DNA from: an uncultured Granulosicoccaceae bacterium
Lineage (GTDB): Bacteria > Pseudomonadota > Gammaproteobacteria > Granulosicoccales > Granulosicoccaceae
DNA: 64,000 nt
Direction of reading: 5' to 3'
NCBI GenBank assembly: GCA_937922675.1
Contig: CALAJN010000005.1
Location: 186,001-250,000 of the forward strand
The position numbers were made by a program, and so were the translations under genes. Shown piece after piece: positions 1 through 64,000 of the stretch. The notes beneath the pieces are model-generated. The model was not told where the DNA came from. It did no database searches and worked only from the letters and a program-made list of their open reading frames with translations. Numbering within the stretch: position 1 is the first letter of the stretch; each line of letters begins with the position of its first letter.

Positions 1-1163
1 GGTGTGGACATGTTCACAAAGGCTGATCGGTGTGCCTTGTCGATAGACTTGAACAGATCAGCAACACCAGAGCCCTTCAAGGCACTGATGAAGTGTATCC
101 GCGTGAACTTCAAGAACTCGACGCGTCGTTCAAGCACACTCTTGACGTTGTCACGTTGCTCACTATTCAAGGCGTCCCACTTGTTGACTGCTACTACCAA
201 CGCACGGCCCTTGTCGATTACATGTGACAGCAGATGCAGGTCTTGCTCGGTCAGGCCCTCGGAGGCATCGACGAGCATCACACACACGTTGGCCTCTTCA
301 ATTGCCTTGAGCGTCTTGATGATGCTGAAGGTCTCCACCTTCTCGGTGACCTTGCCGCGGCGTCGAATTCCCGCTGTGTCCACAAGCGTGTAATGACGAC
401 CGTTGCGTTCAAAAGGGATTGCCACGGTGTCGCGTGTAGTGCCTGGCTTGTCATAGGCGATGACACGCTCACTGCCGAGCAAACGATTGACAAGCGTTGA
501 CTTGCCCACGTTCGGCCGCCCGATAAAGCCGATGCGGATATCGTCATCATGCGGGCTTGTTTGCTCTGGGGCTGCATCAATTACTGACCCGTTACCGGCT
601 TCGCTCAATGGCTCGCTCTTGCGTGAGCGTCGTCGTTTTGAACGTGTCTCGGGCTGACGCAGTGCAGGATCTATGTCAAGGAGATCCGCAGCCGCCTCGA
701 TCATGCTGTGGACACCGCGATTGTGCGATGCCGCGGTTTGTACCAGATGCTCGAACCCGAGCTCATGAAACTCAAGCGAAGCGCGGTCTTCACCTATACC
801 GTCAATCTTGTTTACGCACAGCAGTACGCGCTTTTCACCGCGACGCAAGCGTTCCGCTATCTCGACATCGGTGGAAATCAGACCCTCACGCCCATCGACG
901 ATAAACACCACCAGGTCCGCCTCATCAATGGCGGCATGGGTCTGGCTCGCCATCGCTGCATCAAGTGACTCAGGCTCACCGGACAAACCGCCTGTGTCGA
1001 CCACGATATAGGGCCAGCCGCCCACCTTGCCCGTTCCGTATTGGCGGTCACGTGTCAGGCCCGGGTAGTCTGCCACCAGCGCATCCTGGCTGCGCGTCAG
1101 TCGGTTGAACAGTGTTGACTTGCCGACATTGGGTCGACCGACAAGGGCAATGGTTGTTATCAC
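1..1163 (-). CDS. der: Ribosome-assembly GTPase Der (EngA), C-terminus outside window
   Basis: Der is a double GTPase needed for late assembly of the 50S ribosomal subunit. Reading from a GTG at 1163, the protein opens with TTIALVGRPNVGKSTLFN, the G1 loop of the first G domain. A second G1 loop (IGFIGRPNVGKSTLVN) lies near 500-540. Two GTPase domains in tandem are diagnostic of Der. About 387 codons are present of a usual 450-500, so the C-terminal KH-like domain runs off the left edge. It is the last visible gene of the ndk-rlmN-pilW-hisS-yfgM-bamB-der run, 47 bp after bamB, and bamB-der adjacency is common in gammaproteobacteria. The GTG start is inferred from the position of the first G1 loop, as no ATG lies at a better distance. 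Confidence 0.95.
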   Translation of the reverse strand, partial: MITTIALVGRPNVGKSTLFNRLTRSQDALVADYPGLTRDRQYGTGKVGGWPYIVVDTGGLSGEPESLDAAMASQTHAAIDEADLVVFIVDGREGLISTDVEIAERLRRGEKRVLLCVNKIDGIGEDRASLEFHELGFEHLVQTAASHNRGVHSMIEAAADLLDIDPALRQPETRSKRRRSRKSEPLSEAGNGSVIDAAPEQTSPHDDDIRIGFIGRPNVGKSTLVNRLLGSERVIAYDKPGTTRDTVAIPFERNGRHYTLVDTAGIRRRGKVTEKVETFSIIKTLKAIEEANVCVMLVDASEGLTEQDLHLLSHVIDKGRALVVAVNKWDALNSEQRDNVKSVLERRVEFLKFTRIHFISALKGSGVADLFKSIDKAHRSAFVNMST

Positions 1164-1210
1164 GTCATAGCTCAGGGGCTAACGGGTTGATCGACAGATG
1201 AGCCGACCCA

Positions 1211-2356
1211 CTAGTTGGCTCCTGTTGATAACAAGCGCAACACGCGTATCTCACCCTCGGTGGACTGAACCACAAGGCTGCGACGATCGCCCACCGGCTG
1301 CTCACGTATCGCTCCGTCAGCAACATCGCGACGACCCTGGAGCACGCCCGTATTCGCATCCAGCACATGCAGATAGCCCTCAAAGTCTCCAACGACAACG
1401 GAATCCTCGATCAACGCCGGCCCGCTTGGCCTTCGACCACGAAGCGCTTGCTGCACCCAGAGGGTGGAGCCTGAATTCTTGTCCAGAGCGTGCACATGCC
1501 CTTCATCGTCGACGATCACAACCCTTGTGTCATCCACTGCAAGCCCGGATGTCGATGACATGTCGACGGCCCAATCGATCCCGCCTCTGCCTGGTTCCAG
1601 CCGCACGGCTCTACCCTGAAAATTAACCGCATAGATTCCGTCAGCATCCACCACTATGTCAGCATCGACATCGACCATACGCTCGATCTCGGAGCGCCCG
1701 GTCGGGCGGCTCAGCACGGCCTCCCACAACACCCGTCCATTGGCTGAGTTAAGCGCCAGAACACGACCATCATCAAGACCTAACAACACTCCTCCATCGA
1801 CCACCAAGGGACTACTGTATCCGTTGATCGTCAAGGCAGGTGGTGTCCAGGAGCTGGACCAGCGTTCACTGCCATCAGCGAGATCCAGGCGCACGATCCT
1901 GCCGTCAGCACTACGAACAATCGCTGTGTCAAAAGCAAGCGCCACCGGTGCCAGCACGTCGGAGGAGACCTGCGTACGCCACACTTCGTTACCGCTGGTC
2001 GCATCAAGTGACAGCACCCACCCGTCACGGCCAGCGACAAAAATACGTTCATCGTTGCCACCGACAGCACTGAGTAGCGGTGTGTCCAGTTGTGCGCGCC
2101 ACAGTCGCTCACCACTTTGCCGATCGTACTGGACAACCAAGCCGTCCTTGTCAGCAACGGTGACGCTGGTCTGGGTGACCAGTGGTTCAAAACGCCCCCG
2201 TCCAGTGTCGTCCAGAGTGCGCGACCACACGCGTTCGACCGACACGCTCTGGGCAATCGATTCAAGCTGTGCTGGCGGAATGCGAGGCTCGTCGGCCGCG
2301 CACGCGGCAACCAACACGCCCGCAACAGCAACAAGTTGCAGCCTGATACGGTTCAT
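1211..2356 (-). CDS. bamB: Outer-membrane protein assembly factor BamB (lipoprotein)
   Basis: BamB is the beta-propeller lipoprotein of the BAM complex, which folds beta-barrel proteins into the outer membrane. From the ATG at 2356 the protein is 381 residues: MNRIRLQ, a hydrophobic signal and a lipobox ending VAAC near residue 19. Beta-propeller repeats of the PQQ type follow, with recurring patterns such as GERLWRAQLDTPL, GNEVWRTQVSS, GRVLWEAVLS and GSTLWVQQ. An in-frame extension to 2395 overlaps yfgM and places residues before the signal peptide, so the 2356 start is preferred. The start lies 7 bp past the yfgM stop, as expected in the conserved yfgM-bamB-der order. Confidence 0.94.
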   Translation of the reverse strand: MNRIRLQLVAVAGVLVAACAADEPRIPPAQLESIAQSVSVERVWSRTLDDTGRGRFEPLVTQTSVTVADKDGLVVQYDRQSGERLWRAQLDTPLLSAVGGNDERIFVAGRDGWVLSLDATSGNEVWRTQVSSDVLAPVALAFDTAIVRSADGRIVRLDLADGSERWSSSWTPPALTINGYSSPLVVDGGVLLGLDDGRVLALNSANGRVLWEAVLSRPTGRSEIERMVDVDADIVVDADGIYAVNFQGRAVRLEPGRGGIDWAVDMSSTSGLAVDDTRVVIVDDEGHVHALDKNSGSTLWVQQALRGRRPSGPALIEDSVVVGDFEGYLHVLDANTGVLQGRRDVADGAIREQPVGDRRSLVVQSTEGEIRVLRLLSTGAN

Positions 2357-2363
2357 CAGGCTG

Positions 2364-2999
2364 TCAGCTTGCACTGGAAATCGGAGGCAGATCATCGATC
2401 TTCATGTTCAGTGCTTGCGCGTCCACGACCTGGCCGCTGTCTCGCGCTTGTTCATAGGCAGCGCGTGCCGCTGCAGTGTCTCCCGAGAGCAACAGCAGAT
2501 CGCCACGTGCTTCTTCGATCAGTCCCGTGAAGGTCTCGGGGTAGGTATCTGGCAGTCGCGCAAGCCCTTCATCGACCTTGCCGATCGCGCCCTGCACGCG
2601 AGCAAGGCGAATGGCCGCAATCAATTTTACGTCCGGGTGTTCAGACTCATCGGCTACCCAGGCGAGACGTGATGCAGCACCTTCGAGGTTGTCGCTTTCA
2701 ATCTCCGCTCTGGCGGCAGCGAGTTGTGCGTAGGAGGCGTACAGCGTACTGTCGTGGTCCTCTGCCAGCGTGTCAGCCAGCGACAAGGCGGTAGAGGCGT
2801 CACCGGATGTAACCGCTTCAAGTGTTTGCGAGAACCCGTTGGATGCCGCGATGGCTTGTGACTCGACACGTCCTTGCCAGAGCTGCCAGCCACCGATCAC
2901 ACCACCGCCAATAACAACACCGGCTATGACGGACTTGCCGTTTTCGGCCCACCACTTCTTGAGTGCTTCGACCTGTTGCTCTTCTGTTTCGTAGTCCAC
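2364..2999 (-). CDS. yfgM: YfgM-family periplasmic chaperone / SecYEG ancillary protein
   Basis: The 211-residue protein has a short cytosolic N-terminus (DYETEEQQVEALKKWWAENG), one transmembrane segment at about residues 24-42 (VIAGVVIGGGVIGGWQLW) and an alpha-helical TPR-like periplasmic domain. This is the architecture of YfgM, which in E. coli associates with SecYEG and PpiD and helps hand over secreted proteins. The start codon is GTG at 2999. It sits between hisS and bamB, the usual place in gammaproteobacteria. Family assignment rests on architecture and gene order more than on a catalytic motif. Confidence 0.88.
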   Translation of the reverse strand: MDYETEEQQVEALKKWWAENGKSVIAGVVIGGGVIGGWQLWQGRVESQAIAASNGFSQTLEAVTSGDASTALSLADTLAEDHDSTLYASYAQLAAARAEIESDNLEGAASRLAWVADESEHPDVKLIAAIRLARVQGAIGKVDEGLARLPDTYPETFTGLIEEARGDLLLLSGDTAAARAAYEQARDSGQVVDAQALNMKIDDLPPISSAS

Positions 3000-3073
3000 T
3001 TGCTTGTCCCCGTTGGGCTCCCGTGAAAAGAGCCACTGTGTTCACTTGATCTTCTTGTCGTATACCGCGACGG

Positions 3074-4360
3074 CTATCGCTCGACCTGCAGCATCGTCCC
3101 CAGTACCTCTGGCACCTGTGCAAGGGCAATACGTTGTTGTTCACCGTCGCCGCGCATCGGCTTGAGCGTCACTTCACTCGCGGCGATCTCCGTTGCGCCG
3201 ACGACAACAGCGACGCTGGCTCCGCTCTTGTCGGCCTTGCGAAACTGGCTCTTCATGCTGCCGGCCACGGTGTTGTGCTGAAGCGATAGCCCGGGCATTG
3301 CCTGGCGCAGGTGCTCCGCGAGAGCCAGCGCTGCACTGGCAGGCACTTCATCACTGGCAATCAGGAAGGCATCCGGTGCAGCCACAGGCGGCTTTACGCC
3401 AAGGACATCCATCAAGGCAACCATGCGCTCCAGGCCCATGGCCCACCCAACGCCAGGGGTATTCCTGGCGCCGATTTCGGTCAGCAGTCCGTCGTAGCGA
3501 CCGCCAGAACACACCGCGGATTGGGCGCCAAGGCGATCTGTTGTCCATTCGAATACCGTGTGGCTGTAATAGTCGAGCCCGCGAACCAGTCGCGGGTTCA
3601 CGGTGTAGGCAACGCCTGCGGCCTCGAGCAGTTCGCGCAGGGTCTGAAAGTGTTCGCGGGAGTCATCTGCCAGAAACTGATCGAGCGAGGGTGCAGCGCT
3701 GATCACGGACTCGAGATCGGGATTCTTGCTGTCCAGAATGCGCAGTGGGTTTTTGGACAGGCGACGGCGACTGTCGTCATCGAGCAGCGCCTCGTGTTCG
3801 GTGAAGTGTGCAACCAGTGACTCACGCCAACGATCACGATCCTCGGTCGTACCGAGCGTGTTGATCTGAAGCGTCAGCGCGTCGCCAACCCCCAACTCTC
3901 GCCACAGGCGTGCGCACAACAGCATCAGCTCGCACTCGATGACGGGGCCTGCGATACCGTAGACCTCGGCACCTGCCTGGTGAAACTGCCTTTGACGCCC
4001 CAACTGCGGGCGCTCATAACGAAACATCGGGCCGAGGTACCACACCCGTGCGGAGGCTCCGGGCTGCAACAGCCCATTCTCGATCATTGCACGCACAAAA
4101 CTTGCGGTGTTCTCCGGCCGCAGTGTCATGCGCTCGCCCTTGCGGTCCGGGAAGGTGTACATCTCCTTCTCGACGATATCGGTAGACTCGCCGATAGAAC
4201 GTTCGAACAGGGACGTACGCTCGAGAAGCGGTGTGCGCATCTCGGTATAGCCGTAGGAACTCATGGCGTCGCGCACGGCCTGCTCCACCGCATGCCAGGC
4301 AGGCATATCAACCGGTAACAGATCCGGCATGCCACGCAAACGCTTGTACTGCTTGTCCAT
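3074..4360 (-). CDS. hisS: Histidyl-tRNA synthetase
   Basis: HisS charges tRNA-His with histidine and is a class II synthetase acting as a dimer. The 428-residue length is typical. Class II motif 2 is visible as YLGPMFRYERPQLGRQRQFH, the histidine-specific signature as LVRGLDYYSHTVFEW, followed by SGGRYDGL, and motif 3 as GVGWAMGLERM. The C-terminal anticodon-binding domain follows from about residue 330. The ATG at 4360 is 12 bp downstream of the pilW stop. In many gammaproteobacteria ispG lies between pilW and hisS; here it is absent. Confidence 0.97.
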   Translation of the reverse strand: MDKQYKRLRGMPDLLPVDMPAWHAVEQAVRDAMSSYGYTEMRTPLLERTSLFERSIGESTDIVEKEMYTFPDRKGERMTLRPENTASFVRAMIENGLLQPGASARVWYLGPMFRYERPQLGRQRQFHQAGAEVYGIAGPVIECELMLLCARLWRELGVGDALTLQINTLGTTEDRDRWRESLVAHFTEHEALLDDDSRRRLSKNPLRILDSKNPDLESVISAAPSLDQFLADDSREHFQTLRELLEAAGVAYTVNPRLVRGLDYYSHTVFEWTTDRLGAQSAVCSGGRYDGLLTEIGARNTPGVGWAMGLERMVALMDVLGVKPPVAAPDAFLIASDEVPASAALALAEHLRQAMPGLSLQHNTVAGSMKSQFRKADKSGASVAVVVGATEIAASEVTLKPMRGDGEQQRIALAQVPEVLGTMLQVER

Positions 4361-4372
4361 CGTGAAGGTAAA

Positions 4373-5122
4373 TCAGTTCAGCGGACGAGCAAGGTATTCA
4401 CCCGCTTCACGAGAGGCAGGGAATTCATTGAGCAGGCGATTGGCGTAGCGCTCTGCGCTGGCGACGTCGCCGGTGTCACGCTTGATGATATGTCCCATCA
4501 ACAAGCTCTCCGCGGTAGGCTCGGACAAGGCCTCGAAGCGTTGGTAGTAGGCGTCCGCTACTGTCAGGCGATTCCGCTTGTGCAGCAACTCTGCCATGTG
4601 CAGGAACGCACCGGCAAAGCGTGGATTGACCTGCAGCGCCTCGCGCAAATAGCTCTCGGCCTCATCCAGACGACCGGCCTCAAGCATGCACAGCCCGGCG
4701 TTATCCAGCGCAAACTCCGGCGTGCTGTAGAAGGGGTCATCTGCAGCCTTGCGAAATTCCCGCTCCGCTGCCTCGATATCGCCACTACCGCACAGAAAGG
4801 CGCCGTAGGCGTTCTTGTGAGCCGCCTCACGCGGGTCCAGCTTGATCGCTTCCCTGAAGTGCACGCGGGCCGCATCCGGCTGACCAATGGCGCTCTGCAA
4901 CTGGGCATAGGCAGCGTGCACCAAAGCGTTTTGATCATCCTGTTCTAGCGCCTTGTCGAGGACTTCCCGGGCACGCACCAGATCACCACGTTGCAAGTAA
5001 TTCAGACCGAGTTGCGCGTTGGTCTGCGCAGCCTTTTCATCCTGTTCCCTGCTCAGCCCGGCAACACATGCACTCATGGTCAGTGAAACCACTAGAACGA
5101 GGACTGTCCTGGCAAACGTCAT
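4373..5122 (-). CDS. pilW: Type IV pilus biogenesis/stability lipoprotein PilW (PilF)
   Basis: This 249-residue lipoprotein has a signal peptide with lipobox MSAC near residue 19 and a chain of TPR repeats: AQLGLNYLQRGDLVRAREVL, LVHAAYAQLQSAIGQPDAAR, KNAYGAFLCGSGDIEAAER, LDNAGLCMLEAGRLDEAES and GAFLHMAELLHKRNRLTVAD. PilW/PilF is the pilotin-type TPR lipoprotein that promotes outer-membrane assembly of the PilQ secretin. Its ATG overlaps the rlmN stop codon by 4 bp (ATGA), indicating translational coupling. The rlmN-pilW order is characteristic. No other pilus gene is visible in the window. Confidence 0.92.
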   Translation of the reverse strand: MTFARTVLVLVVSLTMSACVAGLSREQDEKAAQTNAQLGLNYLQRGDLVRAREVLDKALEQDDQNALVHAAYAQLQSAIGQPDAARVHFREAIKLDPREAAHKNAYGAFLCGSGDIEAAEREFRKAADDPFYSTPEFALDNAGLCMLEAGRLDEAESYLREALQVNPRFAGAFLHMAELLHKRNRLTVADAYYQRFEALSEPTAESLLMGHIIKRDTGDVASAERYANRLLNEFPASREAGEYLARPLN

Positions 5123-6327
5123 GGTGTCAGTTCTCCGGAAGTTTCGGTAACAGAGGGGTCGGCTACAGCGTGGCCTTCAATGAGTTCCGCGCGTTCACCG
5201 TAGCGTAGCTTTACAAATTTCAATGGGCGGCGGCTGCGGTCCTCGATATCACCTGCGAGCTGCCCGCAAGCCGCATCGATATCATCACCCCGTGTGGTGC
5301 GCTTGAGTGTCAGGATGCCCGCATCCTCCAGGATGCTTGCAAACCGCTCTACCCGGCCACGTGAAGAGCGCGCGTACCCGGAGGTCGGAAACGGATTGAA
5401 GGGAATCAAATTGACCTTGGCCGGGAAGTCACCCAGCAACTTGACCAGCTCACGCGCCTCGGCCGGACCGTCATTGACATGATCCAGCATCACGTACTCG
5501 AACAGCACGTGCTTCTTGCGCTCTCCGCTGACATAGCGCTCACACGCAGCCATCAGCTCCCTGATGGGATACTTGCGATTAATCGGAACCAGTTCATCGC
5601 GTAACTTGTCAGTCGGTGCGTGTAGAGAGACAGCCAGTGAAACGTCGATATCCCTGGTCAGACGATCCATCCAGGGCACCATCCCGGAGGTGGAGACCGT
5701 GACGCGACGTTTGCTGAGCCCATAGCCCAGATCATCGAGCATGAGTCTCAGTGCAGGAATCAATGCGGGGTAGTTGGCCAGCGGTTCTCCCATGCCCATC
5801 ATCACCACATTGGTAATACGTGGGCCCCTGGAGGCCCCGTGTTCGGCACCAGCACCTGGCGCGATGCCGGCTGCGGCGTTGAGCAGACGCGTCGCCAGCC
5901 ACACCTGACCGATGATTTCAGCGACCGACAGATTGCGATTGAACCCTTGACGACCGGTTGCGCAGAACGAGCAATCCAGCGCGCAACCCACCTGGCTCGA
6001 CACACACAAGGTGCCGCGCCCTGCCTCAGGAATGTAGACGGTCTCGATACGATTGCCGTCATCGAGTTCAAACAACCACTTGCGGGTGCCGTCCAGGCTG
6101 GTGTGATCCTCGGCGACAGCCGGTAACACGGTGGTTGTCATCGCTGCCAGACGATCTCGCGTCCTGGCAGCCACGTCGGTCATCTGATGTACGTCCCGCT
6201 GCTCGCGGGAGTACAACCACTTCATTATCTGGCGTGCACGAAAGGGCTTCTCCCCGAGTTCAGTCATGAACGCGGTGAAAGCCTCTCGATCGAGGTCAAA
6301 AAGATTGACGCGCGCCGCGTCCTTCAT
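5119..6327 (-). CDS. rlmN: Dual-specificity 23S rRNA A2503 / tRNA A37 C2-methyltransferase RlmN
   Basis: RlmN is a radical-SAM enzyme that methylates C2 of A2503 in 23S rRNA and of A37 in some tRNAs. The radical-SAM cluster motif CALDCSFCATGRQGF is present, as are the preceding LCVSSQVG segment and the C-terminal RTTRGDDIDAACGQL, which carries the cysteine that becomes methylated during turnover. The glycine-rich NVVMMGMGEPLANY motif is also clear. At 402 residues it is slightly longer than the E. coli protein because of an alanine/glycine-rich insert near residues 155-170. It lies 21 bp downstream of ndk and overlaps pilW by 4 bp. Confidence 0.97.
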   Translation of the reverse strand: MKDAARVNLFDLDREAFTAFMTELGEKPFRARQIMKWLYSREQRDVHQMTDVAARTRDRLAAMTTTVLPAVAEDHTSLDGTRKWLFELDDGNRIETVYIPEAGRGTLCVSSQVGCALDCSFCATGRQGFNRNLSVAEIIGQVWLATRLLNAAAGIAPGAGAEHGASRGPRITNVVMMGMGEPLANYPALIPALRLMLDDLGYGLSKRRVTVSTSGMVPWMDRLTRDIDVSLAVSLHAPTDKLRDELVPINRKYPIRELMAACERYVSGERKKHVLFEYVMLDHVNDGPAEARELVKLLGDFPAKVNLIPFNPFPTSGYARSSRGRVERFASILEDAGILTLKRTTRGDDIDAACGQLAGDIEDRSRRPLKFVKLRYGERAELIEGHAVADPSVTETSGELTP

Positions 6328-6348
6328 AAGGTGATGTGCAGCTACAAC

Positions 6349-6780
6349 CTAGCGTGTACGTGCGCAAACTTCATCGGGCTTGAAGAAAAACGCGATTTCT
6401 TCTGCCGCCGTTTCCGGAGCGTCCGAACCATGACAGGCGTTTTCGTCGATCGAAGACGCATGCTTTTTACGCACGGTACCGTCAGCTGCTTCAGCCGGGT
6501 TGGTGGCACCCATGACGTCACGATGCTTGGCGATGGCATTCTCACCCTCGAGTACCTGGACAATCACGGGACCCGATGTCATGAATTTGACCAGATCTGC
6601 ATAGAACGGCCGCTCCTTGTGTACCGCATAGAACTCACCCGCCTGGGCTTCACTCAGGTGCATCATTCGGGCAGCGACAATCTTCAGGCCGGCGGACTCG
6701 AACATGCTGTAGATATCGCCGATCACGTTTTTGGCGACAGCGTCAGGCTTGATGATGGAAAGGGTACGTTCAACGGCCAT
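6349..6780 (-). CDS. ndk: Nucleoside diphosphate kinase
   Basis: Ndk balances nucleoside triphosphate pools by phosphate transfer through a histidine. At 143 residues it has the standard length. The N-terminal [12 protein letters not shown] and the active-site segment [11 protein letters not shown], with the phosphorylated His, are intact, as are the nucleotide-binding KERPFY and GATNPAEA motifs. The ATG at 6780 is preceded by GGAG at suitable spacing. It is the first gene of the minus-strand operon running to der, and a good -10-like hexamer lies about 40 bp upstream. Confidence 0.98.
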
Positions 6781-6817
6781 TGTCAGGGCTCCAGACAGAT
6801 AAAGGAATCAACCCACC

Positions 6818-6823
6818 ATTGTA
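6818..6823 (-). promoter_or_regulatory. Candidate -10 element for the ndk-der operon
   Basis: On the minus strand the hexamer TACAAT (five of six matches to TATAAT) lies about 38 bp upstream of the ndk start codon. No convincing -35 hexamer is seen at 16-18 bp, so this is a tentative call. Confidence 0.3.
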
Positions 6824-6905
6824 GCGGGTTAGGCGCGTTGCACGTACTGTCCAGGGCGGGTCCTGTGTGCCATGTCAGTTGTGAATCAACGGCACCCGGG
6901 GGCGA

Positions 6906-6921
6906 CCCGCCGGGGGGCGGG
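6906..6921 (-). terminator. GC-rich hairpin just after the HslV-like gene
   Basis: CCCGCC and GGCGGG form a perfect 6-bp stem with a 4-nt loop, beginning one base past the stop codon of the HslV-like gene. There is no T-run, so intrinsic termination is uncertain; it may stabilise the transcript end or act with Rho. Confidence 0.35.
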
Positions 6922-6922
6922 C

Positions 6923-7498
6923 TCAGCGACGCGAAAGCTTGACCGTCTTGTGCTCGATCGGACCTTGCGAAGAGGTATCAAAAGCAGCACCCGCCTCCGC
7001 GCCTGCCAACGCAATGTCCTTGGCACTCTTGAAGCGATCCCACACGGCATGCATCGCCCCCAACGCGTAGCAAGCGCCCGAGCCGACCGCCCAGTATCGC
7101 TCGTATTCATACACCTCGCGCAGTGAGTACAAGGCAAATATGCCATTTGCATTCATGAACACAGCGTCCATCTGACTCGTCTCGTAAGGATCTTCCTCGG
7201 CGTCCTTGGGGTTGAGGAAGTAGCGTTCCTTGAGCACCGGATGCAGACGCAAAAGCGTGTCGAAGGCGGCATCTCGTGTCGTGAAGTCCGCTTTTACGTC
7301 CTTGTCACGAAAAGCTCGCTCAGCCACCAACGTATGCGCTGCACTGCCTACGATACCGATATGCGTCTTGCCAAAGGTCTGAATCTTGGAGTGATTGCAG
7401 TCCAGCTCGTGCGGCAGCCTGATTTCCCCAAAAGTGGTCAGAGTGTCAGCGGCAATACAGGCAGTTGATCCCTTGCGGGCCACAACAATCGTCGACAA
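6923..7498 (-). CDS. Proteasome/HslV-like Ntn hydrolase (BPH-type candidate)
   Basis: The protein resembles the peptidase subunits of HslV and bacterial proteasome homologues. With the TTG at 7498 as start it begins M-STIVVARKG, aligning with the HslV start M-TTIVSVRRNG, and Asp17 counted from the Ser is conserved (ACIAADTLTTFG). A lysine near the position of catalytic Lys33 is present (HSKIQTFG), and the segment THIGIVGSAAH matches the family core. The predicted N-terminal nucleophile would therefore be Ser rather than Thr. The frame stays open upstream to a GTG at 7552, which would add an 18-residue leader. No hslU/clpY ATPase gene lies nearby; the upstream neighbour is nrdR. A BPH-like self-compartmentalising hydrolase is my best reading; true HslV is less likely given the lack of HslU. 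Confidence 0.75.
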   Translation of the reverse strand: MSTIVVARKGSTACIAADTLTTFGEIRLPHELDCNHSKIQTFGKTHIGIVGSAAHTLVAERAFRDKDVKADFTTRDAAFDTLLRLHPVLKERYFLNPKDAEEDPYETSQMDAVFMNANGIFALYSLREVYEYERYWAVGSGACYALGAMHAVWDRFKSAKDIALAGAEAGAAFDTSSQGPIEHKTVKLSRR

Positions 7499-7609
7499 GT
7501 GCGGTGTTCTCGCGTCATCCAGCAGAGGGCCGGAGTGTGGCACGAGAGCCACGGCCGGCGTTGCGAACCGGGTCTGGTGCCCGGATCCGCAACCGGCACT
7601 GCGTCTCTA

Positions 7610-8242
7610 TCAGTCAGGATCGTCCCGTTTGCGTGTGCGCCGTTTGGCTTTGCCAGCTTGCGCACTGGCGCGAGACCTGGCTCCTTTGCTACCGCCGTCT
7701 GCAACCGCTCCAGCCGATACTACCGGGAGTACAGGCACCGGAGCGTTTGCGGCATCAAGCAGCGACAACTGATTGTGAGCCTCGCCAGCTGGGTGGCGCT
7801 CCAGGGTGTCGATCGCCTCACGAAATGCCGCTGCATCGTCAAAGCGGCGGTAGACAGACGCAAACCGTATGTAGGCGACCTGATCAAGCTCCTTGAGCTC
7901 ATCCATCACCCACTCACCGATCTGCAGAGCGTCGATTTCTCGATCACCGGCGACCAGACAGCGGTGACGAACACGCGCCACGGCCTCGTCAATAGCCTCG
8001 ACACTGACCGGGCGCTTTTCCAAGGCCTTTTGAAAGCCGGCTTGCAGCTTGGCATCGGAGAATGGCTCGCGATTGCCACGTGACTTGACCACCCGCGGCA
8101 GGTTGAGCTCCGCGGTCTCGTAGGTTGAGAAACGCTCCTCACAGTCATTGCACTCGCGGCGGCGACGCACCTGATCACTGTCGCCGACAAGGCGAGAGTC
8201 GATCACACGGGTGTCAATTGCACCGCAGAACGGGCATCGCAT
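7610..8242 (-). CDS. nrdR: Transcriptional repressor NrdR with extended C-terminal tail
   Basis: NrdR represses ribonucleotide reductase genes by sensing ATP/dATP through an ATP-cone domain and binding NrdR boxes through a zinc ribbon. The zinc ribbon starts [17 protein letters not shown], and the second cysteine pair is in [17 protein letters not shown]. The ATP-cone follows from about residue 48 ([16 protein letters not shown]) to 150 ([16 protein letters not shown]). Normal NrdR ends near residue 150-170; here there are about 50 more residues, ending in a basic tail ([11 protein letters not shown]). The usual downstream neighbour ribD is replaced by the HslV-like gene. The start is an ATG. 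Family assignment is secure; the function of the tail is unknown. Confidence 0.96.
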
Positions 8243-8509
8243 GCGGACAAGAATCCTGATCTGAGAATACGTGGACGGCCAGCCTCATCGCGTGGCCGGT
8301 CAGCGTTGGCGTGACGATCGGTCGCTGCGACCGCCGCCCGAGTATGGCATCCGTGCTAGGATTTTGCGGATTTTTCGCAGGATCACAGGCCCCCTCCTTT
8401 TGCGAGCCTGTTTCTGCAAGAGTCGCTTGTGCCCCGGCCTTTTCTGCCTGCGTCTGACGATCTGCAAGCGCAAGGCCGACTCCACCTTCAAACACTGACG
8501 AAACTATCG

Positions 8510-9493
8510 ATGAGCGCACCCAAGCGTATTGCCGTTACCGGCGCTGCTGGCCAGATTTGCTACTCAATGCTGTTTCGCATTGCCAACGGCGATCTGTTTG
8601 GTCCAGACCAGCCGGTTGCTCTGCACCTGCTGGAAATCACGCCGGCGATGGGCCTGTTGGAGTCTGTAAAGATGGAACTGGACGACTGCGCCTTTCCGCT
8701 GCTCAAGGAGGTGGTCTGCACCGATGACGCCACCACTGCCATGGGCGATATTGACGCCGCCCTGTTCGTCGGTGCCAAGCCGCGTGGGCCCGGCATGGAG
8801 CGTTCCGACTTGATCACCGACAACGGCAAGATCTTCTCGACCCTTGGCAAGATCCTCAACGAGGCTGCACGACCGGAATGCAAGGTGGTCGTTGTCGGCA
8901 ACCCTGCCAACACCAATGCCTACATCCTCAAGGCCAATGCCCCGAAGATCAACCCGCGTAACATCACGGCGCTCACACGCCTTGATCACAACCGTGCCAT
9001 CTCGCAGCTTGCGAACAAAGTCGGTGCCGGCATCTCCGACGTCCGCAAGATGACTATCTGGGGCAACCATTCAACCACTCAAGTACCGGATATCACACAC
9101 GCTACGGTGGCCGGCAAGGCGGCCACCGACCTTGTCGATCAGACCTGGGGGCGCGATGAGTTCATCCCGACTGTTGCAAAGAGAGGCGCTGCAGTCATCG
9201 CTGCGCGCGGTAGCTCCAGCGCAGCGTCAGCTGCCAACGGCACCATTGATCACATGGCTACCTGGATCCAGGGCTCACCCGAGGGCGACTGGGTGAGCAT
9301 GGCAGTGCCGAGTGATGGCAGCTATGGCATTCAGGAAGGCCTGATCTACTCCTTTCCGGTCACCTGCTCAGGCGGCGACTACTCCATCGTCAAGGATGTC
9401 TCCTACGACGATTTCATAGCCGGCAAGATGAAGGAGAGTGAGGCGGAGCTTATTGACGAACGCGACACGGTCAAGGACCTGTTGCCAAGCTAG
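8510..9493 (+). CDS. mdh: Malate dehydrogenase (cytosolic-type, NAD-dependent)
   Basis: This 327-residue enzyme interconverts malate and oxaloacetate in the TCA cycle. The Rossmann motif is [10 protein letters not shown]; where bacterial relatives usually have Gly and eukaryotic cytosolic enzymes Ala, Cys stands here. Other signatures are [21 protein letters not shown] and the catalytic-histidine segment [12 protein letters not shown]. The overall pattern ([20 protein letters not shown]) is of the group shared with eukaryotic cytosolic MDH. The ATG at 8510 gives [11 protein letters not shown]; an upstream in-frame extension to 8429 is rejected because it adds sequence with no family match. 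It is divergent from nrdR across 267 bp and convergent with msrQ. Confidence 0.96.
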
Positions 9494-9505
9494 TGATTCG
9501 GTTGC

Positions 9506-10087
9506 TCAAGCACTGAGCAGCCGCTTGAAGCGGTAGAGGTACAACAGGGCGAGCGCCGCGAGATAGACAAACGGCTCGAGGCGGTCGCCCTTGACCAGCC
9601 ACACGTAGTGCACGATCGCCGCAGCCGCTGCGATGTATACCCAGCGATGCAATATTGTCCAGCGATGCTTCATGCGGCGAGCAATCCCGCGGGTTGAGGT
9701 AGCCGCCAGGCACGACAGAATGGCAAACGCGATAAAGCCTGCAAAGATATAGGGCCGACGCAGCAGATCGTCCCACATGGCTGCAATGTCCACTTGCAGA
9801 TCCAGCACACTCCAGATCAGCACGTGCAGCAAGGCGTAGAAAAACGCAAACAGCCCAAGCATTCGGCGTAGCTTGAGCGGCCAGGTGCGCGACAATACAT
9901 ACCGCAGCGGTGACGCCGCCAGACTGAGAATCAGAAATCGTAGCGCGAGCTCACCAGTCTCATCAGTCAGCCGTTCGATCGGATTGACACCGAGACGTCC
10001 GCCCAACAGCATGTAGGCAAGCGCTGCGGCGGGCGCCAGCGACGCCAGGAAAACTGCTGGCTTCAGCCACACACCGCGCTGCCACAT
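9506..10087 (-). CDS. msrQ: MsrQ, haem-binding membrane subunit of the MsrPQ system
   Basis: MsrQ is an inner-membrane b-type cytochrome that passes electrons from the quinone pool or flavin reductase to periplasmic MsrP. The 193-residue protein has about five to six hydrophobic helices, with histidines in helix contexts such as FYALLHVLIW, KHRWTILHRWVY and AAIVHYVWL, the ferric-reductase-like arrangement. It starts 3 nt after the msrP stop, so the pair is clearly co-transcribed. It ends 12 bp from the convergent mdh. Confidence 0.94.
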   Translation of the reverse strand: MWQRGVWLKPAVFLASLAPAAALAYMLLGGRLGVNPIERLTDETGELALRFLILSLAASPLRYVLSRTWPLKLRRMLGLFAFFYALLHVLIWSVLDLQVDIAAMWDDLLRRPYIFAGFIAFAILSCLAATSTRGIARRMKHRWTILHRWVYIAAAAAIVHYVWLVKGDRLEPFVYLAALALLYLYRFKRLLSA

Positions 10088-10090
10088 AAA

Positions 10091-11059
10091 TCAGTGAAAT
10101 TTCTGTAGATCCATGCCCGCATACAGACCGGCCACTTCTTCAGCGTAGCCGTTCATGAAGCGAGTATCGATCTTGGGCGTGAACAACGCAGACAGGCCGC
10201 CACTATCGCCTGCCAGACGTCGCTCTTTGGCTTGACTCCAACGCGGATGGCTCCTGTCGGGATTCACATTGCTGAAAAAACCGTACTCGCTCGGTTGCGA
10301 CAGATTCCAGCTGGTCTCGGGCGTTTCTTCCTGAAAACGGATCGTAACCACGGATTTGATGCTCTTGTAACCGTATTTCCACGGTACGACCAGTCGAATC
10401 GGCGCACCGTTCTGGTTGGGCATGTGCTCGCCGTACATGCCAATGGCCATGAAGCTCAAAGGATGCATGGCCTCGTCGATTCGCAGCCCCTCTCGATAGG
10501 GCCAGTCGAGCACATTGCGCCGCACGCCGGGTAGATCATCCTGGACCACGGTCTCAAAGGCGACGTACTTGGCGGCTGATGTCGGTTCGAAACGCTTGAG
10601 AAGGTCTGCCAGCGCGAACCCGTTCCACGGAATCACCATCGACCAGGCCTCGACGCAGCGCAGTCTGTACACACGCTCCTCGATCGCATGCGGCTTGAGG
10701 ATGTCTTCAAGGGTGTAGGTGCCCGGTTTTTCACATGCACCCTCAACGCGGACACTCCAGGGTTCTGTCTTCAGCCTCCTGGCGTGTCGTTTGGGGTCTT
10801 CCTTGGCAGTACCGAGCTCGTAGAAATTGTTGTAACTGGTGGCCGCATCGAAGGAGGTGTGCTCCTCGTCAGTGGTCCAGTCGGTCTTGATGATGTCACC
10901 GCTCAAAGGGGCAGCCGAAGCAGAGGTTACTCCCCCGCCGATAAAGCCACCGACACCTGCAGCGACAGAGGCTCGCATCAGCTGGCGCCGTTTCTCGAAC
11001 ACGGCCTTGTCGGTTATCTCGTCAGGAGATATTCCTGCCAGCTTCATCCAGTCGCGCAT
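10091..11059 (-). CDS. msrP: MsrP, periplasmic methionine-sulfoxide reductase (molybdopterin)
   Basis: MsrP is the Tat-exported molybdoenzyme that repairs oxidised methionines in envelope proteins. The N-terminus has a twin-arginine signal (KRRQLMRASVAAGVGGFIGG) at about residues 24-45 from the ATG at 11059, ending near ASAAPLSG. The molybdenum-ligating cysteine is in the sulfite-oxidase-fold motif YRLRCVEAWSMVIPW. Length after processing fits the family. The in-frame TTG at 11074 is a poorer start. Upstream is a 207-bp divergent region shared with the DUF4011-like gene. Confidence 0.95.
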   Translation of the reverse strand: MRDWMKLAGISPDEITDKAVFEKRRQLMRASVAAGVGGFIGGGVTSASAAPLSGDIIKTDWTTDEEHTSFDAATSYNNFYELGTAKEDPKRHARRLKTEPWSVRVEGACEKPGTYTLEDILKPHAIEERVYRLRCVEAWSMVIPWNGFALADLLKRFEPTSAAKYVAFETVVQDDLPGVRRNVLDWPYREGLRIDEAMHPLSFMAIGMYGEHMPNQNGAPIRLVVPWKYGYKSIKSVVTIRFQEETPETSWNLSQPSEYGFFSNVNPDRSHPRWSQAKERRLAGDSGGLSALFTPKIDTRFMNGYAEEVAGLYAGMDLQKFH

Positions 11060-11266
11060 GTGCGTGTGTCCCAAAGAGTCAGTTTAAGTGTTGTACGACC
11101 ACAAATTGGACCTGAGATTCCGACGTTACGTCGGCCAGGCCACCTAACATGTATACCAGTTCACGCTCTGAGTAACCTGAGAGCCACCCGGACCACCCTT
11201 TAGCGGCTGTGGCCCGATTCCTGAATCCGCGCTTCTGTCCATGTAGTTATAGCTAACGAAGCATTG

Positions 11267-13321
11267 ATGTCTGACAGCTCCACTTCTGTTTTTCAAAGAA
11301 GGCGCGCCGATTCGGTGGGGAGCACGGTGCGTGCCCTCAACTGGGGTACACGACCGTCAGACATCCTGTTACATCCGCACTCGCCGCTGGCTTTGGCTGA
11401 TGTGCTGCTGGTAGAGGGCGGGTGCTTCGATCTTGTAGCAAGCGATACTCAGGCCAACGATACAGCACGTGAGCAGAATGCCGCAGGCACCGAGCCAGAG
11501 GCGACGCCGACAGCTGCTGCCCGGCGTCGCAAACGCCGCACGCGCGAGCGCATGAACCTGTTGACCCTGCACACACGCACAGAGTTGCAAAAGCGCTGCC
11601 GAGCATTGACGGTGGAAAACGCTCTTGTCAAACAAAAGCACGAACAGCATCTTTTTCTGGCCGCAGGCTTCATCGAAGCAAAGGGTATGCGCGCACCGGT
11701 TTTGCTGTACCCGGCCCTCCTGATACACAAACCTGGCAACACAGGTCATGAGATCCGCCTCACGAGCGGTCGGCCTGACCTCAATCACAAGGCGCTCGCT
11801 GTGTTCAATGAACGCTTTGGCATAGATCTGCAAAAGCCGACGAGCACCGAGCCACTGAGCGACTACTTTGCACAACTGGCAGCCGCTATTACCCCCGTTG
11901 CAGGGCTGGATTTTTCGTTCGAGGTAGCCCTCGGCAATGCCGCGCCGAAGTCCTTCACCACACGCAGACTCACATCAGAAACACTGCCCGATGTTCCCGA
12001 TCGCTTTGACTTTGCGCTGGCATTGTCACTGGCAAGTGATGTCAGTCTTGATGAACTACATACCGTTCTCGACCTCATCCCCGAGGTTTCACGCGATGAT
12101 GCCAAGCCTGATGCAGGCACGTCAGCAAACACGACACTCGCGCAGGATGAGATCACGCAGCTGCGCACCCTCTCGGTAAATCTTGCGACCCGCGGGCTGG
12201 ACAAAATTGCATTCCAACAACTGCCCGAGCTGGCTGACCAAATCAACAGCTGGGTAAATCACATCACCATCGGACGCAAGTCGGCCATTGTCACTGAATT
12301 GTTCAGCTCGCTGCGGCTCAACACCACGCAACTTGCGCGTCTTGCCAACGTCATGGAGCTGCTTGACAAGGCTCCGGTGGACTTTGAGTCTCCGATGCAG
12401 GCCAACCTCGCGTATTCCTCAACCGGCACCATTTTGCGCCGTGCACAACATCAAGCGCAGCTGATCGAGGAAGAGTTCGAGATCATGCAGCATCACTTTG
12501 TGATGGAGCTGATCCCGACAAAAACCGAACTGCTTCAGTTGATAGACGAACTGGATCGTCCGAGCCCAAAGCCATTGCCAGAGGTACAAGAAGCCCTGTC
12601 AGATGTCGTGGACGCTGACTACTTTCACGCCCGCAGGCGCTTCATGGACTTCAGTCGAGAACGGCCTGCACACATCGAGCAAGAACATACGCTTCGGCTG
12701 AAGCAACTTGCCAAGGTACTTCGATTTCGCGAATTGTTTGTCAACAACACCGAATACCGACAGTCCCTCGGCACCAGTTACCGCGGCCTGAGCACGGACT
12801 GGGCACAGTTGACCGCCGCTGTTGAATTTGCTCGGGAACTTTCGGAGGCGCTCGGATCCGAAGCCATGGCAGCAATTGCCATTGCTGACTTGCCACACTT
12901 CAGACGCTCACTGATTGCCGATCTTGATGCACTACAGGCAAGTAACGATGCCTTGCGTGCAGCACTCACGGTGTTTGGCCGTGACTGGGTTTCACGATCG
13001 GTTGAAGAATTTGTCAATCATCTGGAACAGACTGCATCGAGCTTGCACGAATGGCGATTGAGTTTTGACCACCTCATGGCCGACAACACATGGACGCCTG
13101 CTGTGGTGCTCGCGCGGTTTACCGGCAAGAGCGCCCTCGACAAAGCCACCGAGCGGCGCGTGCAGGCGGCGCGAGCACACATAGCCGACACACTGGGCTC
13201 CGATCACAGCGACCTTGAAGCTGTTGCAGGCACACTGGATTGGCTACGTATGGCCAGCCGCCATGCGGCAGAGAGTCAGCTGGATATCGACGCCATCGTT
13301 GATCACCTGCAGATTGCTTGA
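11267..13321 (+). CDS. Uncharacterised protein with DUF4011-like domain
   Basis: This 684-residue protein is not a known enzyme. Residues about 75-225 resemble the DUF4011 domain found at the N-terminus of large helicase/nuclease proteins: EQHLFLAAGFIEAKG, RAPVLLYPALLIHKP, HEIRLTSGRPDLNHKAL and FNERFGIDL follow that pattern. The helicase and nuclease parts of those proteins are missing; the remainder is alpha-helical without Walker, DEAD or nuclease motifs. A basic patch (AAARRRKRRTRERM) precedes the domain. A TTG immediately before the ATG at 11267 could add one codon. It has its own promoter region divergent from msrP and is convergent with the HAD gene. Codon use looks like its neighbours, so recent transfer is not obvious. 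Confidence 0.7.
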   Translation: MSDSSTSVFQRRRADSVGSTVRALNWGTRPSDILLHPHSPLALADVLLVEGGCFDLVASDTQANDTAREQNAAGTEPEATPTAAARRRKRRTRERMNLLTLHTRTELQKRCRALTVENALVKQKHEQHLFLAAGFIEAKGMRAPVLLYPALLIHKPGNTGHEIRLTSGRPDLNHKALAVFNERFGIDLQKPTSTEPLSDYFAQLAAAITPVAGLDFSFEVALGNAAPKSFTTRRLTSETLPDVPDRFDFALALSLASDVSLDELHTVLDLIPEVSRDDAKPDAGTSANTTLAQDEITQLRTLSVNLATRGLDKIAFQQLPELADQINSWVNHITIGRKSAIVTELFSSLRLNTTQLARLANVMELLDKAPVDFESPMQANLAYSSTGTILRRAQHQAQLIEEEFEIMQHHFVMELIPTKTELLQLIDELDRPSPKPLPEVQEALSDVVDADYFHARRRFMDFSRERPAHIEQEHTLRLKQLAKVLRFRELFVNNTEYRQSLGTSYRGLSTDWAQLTAAVEFARELSEALGSEAMAAIAIADLPHFRRSLIADLDALQASNDALRAALTVFGRDWVSRSVEEFVNHLEQTASSLHEWRLSFDHLMADNTWTPAVVLARFTGKSALDKATERRVQAARAHIADTLGSDHSDLEAVAGTLDWLRMASRHAAESQLDIDAIVDHLQIA

Positions 13322-13351
13322 AAACCCATCCAGGCTTCGTTGACCGGACTT

Positions 13352-14257
13352 TCAGGTCGTCTGCACTATGTAGTCAGGACGAATGCCTGCCATCTCGATG
13401 CTGCGTTCAACCTCAAGATCACGCATCAAGCCAAGACCGGTAACGAGCACCGTCTTCCAGCCAGCCACCGCGCCGCCGAGTATGTCGGTGTGCAAGGTAT
13501 CGCCGACCATCGCGATGCGTTGCGGGTCCACATCGCCGAGCGTTTCTGTCACCAGTTCAAAGGCATTGGCAAACGGTTTGCCAAAAAACTCCGGCTTGGC
13601 AAGCCCGGCATCTTCAAGGTCGTGCGCGTACAGACCAGGCTCGAGCGAGAAGTCGCCAGCAAAAGGAGCAACCAGATCAGGATTACCGACCAGAACCGGG
13701 CGCGAGTGCTCTTTCAGGGCGGCACGCAATAAAGCGTGTCGCGCCTGTGTCCACTCCCCCGCCCCAAGCAGGACAAAACCATCCACGGCTGCGTAGTCTT
13801 GCGGATCATCCTCAAGCAGGCGATGTTGTGGGGTCAACGTGCCAAGCTCCGAGACCTCCTTCGCCATGAAGCCCCACTCGCCATCGCGGTGTGCGAGCCC
13901 TCGCGCCAAAGCGTCACGACTGGAGATCACCTCCTCGGCGGCGATGTTCATCTGCCAACGCTGATACTTTGCGTGTGTCACTGTCGAGGGCTGCGTGGCC
14001 CCGTTGGTCAGTACACGGATGGCGCATCCGGCGTTGCGTAGTTCATCGAGGCGCGCTGCCGCATGTGGAACCGGCTCCCATCCCACATTGAGCACCCCAA
14101 ACCCATCGAGTACAAACACATCGATGTCATCAACCAGCTCACCCAGGTGTGCCCGCATTATTGAACGCACAGGCTGGCTGCATGCGGATGGCAGACGTGG
14201 TGCAACCTCACAGTAACGCGCAAACGCTGCGGCAGAATCCATTGGCCCGATACTCAT
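13352..14257 (-). CDS. HAD-superfamily class IIA protein (NagD/TIGR01459-like)
   Basis: The protein resembles the TIGR01459 group of HAD-IIA hydrolases. Visible motifs are the nucleophile loop VFVLDGFGVLNVG near residue 45, motif II RVLTNGA, and the magnesium-binding RIAMVGDTLHTDILGG near the C-terminus, with a lysine-containing LAKPEFFGKP before it. The position two residues after the nucleophilic Asp is Phe rather than the usual Asp acid/base, as in related DxWG-type members, so phosphatase activity may be weak or unusual. The ATG at 14257 has GGATGAG upstream; an ATG at 14287 would overlap purL by 23 bp. It follows purL in the same operon. Substrate unknown. Confidence 0.85.
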   Translation of the reverse strand: MSIGPMDSAAAFARYCEVAPRLPSACSQPVRSIMRAHLGELVDDIDVFVLDGFGVLNVGWEPVPHAAARLDELRNAGCAIRVLTNGATQPSTVTHAKYQRWQMNIAAEEVISSRDALARGLAHRDGEWGFMAKEVSELGTLTPQHRLLEDDPQDYAAVDGFVLLGAGEWTQARHALLRAALKEHSRPVLVGNPDLVAPFAGDFSLEPGLYAHDLEDAGLAKPEFFGKPFANAFELVTETLGDVDPQRIAMVGDTLHTDILGGAVAGWKTVLVTGLGLMRDLEVERSIEMAGIRPDYIVQTT

Positions 14258-14264
14258 ACAGCAC

Positions 14265-17200
14265 TCATCCTGTCCACTTGCGTGCATTATCGAACAAGCG
14301 CTGCCACGGCGACATGCCTGACCACTGAGGTGGGCACCAGGAAAAATTGACCGCCCGCAAGGTGCGCTCCGGATGTGGCATCAAGATGGTCACACGCCCG
14401 TCAGCGTTGGTGACCCCTGCCACGCCATAGTCCGAGCCGTTTGGATTCAAGGGGTAACGCGTGGTGATGTCTCCGGCATTGTCGACATAGGCAAATGCCA
14501 CTGAACCCGCATCGGGTGTTGCTGCCATTTCTTGTGGTGTTTCCCCGATGGGGAATTGTGCGCGTCCTTCACCATGTGCGACCACCACGGGCAGGTGTGA
14601 GCCTGCCATGTCGGTGGTGAAGATCGAAGGCGAGTCAAACACGGCCATGGGCACCAGGCGAGCCTCATACTGCTCGGAGGCGTTGCGCTGAAAACGCGGC
14701 CAGCCACGGCTACCGGGCACCAGGGCCTTGAGGTGCGACAACATCTGACACCCGTTGCAGACACCGAGGGCGAAGCGATCATCACGCGCCAGAAACTCAC
14801 CAAACAGCTTGTTCAGCGTGGGCACATAGCGAATCGATTTGGCCCACCCGCCTCCTGCACCCAGCACATCGCCGTAGGAAAATCCGCCACAGGCAGCGAG
14901 ACCGGCAAATTCATCGAGATTGCGCGCACCGGATACAAGGTCACTCATATGTACGTCAACAGCATCAAAACCCGCGTTGATGAAAGCTGCAGCCATCTCC
15001 ACATGCCCGTTCACGCCCTGCTCTCGCAAAATGGCCACGCGCGGCTTGTGCGTATTGAGCATCGCCGAGTCCAGTACCGATACGGCAGGATCAAACGTCA
15101 GCTTCGCATTCAGACCTGCATCGGCCTCATCCAATACCAGGTCCCGCTCGGAGTCAGCCACCTCAGGGGTATCACGAAGCGCCTGCATGGCGTGTGTCGT
15201 GCTCCACCACAAGCGCTTGAGTTCGAACATGTTCTCTGAATACAGCACCGCCCCGCTACGCCTGATCTCCAACTCTGGCACCGCAGTTGGTCGCCCGATT
15301 GCATGTACATAGTCACCCAGGCCGTGCTGCTCGAAGACAGCAAGCACATCAGCGTAGTGCATACGCCTGATTTGCAAGACGCCGCCCAGCTCTTCATTGA
15401 AGAGTGTTGCAAGAGCATCCGACGGCAGGCTATCCAGTGTGATGGCAAGACCGGTACGGCCAGCAAAGGCCATCTCTGCAAGCGTTGTGAACAAGCCCCC
15501 ATCAGAGCGATCGTGCCAGGCAAGAATGTGATTGTTGTTGATCAGCGTCTGGATGGCATCGAACAGACCTTTCAAGGTTGCCGCGTCATCAACGTCCGGT
15601 GCACGATCACCCAGCTCGTTGCAGACCTCTGCCAGTATCGAGCCGCCGAGGCGATTCTTGCCGCCGCCAAGGTCCACGAACAGAAGCTCTGTCTCGCCAC
15701 AATCGCCTCTGAGCATGGGGGTCAACGCAACCGATGCGTCGCTCACCGACGCAAAGGCCGTGATCAGCACTGATAATGGCGAGGTCACCGTGTGTTCGCG
15801 CCCGTCCGCCTCCCAGGCCGTCTTCATCGACAGAGAGTCCTTACCCACGGGAATGGCAATGCCGAGCGCTGGCGCAAGTTCCTTGCCCACCGCATGTACG
15901 GCATCGTAGAGCGCAGCGTCCTCACCGGGATGACCGCTCGCGGCCATCCAATTGGCTGACAGTTTGACGCGCGAGAGGTCGCCAATAGGCGCTCCTGCAA
16001 TATTCGTCAGGGCCTCACCCAGAGCCACGCGCGCAGAGGCGGCGGCATCGACCAAGGCCAGAGGTCCGCGCTCGCCAATGGCAAAGGCCTCACCGCTCTG
16101 ACCTTGAAAGTCAGCAAGTGTGACCGCGCAATCGGCTACCGGCATTTGCCACGGGCCGACCATCTGGTCTCGCGCGATCAGACCGCCAACGGTTCTGTCG
16201 CCGATGGTGATCAAGAAATTCTTGGCAGCCACCGTGGGGTGCCTGAGGACTTCTTGCACTACCTCACCCATGCTCAGCCTTGTAGTATCAAGAGCACTCG
16301 ATGCGCGCCTGATTCGCTGCGCCTCAATGGAGAGCTTGGGGGGCTTGCCAAGGAGCACATCGAGTGGCATGTCGATAGTCGACTCCTCGAAGTGGCTATC
16401 CTCGACCAGTAAGCGACGCTCCTCCGTGGCCCTGCCCACGATAGCCACAGGACAGCGCTCGCGCCGACAGAGTGCTTCAAAAACCTCAACGGCCGATGCC
16501 TCAAGAGCGATGACATAACGCTCCTGAGATTCGTTACACCACAAGGCCAAGGGCGCCATTCCGGGCTCGTCGTTGGGGATGTCACGCAGCGAAAAGTGCC
16601 CGCCACGCCCGGCATCTGCCACCAGTTCCGGGAGTGCATTTGACAAACCACCTGCGCCCACATCATGCAGCGACAGTATGGGACTGGCATCACCCAGCGC
16701 GATGCAACGATCAATGACCTCCTGACAGCGGCGCTGCATTTCAGGGTTTCCGCGCTGTACCGAGGCAAAGTCGAGCGCTGCATCACTTGAGCCGCTGGCA
16801 ACAGACGAGGCAGCGCCACCGCCAAGACCAATCTGCATCGATGGACCGCCCAGCACGGCAATGGCGGCACCCGCCGGCACCGGGCGCTTGTCGACATTGA
16901 CTGGCCGCACGTTGCCCAGCCCCCCCGCCAGCATGATGGGCTTGTGGTAGCCCCGTGTTTCAGCGTCTGCCTCCTGGTCTGGCAGTGTCTGGCAGTAGCT
17001 GCGAAAGTAGCCTGCGAGATTGGGCCTGCCAAACTCATTGTTGAAAGCGGCCGCTCCAATCGGTCCGTCTGTCATGATTTGCAGCGGTGTGGCGATACGC
17101 GCTGGTGTGGCTGTCATCAGCTCCCAGCTCTGCCGGTCGCCCGGGAGATCCAGATTGGATACCGAGAAGCCACACAATCCGGCCTTGGGGCGTGCGCCAT

Positions 17201-18185
17201 TGCCCGTTGCGCCCTCATCCCTGATCTCGCCGCCGGCACCGGTGGCAGCGCCCGGGAAAGGTGAAATGGCTGTTGGGTGATTGTGAGTCTCGACCTTGAT
17301 CTGGATGTGCGCAGCTTCGTCAAGACGTTCGTAGAGCCCGTCAGTGCCTGGCAACAAACGCCTGGCCGGATGCCCCTCGATCACAGCAGCATTATCGTGG
17401 TAGGCGGACAATACGCCGCCCGGAGACACCGCATGGGTGTGCCGAATCATCGCGAACAGCGACTCGTCCATGCGTTGCCCGTCCACCGAAAAGCTCGCAT
17501 TGAATATCTTGTGGCGGCAATGCTCGGAGTTGGCTTGCGCAAACATCATCAGCTCCGCATCTGTCGGGTCCCGCCCAAGATCCGCGTAGGCATCGACGAG
17601 GTAGTCCATCTCATCGGCCGACAGGGCAAGGCCGAGCAATTGATCGGCCTCAACGAGCCCCTGACGACCGCGCGTTGACAAGGCCACCCGACCCAGCGGC
17701 GCCGGATCTCTGGAGTCAAACAAGGCAGAGGCCTCCTGGGTCTCGGTCAACACCGATTCGGTCATGCGGTCGTGCAAGAGCGCACGCACCTCGGCGCGTG
17801 CCAGCATCTCTGCTGTGGCCGCCGGGAACTGCCAGCGGACCCCACGCTCAACCCGCCCAAGCTCACCGAGCCCACAGGCAGCGAGAATGTCGGTAGCCTT
17901 GGAGGACCAGGGCGACAAGGTCCCCATACGCGGGACCACCAGCAGTTCGGCGCCAACAGCGCGTACAGACTCCTGCATGCGTGCATCGAGCAAATCACTG
18001 AGGCGCTCGTTGATACCATTGTCCAGTGCAGCGCCCGCAGCCAGGCCTGGCGCGCGCACAAAGTAGACAAACGAGGCTGAAACGGAGTGCAGGGAGGCGT
18101 CGACAGCAACCAGACGCTCGCGAATACGCGCCAGACGATAGTCAGACAGCGCCGGAGCGCCCTCGAGAACGAGCATGAGTGACAT
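14265..18185 (-). CDS. purL: Phosphoribosylformylglycinamidine synthase (single-chain)
   Basis: PurL converts FGAR, glutamine and ATP to FGAM in purine synthesis. The 1306-residue length fits the large proteobacterial form. The N-terminal PurS-like and linker regions precede the ATPase core with [17 protein letters not shown] and [22 protein letters not shown]-terminal class I glutaminase carries [17 protein letters not shown], the nucleophile motif [11 protein letters not shown] and PHPERTLR. No frameshift is seen. It starts at an ATG at 18185, divergent from ssrA, and is followed closely by the HAD gene. Confidence 0.98.
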
Positions 18186-18281
18186 GAAGCCTGCCGTTGA
18201 GAATCGGCAATTGTACCGACGCCGATGTGTGTCCGGTCACATTGGAGCGTTCCTTGCGGGAAATGGACTCGTAATCAGTCC

Positions 18282-18310
18282 TTGAAACTCCGGCCCACTG
18301 GCCGCATACT
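18282..18310 (+). promoter_or_regulatory. Promoter of ssrA
   Basis: TTGAAA (18282-18287) and CATACT (18305-18310) are separated by exactly 17 bp, a reasonable sigma-70 arrangement, 13 nt before the mature 5' end of tmRNA. The mature end is made by RNase P, so the extra leader is expected. Confidence 0.65.
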
Positions 18311-18323
18311 TCACACGTACCCC

Positions 18324-18698
18324 GGGGAAGACATGGTTTCGACGGGAGTAACAAAACCTTAGGTGCATGCCGAGGATCGGATCCCCTCGTTAATCCAGCC
18401 GATAACTTTTAGTTGCCAACGACGACAACTACGCACTGGCTGCATAATCAAACCTTTTAGGTTTTTTTAGGTAGTTCTACCCCGCGCTCTTCATGCCTGT
18501 GTGGAGAGACGGGGGCATTAGCCACAGGATCGCGTGACGGGCTGCCCTTGCACCAGATCGCTAAACCAATAAAGGGCTCGCTGGCTGGTTCTCCTGTTCG
18601 TCGGGTTCCAGTTGGCTAAAGCCAAAGACGACACTAAGCATGTAGTACCGACGGCGGAGTACTTTCGGACGGGGGTTCGACTCCCCCCTTCTCCACCA
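18324..18698 (+). ncRNA. ssrA: Transfer-messenger RNA (tmRNA)
   Basis: tmRNA rescues stalled ribosomes and tags the stalled peptide for proteolysis, here plausibly by the ClpA/ClpS machinery encoded at 58-61 kb. The 5' GGGGAAG pairs with CTTCTCC before the encoded 3' ACCA, forming the tRNA-like acceptor stem, and a T-arm sequence (GGGTTCGACTCCC) precedes it. The tag reading frame at 18415-18447 codes ANDDNYALAA followed by TAA, a typical gammaproteobacterial tag ending ALAA. Total length is 375 nt. The 3' end of ssrA is a known integration site for islands. Confidence 0.97.
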
Positions 18699-18707
18699 AT
18701 ACCCTGA

Positions 18708-18748
18708 ACGGCTCGGTTCGCCTCAGCACGCGAATCGGGCCGTTTTTC
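18708..18748 (+). terminator. Intrinsic terminator of ssrA
   Basis: ACGGCTCGGTTCGC and GCGAATCGGGCCGT form a 14-bp stem with G-U pairs, followed by TTTTT, starting 9 nt after the tmRNA CCA end. Confidence 0.85.
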
Positions 18749-18869
18749 TCTGGGAATCAGGAATTTACGCCTTCATCGCGAGTAACCATACCGCGTTGCA
18801 TATGCGCTAGCTTTTCGATACGGTCTGTCCAACCTACGGTGTATGCGACAGCACCACTGGAGACCCTCC

Positions 18870-19418
18870 ATGCCACAACATCCGACGAACGAGCCAGCCT
18901 CGCAACTCGATCCGGGCTTCCGGACCGACATTATCGGGCCCGAGTGCGATGTGATTCCCCAACTGCGCCAGGTGTGTGCGGGTGCGATCTGGATACTCGA
19001 TCAGGCCGCTCACGATGACACCGACGAGAAGCATGACGTAACGACTGCGCTGGCAAGCACCCTGGTGAGCATCGCTATCAAACTCACACGCTCCAAGGAG
19101 CTCCACGCCACAGAACACAAGTTCTCCATAGCGAGCCGTAACGACTACCCCAGCGTCGAGAAATTCACCACCGACGAGGATCTGGTGACAAAGCAGGTGC
19201 CTGACCGATTCGACCCCCTGCCAATCATCGATATCGAGATCACGCTGCATCGGGCCCAAGCCGTGCTCACATCGTTACCCTCCATTCTCGACGAGGAGGT
19301 CATCCCCCTCCATGAGCGCCAGACGGCGTTCGAGAAGGCCGACGGCTTGCTGCAGACGGTTGTCGAGGTTATCGATCGGTACGACCCTGGCGGCGTCGAT
19401 ACAGAGGCCCGCCTCTAG
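18870..19418 (+). CDS. Hypothetical protein downstream of tmRNA
   Basis: I do not recognise this 182-residue acidic protein. It starts at an ATG with GGAG seven bases upstream; an upstream ATG at 18843 would add nine residues without a clear ribosome-binding site. The middle (VCAGAIWILDQAAHDD, ALASTLVSIAIKLTRSKELH) is predicted helical and the C-terminus includes LHERQTAFEKADGLLQTVVEVID. There is no signal peptide or membrane segment. Its position between ssrA and the type I restriction genes suggests it belongs to the inserted block. An open frame exists on the opposite strand, but the ribosome-binding site and residue make-up favour this strand. Confidence 0.5.
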   Translation: MPQHPTNEPASQLDPGFRTDIIGPECDVIPQLRQVCAGAIWILDQAAHDDTDEKHDVTTALASTLVSIAIKLTRSKELHATEHKFSIASRNDYPSVEKFTTDEDLVTKQVPDRFDPLPIIDIEITLHRAQAVLTSLPSILDEEVIPLHERQTAFEKADGLLQTVVEVIDRYDPGGVDTEARL

Positions 19419-19683
19419 ACGTCTCCTACAGGCGCTGCTACCCGAGTTGGATTCACCGATTAGTGATTCGAGAAGAGTCGCTCGCAGCAGCGCGATTCAA
19501 CACGCACCGATACCCGTCCACGCGCGAATCTGATTGAAGGACTCTACGCGAACTGGCGGAGCGCTCATGCGCACCAATGACAATTGACAGTACCCATGAC
19601 AGTACAAACCACTTCCGAATAGAGACTTTACTCAAGCAATCAATTGCTTGTGTGACCGTCGTGACTCCCTTGCAGCACAGGGT

Positions 19684-22600
19684 CTACCCCGCACGCCCAA
19701 ACGCAATCAGGTCATAGATCAGCTTCGAGAAATCCTTGGCCTTCTCGGGATTGGACAACAATTGCATCATCTGATTGGTATGTGACTCGCTACTGTTGAT
19801 GATCGCGTCGTTCACAGCACCGGGAAAGTCACCGAGCATGGCCTGCTCGCGCGTGTTGTTGCGTAGCTGCATCATGGCGCGTTCGTTCTCACCCACCTTG
19901 TCGGCCACTGTGTGCGCAAAATTCACCAGGTCCTTCTCGGTCAACTCATCCATCAGGAAGATCTCGTTGAGCCTGTCGATGATCTGTGACAGGAACTCCT
20001 CCTTCGGGTCCTTGGCCTTGGCGGAGCCTGCACCCTCACCTGGCTCCAAGCCGTAGTCCTCGGCGTCTTCCTTCAGCTTCAAGTCCTGCTGACGGATCTT
20101 GGATAATCGATAGTGACTCAGCACCACGTTGTCCAGATCCACATCATCTTCCTCGATGTTTGCCTCGCGTAGCATGGGGCGCAGCTTTCGGGCAAACAGG
20201 CTGAGTTTTTCAAGCTCCAGATCGTCAAAGGGCACGATCTGGGAGATGAATTCATAGAAGCGCACGAAGGTGCCAAGGTCCTTCTTGAAGATCTCCAACG
20301 CATCCTTCTCCTGCCGGCAATCCTTGAGCGAGTTCTCCGCGTTGGCAATCAGCACGGCATCCCCGGTCTTGCGTGTACGCTCCATCATGTCCAGCGATGT
20401 CTTGTAGGCATCTACCGCCAGTTCGTAGCGTTTGCTCCAACGGTCCACTGCGGGCTTGCAGATCGAGGAAAGGGCCTTGTCGCTCTTGCCCTTCTGGTAG
20501 AAGGCTGTGCAGAACTGCTCTACTTCAGGCCATTGGAAGATGCGTGCTGCCTGTAGCTTGTCTGACAGGTCGTAGACCATCTGTGGGTCGGATACGTCGG
20601 TGAGTTCTGCTGTCTGGTAGTAGGGCTGAAAGGAGCCGAGCACATCATCAGGCTCGTTGAAGAAGTCCAGCACGAAGGTACCGCTTGCCTTCTTGCCGGG
20701 GTAATCCCTGTTCAGGCGCGATAGCGTCTGTACGCATTCCACACCGCCGAGCTTCTTGTCCACGTACATGGCGCAGAGCTTGGGTTGATCAAAGCCTGTC
20801 TGGAACTTGTTGGCAACAATCATCACCTGATAGTCGTCGGTATCAAACGCCTTGCGCATATCCCGTCCTTTAAGGTTCGGGTTGATGCTGGCCTCGGTGA
20901 ATTTCTCACCAAGCAGTTCTTCGGTACCGGGGTCCTTGTTCGTGAACTCCACCTCACCGGAGAAGGCCGCCATGGCGTGTATGCCGGTGTACCCCTTCTC
21001 CTTGATGTAGCGATCAAAGCTCAGCTTGTAGCGCACCGCCTCCTTGCGCGAGCTGGTCACCACCATGGCTTTCGCCTGACCGCCCAGGAGGCCCATGATG
21101 TTGTCCTTGAAGTGCTCGATGATCACTTGCACCTTCTGCGAGATGTTGTAGTCATGCAGACGCACCCACTGGTTCAGCTTGACCTTGGCTTTCTTGCTGT
21201 CCACCTCCTTGTCCACATCCTGCATCTTGAGGGCGAGGTTGTAGGCCACCTTGTAGCTGGTGTAGTTTTTCAGCACATCCAGAATGAAGCCTTCCTCAAT
21301 AGCCTGGCGCATGCTGTACACATGGAAGGATTCCGGCTTGTTGGATGAAGACGCTGGCTCCGTCGGGTCAGGGCAACGGCCAAACAGCTCCAACGTCTTG
21401 GCCTTCGGTGTGGCGGTGAACGCAAAGTAGCTCAGGTTGGGGGAGGCTCGGCGCGAGGCAATGATGTCGTTGAGCACGTCATCAGCACTTTGGGCCTCTT
21501 CTGGATTAGCGTCGGCATCACTGCCTTCTGTCATCAGTACTTCTTTCAGCTGACGTGCGGTGGAGCCTGTCTGCGAGGAATGCGCCTCATCGGCAATGAT
21601 GGCGTAGTTGCGCTCTTTCAGGCTGACCGTGTTTTCGATGGCCTTGAGCACGTGCGGGAAAGTCTGGATAGTGACGATGATGATGGGTTGCGCCGCTTCA
21701 AGCGCTGCGGCGAGCTTGTCTGACTTTGAGCCCTCGCCTTCACGGCGATTGATTCGCCCTACCACGCCATCGACGTGTTCCAGCTGATAGATGGTGTCCT
21801 GCAATTGGTCATCCAGCACTGTCCGGTCAGTCACGATAATGACCGAATCAAACTGCTTCTTGCCTTCGCTGGTGTACAGCGACGAAAGCTGGTGAGCAGA
21901 CCAGGCAATGGAATTGGATTTACCAGACCCGGCGCTGTGCTGAATCAGGTAGGTTTGCCCCGGCCCTTCTTCACGGGCAGATAACAAGAGTTTGTTGACC
22001 ACATCCCACTGGTGGTAACGCGGGAATATCAAGGTCTCGCTCTTGTACTTGAGCCCATCCCACCTTTCTTTCTCCTTGATCTCCAGGTGCATGAAGCGCT
22101 GGAAGATGCGCAGCAGGCTATCGGGGAGCAGTACCTCATTCCACAGATAGTCGGTGGCATGGCGGCTCAGGTCTGCCGGCACATCATTGCCCTTGCCGCC
22201 ATCAGCGGTACCCTTGTTGAACGGCAGGAAGAAGGTATCGTCCCCCGCCAGTCGTGTTGCCATCCACACCTCGTACTGGCTGACCGCGAAATGCACCAGC
22301 GCACCGCGCTTGAAGGTGAGAAGCGGCTCGGCCTTGCGGGTGGCAGGGTCTACGGGTGGGCGCGTCTTCTTGTACTGCTCCACTGCATTGTTGAAGGCTT
22401 GCTTGAACTCGGATTTGAGCTCCATCGTGACCACTGGCAGGCCATTGATGAACAACACCAGATCAATGCGCCAGGCCTTCGCCTTGGCACCAGTCTCTAC
22501 AAGATGTTTCTCGGTTGCCCAAGGGCTGTAGACGAGTTCCGGCACAACGCGCAGACGATTCATGCCGTAGCGGGCGAGCGTATCCGGGTTCAGATCATGC

Positions 22601-22959
22601 TCGGGCTTGAACTGGCAGAGGCTGAAACGCACACCCCGGTCCTTGATGTCGTGCCTTAGTACACCGAGCGTGCCGAAGGTACGCAGTTCCTTGTCTGCTG
22701 CATTCGGGTCAGCCTTGTTGAGTTGTGATGCTACGCGCTCGAGAAACTTGGCCTCGGTATTGGTCGGGTAGACGCTACAGTACTTCTCCCATTGATCGGG
22801 CTGGCTTTCCTTGACGAAGGCGAGCGCGTCTTCGGGATATAGCGCTAGCTCACGGTTGTATTTTGAGGCATTGCCGACTAACCAGCCGTTACCCCGGAGG
22901 TAGTCGACGATCTCGTTCTGGAAGGCGTATTCGGCGGACTTGTCGGGATGGGCTGCCAT
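19684..22959 (-). CDS. hsdR: Type I restriction enzyme, R (motor/nuclease) subunit HsdR
   Basis: HsdR is the translocating and cleaving subunit of type I restriction-modification complexes. The N-terminal nuclease domain shows DLVLFINGLPVVTMELKSEF (PD-(D/E)xK pattern) near residue 170. The SF2 helicase motor follows with Walker A HSAGSGKSNSIAW, DEAH box YAIIADEAHSSQTG, motif III FAFTATPKAKTLELFG and later motifs MIVANKFQTGFDQP and QTLSRLNR. The C-terminal helical domain binds the methylase. The 1091-residue length is full, with no frameshift seen. The ATG at 22959 is 4 bp past the hsdS stop. Confidence 0.97.
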   Translation of the reverse strand: MAAHPDKSAEYAFQNEIVDYLRGNGWLVGNASKYNRELALYPEDALAFVKESQPDQWEKYCSVYPTNTEAKFLERVASQLNKADPNAADKELRTFGTLGVLRHDIKDRGVRFSLCQFKPEHDLNPDTLARYGMNRLRVVPELVYSPWATEKHLVETGAKAKAWRIDLVLFINGLPVVTMELKSEFKQAFNNAVEQYKKTRPPVDPATRKAEPLLTFKRGALVHFAVSQYEVWMATRLAGDDTFFLPFNKGTADGGKGNDVPADLSRHATDYLWNEVLLPDSLLRIFQRFMHLEIKEKERWDGLKYKSETLIFPRYHQWDVVNKLLLSAREEGPGQTYLIQHSAGSGKSNSIAWSAHQLSSLYTSEGKKQFDSVIIVTDRTVLDDQLQDTIYQLEHVDGVVGRINRREGEGSKSDKLAAALEAAQPIIIVTIQTFPHVLKAIENTVSLKERNYAIIADEAHSSQTGSTARQLKEVLMTEGSDADANPEEAQSADDVLNDIIASRRASPNLSYFAFTATPKAKTLELFGRCPDPTEPASSSNKPESFHVYSMRQAIEEGFILDVLKNYTSYKVAYNLALKMQDVDKEVDSKKAKVKLNQWVRLHDYNISQKVQVIIEHFKDNIMGLLGGQAKAMVVTSSRKEAVRYKLSFDRYIKEKGYTGIHAMAAFSGEVEFTNKDPGTEELLGEKFTEASINPNLKGRDMRKAFDTDDYQVMIVANKFQTGFDQPKLCAMYVDKKLGGVECVQTLSRLNRDYPGKKASGTFVLDFFNEPDDVLGSFQPYYQTAELTDVSDPQMVYDLSDKLQAARIFQWPEVEQFCTAFYQKGKSDKALSSICKPAVDRWSKRYELAVDAYKTSLDMMERTRKTGDAVLIANAENSLKDCRQEKDALEIFKKDLGTFVRFYEFISQIVPFDDLELEKLSLFARKLRPMLREANIEEDDVDLDNVVLSHYRLSKIRQQDLKLKEDAEDYGLEPGEGAGSAKAKDPKEEFLSQIIDRLNEIFLMDELTEKDLVNFAHTVADKVGENERAMMQLRNNTREQAMLGDFPGAVNDAIINSSESHTNQMMQLLSNPEKAKDFSKLIYDLIAFGRAG

Positions 22960-22963
22960 GGGG

Positions 22964-24331
22964 TCAAGCGTCCGTGCTGGTGGTGGATTCCGACTTGAGT
23001 GGTTGCCAGTTGCGGACGTCGATTTTTCCGGTGACTGCGGCGGAGATTAGGGCTGTGCGGCGTTCTTTGAGTAACGCAATTTGGTTTGCGGCCACCCGAA
23101 TAGTTTTCGCAAATTTTTCTTCATTGCCTGAAACACAAGCGACAATTTCGACAATCTCAGAATGAGGTGGCGTCGGAACACAAATCGTACCGAACTCGTC
23201 CCAATACAAACGGAGCCGAAAATCGGTAATTCCTTTCGAGAACCTCTTAAGTTCCGCAATAGCGTTGTTCGTTCGAAGTACCAATTCAAAGTACTTCGAG
23301 TCGAGCACTGACTTTGGCTTGCAAACAACATACGCCGGACTAACTAACCCACGAACTTTTGCTGCGCCAAATCCACCCTGCCAAGCTCGCATCATGTTGT
23401 AGACGAGAAAATTCTCGCCAATTAGTTTGTACAAAGATCGATCGTCACTACGTTGGACTTTCCGATCAAGCTTCACTTCGTTGAGTTCGGTGTCTGAGAT
23501 TCCATGGTGTATCGAGACACTCAACACGGGTAGCGTTTGCTTAACTAGACTAGTTGCCCGCTCGTTGCTCTCGGTGAAGAGTTCCTTCAACTTGTGAAGC
23601 TTCCAATGAGCAGGCACCTCCCCCAACCAATCAACCCCCGAATCCTTCATCGGCGCATCCGGATTCAAGCCTTTGGTCACGGCATGACTGATCACCGCTT
23701 GTCGCTTTTCCTTCAGCAGCTTGATCAGTCGTTGTTGTTTTTCGATTAGGGTGTCGATCTTGGCGGTTTCGTGGTCGAGGAAGTTGGCTATCTGCTGTTG
23801 GAGGTTTTTCTGCGGGCATGCAAATACGTAATTTTCGACGAAAGTATCTGCCACGCGCTTCTGCCCACCTGCTCCATACATCGAGCCTTCAGCAATCAGC
23901 CTGAACGGCACAGAACTCAGCAGGTAGTAGAGAAATCTTGCACTCGTCGTCTTTTTTGGTCTTATCGGAATCACTTCCGTTGTTGCAAATCCAATTCCGT
24001 GCTTCAAACCGGTTGCAATGGCACCTTTACCATTTTCAAAACATGGCGTGATTTTAGCGATACATACATCGCCTTCGCCGATGTACGTGTATCCATCAAT
24101 TACATCACCGAGCTTCCTGACATTGCTGAGGTCTATCTTTCCATCTTCTCCAATTGCCTCCATCGGAAGGAACGAGACATCCAAGTCTGACAACTCGCAT
24201 CTAACTTCATTCTTTGAAGGGTTGATACGGGCGCGGAATTTTATCTTCGCTAAATCCCATTGGGATGGGTACCGATCAATCCACTCAACCCCACTATCCC
24301 GATACTCCGGATACGCTACATACCCACTCAC
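22964..24331 (-). CDS. hsdS: Type I restriction-modification specificity subunit HsdS
   Basis: HsdS chooses the bipartite DNA target. The 455-residue protein has two target-recognition domains, about residues 15-165 and 235-385, each followed by a conserved coiled-coil region. The first is [20 protein letters not shown] with [20 protein letters not shown]; the second is [20 protein letters not shown] with [20 protein letters not shown]. The repeated openings [19 protein letters not shown] and [20 protein letters not shown] mark the two halves. It begins with GTG at 24331, overlapping the hsdM stop by 4 bp (GTGA). The recognition sequence cannot be read from the protein. GC content is visibly lower here than in neighbouring genes, as is common for HsdS. 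Confidence 0.95.
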
Positions 24332-26670
24332 ACTCCCACCTCCCCCAACAGCGCCATAATCTCCTTCGAAACTGCCGCCAACTCCGCATCAATCACTGCC
24401 AAGTCTCGAGGTGGTATGTACTCATAGAAGTGCCTGTTGAACGGTATCTCGTACCCCACTACCCCGATCTCCCCATCCTTGGCATCGCGCTTCGAGCCAT
24501 CAATCCAAGCATCTGGCACATGCGGCTGCACTTCCTTGGCAAAGTAGGCTTCGTTTACGTCATTGACAGGCTGGCTCGGGTCCAGCGGCACGTTCTCGTT
24601 GTCCCGCAAGTCACTGTCTGCAGCGTATTCCACAACCTGTGCCTTGCCTTCCGCATCCTTGGATTCAAACAAGCCATACACCGGGTTCGTTTCTGCCTTG
24701 TGTACCTTCTTTATGACTTTGTCAGCCTCAGGGTTGGTCCAGCAGATGGCGCTTAACAGCTGCTTCTTCTCTGCGGTCTCAAGCTTCATTCCGAGCGTCT
24801 TGCAGACAGTCTTCAGTACGCCATCCAGCAGGTTTACGTCATCATGTTGTTCGGCGCCAATCTCTGCCTGCAGGGCACGGGCTTTGAGTAGCACTGCCTT
24901 CTGGTCCAGCCAGGTCTTTTCCCTCAGCACGGTTTTGATGTCCTTCTCCTTCAGGGTGCTGAAGTTGGCCTTGATGTGCACGCGTATCTCGGTCTCGTAG
25001 TCGCCCAGTTGCCCGTACTGGTCGCAGTCTCCGTCATCAGACCAATAGGCTTCTCCATACTCCGAGTACACCCATTGCATCGCGGCATTGACCGTGCGGC
25101 TGGTAGGAAAGCGCAGTTGGTTCAGCCTTTCATTACTGAACTGCCAGGACTGGCGCAAGGGTCGCTCGATGGTCAGGCGTCGGTAGCCGAACTCGTGCGT
25201 TGCAAACAGTTTGGCAGCGAAGGTCTTGGGAGCCGCCTCCTTGGCATTGGCGGCCTGCCTTCCACGATTGCTCTTTTGCTCTGCGGGCTTGTCCAGCGCT
25301 AGCCGCTCTACCGCCTCAAAATTGCCAAAGCACTTGACGATGGTGGCGATGTCCTTCTCACCCATTTCATTACGCTTGGACCCGAGAGATTTTCGCATCT
25401 TGCGGTACAGGTTCACGCCGTTGATCAGCTGTACCCGCCCCTGCTGCTCGGCGCGCTTCTTGTTGGACAACACCCACACGTAAGTGGCAATGCCGGTGTT
25501 GTAGAACATGTCTGTGGGCAGCGCCACGATGGCTTCCAACAGGTCCGCTTCCAGAACGTAGCGACGTATCTCTGATTCACCGGACCCGGCACCCCCGGTA
25601 AACAACGGCGAGCCGTTGAGGATGATGCCAATACGGCCACCTCCGTCGTTGGCATCGCGCAGCTTGCTGATCAGGTGCATCAAAAACAGCAAGGACCCAT
25701 CAGACTTGCGCGGCAACCCGGGGCCGAAGCGGCCCTCAAAGCCCTTTTCTTTCTGTTCGGTCTCTACATCCTTCTCGATCTTCTTCCAGTCCACACCAAA
25801 CGGAGGGTTGGAGAGCATGTAGTCGAACTTCTGTGAGTACAGCTGATCGCCGGACAGGGTGTTGCCCAGCTTGATGTTGTCGACATCCTGACCTTTGATC
25901 AGCATGTCTGCCTTGCAGATGGCGTAGCTTTCCGGGTTGAGCTCCTGTCCATAGGCGCGCATCACCGCATTGGGGTTCAGCTCGTTCACGTATTCCATAC
26001 CCGCTGACAAAAATCCGCCCGTCCCCGCTGTTGGGTCATAGATGGTGCGCACGATGCCGGGGGTGGTCAGGGCCTCATCATCTTCCATGAACACGAGGGC
26101 GGTGGTCAGGCGCACGATGTCACGCGGGGTGAAGTGCTCCCCTGCTGTCTCGTTGGAGCCCTCGGCAAAGCGCCGTATCAGCTCCTCGAACACCAGACCC
26201 ATGTCGTGGTTGGACACCGCCTCCGGGCTCAGGTCAATCTGGCGTACACGCTGTACTACCTGATACAAAAGGTTCGCATCGCCCAGCTGCCCGATGAATT
26301 CAGCGAACTTGAAGTATTCGAAGATCTCTCGAGCATCCCTGGAGAACCCCTGGACATAGGAGGTAAGGTTCGCCTGAATGCCGGACTCACCCAGCGTGGA
26401 CAGGTCCATCTTCGAGGTATTGAAGAAGTTGAGGCCATCTGTCGCGCGGATGAGAAACTGCTCTGCCGCCTCTTCGGGCAGGCCCATTTTCTCAACCTCC
26501 GGCACCTTGGCAAGCACCGCCTCCTTGCTGCCCTCCAGCACGCATTCCAGCCGCCGAAGCAGCGCAAACGGCAGGATGATGCGCCCATATTGGCTCTGCT
26601 TGAAGTCCCCCCGCAGAAGATCCGCGATAGCCCAGGAATCCGAGGCAAGGTTGGTGGCGGTGGCAGACAT
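24328..26670 (-). CDS. hsdM: Type I restriction-modification DNA N6-adenine methyltransferase HsdM (long form)
   Basis: HsdM methylates adenine in the recognition site and with HsdS protects host DNA. The N-terminal helical domain is followed by the SAM-binding motif [15 protein letters not shown] and the catalytic motif [13 protein letters not shown]. The [12 protein letters not shown] segment before motif I is typical. At 780 residues it is longer than the roughly 500-residue E. coli form; residues about 480-780 form a C-terminal extension including [16 protein letters not shown] and [18 protein letters not shown]. It is the first gene of hsdM-hsdS-hsdR, and a TATACT hexamer lies about 55 bp upstream on the same strand (26722-26727). 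Confidence 0.95.
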
Positions 26671-27226
26671 TATCCGTATGTACCTTGGGGAACTGGCCTC
26701 CCCGGTGGCTGAAGTGACGTAAGTATAGGAGGCTCACTCGCAACGCCGGCTCCCGCTCGCACCTGCCGCGCTTGGACTGCAGATCAGACGTCCAGCACGG
26801 ATGCAGTGATCACGATCGAGAGCTTTCCGCCTGCGTGCCGTTAGCTGCCGGACCCAACCGGATCGCCACTATCGCGTCATCCAAGGACGTGTGTTTTGGG
26901 CGCTTACGCTCTTTTTTGTGTGATCCCCGTCACTAGATCAAAAGAAACCCGAAACAAATGGCGAGCAGACTTTCTGCTCTCGTGGCTCCTGTCTGAAGCG
27001 TCACACAGCCCAAAATTGTTAGTCAAATCTCACTTTTTTGGAAAAATCAACCGAAATTGCGGCTTTTCAGCGTACGGGCCGTGCTTGGTTGCATGTCCAC
27101 GTGCTGAGTGTGTGAACGCGATGTGAACATACGCCCTTTTTTGGTCACCACCGGTTCACCTGCTCAACTCTACATTCGGCACAGCTCGAAACGAGCGCAA
27201 TGACTTTTCCACTTGAGGATCGATTA
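26671..27226. other. Divergent intergenic region hsdM / fasciclin gene
   Basis: These 556 bp contain no convincing gene. The middle (about 26920-27060) is AT-richer than its surroundings, with A- and T-tracts. The right end carries the GAGGA ribosome-binding site of the fasciclin gene at 27215-27219, and the left end the candidate TATACT of hsdM. A small open frame at 26896-27126 lacks a ribosome-binding site and family features and was not called. Confidence 0.5.
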
Positions 27227-28693
27227 ATGAAGTACGGAAGACTGAAGAGTGCAGCCCTGGGGCTGGTAACCGCTTTCGTGGTGTCGGCATGTTCGGACGA
27301 CGGCGTCTCAATTACTGGCGACGGTGATGCACAAGCGCTGTCAGCCGAAGAGCAGTCGGCAGGTGGTGGGTCCAGCAATATCGTCACCACAGCCGTTGAA
27401 GCCGGCGATTTCACTGTCCTCGCCGCTGCCCTGCAGGCAACCGGTCTTGACCAGGTCCTGGCAGATGAAAGCCGCGAGTTTACTGTTTTCGCTCCTAATG
27501 ACGCAGCCTTCGCAAAGCTCGGTGACGAGACCATCGCCGCCTTGTTGAGTGACACCGACGCGCTCTCCAACATTCTGCTTTATCACGTAATCGCTGACGC
27601 AAGCGTAGACGCGGCAACAGCCATCAGCCTTGCTGGAAGCACAGTAGAGACCGCAAACGGTCAGGACATCGCCCTGTCCCTGGACGGTGGCAATCTGTTT
27701 GTCAACATGTCTCAGGTCATTGCTACTGATGTTGCGGCAAGCAACGGCATCATCCACGTTATTGACACTGTATTGCTGCCACCGTCGGCAGAAGACACTG
27801 ACGCCGCACCGGGTAGCATTGTCGAGGTAGCAGCGGCTGCAGGTTCTTTTAACACTTTGGTGGCTGCGCTTCAGGCCACAGGGCTTGACGCCACACTAGC
27901 CGACTTGTCGTCCACGTTCACGGTATTTGCGCCTACCGATGACGCGTTCGCGGCACTGGGCAACGACACCATCCAGGCACTGCTTGCTGATCCGGATACC
28001 TTGTCCGACATCCTTCTGTATCACGTCATTGCGGATCAGGCTGTTGATTCAACGACCGCAATCAGCCTGGCCGGTGGAACAGTTGCCACGGCCAACGGCG
28101 ACGAAATCGCGCTTTCGTTGCGCGACGGATCACTGTTCATCAATGACTCTCGCGTCATTACCACTGACATTCAGGCAGCAAACGGAGTGATCCACGTGAT
28201 AGATGCGGTACTCACACCACCTGCGGCAGGTGATTCAGACGAACAGGCACCGACTACCGGTGGCGACACAGCAGCAGGCACAATTCTGGATGTGGCTCAG
28301 GCCGCTGGGTTCAGCACTCTGGTTGCCGCAGTTCAGGCGACTGGCCTGGACGGAGCTCTGGGTCACCCGGGCGACACCTACACCGTGTTTGCACCGACTG
28401 ATGCAGCATTTGCCGCCTTGGGTCAGGAAACCATCAACACCCTGTTGGCCAACCCGGATGTACTGCGAGACATCCTTCTCTACCATGTTGTCCCCGGTGC
28501 GGTCTTTGACTCCAACGCAGTGACCGGTCTTGTCGGTATCGATGTGCAAACTGGAAACGGCGATACGGTACAGGTCAATCAGCGTAGCACCGGCCTGTTC
28601 ATCAACGACTCCCGCATAACAACGGTTGATGTGCAAGCGACGAATGGCATCATTCACGTGATCGACACCGTACTGATTCCGCCAAGCAACTAA
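27227..28693 (+). CDS. Fasciclin (FAS1) triple-domain lipoprotein
   Basis: A 488-residue surface or periplasmic protein. Signal peptide MKYGRLKSAALGLVTAFVV ends in lipobox VSAC near residue 22, so it is probably lipid-anchored. Three FAS1 domains follow, at about residues 50-180, 195-330 and 350-485. Each opens with a TLVAALQATGLD-like helix and contains FTVFAPTDDAFAALG and DILLYHVI, closing with NGIIHVIDTVLLPPS. FAS1 domains mediate adhesion or matrix interactions; the ligand is unknown. A GAGGA ribosome-binding site seven bases upstream supports the ATG at 27227 over an upstream in-frame ATG at 27200. It stands alone, with its own terminator downstream. Confidence 0.93.
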   Translation: MKYGRLKSAALGLVTAFVVSACSDDGVSITGDGDAQALSAEEQSAGGGSSNIVTTAVEAGDFTVLAAALQATGLDQVLADESREFTVFAPNDAAFAKLGDETIAALLSDTDALSNILLYHVIADASVDAATAISLAGSTVETANGQDIALSLDGGNLFVNMSQVIATDVAASNGIIHVIDTVLLPPSAEDTDAAPGSIVEVAAAAGSFNTLVAALQATGLDATLADLSSTFTVFAPTDDAFAALGNDTIQALLADPDTLSDILLYHVIADQAVDSTTAISLAGGTVATANGDEIALSLRDGSLFINDSRVITTDIQAANGVIHVIDAVLTPPAAGDSDEQAPTTGGDTAAGTILDVAQAAGFSTLVAAVQATGLDGALGHPGDTYTVFAPTDAAFAALGQETINTLLANPDVLRDILLYHVVPGAVFDSNAVTGLVGIDVQTGNGDTVQVNQRSTGLFINDSRITTVDVQATNGIIHVIDTVLIPPSN

Positions 28694-28717
28694 AGCGCTA
28701 TGCATCAAGGGTAGTAC

Positions 28718-28757
28718 TCCCGAGCGGTGTTAGTACAAGCCGCTCGGGACGTCTTTA
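28718..28757 (+). terminator. Intrinsic terminator of the fasciclin gene
   Basis: TCCCGAGCGG and CCGCTCGGGA form a perfect 10-bp stem with a 12-nt loop, followed by a T-containing stretch (GTCTTTATT). Confidence 0.75.
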
Positions 28758-29405
28758 TTCAGATCGAATGAGGCGTTCCACAGATGAGCCACTCCTGCCT
28801 TCCAATGGGCATAGCCTGACAGCGTTATTGGACACTCGCCCTCACGTCCGGCAAGCGATTACACCTCCAAGACCATCGAGTCGCTGCACAGTGCGGCCGT
28901 CAAAGCGATGCAAAAATGGGTTTACTTCAACCTTGTTCAGTAACGCCAATCCTGCTGCCAGAGAGGCAACTCAAGTGCCCTTCAATTGCAGCCGTTTTTC
29001 TGTACGGCGAGCTGTCGCCAACAAGACCAGTTAGATCATTTCTGCGAGGCGGCCACTAACAACACGGCATCGACCTGTGTGTCCAGCCCTTTTACCAATA
29101 GATCGACCGCACCGTCGGCTGACCTGTTACCGCCAAATGAGGTGGATATCAGAATCTTTGCAGTGATTCAATCGGTGATGCGAGCGGTGCCCTGCGTCAC
29201 GGTGTGCTTGGGTTGACTAAACATTCTGTGCCTGGCGAACGAGCTACACATTGTTTGTAGCTGTTCTTGGTCCAGGCGCACCCGTAACTGACCACCTCTA
29301 GCGATTGCTAGCGGATAGGCACGCAAGCTTGGTACAAAGCACCCAAAGCAACAACAATCCGCTCACCAAGAAAACAAAGGGTCGCACGCGGACGATAGCC
29401 AAACC
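28758..29405. other. Non-coding stretch before the BON array
   Basis: About 650 bp with no supported gene. Short open frames on the plus strand (28768-29034 and 28986-29216) have no ribosome-binding site, are rich in Arg/Ser/Thr as expected of out-of-frame GC-rich DNA, and show no family resemblance. It may be degraded coding sequence, but no protein family can be recognised. Confidence 0.4.
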
Positions 29406-29707
29406 GATCAACCAGGAACGCTCGCCGCTCACGGTGCGTTTTGTTTTTTTTGAAACGTACACACTGCCGACTCGCAAGTCGGCAGTATTTGTCGCAGACA
29501 ATGACAGCAAGCTCGACCCAAAGACATCTCAGCTCCGCCCGAGTACCGTCCTGGCCTACCGCCTACAAGTCACTTTACGACTCTGTATGTTTCTCACAAT
29601 GCCCTTGCAAGCCTACGCTCCGATACTGAACACATCGAAACAGCAGCTGCACATCGCGCTGCACTTCGAACCGATTCTTCTACCCATCTAATCATTGGAG
29701 CTTTATT

Positions 29708-29977
29708 ATGAACATTCGTCACATCACAACAGCTATGGTCTTCGCTTCAGTTGTCGGCTTTGCTGGCGCCGCGTCTGCAATCACGACGACGGGCAACCTG
29801 CAACAGGACGTTCACTCCTCGCTAGGTGGCAACGGCAACATCACCGCTACGGTCAGCGGCGGCACGGTCACGTTATTCGGCAACGCAAATGCGCTGGACA
29901 AAGCCAAGGCAGAGCGAGTGGCAGAGTCGTATCCCAATGTTGATCGTGTAATCAATCTGGTGAATACACCAAGCTAA
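29708..29977 (+). CDS. Secreted BON-domain protein, copy 1
   Basis: An 89-residue protein with signal peptide MNIRHITTAMVFASVVGFAG to about ASA at residue 23, leaving a mature protein of about 66 residues that is essentially one BON domain (GNLQQDVHSSLGGNGNI, TVSGGTVTLFGNANALDKAK, YPNVDRVINLVNT). BON domains occur in OsmY and related periplasmic proteins and are thought to bind lipids or membranes. The ATG has TTGGAGC upstream. It differs from copies 2 and 3 at only a few positions, e.g. Asn2 for Lys and Val11 for Ala. Confidence 0.92.
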   Translation: MNIRHITTAMVFASVVGFAGAASAITTTGNLQQDVHSSLGGNGNITATVSGGTVTLFGNANALDKAKAERVAESYPNVDRVINLVNTPS

Positions 29978-30016
29978 AGAGCCGGAGCCGTCTCAACAGC
30001 GATGACCTGACGAAAA

Positions 30017-30083
30017 GGCAGAGCGAACGCTCTGCCACCAGTACCAACCAGAGCCGCTGCCCTCCGGGTCAGCGGCTCTTTGC
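30017..30083 (+). terminator. Paired 3' hairpins after BON copy 1
   Basis: Hairpin A is GGCAGAGC-GAAC-GCTCTGCC (30017-30036). Hairpin B is AGAGCCGCTG / CAGCGGCTCT (30050-30079) with a 10-nt loop and a short T tract. B is the likely intrinsic terminator; A may protect or regulate the RNA. Confidence 0.7.
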
Positions 30084-30429
30084 GTTGTCCTTGACGAATA
30101 GATTGTGGCTCGCCCACGATTGTCATGCCGATCAACCAGGAATGCTAGCCGTTCAAGTGAGTCTTGGTATTAGTGGAAAGCACACACTGCCAACTCGAAG
30201 TCAGCAGTATTTATCGCAAGCATTGACAATACGCTCGACCCAAAGACATCTCAGCTCCTCCCGAGTACCGTCCTGGCCTTTCACCTACGAGTCACTTTAC
30301 GACTCTGTATGTTTCTCACAATACCCTTGCAAGCCTACGCACCGACACTGGACACATCGAAGCAGCGGGTGCACATCGCGCTGCACTTCGAACCGATTCT
30401 TGTAACCGACTAATCATTGGAGCTCTATT

Positions 30430-30699
30430 ATGAAAATTCGTCACATCACAACAGCTATGGCCTTCGCTTCTGTTGTCGGCTTTGCTGGCGCCGCGTCTGC
30501 AATCACGACGACCGGTAACCTGCAGCAGGACGTTCACTCCTCGCTAGGTGGCAACGGCAACATCACAGCCACGCTCAGCGGCGGTACGGTCACGTTGTTC
30601 GGCAACGCAAATGCACTGGACAAAGCCAAGGCAGAACGAGTGGCAGAGTCGTATCCCAACGTTGATCGTGTAATCAATCTGGTGAATACACCAAGCTAA
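30430..30699 (+). CDS. Secreted BON-domain protein, copy 2
   Basis: An 89-residue secreted BON protein nearly identical to its neighbours. Relative to copy 3 it keeps ITTTGNL at the mature N-terminus and has TLSGGTVTLF (Leu in place of Val). Signal peptide as in copy 1, with Lys2. It has its own leader and hairpin pair, so it is probably transcribed separately from copies 1 and 3. The ribosome-binding segment is TCATTGGAGC. Confidence 0.92.
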   Translation: MKIRHITTAMAFASVVGFAGAASAITTTGNLQQDVHSSLGGNGNITATLSGGTVTLFGNANALDKAKAERVAESYPNVDRVINLVNTPS

Positions 30700-30738
30700 A
30701 GGGACAGAGACGTCTCGACAGCGATGGCCCGACGAAAA

Positions 30739-30805
30739 GGCAGAGCGAAAGCTCTGCCACCAGTACCAACCAGAGCCGCTGCCCTACGGGTCAGCGGCTC
30801 TTTGC
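30739..30805 (+). terminator. Paired 3' hairpins after BON copy 2
   Basis: Hairpin A is GGCAGAGC-GAAA-GCTCTGCC (30739-30758), with a GNRA-type loop. Hairpin B is at 30772-30801 with the same stem as copy 1, followed by TTTGCG. Confidence 0.7.
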
Positions 30806-31120
30806 GTTGTCCTTGGCGAATCGATTGTGGCGCGCGCACGATTGGCAAGTCGATCAACCAGGAACTCTAGCCGCTCACGGTGAGTCTTGGTTCTAGTGAA
30901 AAACACGCACTGCCCACTCGCAAGTCAGCAGCATTTATCGCAGGCGATCGAAAGTAAACCGTCCTGGCCCAGCGCCTACAAGTCACTTTACGACTCTGTA
31001 TGTTTCTCACAATACCCTTGCAAGCCCACGCTCCGATACTAGAACCATCGAAACAGCAGGTGCACATCGCTCTGCACTTCGAACCGATTCTTCTACCCAT
31101 CTAATCATTGGAGCTTCACT

Positions 31121-31390
31121 ATGAAAATTCGTCACATCACAACAGCTATGGCCTTCGCCTCAGTTGTCGGCTTTGCTGGCGCCGCGTCTGCAATCTCGAC
31201 GACCGGTAACCTGCAACAGGACGTTCACTCCTCGCTAGGTGGCAACGGCAACATCACCGCTACGGTCAGCGGTAGTACTGTCACATTGCTCGGCAACGCC
31301 AATGCGCTGGACAAAGCCAAGGCAGAGCGAGTGGCAGAGTCGTATCCCAATGTTGATCGTGTAATCAATCTGGTGAATACACCAAGTTAA
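31121..31390 (+). CDS. Secreted BON-domain protein, copy 3
   Basis: An 89-residue secreted BON protein. Substitutions are Ser for Thr in ISTTGNL and SGSTVTLLGN where copies 1 and 2 have SGGTVTLFGN. Signal peptide, BON domain and ribosome-binding site are intact. Its leader lacks a block of about 35 bp present in copies 1 and 2 (after position 30957), so any leader function dependent on that block would be lost here. Confidence 0.92.
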   Translation: MKIRHITTAMAFASVVGFAGAASAISTTGNLQQDVHSSLGGNGNITATVSGSTVTLLGNANALDKAKAERVAESYPNVDRVINLVNTPS

Positions 31391-31429
31391 AGCACTGGAG
31401 CCGTCTCAACCACGATGGCCTGACTGAAA

Positions 31430-31496
31430 GGCAGCGCGAACGCTCTGCCCTCAGTACCATCCAGAGCCGCTGCCCTAAGGGTCAGCGGCTCTTTGC
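31430..31496 (+). terminator. Paired 3' hairpins after BON copy 3
   Basis: Hairpin A (31430-31449) has one mismatch in GGCAGCGC / GCTCTGCC. Hairpin B (31463-31492) is intact, with AGAGCCGCTG / CAGCGGCTCT and a short T tract. Confidence 0.65.
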
Positions 31497-31843
31497 GTTG
31501 TCCTTCCCGTTTCGTTCTATCCATGTCGTTCTATCGTTTTGTTCAACCTGGCGACATTCATGGCAATTAGCTACGCACAAGACAGTTGGCTGACTCGCCG
31601 TCCCAGCTGTCAAGACGCTCCCTTTCCGGTCGGATGAGACACCATTTGACGACGTATCTGCGTAAATTACTGACCTCTGGTTCCAGACTCATTAATTCAT
31701 GTCGCTGGATAATCAACAAAGGATCTGCGACCCCACGATGTGACACCCGTTGAATGCACTCGGCATGCCCTGGAGATGTCCGACTCTCCGACTCGATAAG
31801 CCGGCAGTAGCGCCCCGGTTGTGCCTATGGCGCGATGTGCCAT
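31497..31843. other. Non-coding stretch between BON array and toxin remnant
   Basis: No gene is supported in these 347 bp. The segment around 31785-31811 (CCGACTCG...CCGGCAGTAG) faintly resembles the unit 1 leader palindrome and might be a decayed leader, but the match is too short to rely on. Confidence 0.35.
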
Positions 31844-31954
31844 ATGGGTGCGACACTTTTGCTGCGCGACAAGTACGTTTACGCGGAAGGGGCGATTCGG
31901 GGAATGACTCTATGGAAACTCTCAAAGGCTTATTCTGAGCGACCGCATCGGTAG
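31844..31954 (+). pseudogene. Remnant of a TumE-like (DUF6516) toxin, N-terminal 36 residues
   Basis: From ATG 31844 the frame reads MGATLLLRDKYVYAEGAI then RGMTLWKLSKAYSERPHR and stops. This matches the start of TumE/DUF6516 toxins, which begin with a LLxRxKxVxxDGAIxEMxxW pattern followed by a His-Arg-Tyr-Lys-Tyr-like segment. The rest of the toxin (about 60-80 residues) is gone, and the HTH partner follows 35 bp later. I infer an internal deletion. Recognition is by eye from a short stretch, so it is moderately uncertain. Confidence 0.5.
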
Positions 31955-31989
31955 AAGACGCAAGTCCCGGATACAAGCGATTTGTCGAT

Positions 31990-32316
31990 ATGTGGAATCG
32001 AGCATCTATCGAAGAGGGTGACCATGGCGAAGTACATTTGAACTTCGAGGACTTTGCAATGCTAGCCGAGGTACTCACTCCGAAGCGTTTGGAGATCTTA
32101 AAGACGCTTCGACGATCCGGTCCAATGAATGTGCAAGCGCTATCTCAGGCCGTAGAGCGCGACTACAAAAATGTTCTCGTAGATAGTGCTGCACTCGAGG
32201 ACGCCGGATTGATGCAGAGAGACGACCTAGCGCGATTGATTGCTCCTTGGGATGTAATTGTTGCTCACCTCCGCGGTACCGTTCTGCCACGGCTTTCCCG
32301 GGTCAATAGTGCCTGA
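31990..32316 (+). CDS. HTH antitoxin-like regulator (TumA/HVO_A0114-type), probably 5'-truncated
   Basis: A 108-residue winged-helix protein. The core FEDFAMLAEVLTPKRLEILK, then ALSQAVERDYKNVLVDSAAL and EDAGLMQRDDLARLIAPWD, is the signature of the HVO_A0114-type family that accompanies TumE toxins as antitoxin or autoregulator. The usual N-terminal beta-rich segment is short or missing and no good ribosome-binding site precedes the ATG at 31990, consistent with a deletion that also removed most of the toxin gene. It may still fold as a DNA-binding module. The stop is 17 bp from the edge of the IS3 remnant. Confidence 0.6.
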   Translation: MWNRASIEEGDHGEVHLNFEDFAMLAEVLTPKRLEILKTLRRSGPMNVQALSQAVERDYKNVLVDSAALEDAGLMQRDDLARLIAPWDVIVAHLRGTVLPRLSRVNSA

Positions 32317-32333
32317 GCGTATGCCGAGCGTTT

Positions 32334-32923
32334 TTAGTGTTTTGTCTGCAACTCGTGAGTGATGAATTCGCTTCCATTATCAGATCGAATTGCCTGTGGG
32401 CTACCGTATCTAGCGATTACCGTCTTAACACGCGAAGTACATCGCTGTTGCGCAGAGACGTCCCCACTTCGATGGCGAGACAGTAGCCCGTCGCTTCGTC
32501 CTTGATGGTCAGGCATCGGAATTTGCAGCCGTTGCCATAGCTGTCGTGGACAAGGTCAACGGCCCAGACGTCATTTCGCTTGATCGCCGGTTGATCCAGG
32601 GCCTTACCGGTGCGAATCTTTCTGCTCGGCTTGTAGGGCGGCAGAGCAAGGCCCACCAAGCGCCAAACTCGATACACGCGCTTGTTGTTGACTTGCCAAC
32701 CGCGCAATCTGAGACTTCCGGCTGCCAGTCGGTATCCCCACGCTGGATGCTTTGCCGAGATCAGTCTGAGCGCACGTATCAGGTGGCGATCTCGTTTTTG
32801 CATTCTGGAGCAATAGGGGAGCCCGGAGCGTGGCGTCGACAACAGTTCAGACGCCCGACGTTGAGTCAGCCCACGGCCGCAGGCAAACAGCGCCATGGCT
32901 CGCTGTGTACGTGGGCTCACCAC
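32334..32923 (-). pseudogene. IS3 transposase OrfB, frameshifted and truncated
   Basis: The frame from 32923 reads RTQRAMALFACGRGLTQRRA, then HPAWGYRLAAGSLRLRGW and the first catalytic Asp in VWAVDLVHDSYGNG, typical of IS3 integrase domains. It stops at 32417 after RNSDVLRVLRR. A shifted frame continues as VKTVIARYGSPQAIRSDNGSEF, holding the second catalytic Asp, and ends at FITHELQTKH (32334). So there is a single-base indel near 32425-32435 and loss of everything after about residue 190. Non-functional. Confidence 0.88.
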
Positions 32924-33189
32924 TTTTTTGCAGCAATCTCCTTCATCACATCAACCTCAAGATCGCGCTCGGCGAGTAGTTTCTTCAGGCGCGTGTTCTC
33001 GACACGAAGCGTCTTCAGCTCCTTGACGTCGTTGACTTCCATCCCGTCGTAGAGGCGACGCCAGCGATAGATCGTCTGGTCGGTTATCGCGTGATTCTTT
33101 GCGGCGGCTGCAATGGAGGTGGCGTCAGCCTCACGCAAAATCGCGACAATCTGCTCGCCCGTGTGGCGCTTCTTCTTCATCTCGGTCAT
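32917..33189 (-). CDS. IS3 transposase OrfA
   Basis: A 90-residue DNA-binding subunit with an N-terminal helix-turn-helix (HTGEQIVAILREAD, ITDQTIYRWRRLYDG) and a C-terminal leucine-zipper region (KTLRVENTRLKKLLAERDLE). It ends at the AAAAAAG slippery site used by IS3 elements to make the OrfAB fusion by -1 frameshifting. The gene is intact, but its partner is broken. Confidence 0.88.
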   Translation of the reverse strand: MTEMKKKRHTGEQIVAILREADATSIAAAAKNHAITDQTIYRWRRLYDGMEVNDVKELKTLRVENTRLKKLLAERDLEVDVMKEIAAKKW

Positions 33190-33429
33190 CCTCGTGCTGA
33201 GGAAAACCTATCAGAACTGCTGGCCTAGAGCTTGGATAGCACTCCAACGTCAACTGATCTGACAACCATCGTACTGACAGCCTGAATGGGTAACTGTCAG
33301 ACCGTGTCGCGACCAGCACACATAAATGAAACCTTCCGTCTGCGGGTTTGAGCTACTCGTTTTAGCGCAACGTATTATTTCCTTCCCGTTGAACCATTTA
33401 AACGTTTTGAGTTACACGGTCTGGCTGAC

Positions 33430-33467
33430 AAAACGCAAAAAGCCGCTGACCCAAGAGCCAGCGGCTT
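33430..33467 (-). terminator. Intrinsic terminator of BON copy 4
   Basis: On the minus strand AAGCCGCTG and CAGCGGCTT form a 9-bp stem with a 10-nt loop, followed by TTTTTGCGTTTTG. The stem core (GCCGCTG/CAGCGGC) is the same as in hairpin B of the three tandem BON units. Confidence 0.8.
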
Positions 33468-33527
33468 GTACGCAAATCAGCCTTGCGCTTTAACCTTGTT
33501 CGTTATCAAACACCTGAAACTGCAGTC

Positions 33528-33803
33528 CTAGCTTCGGGTGTTGACCAGGTCAACGACCCGCTCCACATCAGGAAAGGAGCTTGCCACACGCGCTGCACGC
33601 GCCTTGTCTACCGCGTTGGCATTGCCAATCAGGGTGACCGTGTTGCCAGAGACACTGACTGTGATGTTGCCGTTGCCACCCAGCGCTGAATGCACGTCTT
33701 GCTGGAGGTTGCCCGTGCTCGTAATTGCTGAGGCAGGACCAGCAAATGCGAGGGCCGCAACAGACGCAAATGAGAGGGCCGCGACAATATTGAATACCTT
33801 CAT
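33528..33803 (-). CDS. Secreted BON-domain protein, diverged copy 4
   Basis: A 91-residue relative of the tandem BON proteins on the opposite strand. The signal peptide MKVFNIVAALSFASVAALAF ends near PASA; the BON domain keeps TGNLQQDVHSALGGNGNI, SGNTVTLIGNANAVDKA and FPDVERVVDLVNTRS. The ATG at 33803 follows a GGAG-type site (CGGAGATCACC); an in-frame extension to 34001 covers the leader and is rejected. Leader blocks shared with the tandem array are seen at about 33830-33910: ACGCTCCGATAATG, CATCGAAACA and GGTGCACATCGC, read on the minus strand. The copy therefore moved or was duplicated with its control region. Confidence 0.9.
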   Translation of the reverse strand: MKVFNIVAALSFASVAALAFAGPASAITSTGNLQQDVHSALGGNGNITVSVSGNTVTLIGNANAVDKARAARVASSFPDVERVVDLVNTRS

Positions 33804-34225
33804 GGTGATCTCCGATAAACGATTGAGTTGAATTTGGTCGAACAGCGCCGCGATGTGCACCGCTTGTTTCGATGAGATCATTATCGGAGCGTGCATTTGC
33901 CCTGGTCTTGTCAAGAACATACGACGCTGTAAGGTCGCGAGTTTCGCCTCGCGATCAGTTGGCGGGTACGCCACTTTGCAGCAATGCCTTGATGTCATCA
34001 AAACGGGTGCTGGCCGCGATCAGGCCGAGTTCACCCTCGCCCTTGAGCAGAACCAGGGTGGAGCAACTCTTATCGATGACATGGACTTCCGGTGACAACG
34101 CCAATGTTCCATTGGATCATCATCCCCTACCGTTCGTCAGGCAGTACCGCCATGCCCGAGATCGAACGTGTTGCCGAGGCGTATCAACATCAATTGCAGG
34201 GCCGTGCAACTGCAACACGTGGGGC
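33804..34225. other. BON copy 4 leader plus small-ORF region
   Basis: The left 120 bp is the conserved leader of BON copy 4. Beyond it are two overlapping small frames. One on the minus strand, 33955-34104, codes a 49-residue sequence from a TTG with protein-like composition (EVHVIDKSCSTLVLLKGEGE, then LGLIAASTRFDDIKALLQSG). One on the plus strand, 34104-34229, codes 41 residues (IERVAEAYQHQLQGRA). Neither has a convincing ribosome-binding site or known family; the minus one could be the tail of a lost gene. Confidence 0.35.
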
Positions 34226-35638
34226 CTAACGCTCGCGATAGCCTAGCAACTTGTTCTCGACAATTTCACTGGCAACGGTGTCGGGGACCGCGTCCTGCCA
34301 GTCTCTGCCCTCTGCAATGGCTTTGAGCACCTCACGTGAATATATGTTGAGCAGCTCTGTATCACTGGATTCAATGTCGCGAATAAACCCGTTTTCAATG
34401 AGGTGCTTGAACAGGTACTGCAGTCGATCATTGAATGCAAGACGCGATAAATCGCTCAGCGAACCATCGTCGGCACGCTCCGGATAGACATACAGTCGCG
34501 TGTTGTCCGGAAACAATTTTCCAAATCCCTCGAGGATGCCACCCTCTACACCGGCGTAGCGATCCTCATCGAATATCTCTCGTACATTGATCATCCCGAG
34601 TACGATTCCGATTTGATGATTGGTGTACTGACGGAAGTAGGCACGCAGGGAGAAGTAGCGCGTGTAGTCAGACACCATGACGCTATAGCCCAGTGCATTC
34701 AACAGTTGTATTCGAACCACCAGGTCCTCTTCAGGCACGTTCAAGTCGTTGCCCAAGGGGTCATTCAGGGAAATCTCTGCAAGCACAATTGAGTTGCTCT
34801 GATCGACCTCCTCTTTTCTGGCAAAGGTCTTGAACCCTTGCTCTATCATGTCGACGTTAAGCCTGGTGACCGGTTTGAACGAGCCTCGGATCGTCAATAC
34901 ATTCTTCTTGTAGAGCAACTCCGAGGGCACAGCGACAGAACCATCGGGACGGATCATGATGGCGCGAGTCTTCCAGCTGCGTATCAAATGCAGGTTGATC
35001 GCACACGGGTTGACGTCTTCAAAGTACGGCCCCTTCAGCTCGATGGAGTCGATCTCGATACGGCCTTGCGCAAGATTGTCAGTCAATGAGTCGATCAGCT
35101 GTTTCGGGTCTTCAAAGTAGTAGTAGGCGGCATAGACAAGATTCACACCGACCACACCCAATGCTTCCTGCTGCGCCTCGGCCTCAGCATCTCGCATGCG
35201 TACGTGCACGATCACATCCGAGGGCTCGGCACCCGGGTACATCTGAACCCGCACACCGCACCAGGCGTGGCACTCATTCTTGCGATTGAAGCTCTTGGCC
35301 GACACCGTTGCCGCATACGCAAAGAATCTGGACGCCTTGGGTCGTGAGGCACTTACGCGCTCGACAACCAACGTGTACTCTTTTTCCAGCATCGCCTTGA
35401 CACGTCCCTGAGACACGTAGCGGCTGCCCTCCTGCACGCCGTAGATTGCATCCGAAAACTGCATGTCGTAGGCGGACATGGTCTTGGCGATCGTGCCAGC
35501 CGCGGCCCCTGCCAGAAAAAACTGACGGGCAACTTCCTGGCCTGCACCAATCTCGGCTATTGACCCGTATTTTTTCTCGTCCAGATTGATGCGCAACGCC
35601 TTGTCGAGCGTTGTGCGACTGCTGACCTTGGCGTGCAT
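34226..35638 (-). CDS. Conserved uncharacterised protein (470 aa)
   Basis: I recall relatives of this protein in several proteobacteria but no experimentally proven role. The opening VSSRTTLDKALRINLDEKKY, then GSIAEIGAGQEVARQFFLAG and KTMSAYDMQFSDAIYG, is distinctive. Other notable stretches are HAWCGVRVQMYPGAEPSDVI, EALGVVGVNLVYAAYYYFED and LGMINVREIFDEDRYAGVEG. There is no signal peptide or membrane helix, so it is probably cytosolic. Some homologues are labelled nicotinate-nucleotide adenylyltransferase, I believe by automatic annotation, but no HxGH nucleotidyltransferase motif is present. It appears monocistronic, with its ATG at 35638 and about 290 bp of upstream sequence. Confidence 0.7.
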   Translation of the reverse strand: MHAKVSSRTTLDKALRINLDEKKYGSIAEIGAGQEVARQFFLAGAAAGTIAKTMSAYDMQFSDAIYGVQEGSRYVSQGRVKAMLEKEYTLVVERVSASRPKASRFFAYAATVSAKSFNRKNECHAWCGVRVQMYPGAEPSDVIVHVRMRDAEAEAQQEALGVVGVNLVYAAYYYFEDPKQLIDSLTDNLAQGRIEIDSIELKGPYFEDVNPCAINLHLIRSWKTRAIMIRPDGSVAVPSELLYKKNVLTIRGSFKPVTRLNVDMIEQGFKTFARKEEVDQSNSIVLAEISLNDPLGNDLNVPEEDLVVRIQLLNALGYSVMVSDYTRYFSLRAYFRQYTNHQIGIVLGMINVREIFDEDRYAGVEGGILEGFGKLFPDNTRLYVYPERADDGSLSDLSRLAFNDRLQYLFKHLIENGFIRDIESSDTELLNIYSREVLKAIAEGRDWQDAVPDTVASEIVENKLLGYRER

Positions 35639-35930
35639 AGGGTACGAAACTCAATGGTGTGTTGGCGCCGGCTGGCATGGACAACCGCTTTATACATGTG
35701 TGCCTGCGATATCGGTGCCTAAAGAGCCCCCCCGCTTTCTCAATCGCGCTTTTGCGGTGCCAATGAATACACGTTACGCCCAATAAATCGACACCAATGG
35801 CGCATCGATGGACATTATGTAAACAAATGACTTGAAAAGCGTCATGGCGGGCTAATCAGCCTCGGTCAATGCGGTACACCTGACCCAGGTCGTTGATGCC
35901 TTACCTACTATCCTCTGAGGCCGCAAGCTG

Positions 35931-36722
35931 ATGCCAAACCGGTTCCGCAAGGTCATGACTTCATATCGATTACTCGTACCCCTTGCCGCATTCCTCACGG
36001 GGAGCTTGTTGTCAGCGCCAAGCCATTCACAAAGCGACGCGAGTGGCGCAAGAACCGTGGGCGCATCGGTCGGCTATACCGACCAGGAGTTCAACAGCCG
36101 ACTGGACGCACCCGTGGCGCTTCCGATGGCACGAATTTCGGCCTCGTTCAGCTCAAGTGCGGCCACCATCGGGTTCGAGTACGCCCAATCACTCGGTGAT
36201 CGTGACATCTCGGAGCGCGATGCCACGGGCGCAGCAGACAGGAGCAATACCAGCGTCAACTTCGAGTATCGCCTCGGCCCTTCCTTTCATTTTCTGGCAG
36301 GTTACAGCGATACCGAAACCTCCATTCGCTTGCGTCCACGCGACGGCACTGCGGCGTCTAACGAATCGTATGCAACAGACGGCTATAACGTGGGACTGGC
36401 TTACAGCCTGCAGATGCCGGGTGCTGGTGCGCTACGTTTCAGCTACATCTGGACACGATTTGATGGCGAGCTGGAACTCGCTGACAGAAACGCACCAGCA
36501 GCACGTGCCGATTCGGCACTGGGCTTGACTGGGCGTTTCTCACCCGACGCGAGCGGCAGTGTAGCGGGTGTTGACTGGACAGTAGCGCTGAGTCAATCGA
36601 TTGCGCTGCGTGTATCCGCCGCCAGGCACGAGACCACCTTCGAGCTGCGCGAGGACGGCTCGAGGTTTGATCTGGACCAACAAGACACGCGCATTGGGCT
36701 CGGCATCCTCATTCCGCTCTAG
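35931..36722 (+). CDS. Putative outer-membrane beta-barrel protein
   Basis: A 263-residue protein with N-terminal signal (LLVPLAAFLTGSLLSAPSHS, cleavage near residue 34). The mature part has alternating polar/aromatic strands (SFSSSAATIGFEYAQSLGD, NTSVNFEYRLGPSFHFLAGY, ALRFSYIWTRFDGELELADR) and ends in a beta signature with a hydrophobic terminus (DTRIGLGILIPL). That pattern fits a small outer-membrane barrel of eight to twelve strands; no specific family is recognised. GAGG lies 12 bases before the ATG at 35931; an ATG at 35955 is an alternative. It converges with the MFS gene. Confidence 0.65.
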   Translation: MPNRFRKVMTSYRLLVPLAAFLTGSLLSAPSHSQSDASGARTVGASVGYTDQEFNSRLDAPVALPMARISASFSSSAATIGFEYAQSLGDRDISERDATGAADRSNTSVNFEYRLGPSFHFLAGYSDTETSIRLRPRDGTAASNESYATDGYNVGLAYSLQMPGAGALRFSYIWTRFDGELELADRNAPAARADSALGLTGRFSPDASGSVAGVDWTVALSQSIALRVSAARHETTFELREDGSRFDLDQQDTRIGLGILIPL

Positions 36723-36732
36723 CAAACACGCC

Positions 36733-37935
36733 TCAGTCCGAACCGGTTTTGAAGCCCTGTTCCTGGCGGGCCAGTGGCCACATCGCGATGATCCCGGCAA
36801 CAGGCCCCAAGGCCAGTATCAAGAAAGTGGCCGGCCAACCAACAAGTCCTGCTACGGCGGGGACGGCCTGAACGGTAAACACCGTCAGTGCAAACCCGAG
36901 CGAGGTCTGCAACGTCATCAAGCTGCCTGCCTTCTCGGGCGGGGCTGCGTCTGCAACCAATGCTGAAAACTGTGCTGAGTCAGGGATAACCGATGCCCCC
37001 CACAACAAGGTTGCAAGAAACATCAGCCAAACCGGTCCGCCAAAAGCCGCTGCCGAAGCAACGGCTGAGGCAGCACTGATGCTCATCACCAGAATCGTCA
37101 ACCTCGCCTTGCCAATCCTGTCGGCCATGCGTCCGGCCATCGGGCACAGCAACGCGCCGCTGCCAATTGCCACAAAGGCTGTAAGGCGCGCCAGGGATTC
37201 TGCATCAGCGGACGGCATCTGCAATTGATACGAGGCGAGCAGTGCCACGCTGATCCAGGCCCACATGGCATAGAGCTCCCACATGTGGCCGAGGTAGCCC
37301 AGAAACGCACGACGAACAACACGGTCGCGCCAGGCCAGGACAACAGCAGAGGCATCGAAGCGCGGCGACACTGCATGGTGCGGCCCCAGTTGTGTAAGTA
37401 GTACCAGCAAACCGCCAAGGGCTGCCAGTGCCGAGGCAACCAGTGTGGTGGTGCGCCAGTCGCCTCCACCGAGCCACGCAAGCCCATGCGGCATGGCTGT
37501 GCCCAATGTCAGACCGCCAACGAGTAATCCGACCAGCCAGCCACGATCACTGGTGCCCCACCCGACCGCGATCTTCATACCGACCGGATACACGCCGGCG
37601 AGACAGAGGCCCACGACCAGCCGACCGAGGATCGCAAGCGCACTGTCAGCTGGCACAACCATCAGCGACGCGTTGCCCAGCGCAGCCAGAATCGCACACA
37701 ACGCGAACAGCCGCCGGGGATCTACCCGGTCCGCAAGCCCTGTAATGGCGATGCCAAGCGCACCCAACACAAATCCTGCAGAAACGGACGAGCTCAGGTA
37801 CACCGCACGGCGGTCAGAGAGGCCAGTCTCTGCAACCAGATCGGTAAGCACCGCCGCAGAGACAAACCACAAGGTCATGGCCATGACCTCAGCTGTGACA
37901 AGCAATCCGATTGAGCGTGATTTACTCGTCAACAC
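36733..37935 (-). CDS. Major facilitator superfamily transporter
   Basis: A 400-residue inner-membrane carrier with about twelve hydrophobic segments; two six-helix halves are separated by a cytosolic loop near residue 190-210. The loop after helix 2 carries a modified MFS motif (GLADRVDPRRLFAL), and its second-half counterpart is GRMADRIGKARLTIL. Charged residues are sparse in helices. The substrate cannot be deduced; the nearest neighbour on the opposite strand is glutaryl-CoA dehydrogenase. The start is GTG at 37935 with AGGA upstream. It ends 10 bp from the convergent barrel gene. Confidence 0.85.
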   Translation of the reverse strand: MLTSKSRSIGLLVTAEVMAMTLWFVSAAVLTDLVAETGLSDRRAVYLSSSVSAGFVLGALGIAITGLADRVDPRRLFALCAILAALGNASLMVVPADSALAILGRLVVGLCLAGVYPVGMKIAVGWGTSDRGWLVGLLVGGLTLGTAMPHGLAWLGGGDWRTTTLVASALAALGGLLVLLTQLGPHHAVSPRFDASAVVLAWRDRVVRRAFLGYLGHMWELYAMWAWISVALLASYQLQMPSADAESLARLTAFVAIGSGALLCPMAGRMADRIGKARLTILVMSISAASAVASAAAFGGPVWLMFLATLLWGASVIPDSAQFSALVADAAPPEKAGSLMTLQTSLGFALTVFTVQAVPAVAGLVGWPATFLILALGPVAGIIAMWPLARQEQGFKTGSD

Positions 37936-38097
37936 CGTGTCCTGTACGCAGGCAATGTACCCACTAGTGCGCGAAGTGTCGCAAGACCGGACCTGCCCGA
38001 GAGCCGATGTTAGCGTTTATGCCGGCTGCCCACAGGTAGACTGCACGCGTACATCGTGGAACAGCTGTTCGATACCCGTCCATCACCGTCTCACTCT

Positions 38098-39339
38098 ATG
38101 CACGCACAAGCTACCTCGACCGACGTCTCATCACAAACACCCGATACTGCACGCGCCAAACCGGCAAGGCCTGTCTGGCAGGATCTGGCCTTGCTCGATC
38201 AGCAGCTTAGCGACGATGAACGCCTGATTCGCGACACCGCGCACGAGTACTGTCAACACAAATTGCTCCCACGAGTCGTGGCAGCCAACCGGCACGAACG
38301 ATTCGACCGCGAGATACTCAGCGAGTTCGGCGAACTGGGATTACTCGGTATGACCTTGCCAGACACCTACGGGTGTGCTGACGCAAGCTACGTAGCCTAC
38401 GGGCTGGTTGCACGTGAAGTGGAACGCGTGGATTCTGGATACCGCTCCGCGATGTCCGTGCAATCCTCGCTGGTGATGCATCCGATATTCGCCTATGGCA
38501 GCGAGGCACAACGGCAACACTATCTGCCCAAACTGGCCACGGGAGAATGGGTCGGGTGTTTTGGTCTGACCGAACCGGATCACGGCTCGGATCCCGCTTC
38601 GATGATCACACGGGCACGCAAGAGCGATAGTGGCTATGTGCTGAACGGCGCCAAGAACTGGATCACCAACTCACCGATTGCCGATGTCTGCGTGGTGTGG
38701 GCAAAATCCGAGGCGCACGATGACAAGATCCGTGGATTTCTCGTTGATCGAGACACACCGGGGCTGGCCACGCCAAAGATCGACGGCAAGTTCAGCTTGC
38801 GCGCCTCCGTCACCGGCATGATCCAGCTGAGTGATGTTGAGGTCGGTGAAGACAAGCTCCTGCCTGATGCATCCGGACTTGCAGGCCCATTTGGCTGCCT
38901 TAATCGTGCACGCTACGGTATCTCATGGGGTGCGCTGGGAGCGGCTGAAGCGTGTTGGCATCAGGCGCGCAGCTATACCATGGAGCGCAAGCAGTTTGGC
39001 AAGCCACTGGCGGCCAATCAGTTGATACAAAAAAAGCTCGCCGACATGCAAACCGAGATCACGCTCGGACTACAAGGCAGTTTGCGGCTCGGCCGCTTGA
39101 TGGATGAGCATGCTGCAAGCGCTGAATTGATCTCGTTGATGAAACGCAACAATGCAGGCAAGGCACTGGACATCGCCCGCACTGCGCGAGACATGCTTGG
39201 CGGCAATGGTGTCTCTGATGAATATCACATCATCAGGCATCTGATGAACCTTGAGGCAGTCAACACCTACGAGGGCACCCACGATGTGCATGCGCTGATT
39301 CTCGGCCGCGCACAAACAGACCTGCAGGCGTTCTTTTGA
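38098..39339 (+). CDS. gcdH: Glutaryl-CoA dehydrogenase
   Basis: GcdH oxidises and decarboxylates glutaryl-CoA to crotonyl-CoA in lysine, tryptophan and glutarate breakdown. The acyl-CoA dehydrogenase fold shows [15 protein letters not shown] and [20 protein letters not shown]. The GcdH-specific region SFRA-like appears as [13 protein letters not shown], and [16 protein letters not shown] leads into the helical domain. The catalytic Glu lies in [16 protein letters not shown]. From the ATG at 38098 the protein has 413 residues; a GTG at 38056 would add 14. Its TGA overlaps the ATG of the next gene. Confidence 0.93.
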
Positions 39340-40757
39340 TGAATGACATTGCACAGCTTGCCCGGCAGTTTCAGGCTGTCGTCGGCCCTGAGGGGGTGGT
39401 GACAGGCGATGCCCTGGCCGAGCGCTCGGCACACGCATGGCACCCTGAGCCGCTGCTGGCCAAAATCCTGGTGCGCCCGAACAATGTGCAATCACTTGCG
39501 GACGTGGTCAGAATCTGCCACGCAAACAAGCAGCCTGTGGTGACACATGGCGGGCTGACCGGGCTTGTCAGAGGCACCGAAAGTGGCCCGGCCGATGTCA
39601 TCATATCGCTCGAGAAACTCGATGCTATCGAGGCCATTGATCCTGTTGGCCGGACGATCACCGTACAAGCCGGCGCGGTGCTGGAAAATGTGCAAGCGGC
39701 TGTGGCAGAACATCAGCTGCAGCTCGGTCTGGATCTTGGTGCGCGCGGCTCATGCTCCATCGGCGGCAACATCTCGACCAATGCTGGCGGCCTCTCTGTC
39801 TTGCGTCACGGCATGACGCGTGAGCAGGTGCTGGGCCTTGAAGCAGTATTGGCAGATGGGACCATCGTGTCATCGATGAATACGCTGATCAAGAACAACA
39901 CCGGCATTGATCTGAAGCAGCTGTTCATCGGTACCGAGGGCACTCTGGGTGTGGTCACACGAGCGGTGCTCAAGTTGCGCCCGGCGACGCCGCATTCACG
40001 GACCCTGCTGGCCGCGTGCGAGCGGTTTGATCAGGTGTCAGGCTTGCTTGCTCACCTCGACGCTTCTCTCAACGGTTCTCTGTCCGCTTATGAGGTGCTG
40101 TGGAATGAGTTCTATCAATTGAACACGGACCCTCAATACGAGGGCCATGTCGAGGCGCCACTATCGCGTGACTTTCCTCTCTACGTGATTGCCGAGGCAA
40201 GCAGTGCGTCGCTGGAGGCACTTGAACAGCAGTTTGACAAGGCGGCAGAACAGTCCATGGAGAGGGGGTTGATTGTTGACGCTGTGCTCCCGCAATCCGA
40301 GGCCGAGCGCTTGCGCATCTGGCGCCTGCGTGAAAACGTGGACACCCAACGTCTGCACACCCCGGGCTTTACCTATGACGTGAGCCTGCCCATCGCTGCC
40401 ATGCCTGACTACCTGCATGCAGTCGAGTCACGCCTGAAAGAGCGTTGGCCTGAACTGACGTTCTACGTGTATGGGCACCTCGCAGACGGCAATCTGCATC
40501 TGTTCGCGGCACCCTTTGCCATCGGTACGCAGCCGCCTGCAGGTACTGATATCGATGCATGGCATCGCGAGTGCAGCGATATCGTATACGCGCCCCTGCA
40601 GGCGATTGGTGGATCCATATCAGCAGAGCACGGCATTGGGCTCAGCAAGAAGCGTTGGTTGTCCCTCTCGCGTAGCCCGCAAGAGCTGGATCTGATGCGT
40701 CGTCTGAAGGCAACGCTCGATCCGGAGCAACTACTCAATCGCGGTCTGATCGTCTGA
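39339..40757 (+). CDS. FAD-linked D-2-hydroxyglutarate dehydrogenase-like oxidoreductase
   Basis: A 472-residue flavoprotein of the VAO/GlcD group. The FAD-binding domain shows VTHGGLTGLVRGTES, LGARGSCSIGGNISTNAGG and KNNTGIDLKQLFIGTEGTLG; the C-terminal cap domain ends with YGHLADGNLHLF and ISAEHGIGLSKK. This set fits D-2-hydroxyglutarate or D-lactate dehydrogenases. The ATG overlaps the gcdH stop by one base (TGATG), so the two proteins are probably made together, favouring a C5-dicarboxylate role. Substrate is inferred, not shown. The 3' neighbour, an AEC transporter, begins 18 bp later. Confidence 0.85.
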   Translation: MNDIAQLARQFQAVVGPEGVVTGDALAERSAHAWHPEPLLAKILVRPNNVQSLADVVRICHANKQPVVTHGGLTGLVRGTESGPADVIISLEKLDAIEAIDPVGRTITVQAGAVLENVQAAVAEHQLQLGLDLGARGSCSIGGNISTNAGGLSVLRHGMTREQVLGLEAVLADGTIVSSMNTLIKNNTGIDLKQLFIGTEGTLGVVTRAVLKLRPATPHSRTLLAACERFDQVSGLLAHLDASLNGSLSAYEVLWNEFYQLNTDPQYEGHVEAPLSRDFPLYVIAEASSASLEALEQQFDKAAEQSMERGLIVDAVLPQSEAERLRIWRLRENVDTQRLHTPGFTYDVSLPIAAMPDYLHAVESRLKERWPELTFYVYGHLADGNLHLFAAPFAIGTQPPAGTDIDAWHRECSDIVYAPLQAIGGSISAEHGIGLSKKRWLSLSRSPQELDLMRRLKATLDPEQLLNRGLIV

Positions 40758-40775
40758 CCCGATAGCAGATCCAGC

Positions 40776-41720
40776 ATGCTTGCCATCGCTGCACTGATAT
40801 TGCCGCTGTTCTCGCTGATCCTGATCGGCTATGTCGCGGCCAGACTACTGCGCCTGCCGATAGAGGGCCTGGCATGGATGAACGCCTTTGTCATCTGGGT
40901 TGCCTTGCCGCCCCTGTTCTTCAATCTCTTGAGTGTCACGCCGGTTGAGGAGTTTGGAAACGCGGGGTTTTTCCTCACCACAACCACGACCACCTTCTTG
41001 ATCATGCTCGTGTGCTTTTGTATCGCAAGAGTGCTGCGCAAGAGCGACACACGCGCCTCGACTATCCAGGGTTTGGCTGCGGGTTACGGCAATATCGGCT
41101 ACCTGGGACCGCCCTTGGCAGTGGCTGCCTTCGGGCCGGCGGCAGGCGTACCGGTCGCGCTGATCTTCTGTTTTGAAAACGCCATGCACTTCACCCTTGC
41201 ACCTTTGATGATGTCGACAGGTGACAAGCAGCGGCAACACCCGTGGCGATTGTTGGCAGGCATCCTCAAGCGCATAGTGTGTCACCCCTTCATCCTTGCA
41301 ACGCTGGTGGGTGTTGCAGCAGCGTTTACCGGTTTTCGCCCTGCAGCTCCTGTGCAACAGGTGCTCGACACGCTTGCCAATGCGGCAGCACCGTGCGCCC
41401 TGTTTGTGATGGGCGTGACCGCCGCGTTGCGACCACTGCGACGCGTACCCATCGAGCTGAGCTGGCTGATTCCGGTCAAGCTCGTGGTGCACCCCTTGCT
41501 CGTTTGGTTTGCTGTCACTCACTTCACTGACGTTGACACCGTCTGGCTGTATTCAGCGGTGCTACTCGCTGCCCTGCCTACCGCTACCAATGTCTTCGTG
41601 CTGGCTCAGCAGTATTCAGTGTGGGAAGAGCGCGCATCAAGCGCCGTTGTGCTGTCCACCTTGCTGTCGATCCCGACGATTACGCTGGTGCTCTATCTCC
41701 TGGGCACGGGCGCAGCCTGA
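40776..41720 (+). CDS. AEC (auxin efflux carrier) family transporter
   Basis: A 314-residue membrane protein with about ten hydrophobic segments in two five-helix halves. The GYGNIGYLGPPLAVAAFG segment is the conserved asparagine/glycine-rich motif of the AEC fold, and ALFVMGVTAALRP is its counterpart in the second half. AEC carriers in bacteria move malate, malonate or related carboxylates. Position at the end of the gcdH operon suggests an organic acid, which is inference. Its last 28 bp overlap the convergent MFS gene. Confidence 0.85.
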   Translation: MLAIAALILPLFSLILIGYVAARLLRLPIEGLAWMNAFVIWVALPPLFFNLLSVTPVEEFGNAGFFLTTTTTTFLIMLVCFCIARVLRKSDTRASTIQGLAAGYGNIGYLGPPLAVAAFGPAAGVPVALIFCFENAMHFTLAPLMMSTGDKQRQHPWRLLAGILKRIVCHPFILATLVGVAAAFTGFRPAAPVQQVLDTLANAAAPCALFVMGVTAALRPLRRVPIELSWLIPVKLVVHPLLVWFAVTHFTDVDTVWLYSAVLLAALPTATNVFVLAQQYSVWEERASSAVVLSTLLSIPTITLVLYLLGTGAA

Positions 41721-42991
41721 TCTGCCCACCTCACTGCACGTGCCTGCAGATGACGTGCAGCGATGGTCATGGCAATAGAGGCCAGCAGGCAATACACCGA
41801 CATGCCGAGCAGTTGCCGATCAAACGCAATTCCCAGATCTATCAGTGTGCCGGTCAATCCGGGACCGAGAGCCGATGACATGACCATGCCTGCAAAAACC
41901 AGCGATCGCACAGCACCCAGGTGCACCGTTCCATAGAGCTCTGGCCACAAGGTGCCAAACACGCTGGAGGAAACTCCGTATGAGATGCCGAGCAGTGCCA
42001 TGAACCACCACGCACCGGCCAGCGCATCCACGACCCCCAGCAGCAAACAGGCAATGGCGAGCGGTACCAAAAACAACGGTAGTAGCCGCACCGTGCCAAT
42101 CGCATCAATCAAGCGGCCGCTGATCAGGCCTACCAACACCGTACATACCGCCATCAGCGAGAACGCACGGGCTATCAAGGAGCCAGGCCATCCTTTGATC
42201 TCGGCGAGGTGCACCTGATGGAAGAATACGGACGTACCGATAAAGGCGGGTGCGAGAACGCCACCAATGACCAACCAGAAAAGTGGATCGCGTAGCACTT
42301 CGGCACGTGTCCAGTGGCGCCCGCGATGCGGGTAAGCGGTATCGCTTGCACTCGGCGTGCGCGGCACCGCAAGCAGCGTGCTGGCACAGGGCAAGGTCAG
42401 CAAGACCAGCACCACAGCCGCGCCCGCCCATATCAAACGCCAGTCGTACACGGCGAGCAGACTGACCACCACGATTGGCAGGACGCCCTCACCCAGTTGG
42501 TAGCCGGTAGCGGTCAGTGACACGGCTCGCCCGCGCTCTGCCACAAACCAGCGCCCCATGGCGGTCATTGCCACATGAGACAACATGCCCTGCCCGAACA
42601 GTCGCAATCCAAACAGTGCCAATGCCAGGGTGAATGCTCCGCCCGAGACCGACATCAGCACCCCAGCCGTCGCAAGACTCAGGATCGAAATCAAGGCGAC
42701 CGGTCGCGGCGTCCAGACATCCATGATCCTGCCGAGCCATACCAGGGTGATGGCACTTGCGAGCGTGGCGAGCATGTACAACACCCCGAATTGCCCATGA
42801 CTGAGGGCAAATTCGCTACGAATCTGCCCGGCAAACAGGGCAATGAAGTAGGTCTGGCCGACGCCGGATGAAAAGGTCAGGAGCAACCCGGCGGCGAGCC
42901 AACGTGCGTTGCGACACAGGAACCGGGTATAGTCGTGGAGTCCGGAGGATAAATCCGCTATCATCCATGGTTTGTAGTTGCCCTCACGCAT
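41693..42991 (-). CDS. Major facilitator superfamily transporter
   Basis: A 432-residue carrier with about twelve hydrophobic segments. The loop after helix 2 is WLGRIMDVWTPRPVALI, a variant of the MFS motif, and the second half has GLISGRLIDAIGTVRLLPL. The general pattern is that of the monocarboxylate/oxalate-formate group (opening GVGQTYFIALFAGQIRSEF). The ATG at 42991 has alternatives inside the first 10 residues (42964). The gene is monocistronic on the minus strand. Substrate unknown. Confidence 0.83.
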   Translation of the reverse strand: MREGNYKPWMIADLSSGLHDYTRFLCRNARWLAAGLLLTFSSGVGQTYFIALFAGQIRSEFALSHGQFGVLYMLATLASAITLVWLGRIMDVWTPRPVALISILSLATAGVLMSVSGGAFTLALALFGLRLFGQGMLSHVAMTAMGRWFVAERGRAVSLTATGYQLGEGVLPIVVVSLLAVYDWRLIWAGAAVVLVLLTLPCASTLLAVPRTPSASDTAYPHRGRHWTRAEVLRDPLFWLVIGGVLAPAFIGTSVFFHQVHLAEIKGWPGSLIARAFSLMAVCTVLVGLISGRLIDAIGTVRLLPLFLVPLAIACLLLGVVDALAGAWWFMALLGISYGVSSSVFGTLWPELYGTVHLGAVRSLVFAGMVMSSALGPGLTGTLIDLGIAFDRQLLGMSVYCLLASIAMTIAARHLQARAVRWADQAAPVPRR

Positions 42992-43334
42992 GAGCGCTTG
43001 GCTTTCTGTACAGGGCGAACGCAGGATGAGATCGTGTTACCCGCTCAAATGCACGTATAAAATCGCCATTGTGCGCACCCGAAGACTGGTGGCCAATCCC
43101 GCCAGAACTTTTCACGGATCCACAGTTGTTTGTGGATCGTTTTGGACATACAAAAAGCCTGACTTGTTCAAGCCTGTCAACAGACTCCGGGCCGCAGCGC
43201 CCGTGATTTCGGTATCTGTCATCCATTGACTGCCTGCACCTGAACCCCAGCTTTTTTATCCAACCCGGATACCTGGCATCGGCCAACCCCGTCCGTCACC
43301 TGCCGACGGCAGACTTCCCTCAAGAGAAACCTAC
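42992..43334. other. Divergent intergenic region MFS / coiled-coil gene
   Basis: About 340 bp with no supported gene. It should contain promoters for both flanking genes, but no hexamer pair is good enough to name. A stem may form from GGATCC ACAGTTGTTTGT GGATC near 43116-43138. Short frames here lack ribosome-binding sites. Confidence 0.4.
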
Positions 43335-44117
43335 GTGAGTCAAGACGAGAACGAACAACAACTGAGAATCTGGAAGGACCTTGCTATCAGCAAGCAATTG
43401 CTGATGAACGAAGCCGCGTCCGCCCTCAAATTGCAGGACGACTTTGGCGCAGATGACCTGCGTGAAGCTCTGAATCACGCGGTCAAGCGCGCACGCGACG
43501 CTGACGCGGATATCGCAGCCGCACGCAACCGTGCCTCGGAAGAGGTCTCCAGCATGCAGGCCACAGTCAAACAGACCGAAAAGGCCCGCAAGGAAGCAGA
43601 GAACCAGCGCGATCAGGCTCTGGAGGCAAAAAAGAGCGCAGAAGCCTCTTTGGAGACCGGTCGTCTCGACAATGCGGACGCGATCAAGAAAGCCAAGCGC
43701 GACGTCGAAGAAAAGAACCGCGAGCTCAAGGCGATCAATCTTGCCTTGGCCGACACGCCCGAGAACACCGTCAAGAAGCTCAAGCAGCTCAAGAAGCAGA
43801 AGATTGACGAAGCCAATGCGCGCAAGGCTGCCGAGGACGCTGCTCGCAAGCTGAAGAAGGAAAACAAGGAGCAGAAGGACGAGCTCGACACCCTGACCGA
43901 CCTCAAGGAACAGGCCGCGAAACTACTCGCCGCCTATCGCGAATTGGTCGAGTGGGCAGACGACGCTGCCAGCAAATCCGAAGAGCTCGAGGCGGCTCCC
44001 AAGGCAGACGGCAAGTTGCTGTCGGATATCGAGACCTCAACCGGTGCTGCCGATGAGGAAGAGGATGGCAAGGCCAACAAGAAAAAGAAGAGCAAGCGCG
44101 AGGCTGCCACCGCCTGA
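43335..44117 (+). CDS. Uncharacterised coiled-coil protein
   Basis: A 260-residue, highly charged protein without signal or membrane segment. Residues about 45-215 are almost continuous heptads rich in Ala/Glu/Lys (RARDADADIAAARNRASEEV, QTEKARKEAENQRDQALEAK, RKAAEDAARKLKKENKEQKD), and the C-terminus is acidic then lysine-rich (DEEEDGKANKKKKSKREA). No enzyme motif is visible. It begins with GTG at 43335 after AGAGAAA, and its TGA overlaps the ATG of the class II aldolase gene. The coupling suggests shared expression with the following metabolic genes, but a mechanistic link is unknown. Confidence 0.75.
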   Translation: MSQDENEQQLRIWKDLAISKQLLMNEAASALKLQDDFGADDLREALNHAVKRARDADADIAAARNRASEEVSSMQATVKQTEKARKEAENQRDQALEAKKSAEASLETGRLDNADAIKKAKRDVEEKNRELKAINLALADTPENTVKKLKQLKKQKIDEANARKAAEDAARKLKKENKEQKDELDTLTDLKEQAAKLLAAYRELVEWADDAASKSEELEAAPKADGKLLSDIETSTGAADEEEDGKANKKKKSKREAATA

Positions 44118-44854
44118 TGACCTCTGACCGCGAACAGCTCGCGCTGGCGTTTCGTCTGGCCGAGCGGTTCGGGTTTCATGAGGGCATTTGCAATCACTTC
44201 TCGCTGCGGGTGGAGCACGCAGAAGAACGCTATCTGATCAACCCCTACGGCCTGCACTGGTCGGAGATCGAGGCCGACTCGCTGCTCCTGATAGACGGCG
44301 AGGGCTCAATCCTGGAGGGCGTAGGGGAGCTCGAAGATACCGCGCGCTTTATTCATGTAGCAGGCCACAAGGCCAACCCCAGGCACCGAGTACTGTTGCA
44401 CACGCACATGCCCTGGGCCACGGCGCTGACGCTTCTGCCCGAGCCTGCCGGAATGTTGCAGATGGCCCACCAGACAGCCTGCCGTTTCGCTGGCCGCATG
44501 GCACGTGAAAATACCTTTGGCGGGCTTGCTCACGACGATAGCGAGGGCGAACGTCTGGCAAATGCGGCGCGTCAGCAGCCTCTGGTAGACATCACTTTCC
44601 TTGCACACCATGGTGTGATTGTTGGCGGGCCATCGGTCGCCCTCGCCTTCGACGATCTCTACTATCTCGAACGTGCCTGCCGTCAACAGGTCCTCGCCCT
44701 GCAGACCGGGCAGCCGCTGGTATTGCTCGCCGATGACATCGTCGACGACACCGCTCGCCAAACCCAGCGTGATCTTTCGGCCTCGGCCGAGGCACATTTC
44801 GCGGCACTCGGGCGCGTTCTGAAAGCACGTCCCAACCGTGTCATGACGTTCTGA
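44117..44854 (+). CDS. Class II aldolase/adducin family protein
   Basis: A 245-residue member of the zinc-dependent class II aldolase/adducin fold (fuculose-phosphate aldolase relatives). Zinc ligands appear in VLLHTHMPWATAL and in FLAHHGVIVGG, and the entry GFHEGICNHFSLRV matches the family's substrate-binding loop. The ATG overlaps the coiled-coil gene stop by one base, and pxpB begins 12 bp downstream, so the five genes from 43.3 to 47.5 kb are probably one operon. The substrate cannot be assigned; members act on sugar phosphates or hydroxy acids. Confidence 0.87.
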   Translation: MTSDREQLALAFRLAERFGFHEGICNHFSLRVEHAEERYLINPYGLHWSEIEADSLLLIDGEGSILEGVGELEDTARFIHVAGHKANPRHRVLLHTHMPWATALTLLPEPAGMLQMAHQTACRFAGRMARENTFGGLAHDDSEGERLANAARQQPLVDITFLAHHGVIVGGPSVALAFDDLYYLERACRQQVLALQTGQPLVLLADDIVDDTARQTQRDLSASAEAHFAALGRVLKARPNRVMTF

Positions 44855-44866
44855 CAGCAGGGCACC

Positions 44867-45613
44867 GTGCGCATCAAACCCTCTGGTGATCGGGCAATCA
44901 TCGTCGAGTTTGGCGACACGATCGATCCGGCACTGGTGGAACAGGTACGACACCTTGACCATCAGATTGCGAGCGCTCTCGGGAGTGACCCTCACGGTGG
45001 CTTGAAAGGTGTACTCGAGACCGTTCCCACCTTCCGCTCGCTGGCGATCGTGTTTGATCCTCTTGTGACCACGCCGGACGCGGTGGCCGACGCTATTGCC
45101 TCGTTACCGGCAAGCGATGCCACCTCGAGTGTGCGCGAGTACCGATGCTGGAACCTGCCGGTAATCTACGGCGGTGAACACGGGCCTGACCTTGAAGCGG
45201 TTGCACAGGCCGCGAATATCACGCCACAGCAGGTCATCGCTCGACACACCAACACACCGGTGTCGGTCTACCTGCTCGGGTTCATGCCCGGATTTGCCTT
45301 CATGGGCGACACCGACACACGCCTGCATCTACCGAGGCGCACAGAGCCCCGAGTGCGTGTGCCTGCGGGCTCTGTGGGTCTGGCGCTGACCTTGACCGCG
45401 ATCTATCCCTGGCAGAGTCCCGGAGGTTGGCATCTGATCGGGCATTCGCCGGTGCCGCTCTTTGATCCGGATCGAAAGCCTGCGGCGTTGCTCGCACCCG
45501 GCGACAGGGTCCGCTTTCGTGCTGTACAGGCAGATGAGCATCAGGATCTTGTGGCGCAAAGCAGACTGGCAGCCATGGATTTGTCGCAGTTTCTCGAGGT
45601 CACGGATGAGTGA
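44867..45613 (+). CDS. pxpB: 5-oxoprolinase subunit PxpB
   Basis: PxpB (KipI family) forms with PxpC and PxpA the bacterial ATP-dependent 5-oxoprolinase that opens pyroglutamate to glutamate. The 248-residue protein begins with GTG at 44867 (RIKPSGDRAIIVEFGD) and carries the typical cyclophilin-like core VYLLGFMPGFAFMGDTD, RVRVPAGSVGLA and YPWQSPGGWHLIGHSP. It overlaps pxpC by 8 bp. Confidence 0.95.
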   Translation: MRIKPSGDRAIIVEFGDTIDPALVEQVRHLDHQIASALGSDPHGGLKGVLETVPTFRSLAIVFDPLVTTPDAVADAIASLPASDATSSVREYRCWNLPVIYGGEHGPDLEAVAQAANITPQQVIARHTNTPVSVYLLGFMPGFAFMGDTDTRLHLPRRTEPRVRVPAGSVGLALTLTAIYPWQSPGGWHLIGHSPVPLFDPDRKPAALLAPGDRVRFRAVQADEHQDLVAQSRLAAMDLSQFLEVTDE

Positions 45614-46709
45614 GCCTTTGCCCGGTGCGAGTCCGGGGCTGCGGATTGTTGCCACAGGTCCGCTAGCCAGCATTCAGGATCGAGGACGATTTGGCATGCG
45701 CCGCTTGGGAATCCCCTGGGCGGGAACACTTGCTCCCGCCTGGCAGTCCATCGCCAATGCCCTGGTCTCGAACGCACTTGACGATCCGATCATCGAGTGT
45801 TTCGAAGGCGGGCTTACGCTTGAGGCCATAGGCGAAGCTGCTCAGGTAGCCGTGGTGGGCGACACCACCGTCGAACTCGTTACACCCGGCTCGGAGCCGC
45901 GTCAGTTACCCGGTTGGCAATCACACAGACTGGACCTGGGAGATACACTGACGGTACGCTCAACCGGCGCGACTCGATGCGCCATGGTGAGTATCGCCCG
46001 GATCGAGCTCGCCCATCATCACCACAGCGCATCCACCTATGCGCGCGCGCACCTGGGCGGTCTTGACGGACAATCGCTCAAGGCCGGCGATTGCATACCG
46101 ATAGGCACCATCGGTTTAAAAGCCCACAAAGCCAGTCGCATGACAGGCCTTGGGCTCACATCGGCCGATGCACGAGAGGCCTTGGCCATGATGTGCCCGG
46201 ACAAGAGCGGTTGCCTTCAGCTGTTCGCCATGCCTGGCCCGCAGGACGATGCCTTTGACAACACCGAGCTTGCCTCGCTGTTCGAGAACACCTGGGTCGT
46301 CGGTAGTGAAACCGATCGTATGGGTGTCAGACTGGATGGGCAGACGATTGCTCATCGCGATCCCAACTCGCGCGAAATCGTCTCCGACGCGATACTGCCG
46401 GGTTCAATTCAGATTCCGGGCAACGGGCGACCGATATTGATGCTCGCAGATGCCGGCACAGTCGGAGGCTACCCCAAGATTGCAACCGTGCTCTCCTGTG
46501 ATCTGGGTAGCGTCTCATTGGCACGTCCGGGCACGCCCTTGCGCCTCGTGCGCTGTGACAAATTAGAGGCGATCGAGCGCGTACGCGCAGCCGCATCACA
46601 ACTTGACCGGCTGATCGCTGCGGTGCAACCTGTATTCACAACACCGGATACGCAGCGATTATTGGCGAGCAATCTCATTGGAGGCGTGATAAACGCAACC
46701 GAGGACTGA
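45606..46709 (+). CDS. pxpC: 5-oxoprolinase subunit PxpC
   Basis: PxpC (KipA family) is the partner of PxpB. The 367-residue protein has the family opening LRIVATGPLASIQDRGRFG, then RLGIPWAGTLAP, where many relatives have G-x-D/S-x-x-G, and later DRMGVRLDG, SDAILPGSIQIPGNGRPI and ADAGTVGGYPKIATV. The ATG at 45606 overlaps the pxpB end; the open frame upstream to 45462 lies inside pxpB and is not translated from there. It is followed 46 bp later by pxpA. Confidence 0.94.
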   Translation: MSEPLPGASPGLRIVATGPLASIQDRGRFGMRRLGIPWAGTLAPAWQSIANALVSNALDDPIIECFEGGLTLEAIGEAAQVAVVGDTTVELVTPGSEPRQLPGWQSHRLDLGDTLTVRSTGATRCAMVSIARIELAHHHHSASTYARAHLGGLDGQSLKAGDCIPIGTIGLKAHKASRMTGLGLTSADAREALAMMCPDKSGCLQLFAMPGPQDDAFDNTELASLFENTWVVGSETDRMGVRLDGQTIAHRDPNSREIVSDAILPGSIQIPGNGRPILMLADAGTVGGYPKIATVLSCDLGSVSLARPGTPLRLVRCDKLEAIERVRAAASQLDRLIAAVQPVFTTPDTQRLLASNLIGGVINATED

Positions 46710-46755
46710 CTCGGCACCCAGAGCCAGGACACACCAGGGCAAACCCATTCAGACC

Positions 46756-47523
46756 ATGCAGCTAAACCTCAACGCAGATCTCGGTGAATCTTTTGGTCCA
46801 TGGAACATGGGCAATGACAGCGCGCTGCTCGACATCGTAACCTCGGCCAACGTGGCCTGCGGTTTTCACGCCGGTGACCCTGTCGTGATGAAGACAACGG
46901 TAGAGCGCGCGCTCGCCCGTGATGTGGACATTGGTGCTCACCCGGGATTTCAGGACCTGCAAGGCTTTGGCAGACGGGCGATCACCCTGTCCGATGACGA
47001 ACTGACAGCGTCAGTGCAATATCAGATCGGTGCACTCGATGCGATTGCCCAAGCCAGTGGTGCCTCACTCACACACGTCAAACCCCACGGCGCCATGAAC
47101 AATCTCGCCTGCGAGGATCGCGACATGGCGCAAACGCTGGTAAATGCCATACATCGCTGCAGGCCCGATCTTGTGATACTCGCCCCGGTGTTCTCTGAAC
47201 TGGCGGCGGCCGCTCAAAATGTTGGTGCCGCTCTTGCATTAGAAGTATTCGCAGATCGCACTTACACCGATTCAGGGCACCTGGTGCCGCGCAGCCAGGC
47301 GGGCGCGGTGCACAGCAACAGTGAGGCCTGCGTGGAACACGTGACAACAATGATCGCCAAGGGCGGTGTGCCAACACTCTCTGGCAACCTGCTGCCTACC
47401 CCATTTCACAGCATCTGCGTACACGGTGACAACGCACATGCGGTGGACACCGCTCTGAGCGTGAAAAAAGCCTTGACCGCGGCCGGCCATGAATTGGTAT
47501 CCCTTGCTCGGCTCATCAAATGA
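46756..47523 (+). CDS. pxpA: 5-oxoprolinase subunit PxpA (LamB/YcsF family)
   Basis: PxpA completes the pxpBCA 5-oxoprolinase. The 255-residue protein shows the family signature LNADLGESFGPWNMGND, followed by ANVACGFHAGDP and HPGFQDLQGFGRR, and the HVKPHGAMNNLA and ICVHGDNAHA segments. The start is ATG at 46756. It is the last gene of the operon and is followed after 57 bp by a lipoprotein gene that has its own ribosome-binding site. Confidence 0.96.
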   Translation: MQLNLNADLGESFGPWNMGNDSALLDIVTSANVACGFHAGDPVVMKTTVERALARDVDIGAHPGFQDLQGFGRRAITLSDDELTASVQYQIGALDAIAQASGASLTHVKPHGAMNNLACEDRDMAQTLVNAIHRCRPDLVILAPVFSELAAAAQNVGAALALEVFADRTYTDSGHLVPRSQAGAVHSNSEACVEHVTTMIAKGGVPTLSGNLLPTPFHSICVHGDNAHAVDTALSVKKALTAAGHELVSLARLIK

Positions 47524-47580
47524 CACTGGCAGGTTTTCTGGCGTGAACTATCTTTTGATTCCGATCAGGAGACTTTCACC

Positions 47581-48087
47581 ATGCTGCCAACTCACATGCT
47601 TACAACCGGAGCTGCTCACCGCGTCTCGGGGCGTGCTGTGCTGTTGGCCACGGCCATCGCATTCACTGCTTGCAGTGACGAGCGGGCAACAGCGCCAGAG
47701 ACTGAAGTCATTACTGTGGCGAGCAATACCATCAGTGAAAACCCTCTGACAGCGGTATACGGTGCCACCGAGATCCCTTACCCGGTGTACCCCAACGGCA
47801 ACAAATATCGTGTCGGCGGTGAAAACGGCCTCAAGATCGTGGTGTTCGAGACTGAGGACAGCTTTGACGAAGTCGATGCCTACTACCAGAACCTGTCAGA
47901 GCAGAAAGGCATGCCGCGCCTGGACGCGATGAACGACTACGTGCGCTATAGCAATGATTTCCGTGACGATGACCCCTGGGCCACCTACCGCCCCGGTATC
48001 GTCATCCACCAGTTCAATGATGACGGTGAGCGCGCCGCCGTAGGTGCAACCGAAACCGCTCGCACCAACATCATCATGAGCTTCTGA
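47581..48087 (+). CDS. Putative lipoprotein, unknown function
   Basis: A 168-residue protein with a signal peptide (RAVLLATAIAFTAC) whose lipobox cysteine is near residue 31, so probably lipid-anchored. The mature domain (TEIPYPVYPNGNKYRVGGEN, EDSFDEVDAYYQNLSEQKG) suggests a small alpha/beta fold. It resembles segments seen in other small lipoproteins, but I cannot name a family. AGGAG nine bases before the ATG supports the start. Its TGA abuts the reverse stop of ccmH, forming TGATCA, with no spacing. Confidence 0.7.
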   Translation: MLPTHMLTTGAAHRVSGRAVLLATAIAFTACSDERATAPETEVITVASNTISENPLTAVYGATEIPYPVYPNGNKYRVGGENGLKIVVFETEDSFDEVDAYYQNLSEQKGMPRLDAMNDYVRYSNDFRDDDPWATYRPGIVIHQFNDDGERAAVGATETARTNIIMSF

Positions 48088-48573
48088 TCACGACTTGCGT
48101 AGCAGCTCCCGAGCTGCGGCCAGCGTATCTGGAGACTGTTCTGTCATCGTGCCTTGTGTGCCACCCGCACTGCGGCGCGCCATACGCACGCCTACAGCAA
48201 GGCCCACGAGCAGCAACACCGCAGGAGTCAGCCACAGCACGAGGGTGTTCAAGCTGAACCTCGGCCGGTAGCGCACAAATTCACCGTAGCGCGCGACCAG
48301 ATAGGTGTCGATCGATTGGTCATCCGCGCCGGCGAGTATCTGCTGGCGAATTTCGCGCCGCAGATCGCCAGCCAGAGCAGCGTTGGAACCTGCAAGGTTT
48401 TGATTCTGGCACTTGAGGCAACGATATTCCTCGAGCATCCGCTCATAGCGCGCACGCTGCAGGTCAGTCTCGAACGAGACCATGGGCTCTGCTGCGTGCA
48501 GCGATGCAAGGCTTGCCAGTGACATCAGGACAACAGACAAGCGCACGGCGACGCGAACGAGGTTCTGGCTCAT
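48088..48573 (-). CDS. ccmH: Cytochrome c maturation thiol reductase CcmH
   Basis: CcmH keeps the apocytochrome haem-binding cysteines reduced for haem attachment. The 161-residue protein has a signal (VVLMSLASLASLHA), the redox motif YRCLKCQNQNLAGS (a CxxC-containing variant of LRCPxC), and a C-terminal membrane segment (LNTLVLWLTPAVLLLVGLAV). The tail TEQSPDTLAAARELLRKS is short. No CcmI-like TPR extension or separate ccmI follows. It overlaps ccmG by 4 bp. Confidence 0.94.
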   Translation of the reverse strand: MSQNLVRVAVRLSVVLMSLASLASLHAAEPMVSFETDLQRARYERMLEEYRCLKCQNQNLAGSNAALAGDLRREIRQQILAGADDQSIDTYLVARYGEFVRYRPRFSLNTLVLWLTPAVLLLVGLAVGVRMARRSAGGTQGTMTEQSPDTLAAARELLRKS

Positions 48574-49118
48574 GATGGCGACTCCATAACGGTTCTGACG
48601 GCAGGCAGGAATTTCTCCTGCATGCTCTGGGCATCCAGAGGGCCGACATGCTTGTATCGGACGCGCCCGGCTGCATCGATCAGGAAGGTCTCGGGAACCC
48701 CGTACACGCCAAAGTCCAGTCCGACATCACCATCTGTATCACTGATGACGGTATCAAAGGGATCACCATGGCGCACCAGCCACGCTGACGCATCCGAGGG
48801 GTCATCCTTGTAATTCAAGCCAATCACGGGGATAGCGTCGTGAGTGGCTGCGAACTCGACCAAAAACGGATGCTCGGCGATACAGGGACCACACCAACTC
48901 GCCCAGACGTTGAGCACCCAGATCTGACCTTCCATGGTGGCGCTATCAAACCGCTCACCGCCTTGAGCAGCATCTGCCTCAAGCCGCGCCGCCTCGAAGA
49001 CAGGCGCCGGCTTGTTGATCAAGGGAGATGGGATCTCCGAGGGATCGCGTGATAGACCAACAAACAGAAAGGCCCCGAGAATCAGAAAAACCGCAAGCGG
49101 CAATAGCCGTGTTGCCAT
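48570..49118 (-). CDS. ccmG: Thiol:disulfide interchange protein CcmG (DsbE)
   Basis: CcmG is a membrane-anchored thioredoxin that reduces CcmH and apocytochromes. From the ATG at 49118 it has 182 residues: an anchor (LLPLAVFLILGAFLFVGL), the family-typical LINKPAPVFE, the active site WASWCGPCIAEHP and the YGVPETFLID cis-proline loop. An in-frame extension to 49289 overlaps ccmF and adds non-family sequence, so it is not used. Confidence 0.96.
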   Translation of the reverse strand: MATRLLPLAVFLILGAFLFVGLSRDPSEIPSPLINKPAPVFEAARLEADAAQGGERFDSATMEGQIWVLNVWASWCGPCIAEHPFLVEFAATHDAIPVIGLNYKDDPSDASAWLVRHGDPFDTVISDTDGDVGLDFGVYGVPETFLIDAAGRVRYKHVGPLDAQSMQEKFLPAVRTVMESPS

Positions 49119-49134
49119 ATCGTGAACCGCCGCG

Positions 49135-51225
49135 TTATCCAGCGCCGCGGGCAACAGCCGGTGACTCGGGGTCACCACCTGCTGGCGCTGCCAGACGTCC
49201 ACCGGAGTGCCCGCCCGCAGGGTCAGCGGCACCGGCTTCGGTCGCGGCCTGGGTTTCTCGACGAACAGCCGGTCGGTAGCGCCGGTCAAGTGCTGCCACG
49301 ATGCCGCCGAGCGTCATGAACAGTGTACCGAGCCATATCCAGCGAATGAGTGGCTTGACCTGCAAACGCACACTCCAGGCGGCACCGCCATCGAGCGGCT
49401 CACCCAAGGCAATGAACAGATCGCGTGCCAGGGTGCCGTCGATACCCGCTTCTGTCATGGTCTCCCGGCGTACGTCGTAGAAACGTTTCTCGGCGTGGAT
49501 TGTGCCGACGCGCCCGCGCGTCTCTCCCTCGGCATCGAGTTTGCGGAAGTCAAACGTGCCGGTGACGGCGCTGAAGTTGGGGCCGCGACGTTCGGCGACA
49601 TCGGCAAACGTGAACTCGTAACCCCCGATGACGTGGGTATCACCGGGCGCCATACGCACGGTGGTCTCCTCGGCGTGAATAGAAACCAGAGCCACCCCCA
49701 GAGTGAACACGCCCAGACCAAAGTGTGCCAGGGTCATACCCCAGAAAGCGCCTGAGGCCTGCATTGCCGCAGCAAGTTTGTTGTGTCGCTTGTTGCGCAC
49801 GCGGTGATAGAGCCCATGCAGGACGCTGGCAAACAACCAGAGCGTCAGGCCCAGAGAAGCAACCGCTTTGATCTCCAGGGTGTCGCCCTGTTGCCGGAGG
49901 AACAGGGCGATGGCACACGCCACGACCAATGAGCCGACCGCCATACCGATATAGAGGTTTTTACGCGAGCCAAGTTCGTCGCGACGCCAATTGAGTGTGG
50001 CGCCTATACCCACGACCGCAACCACTGGCAACATCAGCGGCACAAACACGGCATTGAAGTACGGCCCTCCAACGGACATCTTGCCAACACCGAGTGCATC
50101 GATGAACAGGGGATACAAGGTGCCCAACAACACCGCCGCACAGGCCACCGTCATCAGCACGTTGTTCAACAGGATGCCGGACTCACGTGACACAAGATTC
50201 CAGGTAGCGTCTGACTTGAGCGTATGCGCGCGAAAGGCGTAGAGCGTCAGGGAGCCCCCGACCACCACGGCCAGGAACAGCAGAATGTAAAGCCCTCGTG
50301 TGGGGTCAGCGGCAAAGGAATGTACCGAGGTCAGTACGCCTGAGCGCACCAGAAACGTACCCAACAGCGACAATGAGAACGCCAGTACTGCAAGCAACAC
50401 GGTCCATGCCTTGAACACACCGCGCTTCTCGCTCGCCGCAAGCGAGTGAATCAGAGCCGTCCCCACCAACCATGGCATGAAGGAGGCATTTTCAACCGGG
50501 TCCCAGAACCACCAGCCACCCCAGCCCAACTCGTAGTAGGCCCAGAAACTGCCAAGCGATATGCCAAAGGTCAAAAAGGCCCATGCCACGTTTGTCCATG
50601 GACGCATGAAGCGCAGGGTGGCAGAGTCCAGTCGCCCGCCGGCAAGCGCTGCAACAGCGAATGCAAAGGCGACCGCAAACCCGACGTAGCCCATGTAGAG
50701 CATCGGTGGGTGGATGGCCATACCAGGGTCTTGCAGGAGCGGGTTTAGCGAAGCTCCGTCCAGGGGCACATTGGCCAGGCGCTCAAAGGGATTACTGGTG
50801 AGTAGGACAAAGAGCAGAAATCCGATACTGATACCGCCGAGAATACCCAGCACGCGAGACAACAGCACCGTTGGAATACGTCCGCCGAACAAGGCAACAG
50901 CGGAGGTCCAGACGGTATGGATAAAGCACCAGAACAGTATCGAGCCCTCGTGGCCACCCCAGACCCCGCTGATGCGATACATCAGCGGCAGGCTGGTGTT
51001 GGACGTGTTGGCCACGTACATGACGCTGAAGTCATTGCTCACAAATGCCCAGGTCAGACAGGCATAGGACAAGCCCACAAAGAACAGATGCAAGTGGGCG
51101 GCAGGCCTTGCCAGACGCATCCAGCCCGCTTGTCCGACGACGCTTCCGGCTATCGGCACCGAGGCCAGTACCACAGCCATTAGCAGACCCAGAATCAGGG
51201 CGAAGTGTCCGAGTTCAGGCAGCAT
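49135..51225 (-). CDS. ccmF: Haem lyase subunit CcmF
   Basis: CcmF with CcmH forms the haem lyase that joins haem to apocytochrome c. The 696-residue, many-helix protein has the tryptophan-rich WWD motif (ELGWGGWWFWDPVENASF), conserved histidines in the neighbouring membrane segments (LLQDPGMAIHPPMLYMGYVG), and the large C-terminal periplasmic part with RRETMTEAGIDGTLARDLFI. The start is ATG at 51225 and ccmG follows 16 bp after the stop. Confidence 0.97.
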   Translation of the reverse strand: MLPELGHFALILGLLMAVVLASVPIAGSVVGQAGWMRLARPAAHLHLFFVGLSYACLTWAFVSNDFSVMYVANTSNTSLPLMYRISGVWGGHEGSILFWCFIHTVWTSAVALFGGRIPTVLLSRVLGILGGISIGFLLFVLLTSNPFERLANVPLDGASLNPLLQDPGMAIHPPMLYMGYVGFAVAFAFAVAALAGGRLDSATLRFMRPWTNVAWAFLTFGISLGSFWAYYELGWGGWWFWDPVENASFMPWLVGTALIHSLAASEKRGVFKAWTVLLAVLAFSLSLLGTFLVRSGVLTSVHSFAADPTRGLYILLFLAVVVGGSLTLYAFRAHTLKSDATWNLVSRESGILLNNVLMTVACAAVLLGTLYPLFIDALGVGKMSVGGPYFNAVFVPLMLPVVAVVGIGATLNWRRDELGSRKNLYIGMAVGSLVVACAIALFLRQQGDTLEIKAVASLGLTLWLFASVLHGLYHRVRNKRHNKLAAAMQASGAFWGMTLAHFGLGVFTLGVALVSIHAEETTVRMAPGDTHVIGGYEFTFADVAERRGPNFSAVTGTFDFRKLDAEGETRGRVGTIHAEKRFYDVRRETMTEAGIDGTLARDLFIALGEPLDGGAAWSVRLQVKPLIRWIWLGTLFMTLGGIVAALDRRYRPAVRRETQAATEAGAADPAGGHSGGRLAAPAGGDPESPAVARGAG

Positions 51226-51277
51226 GAGTGATGGCGGAACCTCGTGTTAGGGACGACAAAGACACGTGCAGTTGATA

Positions 51278-51754
51278 TCAGGGGTCAACCTGCACCGCGC
51301 GCTCAAAGCCTGCCTCGGTGCCCGGCATCCTGCCTGCTTTCTCCAGCGCGTCTGCAACCTCGGGGGGCATGTAATTCTCATCGTGCTTGGCAAGCACTTC
51401 GGTGGCTACAAAGGTGCCCGTCGCGTCAAGCGCACCCATGGCAACAATGCCCTGCCCCTCGCGGAACAGATCCGGGAGAATCCCTTCAAAGCTCACCGTT
51501 ACCGTCTCGGCATGGTCTGTCACATCGAAGGCCACAGCGAGACTGTCACCATCGCGCCGCACGCTATCGTCCACGACCATACCGCCAACGCGAAACGCAC
51601 GCCCTTCTTCGACCACCCCGGCAGCGACATCCGACGGCGAGTGAAAAAGCATCAGGTTCTGGCGAAACGCGCTCACCCCGAAAGCAACAGCTGCAGATAC
51701 TCCCAACAGCATCAAGGAGACCAGCATCAGTCGTTGGCGTCGTCTGGGTGTCAT
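51278..51754 (-). CDS. ccmE: Haem chaperone CcmE
   Basis: CcmE carries haem covalently from CcmABCD to CcmF. The 158-residue protein has an N-terminal anchor (LMLVSLMLLGVSAAVAFGVS), the OB-fold core FRVGGMVVDDSVRRDGDSLA, and the haem-binding histidine in AKHDENYMPPEV. The ATG at 51754 overlaps the ccmD stop (TGATG), which defines the start. The longer open frame to 52045 runs through ccmD and is rejected. Confidence 0.96.
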   Translation of the reverse strand: MTPRRRQRLMLVSLMLLGVSAAVAFGVSAFRQNLMLFHSPSDVAAGVVEEGRAFRVGGMVVDDSVRRDGDSLAVAFDVTDHAETVTVSFEGILPDLFREGQGIVAMGALDATGTFVATEVLAKHDENYMPPEVADALEKAGRMPGTEAGFERAVQVDP

Positions 51755-51927
51755 CAGCGGCTGCGCTCCGTCCGGCGCGCCCTCACAAAGATGCGCTGGC
51801 GAGCTGCATTCAACTCGTATCGTGACCACAGGACAATACCGCCGATCAAGACAAACGCGGCAGCGTATGAGGCCCACACGTAGAACGCATAGCCGCCCAT
51901 GGCGAGAAATTCGGTCAGTGCGTTCAT
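51754..51927 (-). CDS. ccmD: Haem exporter small subunit CcmD
   Basis: A 57-residue gene, just too short to be seen as a long open frame, in the place expected for ccmD. It reads MNALTEFLAMGGYAFYVWAS then YAAAFVLIGG, with one transmembrane helix (about residues 15-34) and a basic cytosolic tail (RQRIFVRARRTERSR). GGYAFYVW is the family signature. CcmD helps release holo-CcmE from CcmABC. It overlaps ccmC by 4 bp (ATGA) and ccmE by 3 bp. Confidence 0.94.
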   Translation of the reverse strand: MNALTEFLAMGGYAFYVWASYAAAFVLIGGIVLWSRYELNAARQRIFVRARRTERSR

Positions 51928-52757
51928 GCGCTTGGCTCGGGCTTTTCTGGCACCACAGTTGATGATGCACCCGGCGTGTTATCGCCCGGTGGTGTATTGC
52001 TTTGAGCGATAGCAAGCTCACGCACCCAGCGCGCACGTGACTCACGCTGCAACAAACCGGTCCTCAGTCGTACCGTCAGGTTGTGGAAGAACAGCAGCTG
52101 TGCACCGAGCGCCATCAGCAGCAAGGGACGCAACATGCTGATGTGCATGGCCGGCTTGTCAAAGCGGGTGATGGTGGAGGGTTGATGCAAGGTGTTCCAC
52201 CATTCGACTGAAAAGTGAATGATGGGTATGTTGATTACTCCAACCACAGCAAGTATCGCTGCACCGCGCGCCGCCGTAGTCGATGGCGCGCTGCTCTCTC
52301 CGGGTGCTGCCAGCGCACCGCGCAAAGCCATGTAACCGAGGTAGAGGAACAACAACAGAAGCTCGGATGTCAAGCGTGCATCCCAGACCCACCAGGTGCC
52401 CCACATGGGTTTGCCCCAGAACGAGCCTGTGATCAAGGCCACAGCAGTGAACGCAGCTCCGATCGGCGCTACGGCTGCCGCAACCGCGTCGGCCACCTTC
52501 AGTCGCCAGATCAGAAAGATGGCACTGGAGACCGCCATGACGACATAGGCAAACATCGACATCCAGGCAGCCGGCACATGGATGTAGATGATTCGGTAGC
52601 TCTCGCCCTGCTCATAGTCAGGCGGTGCGACTACCAGACCCAGGTAGAGCCCGATGATGATGCACAGGGCTGCGCTGACACCAAACCAGGGTGCCAGTAC
52701 GCCACTCAGTCTGTAGACGTTGGGCGCTGAGCCGAAGCGATGTATCCACGTGAACAC
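51924..52757 (-). CDS. ccmC: Haem handling protein CcmC
   Basis: CcmC presents haem to CcmE. The protein has 277 residues including a GTG start at 52757 (FTWIHRFGSAPNVYRL). Six membrane helices flank the WWD motif WGTWWVWDARLTSELLLL, with conserved histidines in YRIIYIHVPAAWMSM and IPIIHFSVEWWNTLHQP. The C-terminal tail, rich in Ser/Pro, is longer than usual. It ends in a 4-bp overlap with ccmD, and a 122-bp gap separates it from ccmB upstream. Confidence 0.96.
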   Translation of the reverse strand: MFTWIHRFGSAPNVYRLSGVLAPWFGVSAALCIIIGLYLGLVVAPPDYEQGESYRIIYIHVPAAWMSMFAYVVMAVSSAIFLIWRLKVADAVAAAVAPIGAAFTAVALITGSFWGKPMWGTWWVWDARLTSELLLLFLYLGYMALRGALAAPGESSAPSTTAARGAAILAVVGVINIPIIHFSVEWWNTLHQPSTITRFDKPAMHISMLRPLLLMALGAQLLFFHNLTVRLRTGLLQRESRARWVRELAIAQSNTPPGDNTPGASSTVVPEKPEPSA

Positions 52758-52879
52758 GTTTGAGGCGAAATCAGCAAGATGCAGGTTTTGGAGCCTTCTA
52801 TTCTAGAGGCTTACGCGAGTTGCGGCGAGGCGGACCGGGATCAACTTCACATCGTGAATCGGGGGGGTAACTCTGGCGG

Positions 52880-53590
52880 TCAGCTCTGCTCCGACGAGGC
52901 AACACCCACGCGCAGTGCGGCAGCTGTTGCCAGGGGAGCCAGACTCAGAGCCATCATCAACATCGCAAGCAGCAGTGACAAACCTGCGCCAGTCTCATAC
53001 CCGCCGGCGGCAGCACTGACAGATCCGGCACCAAAAATGAGCACCGGCACGATCAGCGGTAACACCAACAGAGACAACAGCACGCCACTGCGGTTCAATC
53101 CCACTGTGAGTGCGGCACCGATTGCACCAATCAGGCTCAGGGTAAGCGTTCCGGGCAGCAGTGCAAGCCCCAGGGTTCCCAGAGCGTGTACTGGTAGCCC
53201 GAGCATCAAGCCCAGCAATGGCGACAGCAACAACAGCGGCAGACCCGACAACATCCAGTGCGCGATGACCTTTGCCAGCACCACGACCGACAGCGGCGTG
53301 CGTCCCAACACGAATTGGTCCAACACGCCATCTGCCCTGTCCTGCTCGAACAAGGAATCAAGAGACAGCAGCATCGAAAGCAGCGCCGACACCCACAGCA
53401 CCCCGGGTGCTATGGCCGCCAGCTGCGCAGGCTCCGGGCCGATACCAAGCGGGAACAGCGATACGACGATCACGAAGAACATCAGGGGATTGAGCCATTG
53501 ACCTGCTGAACGGGCACCAATCAGCAGATCCCGACGCAACACCGAGCCAAACCCTTTGAGCAAGCCACTGGAGGGAGCGTCGATGCTCAC
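52880..53590 (-). CDS. ccmB: ABC exporter membrane subunit CcmB
   Basis: CcmB is the permease of the CcmABCD complex. At 236 residues it has six membrane segments; the opening RRDLLIGARSAGQWLNPLMF and FFVIVVSLFPLGIGPEP match the family, as does the SLDSLFEQDRADGVLDQ loop. The start is GTG at 53590, overlapping the ccmA stop by 4 bp (GTGA). Confidence 0.95.
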   Translation of the reverse strand: MSIDAPSSGLLKGFGSVLRRDLLIGARSAGQWLNPLMFFVIVVSLFPLGIGPEPAQLAAIAPGVLWVSALLSMLLSLDSLFEQDRADGVLDQFVLGRTPLSVVVLAKVIAHWMLSGLPLLLLSPLLGLMLGLPVHALGTLGLALLPGTLTLSLIGAIGAALTVGLNRSGVLLSLLVLPLIVPVLIFGAGSVSAAAGGYETGAGLSLLLAMLMMALSLAPLATAAALRVGVASSEQS

Positions 53591-54237
53591 TCGGACTGAT
53601 CCGGCGTCTGCAGCACGTGGCTGCGGACCGCGACGCCGGGCAACTCGAGCATCTGGTGCGTAGTGAACACAACGGTGCCACCCCGTGCCGCCTGCTCGCG
53701 GATGCGCTCACCCACCCAGTCAAGGCCTGCCGCATCAAGGGCGGTCAGCGGTTCATCCAATAGCCAGATATCACGCTGTTCGAGCGCCAGTCGAGCCAGC
53801 GCGACGCGACGGCGCTGACCCGCTGACAAGGCCGCAACGGGCAGATCAAGACGATCACCCAGGCCGAGCTCAGTGAGCAGCTCCCGGTGTCGATCAGGGG
53901 CGTGCGCCACTCCAGCGATCACTGCCGCCACCGACAGGTTCTCATCCGGGTGCAAGGCCCCGCCGACGCCCGGTCGATGACCGATGTAGAGCAACGCGTC
54001 TGCGAGCGCTCTGCCGGCGCGCGGCAGGCGCTCACCACGAAACCGGATCTCGCCCTCATCGGGCTCCACAAGGCCGGCAAGCAAGCGCAGCACCGTCGTC
54101 TTGCCACTACCGTTTTCGCCCTCGAGACGCAACACTTCACCCGCTGCCACGTCAAGCGACAGCTGTTCGACAATCACAGCATCGCCGCGCCACAGACTGA
54201 CGTTTTCGCACGCCAATACCGGATCGCGCGGCGTCAC
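53587..54237 (-). CDS. ccmA: ABC exporter ATPase CcmA
   Basis: CcmA is the ATPase of the haem-release complex. Walker A is LEGENGSGKTTVLR, the ABC signature is LSAGQRRRVALAR, and Walker B is IWLLDEPLTALD. The start is taken as GTG at 54237, which forms GTGA with the stop of the DUF1285 gene and gives a 216-residue protein of normal length. An upstream TTG at 54267 would add ten residues with no family support. Confidence 0.95.
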   Translation of the reverse strand: MTPRDPVLACENVSLWRGDAVIVEQLSLDVAAGEVLRLEGENGSGKTTVLRLLAGLVEPDEGEIRFRGERLPRAGRALADALLYIGHRPGVGGALHPDENLSVAAVIAGVAHAPDRHRELLTELGLGDRLDLPVAALSAGQRRRVALARLALEQRDIWLLDEPLTALDAAGLDWVGERIREQAARGGTVVFTTHQMLELPGVAVRSHVLQTPDQSE

Positions 54238-54794
54238 GTGGGAGATCTGTCCAGTGGCATGAAACAACCGGCTGATTCCACACCCAGACGTCCGTCTTGC
54301 TCTTGCACGAGCGCGCCAAGCTCGATGAATACCGAGCGAGTGATCAGAGCGTCAAGACGTCCTCGCACCCGGATATAGGGAGCCGGATCGCTGTCAGGTG
54401 TGGCGTAGCGAACCGTGATCGGGCAATCGGCACTGGCGACAACCACGTCGCCCACGTTGGTGGTGAAGGTCAGGGTCTGCGGAGCTGTCTCTTTCTGGTG
54501 GTCCAGGAGCACGGCATTGAACACCGCATCCTCCACGTCCACGTGAAGCTTTTCATGGGGCATGACCAGCCACGTCGTGCCGTCTTCGTCCTGACTCAGC
54601 ACGGTGGAGAACAACCGCACCATCCGCTCACGTTGGATAAGGCTACCCCGGTAGTACCACGAGCCGTCCCGAGCGATGAACATGTGACTGTCACCGGTGC
54701 GTTGCGGGTCCCACTGTTCAATCGGCGGCAATCCTCTTGATGAGATAAGCCCCGCGAGTGCATCCAGGCCTGCATACCGCACATGCTGACTCAT
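54234..54794 (-). CDS. DUF1285 family protein
   Basis: A 186-residue soluble protein of the DUF1285 family, whose role is not established. It shows the family start GLPPIEQWDPQRTGDSHMFI, ARDGSWYYRGSLIQRERMVR and LFSTVLSQDEDGTTWLV, then EKLHVDVEDAVFNAVLL. There is no signal peptide. The ATG at 54794 is preferred over a GTG at 54809. Its TGA overlaps the ccmA start by 4 bp, so it is translationally coupled to the ccm operon. It is 30 bp downstream of serS, so all may be one transcript. Confidence 0.88.
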   Translation of the reverse strand: MSQHVRYAGLDALAGLISSRGLPPIEQWDPQRTGDSHMFIARDGSWYYRGSLIQRERMVRLFSTVLSQDEDGTTWLVMPHEKLHVDVEDAVFNAVLLDHQKETAPQTLTFTTNVGDVVVASADCPITVRYATPDSDPAPYIRVRGRLDALITRSVFIELGALVQEQDGRLGVESAGCFMPLDRSPT

Positions 54795-54824
54795 CGGTGA
54801 TCTATGCACAGGTGTATCAGACGC

Positions 54825-56246
<1,422 letters not shown>

Positions 56247-56389
56247 TCAATACACAGGCACAGCAAACGCACTGCAAAACGGTTGGCCGAGTAGGCAAAC
56301 GGCAACTACCTTCTTGGTACCAAACTCGGTTGTCAGGCATCGACCTTGCTGCATCTGAATCTGTTACACGCAAAGAGAATCACGTCGCG

Positions 56390-57061
56390 ATGACTTGTTA
56401 CACGACGCACACAGCACACTTGAATCGCGTTTGCAGCGCCAGTCTTTGGCTGCGCCCTGGCCGGTCTCTGCGCCCTGGCCGGTCTCTGCGCGTTGGCGTA
56501 TGCCTTGCGGTGCTGGGCGTCGGCCTTGGTGTCTCCGCTGGCGCCGCTGCCAGCGATTTGTATCGCTGGGTAGAAGCGGATGGCTCGATTACCTTTTCCC
56601 CCAATAAACCGCCAGCCGGCGTTGAATTTACCCAGGTTGACACCGCTACGATGACCAGCGAAGCAGCGACTGCAAGCGCTGCAGCTGATCCGAGCCCGGT
56701 GTCCAGCGCCACGGTTCAAGCGCCTGTGACAACGAGTGCAGCACGCTCGGCAACCGGGCTTGCTTACGCCCCTTCCCCTGACGGTAGCGCCAGTAGCGAT
56801 ATCAACAGCGGCATCACAGCGACCCAACCATCGGCTGCCTTGCCAGAAGGCTACAGCGGCCAGGCCCTCACCGAAAACACATCCGGCAACACCGCCATGA
56901 CGGCCTCGACGTCCAAGCGCGCACAGTGCGAGGAGCTTGCCAAACGAGTGGTATCACTGGAGCGACGTCTGGCCACGCCGCTGACGGCGGAAGACATGGA
57001 TAACACCGTGCTCTACATGGCCCGTTATCAGCAAAGCGTCGATCGTTTCTGCCGCTCTTGA
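56390..57061 (+). CDS. DUF4124 domain exported protein
   Basis: A 223-residue secreted protein. After a signal peptide (VGVCLAVLGVGLGVSAGAAA) it has the DUF4124 motif DLYRWVEADGSITFSPNKPP at residues about 55-75. A low-complexity Ala/Ser/Thr linker and a short helical tail (CEELAKRVVSLERRLATPL) follow. An exact 18-bp tandem duplication before the signal (CCCTGGCCGGTCTCTGCG twice, near 56454-56490) gives RPGRSLRPGRSLR. The open frame upstream to 55931 is antisense to serS. The role of DUF4124 is unknown. Confidence 0.78.
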   Translation: MTCYTTHTAHLNRVCSASLWLRPGRSLRPGRSLRVGVCLAVLGVGLGVSAGAAASDLYRWVEADGSITFSPNKPPAGVEFTQVDTATMTSEAATASAAADPSPVSSATVQAPVTTSAARSATGLAYAPSPDGSASSDINSGITATQPSAALPEGYSGQALTENTSGNTAMTASTSKRAQCEELAKRVVSLERRLATPLTAEDMDNTVLYMARYQQSVDRFCRS

Positions 57062-57099
57062 GCGGCTGAGCATCGCGGCGACCGGCAGCAAACGGCCCG

Positions 57100-57627
57100 T
57101 CAACGCCTCAGATCTGACGCGCCGGTATTGATCGGGTCCGAATTGCCCTCGGGGGTTGTCTGCACGGGCTCGCCCGCCGTGTGCTGCATACGCGCACCCT
57201 CAAAGCCGTGCCCCTGCTTCAGGCAGTAGGCCAACCAGCGATTGAGAAAGGAGTTCAACTGCAAACCGTGCTCCAGATCGCGCACGCGCCTCGCCTCGGT
57301 CGTCTCGCCCGGTAGAAGGCCGCTCATGACCTCGCACGTGCGCGCGTCGTGGTAGAGCCTCATCGCAAGGTTTGGCTCCTTGCCCTGCGGCCATCGCTCC
57401 GACAGCCGGTAGGTCAGCCGGAAGGTCGAGGTGTACCGCTCATGCGTCAGCTCGTGAATCTCCAGAGGCAAGCCGTCGTCATCGGTTTCGGATACGTAAA
57501 CCGATTTGTCCATGGTGCGCAGACGCGGTGCCAACAGCCGCATGAGCATGTAATTGCGCTCGTACAGATCCATCAGAGCGGCGAAGCGCCCCGATGTTCT
57601 TGGCCGATGCAGCAAAGTGAAGTCCAT
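57100..57627 (-). CDS. DUF1249 family protein
   Basis: A 175-residue protein of the DUF1249 family, found widely in gammaproteobacteria. The signature is FAALMDLYERNYMLMRLL, then YVSETDDDGLPLEIHELTHE and YTSTFRLTYRLSE, plus MRLYHDARTCEVM and LNSFLNRWLAYCLKQGH. It is likely cytosolic; no activity is known. The ATG at 57627 is used; a longer frame to 57666 has no support. It is convergent with the DUF4124 gene. Confidence 0.87.
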   Translation of the reverse strand: MDFTLLHRPRTSGRFAALMDLYERNYMLMRLLAPRLRTMDKSVYVSETDDDGLPLEIHELTHERYTSTFRLTYRLSERWPQGKEPNLAMRLYHDARTCEVMSGLLPGETTEARRVRDLEHGLQLNSFLNRWLAYCLKQGHGFEGARMQHTAGEPVQTTPEGNSDPINTGASDLRR

Positions 57628-57819
57628 CTGTGGAGTATGGTGCCCGACTGCGATCGACACAAACACTATTACGCTGCCCGATTGGCATAATCAGACACCT
57701 TTTTGGGATCAAATCGCACAAGAGGGCTTGCGATAGGCTAATCAGCAGCCATAATGCTACAGCGACGAGATTCCGGCGAAACCTGCCAGATGACGTCAAT
57801 CGTTACTACGGACACCTGG

Positions 57820-58038
57820 ATGGCCAAAGAAGAACCAATCGAGATGGAGGGCGTTGTCGTCGACACGCTGCCAAACACCATGTTCCGCGTCGAGCTGGAG
57901 AATGGTCATGTGGTCACGGCCCATATCTCGGGCAAGATGCGCAAGCACTACATTCGCATACTGACCGGTGACAAGGTCACTGTGCAAATGACGCCTTATG
58001 ACTTGAGCAAAGGGCGCATCACTTACCGCAGCCGCTAG
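57820..58038 (+). CDS. infA: Translation initiation factor IF-1
   Basis: IF-1 binds the ribosomal A site during initiation. At 72 residues it is a single OB fold: [40 protein letters not shown] and [20 protein letters not shown], ending GRITYRSR. The ATG at 57820 matches the family start, and the longer frame to 57754 is not needed. It sits beside clpA in convergent orientation. Confidence 0.98.
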
Positions 58039-58110
58039 CCGCAGCCGCCAGGTCTGCGAGCAGGCCTCCAACGGAGGCCCACCACGCACAACGAAAACTG
58101 GGCCATCAGA

Positions 58111-58134
58111 GAGAGCCGGTGCAAGCCGACTCTC
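58111..58134. terminator. Hairpin between infA and clpA
   Basis: GAGAGCCGG and CCGACTCTC form a 9-bp stem with one mismatch and a 6-nt loop, between the convergent infA and clpA. It may serve either direction, but no strong T-run follows on either strand. Confidence 0.4.
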
Positions 58135-58148
58135 GGTGATGCTGTGCC

Positions 58149-60428
58149 CTATTCGACTGTTGCTTCCTTGTTTTCCTTGCTCTGAAACTCGAAGGCAATC
58201 TCGCCCTTCTCGTCGAGCATGACGTTCACGCGTCCACCCTTGCTCAGCTTGCCGAACAAGATCTCGTCGGCGAGCGGCTTCTTGATGTTCTCGCTGATCA
58301 GCCGTGCCATCGGTCGTGCACCCATGCGCGCATCAAATCCGTTCTCGGCCAGCCAGGTCTTGGCATCCGGATTGAAGTCGATCTGGACGTTCTTCTCTTC
58401 AAGCTGTGCTTCGAGCTCGATAATGAACTTGTCGACGACGTTGAGGATGATTGACTTGTCGAGCGGCTTGAACTGGATGATGCTGTCGAGACGATTACGG
58501 AATTCCGGGGTGAACATCTTGCTCACCGCTTCCATGCCATCGCTGGTGTGATCCTGCTGGGTAAAGCCCATGGTTGTGCGCGAGATGGATTCAGCCCCGG
58601 CGTTGGTCGTCATGATCAGGATGACATTTCGAAAATCGGCCTTGCGACCGTTGTTGTCAGTCAGCGTACCGTGGTCCATGACCTGCAGCAGCAGATTGAA
58701 CACGTCCGGATGAGCTTTCTCGATTTCATCGAGCAGCACGACCGAATGCGGGTTTTGCACTACCGCATCGGTCAACAGCCCCCCCTGATCAAAGCCCACG
58801 TAACCCGGAGGCGCACCAATCAAACGAGATACCGTGTGCCTCTCCATGTATTCGGACATGTCAAAGCGAATCAGCTCGATGCCCATGACCTGAGCCAATT
58901 GCTTGGTCACCTCGGTCTTGCCGACACCGGTCGGGCCTGCAAACATGAAGCTGCCAATCGGCTTGTCCTGCGGACCGAGGCCCGAGCGTGACATCTTGAT
59001 GGCCGAACCGAGCGTTTCGATGGCGTCATCCTGGCCAAACACGAGCATCTTCAGATCGCGCGACAACGTACGCAGCTTGTCCATGTCTGTCGAGCTGACG
59101 CTCTTTTCCGGAATGCGAGCAATCTTGGCAACGATCGCCTCGATATCCTTGACCGTAATCGACTTCTTGCCCTTGGCAGAAGCGCCCTTGACGCGGTGAC
59201 TGGCACCGGCTTCGTCAATGACGTCAATGGCCTTGTCAGGCAGAAAGCGATCGTTGATGTAGCGACCCGCGAGCTCTGCAGCGGTTTTCAGCGCCTTGGT
59301 TGAGTACTTGACTTCGTGAAACTCCTCATAGCGCGCCTTGAGCCCCTTGAGGATCTCGAAGGTCTGGTCCACGGTGGGCTCGACCACATCAATCTTCTGG
59401 AAGCGCCGCGAAAGCGCACGATCCTTTTCGAAGATGCCGCGGTATTCCTGGTAGGTCGTGGAACCGATGCACTTGAGCTCGCCCGAGGCGAGCATCGGCT
59501 TGATCAGATTGGAGGCATCCATGACGCCGCCCGAGGCCGCACCTGCTCCAATAATGGTGTGGATTTCATCAATGAAAAGGATCGCACCCTCTTCCTTCTT
59601 GAGCTGGGTCAGGATGCTCTTGAGGCGTTTCTCGAAGTCTCCACGGTACTTGGTGCCGGCAACCAGAGCGCCAAGATCGAGAGAGTAGATGGTGCTGTCC
59701 GCCAGCACCTCAGGCACCTCGCCGTCGACAATCTTGCGGGCCAGGCCTTCTGCTATGGCAGTCTTGCCAACACCGGCTTCACCTACCAGCAAGGGATTGT
59801 TCTTGCGGCGACGGCACAGAACCTGACTGGCACGCTCGACTTCGTGGTCGCGACCGATCAGCGGGTCGATCTTGCCCTCCTCGGCGCGCGCATTCAGATT
59901 GGTGGCGTACTTGTCGAGTGGCCTGGCGTCGCTCTCGCCTTCTTCGCCCGCGAATTCACCTGCCGCCTCATCGGTCTCCTCGCCGTCCTCGCGACCATTC
60001 TTGGAAATGCCGTGAGAGATGAAATTGACGACATCAAGGCGCGTGATGCTCTGCTTGTTGAGCAGGTAGACCGTCTGCGAGTCTTGCTCACCGAAGATGG
60101 CTACGAGCACATTGGCCCCTGTCACTTCCTTCTTGCCCGAGCTCTGCACATGGAACACCGCGCGCTGCAGGACGCGCTGAAACCCCAGTGTGGGTTGCGT
60201 CTCGCGGGTATCACTTTCGTCCAGCTGGGGCGTGTTGTCGTCAACGAAGCTGTCTAGCTCGTCGCGCAGTGTGTCCAGGTCCCCACCACAGGCGCGCAGT
60301 ACATCGGCCGCTGTGGGGTTGTCGATCAAGGCGAGCAGCAGATGTTCAACTGTCATGAACTCGAACCGTCGAGCGCGGGCCTCCTTGAAGGCGTTGTTCA
60401 GCGTAAATTCGAGCTCTTTACTTAACAT
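58149..60428 (-). CDS. clpA: ATP-dependent Clp protease ATPase subunit ClpA
   Basis: ClpA unfolds substrates and feeds them to ClpP. The 759-residue protein has the Clp N-domain ([20 protein letters not shown]), a first AAA module with Walker [17 protein letters not shown] and Walker [12 protein letters not shown], and a second with [13 protein letters not shown] and [13 protein letters not shown]. The acidic linker near residue 155-165 ([20 protein letters not shown]) is typical. It follows clpS by 57 bp; substrates would include ssrA-tagged proteins from the tmRNA at 18.3 kb. No clpP is in the window. Confidence 0.98.
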
Positions 60429-60485
60429 TCTCTTTTCCTGTTTAGCGGCTTCAGAAGACTGTCGGGCGACCTTTGCGGCGCTGTG

Positions 60486-60815
60486 TCAGTCTTCCTCCAT
60501 CTCGCAGAGCAAGGGATGCTTGCTTTCGCGCGCGAACTGAGTAACGTGCGCAACCTTGGTTTCAGCAATTTCTCGCGTAAACACACCGCACACGCCTTTC
60601 CCCTTCCTGTGAACGTGCAACATGACCACTGTTGCCTCTTCTCGGTCGAGCCTGAAAAAGACCTGCAAAACTTCGACCACAAACTCCATCGGTGTGTAGT
60701 CATCGTTGAGCAGCACCACTTTCCAAAGTGGCGGCTTGGCTAATTTAGGCTTGGCTGACTCCACCACGGCAGCGCCGCTTGTAAAGCCATCCTGATCAGT
60801 ATCCTGGTCACTCAT
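60486..60815 (-). CDS. clpS: ClpAP adaptor ClpS
   Basis: ClpS delivers N-degron proteins to ClpAP. The core is [20 protein letters not shown] with [20 protein letters not shown], the latter holding the His and GK residues of the binding pocket. The N-terminal ClpA-entry tail is present. From the ATG at 60815 it has 109 residues; an ATG at 60824 would add three. The further frame to 60923 is unlikely. Confidence 0.96.
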
Positions 60816-61383
60816 TGATTCCATAAACAGAGCTGTTCGTTGCGCGATGCCAGCTTTCACTCCCGGCACCTCCATTCTAACCCCCGGGCCCAACAGCGCA
60901 ATCGTGCTCATGATCAGTCTCACATCCGCAAATATCGTTCCCCATCAGGCACACCCTTTGCGCTTATTTGCCCCGACACCTCTCTATACGTACAGAAAGT
61001 GAGGATGATCACGAGCACATCAAGGACACGGTCTTGTGCTCCCCCGCCCACGCAAACAGGAGCCCCTTCTGGGAACTTCCCAAAACCGGCAGTTCTGACT
61101 TCTCGATGAGTGTAGTCGTGGCGGCCTGGAATGCCGCGAGGCTGGCTCACCCGCGATCTCCACGTTGCCACTCGCCGCCCCGGGGTTCGAGCCGGCAGAC
61201 GAGAACCCATGCCGAACGCGGATCATCGCGGCCTGCCCGAACGGTATTTCATGCGACGCTTCGTGGCGCGCACCGCTCAACTTTGCATCATCGGCGTGGC
61301 GGTAGGTAAGATTGCCGGCACTGTTCGAGGGCGCATCAAAGCCACGCGTACCGGATACACGCATTTCACACGCGCCAAAAACA
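60816..61383. other. Divergent intergenic region clpS / epimerase
   Basis: These 568 bp hold no supported gene; cspD, which neighbours clpS in some relatives, is not seen. Short open frames on both strands (61020-61484 minus, 61131-61502 plus) overlap the epimerase start and lack ribosome-binding sites. GGGGTTCGAGCC near 61188 looks like a T-loop, but no tRNA fold surrounds it. Confidence 0.45.
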
Positions 61384-62391
61384 ATGAAAATACTGGTCAC
61401 CGGTACCGCCGGATTCATCGGCTCCTCGCTAGCGCTGCGCTTGCTGGCACGGGGCGACGAAGTCATTGGCATCGACAACCTCAACGATTACTACGACGTT
61501 GACCTGAAGGTGGCCCGTCTGGCCCGTGTCCAGAAGCACGCAGGCTTTACCGAAGTGCGAGGTGACATTGAGGACACCGCGCTGATGAACGAGACCTTCG
61601 CGGCGCACCGACCAGACCGGGTCGTCAACCTGGCGGCTCAGCCGGGGGTGAGATACTCACTCGTCAATCCGCGGGCCTACGTCGACGCCAACGTGGTCGG
61701 TTTTCTGAATGTACTAGAGAACTGTCGGCATTTTGATGTCCAGCATCTGGTCTATGCCTCCACCAGCTCGGTGTATGGCAACCACACCAGGATACCCTTC
61801 TCGGAGCATGAGCCGGTAGACCATCCGGTCAGCCTCTACGCTGCTACCAAGAAGTGCAATGAGCTGATGGCACACACCTACAGCCACCTGTTCGGACTGC
61901 CCACGACCGGCCTGCGTTTTTTCACGGTGTACGGCCCCTGGGGTCGGCCGGACATGGCGTTGTTCCTGTTTACCCGCAAGATCCTGGCAGGAGAGCCGAT
62001 CGATGTGTTCAACTACGGACGCCACAAAAGGGACTTTACTTATATCGATGACATTGTCGAAGGCGTGATTCGCACGCTCGACAATGTGGCAACCGGTAAT
62101 CCTGACTTTGACGCGATGCAGCCTGACCCGGCATCAAGCTCAGCCCCCTACCGTGTGTACAACATCGGCAACAACCAACTCGTGGAGTTGGAGCACTATA
62201 TTCACGTACTGGAGTCTTGCCTGAACAAGACAGCCAAAAAAAACCTTTTGCCCTTGCAAGCAGGCGATGTGCCCGATACCTTTGCCGATGTGAGCGACCT
62301 GATAAGCGATGTTGACTACAAGCCTGACACCAGCGTGGAAGACGGTGTGAGCCGTTTTGTCGAGTGGTATCGCGAGTACTACGACACCTAG
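61384..62391 (+). CDS. NAD-dependent epimerase, UDP-glucuronate 4-epimerase-like
   Basis: A 335-residue short-chain dehydrogenase/epimerase. The NAD-binding motif is [17 protein letters not shown], and the following [14 protein letters not shown] and [19 protein letters not shown] segments are typical of UDP-glucuronate 4-epimerases. The catalytic YxxxK is in [17 protein letters not shown] and the Ser/Thr site in [10 protein letters not shown]. It interconverts UDP-glucuronate and UDP-galacturonate for surface polysaccharides, but no other polysaccharide gene is next to it. The ATG at 61384 is followed by MKILVTG. mnmA comes immediately after. Confidence 0.92.
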
Positions 62392-62433
62392 TTGACTACT
62401 GAACACCACGACAGGGTTTTGCCGGCCGATCTG

Positions 62434-63531
62434 ATGCCAGCGCAGGATTCGCACGTCATCGTCGGCATGAGCGGCGGTGTGGACTCGTCGGTAACCGCCT
62501 GGCTGCTGCTGCGCGCCGGATACCGCGTCACCGGCGTGTTCATGCAGAACTGGGAGGATGATGACGAAGCCTGTACGGCACGGCAGGACTACCGCGATGC
62601 CGCCGGTGTGGCAAAGACACTCGGAATACCGCTTGAGTCGGTCAATTTCGCGGAGGAGTACTGGAGTGGCGTATTCGAGCACTTTCTGAACGAATACAAG
62701 ACGGGCCGCACACCCAACCCCGACATCCTCTGCAATCGGGAGATCAAGTTCAAGGCCTTCCTAGAGCACGCAGAGGCCCGCGGAGCCGACGCGATTGCAA
62801 CGGGTCACTACGTGCGTCGTGGTTTGAGTGACACTGGCTCCTGGCAGCTTCTGCGCGGACTCGACAGCAACAAGGATCAGAGCTATTTCCTGCATCAGCT
62901 CGGGCAGGCACAACTCGCCCCGAGCCTGTTTCCTGTTGGAGAGCTCGACAAGGGCGAGGTGCGGCAGATGGCACAAGCGGCCGGCCTGCATGTGCATACC
63001 AAGAAAGACAGCACCGGTATCTGTTTTATCGGCGAACGCAAATTCACCGCATTCCTGTCTGACTACCTGCCGAATCAACCTGGCAACATCGTGGACGAGA
63101 CGGGCAAGGTGATCGGTCGGCATACGGGCCTGATGTATCACACCTACGGCCAACGTCAGGGCCTCGGCATTGGCGGTCGCGAGGGTGCACAAGCCGCTCC
63201 CTGGTACGTGCTCGACAAGGACCTGAAACACAATTGCCTGATCGTGGGACAGGGTCACGACAATCCACGACTTTTGCGCACGCGCCTCAATGCGATTGAC
63301 GTTCACTGGGTGGCAGGAAGCGCCCCCGCCGAGCAGTTTGCGTGTACCGCTCGCGTCAGATATCGCCAGCGTGATGTAGCGGCACACGTGGTGTGCCAGA
63401 CGCCGGACACGGTCAGTGTCACCTTCACCGAACCGGTCAGAGCGATAACGCCCGGACAATCCGTGGTGTTCTACGACGGTGACTGCTGTCTCGGTGGCGG
63501 TGTCATCAATGAACTTGGGCCGTCGCTCTGA
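62434..63531 (+). CDS. mnmA: tRNA-specific 2-thiouridylase MnmA
   Basis: MnmA adds sulfur at C2 of the wobble uridine in Lys, Glu and Gln tRNAs. The ATP-pyrophosphatase P-loop is [18 protein letters not shown], the first catalytic cysteine is in [14 protein letters not shown] and the second in [27 protein letters not shown] in the C-terminal half is also conserved. The ATG at 62434 gives 365 residues; the frame remains open to a TTG at 62392 directly after the epimerase stop, which would add 14. hflD follows, the usual gammaproteobacterial order. Confidence 0.96.
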
Positions 63532-63599
63532 ATTCGCCGACAGTGTTGCCGCATTGCCGAGCACGCCCCGTCGACCCAAGAGGCGCCTATAATCGCCGC

Positions 63600-64000
63600 A
63601 TGAGTCAACTCGATACTCCCGGTAACCAGACCCTCGCGCTTGCCGGCGTGTTCCAGTCCGTGCACCTGTGCAAATCGCTCGCGACGACCGGCATGTGCAG
63701 TCAGGACGAATTTGAAGCCACCCTCGGCTCGATACTGACCGTGGACACCGACCGGGTGATCGATGCCTATGGCGGCTCACCTGCTGCACTGAAACCGGGC
63801 TTACGCGTTCTGAGCAATCAACTGGGTGGCCAAGGTGAGGTACGCGATCTCGATATTGCGCGCTACACGCTGTTGCTCGTTCAGCTCGGAGGCAACGTCA
63901 TGCGAGACGCAGGCACCATTGAGCAGCTGAAAGCCGGTATTGCGCGGGCACAGTCACTCGACTTTGAGGTGAGTGATCCTACCCTGGTGTCCAATCTGGC
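63600..64000 (+). CDS. hflD: HflD (lysogenisation regulator homologue), N-terminal part
   Basis: The 133 visible codons open MSQLDTPGNQTLALAGVFQS then VHLCKSLATTGM, matching the HflD family, a helical membrane-associated protein encoded after mnmA and before purB in many gammaproteobacteria. LLVQLGGNVMRD is a conserved internal segment. The end lies beyond the right edge. The function in non-lambda contexts is unclear. A TATAAT hexamer at 63589-63594 is only a few bases before the ATG, so if used it would give a very short leader. Confidence 0.9.
   Translation, partial: MSQLDTPGNQTLALAGVFQSVHLCKSLATTGMCSQDEFEATLGSILTVDTDRVIDAYGGSPAALKPGLRVLSNQLGGQGEVRDLDIARYTLLLVQLGGNVMRDAGTIEQLKAGIARAQSLDFEVSDPTLVSNL

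Follow-up and report, generated by a model that had tools for sequence, protein, structure and literature searches.

Why does a bacterial genome keep the same small gene three times in a row, each time with its own leader and its own 3' hairpins, and is the leader maintained by selection or alike only because the copies are young? We addressed this question in a window of 64,000 nucleotides, which is the whole stretch of DNA under study and belongs to a genome assembly of 3.63 Mb in 20 contigs. Direct repeats, open reading frames (ORFs) and inverted repeats confirmed the presence of three units of about 0.7 kb, each with leader, gene and 3' hairpins, as given in the preliminary description. 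The array itself stands but its limits, previously set at 29406 and 31496, do not: unit 1 starts at about 29381 and the similarity of unit 3 ends at about 31507, with a repeat period of 722 and 691 bp for the leader-gene core. A spacer opens each unit, followed by the promoter core, the 5' UTR, an ORF of 89 codons and a pair of 3' hairpins. Relative to the unit 2 protein, the products of units 1 and 3 are 97% and 96% identical, respectively.

All three units lie on the plus strand. In unit 1, a spacer with no conservation beyond the neutral level (29381-29574) precedes the promoter core (29575-29627), which contains an inverted repeat, half-sites spaced by 11 bp and the motif CGATACT at 29621-29627, and which shows 0 mismatches to the genus pattern (model R2 E=5.7e-8). 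The predicted 5' hairpin of the transcript (29635-29669, RNAfold z=-3.2), the single-BON gene with its stop codon (29708-29977) and two inverted repeats follow; of the latter, one forms the first 3' hairpin (30017-30036) and the other a terminator-like hairpin (30050-30079), after which comes TTTGCGTT. Unit 2 repeats this order with promoter core at 30297-30349 (1 mismatch, R2 E=1.7e-6), predicted hairpin at 30357-30391 (z=-2.0), gene at 30430-30699 including the stop, and inverted repeats at 30739-30758 and 30772-30801. The corresponding features of unit 3 are found at 30988-31040 (0 mismatches, R2 E=2.2e-7), 31048-31082 (z=-2.0), 31121-31390, and 31430-31449 and 31463-31492.

The description of the gene as triplicated is correct for the direct repeats but overlooked a fourth, diverged copy, which lies inverted on the minus strand of the same window and encodes a 69% identical protein. 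This copy has a single-BON gene of 91 codons plus stop (33528-33803) and the same type of promoter and terminator, with a promoter core at 33880-33932 (0 mismatches, R2 E=1.6e-6), a predicted 5' hairpin at 33838-33872 (z=-1.9) and a terminator-like hairpin at 33440-33467 in the fold of the 3' region. All four products exceed the gathering cut-off of Pfam BON (PF04972, 27 bits), with 38.9, 35.1, 35.4 and 38.3 bits for units 1 to 3 and the fourth copy, respectively. A transposase-like ORF pair (32417-33189, minus strand; HTH_Tnp_1 52.3 bits, HTH_21 28.7, and rve 26.9, below the cut-off of 32.6) separates the triple array from the inverted copy. On the upstream side, the array is adjoined by the gene of a protein with three fasciclin domains (27200-28693, plus strand; 343.5 bits).

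We counted the variable columns among the three array copies in each part of the unit. They amount to 4 of 53 in the promoter core, 15 of 80 in the 5' UTR, 46 of 159 ungapped columns in the spacer, 23 of 270 in the coding sequence, 11 of 51 at fourfold sites and 20 of 115 in the 3' region. Variability in the promoter core is significantly below that of the spacer (p=0.0013) and, marginally, below that of fourfold sites (p=0.053), from which the 5' UTR is statistically indistinguishable (p=0.82). Pairwise pS between array copies ranges from 0.14 to 0.19 and pN from 0.015 to 0.025. Within the array, therefore, clear constraint is confined to the promoter core and the protein. The leader had been described as almost as well conserved as the gene and as a possible target of selection; within the array, both statements apply to the 53-bp promoter core, and the 5' UTR drifts at the pace of fourfold sites. 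When set against synonymous divergence among the array copies, most of the leader would fit an ordinary recent duplication. The decisive evidence for selection on the leader comes from the conservation of promoter and hairpin in relatives.

BON genes are present in 15 of 57 relatives, and 36 distinct leaders of these genes align without gaps over about 60 bases. The alignment left out rows with the anchor missing or outside the distance window, namely L009, L015, the second genes of tandem pairs and a gene of G015 whose leader is longer. The leader is absent from the BON genes L009, in the window's genome (G000), and L015, in G001, and from the second members of tandem pairs. With the C of CGATACT taken as position 0, the constant columns comprise TTAC (-46), GTA (-36), CAA (-24), G-AA (-14) and CGATA-T (0 to 6). 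The 53-bp core reads as TTTACA-N4-TGTAAA, then GCAA half-sites 11 bp apart, then the -10-like box CGATACT; half-sites GTAA, GCAA and GCAA recur at 11-bp intervals, and the last one stands 11 bp from GATACT. No conserved -35 hexamer was found in the 36 aligned leaders. The inverted repeat TTTACA-N4-TGTAAA may be the site of another protein. A sigma-28 promoter for CCGATA was rejected, as a hand count finds no TAAA at the spacing required by the consensus.

A pattern search allowing up to 2 mismatches returned 93 sites in 22 of the 27 genus genomes, compared to 3 with the reversed control. With at most 1 mismatch, the pattern was found in 5 of 274 genomes across the class, namely two genus members and three genomes with single matches elsewhere. 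Outside the genus, only G311 and G316, with 5 and 4 sites, exceed the control level among the 48 family genomes, and both belong to one sister genus; G313 and G029 have 1 site each, and the control gave 5 matches over the same 48 genomes. In the fetched loci, 58 of the 93 distinct sites are followed by a BON-family ORF, called with an HMM iterated from the window proteins, and at least 4 of the remaining 35 are interrupted by a contig end. Proteins of 83 aa are encoded downstream of 4 of the 5 sites in G311, and the one tested scores 26.9 bits with BON (cut-off 27). Comparison across genomes demonstrates that this predicted promoter of 53 bp, with its fixed spacing, is common to mini-BON genes throughout the genus and, in the sister genus, to the BON-like genes of G311.

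The 9 sites in the window's genome comprise 7 at BON genes, one at a regulator operon (E=4.0e-4) and one at a membrane/oxidoreductase gene. The last site lies upstream of a membrane protein with an oxidoreductase-like continuation, as judged by eye, both in the window's genome (G000:C17:52310-52362, minus strand) and in G003 (C2:181102-181154, minus strand); this gene is likely a further regulon member. Other followers, in few genomes each, are a glutaredoxin-like gene and LpxR-like genes, named by eye.

Eight of the 93 distinct sites are directly upstream of one response regulator, which is 225-227 aa long and in two cases has a longer start; 2 further sites reach it via a small ORF. In the window's genome, this regulator matches Response_reg (98.2) and Trans_reg_C (89.2), which with the adjacent kinase gene identifies it as OmpR/PhoB-type. 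The kinase matches HATPase_c (76.0) and HisKA (27.2, cut-off 26.9), and scores 20.2 for HAMP, below the cut-off of 25. The operon runs from an exported-looking small ORF through regulator to kinase, followed by a convergent gene that by eye is rpoH-like. The small first ORF (L153:3255-3524, minus strand) comprises 90 codons, looks exported, matches nothing in Pfam and is possibly a feedback or sensor partner. At the same position, G023 and G014 have a small ORF of different sequence.

We then relied on a promoter model built from sequence only, with 44 BON promoters and zero regulator sites, which was run on 48 family genomes (E<=0.01). This model recovers the promoter of the regulator operon in 11 of the 20 genus genomes that have the regulator ortholog (E<=1e-85), including that of the window: G000, G001 (partial match), G005, G007, G012, G014, G015, G017, G018, G023 and G024. 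It finds no regulator-operon site in the other 9, and it also recovers the regulator promoter in G316, of the sister genus, where the ortholog is downstream of 1 of 4 sites and is 75% identical to the regulator of the window's genome. These results establish that the same putative promoter precedes the operon of an OmpR/PhoB-type response regulator and a histidine kinase. Among 16 good genomes, the presence of the regulator goes with that of sites (11/1/1/3, p=0.027, uncorrected for phylogeny), a count that is partly built in because the regulator's own promoter is included among the sites. G026 has the regulator but lacks a site at E<=0.01; in G019 a site is accompanied only by regulator paralogs of 55% identity, and G311 has 5 sites yet only a 57% identical paralog. 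For the 7 regulator-negative congeners, the best match is a 54-55% identical paralog in 6, and no match passes in the seventh.

When the G015 regulator, rather than that of the window's genome, was scanned against NCBIfam, the best match was TIGR01387 of heavy-metal response regulators (260.7 bits, below the cut-off of 279.2), and PhoB TIGR02154 reached 179.2 bits, below 296.2. This G015 regulator has its closest, sub-cut-off match among CusR/CopR/HprR-type proteins, from which the present system differs, as far as known here, in binding-site type and targets. The promoter resembles those of the Pho regulon, which have an 11-bp distance to the -10 box, in that direct half-sites 11 bp apart replace the -35 element. 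It is unlike them in the half-site GYAA, from which the PhoB sequence differs, and in the additional upstream inverted repeat. The PhoB box is described as 22 bp long, with two 11-bp direct repeats (PMC3978041).

We propose, with a probability of about 0.7, that the units are self-contained output genes, all belonging to one autoregulated two-component regulon whose output is mainly mini-BON proteins, which have been amplified repeatedly to 3 tandem copies here and 4 in a relative. A signal, perhaps perceived at the envelope, would lead the kinase to phosphorylate the regulator. The regulator would bind the tandem half-sites, which substitute for a -35 element at a distance of 11 bp from the -10-like box, much as PhoB does, and would activate its own operon together with the BON genes. 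The 5' hairpin could protect the mRNA from decay or present its loop to a factor, and export would bring the small BON domains to their site of action, the periplasm or outer envelope. Copying the entire unit would presumably raise output through dosage.

A different explanation is that the promoter box serves another regulator or sigma factor, with the response regulator operon being merely one more target like the BON genes. TTTACA-N4-TGTAAA could be bound by a dimer of some different protein, the box CGATACT is similar to the stationary-phase (sigma-S) -10 box, and both G311 and G019 have sites without a close regulator ortholog. We consider this explanation unlikely, as the BON-only model returns the promoter of this one regulator across congeners and sister genus, despite 27-113 regulator-like candidates at first look in each genus genome, and direct half-sites with 11-bp spacing suit OmpR/PhoB-type proteins. 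Still less probable is that an ordinary gene was simply duplicated in tandem not long ago, with leaders that are alike only because the copies are young. The 5' UTR and the spacer do vary like, or above, fourfold sites, but the promoter core is less variable than the spacer and persists in 22 of 27 genus genomes, and in G003 the spacers barely align, yet promoter, UTR and gene remain alike.

The leader could also act as a translational switch, through an anti-Shine-Dalgarno element or an upstream peptide, since in the window's genome CTCCGATA can pair with the ATCGGAG or ATTGGAG that precedes the ATG, and an open frame of about 34 codons is present in the leaders of units 1-3. We find this hardly credible. 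The pairing segment is the -10-like box and thus probably not transcribed, and in relatives such as G003 the leaders carry different ribosome sites and show no complementarity; for these reasons we rejected the anti-Shine-Dalgarno switch. The upstream peptide was rejected because its motif falls in different frames among copies and the start codon is not conserved, the frame in L005 being without ATG.

To characterize the 5' end of the predicted transcripts, we folded a stretch of 52 nt that begins at the fifth base downstream of the -10-like box in 91 distinct leaders, one of which was counted twice. BON leaders fold better than the others, which include truncated BON units (mean z -2.39 for 57 and -1.19 for 35, respectively, p=1.3e-4), and a good fold is seen in some regulator leaders too (L074, z=-3.9). 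Covariation was measured on 21 of the 59 listed hairpins, chosen by eye for one register, a choice that biases the set toward structure. In these 21 hairpins, 82.5% of the cells pair compared to 64.6% after shuffling, and 33 cells with double changes were counted compared to 11.9; none of 500 shuffles reaches either value. Double changes occur in 7 of the 9 pairs, and slid structures pair at most 39.2%. Further pair types in the same hairpins are not above shuffles (212 of 500). The transcripts of many BON genes are thus predicted to start with a hairpin, and compensatory changes demonstrate that it is kept in the 21 aligned cases. The hairpins of the window are of another length class and were judged by folding alone (z -1.9 to -3.2).

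A hairpin at the extreme 5' end of the mRNA, predicted here, recalls the stabilizing 5'-terminal stem-loops of ompA and papA (references 92-95 in PMC3997798). It differs from them in the compensatory changes and in the loop, mostly of 6 nt and A-rich, found across paralogs. Rfam returned no family at gathering score in 5 relative loci and only 4 sub-threshold matches, up to E=5, in window positions 29000-34500. A CsrA-type GGA site in the hairpin was considered and set aside, as the clade of the window has no GGA there.

The unit products had been described as minimal secreted BON domains. Pfam supports the BON domain; the signal peptide was judged by eye, and the products look exported. The single BON match spans residues 29-85 of 89, whereas OsmY and DolP have two BON domains. 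The products of units 1-3 contain no C and no W, and hence have neither the lipid-anchor cysteine nor a tryptophan like W127, the lipid-binding residue of DolP (PMC7806268). For the unit 2 protein, a low-confidence AlphaFold model, built on 4 sequences with a mean pLDDT of 55 and used for fold order only, shows the helix-strand-strand-helix-strand order of BON. Its best PDB matches are OsmY, DolP, BonA and gonococcal DolP, all weak (E 0.004-0.037, and 0.004-0.016 for OsmY, DolP and BonA). The window genes share the BON domain with OsmY, DolP and BonA and differ from them in their control through the present promoter type.

In the literature searched on BON proteins, their regulation, tandem copies and Granulosicoccus, the titles and abstract openings do not describe this system. 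While an autoregulated two-component regulon is of a known kind, neither this particular regulon nor its box, hairpin or amplified single-BON outputs appear to have been described there. The circuit looks like one of marine bacteria related to Granulosicoccus, for which a kelp context is given in PMC9238374. Overall, one response circuit of a genus, with regulator, binding site and targets, is predicted from sequence alone. The function of single-BON proteins becomes testable because a regulator, an operator and a clean target family are named.

Around the same small gene, promoter, RNA hairpin and copy number change and persist in different ways. Hypervariability marks the 5 nt that separate the hairpin from the -10-like box (29628-29632, 30350-30354 and 31041-31045): 4 of 5 columns vary in the window array compared to 39 of 407 elsewhere (p=5e-4, tested post hoc). 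The array of G003 (L036) has 5 of 5 compared to 60 of 407 (p=9e-5, also tested post hoc), with the next 47 nt invariant, whereas G005 has no such hypervariability and AGTTTC is common to its four copies. A more far-reaching reading, which we hold as tentative and rather doubtful, is that an undescribed two-component system of the Granulosicoccaceae drives a lineage-amplified mini-BON set. The mRNAs would start with a new covarying hairpin whose conserved A-rich loop of 6 nt would be read by a specific factor, and some lineages would tune array copies individually via discriminators.

The suggestion that the array is expandable gains indirect support from three observations. The tandem array of G003 comprises four copies, and this genome gave nine matches altogether. 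In multi-copy genomes, 33 of 51 BON proteins have their nearest relative, among the 57 compared, in the same genome. In addition, contig ends, taken as the terminal 400 nt, contain 9 of the 93 sites compared to 2.97 expected (p=0.0036), a limit that was chosen after some cases were seen. No relatives were confirmed in the viral contigs searched. Two contigs of the window's genome, C11 and C14, both begin inside BON coding sequence and are identical over 73 bp, and further near-identical copies may be hidden there by the assembly. Given this overlap and the enrichment of contig ends at BON units, arrays are probably under-counted by assembly.
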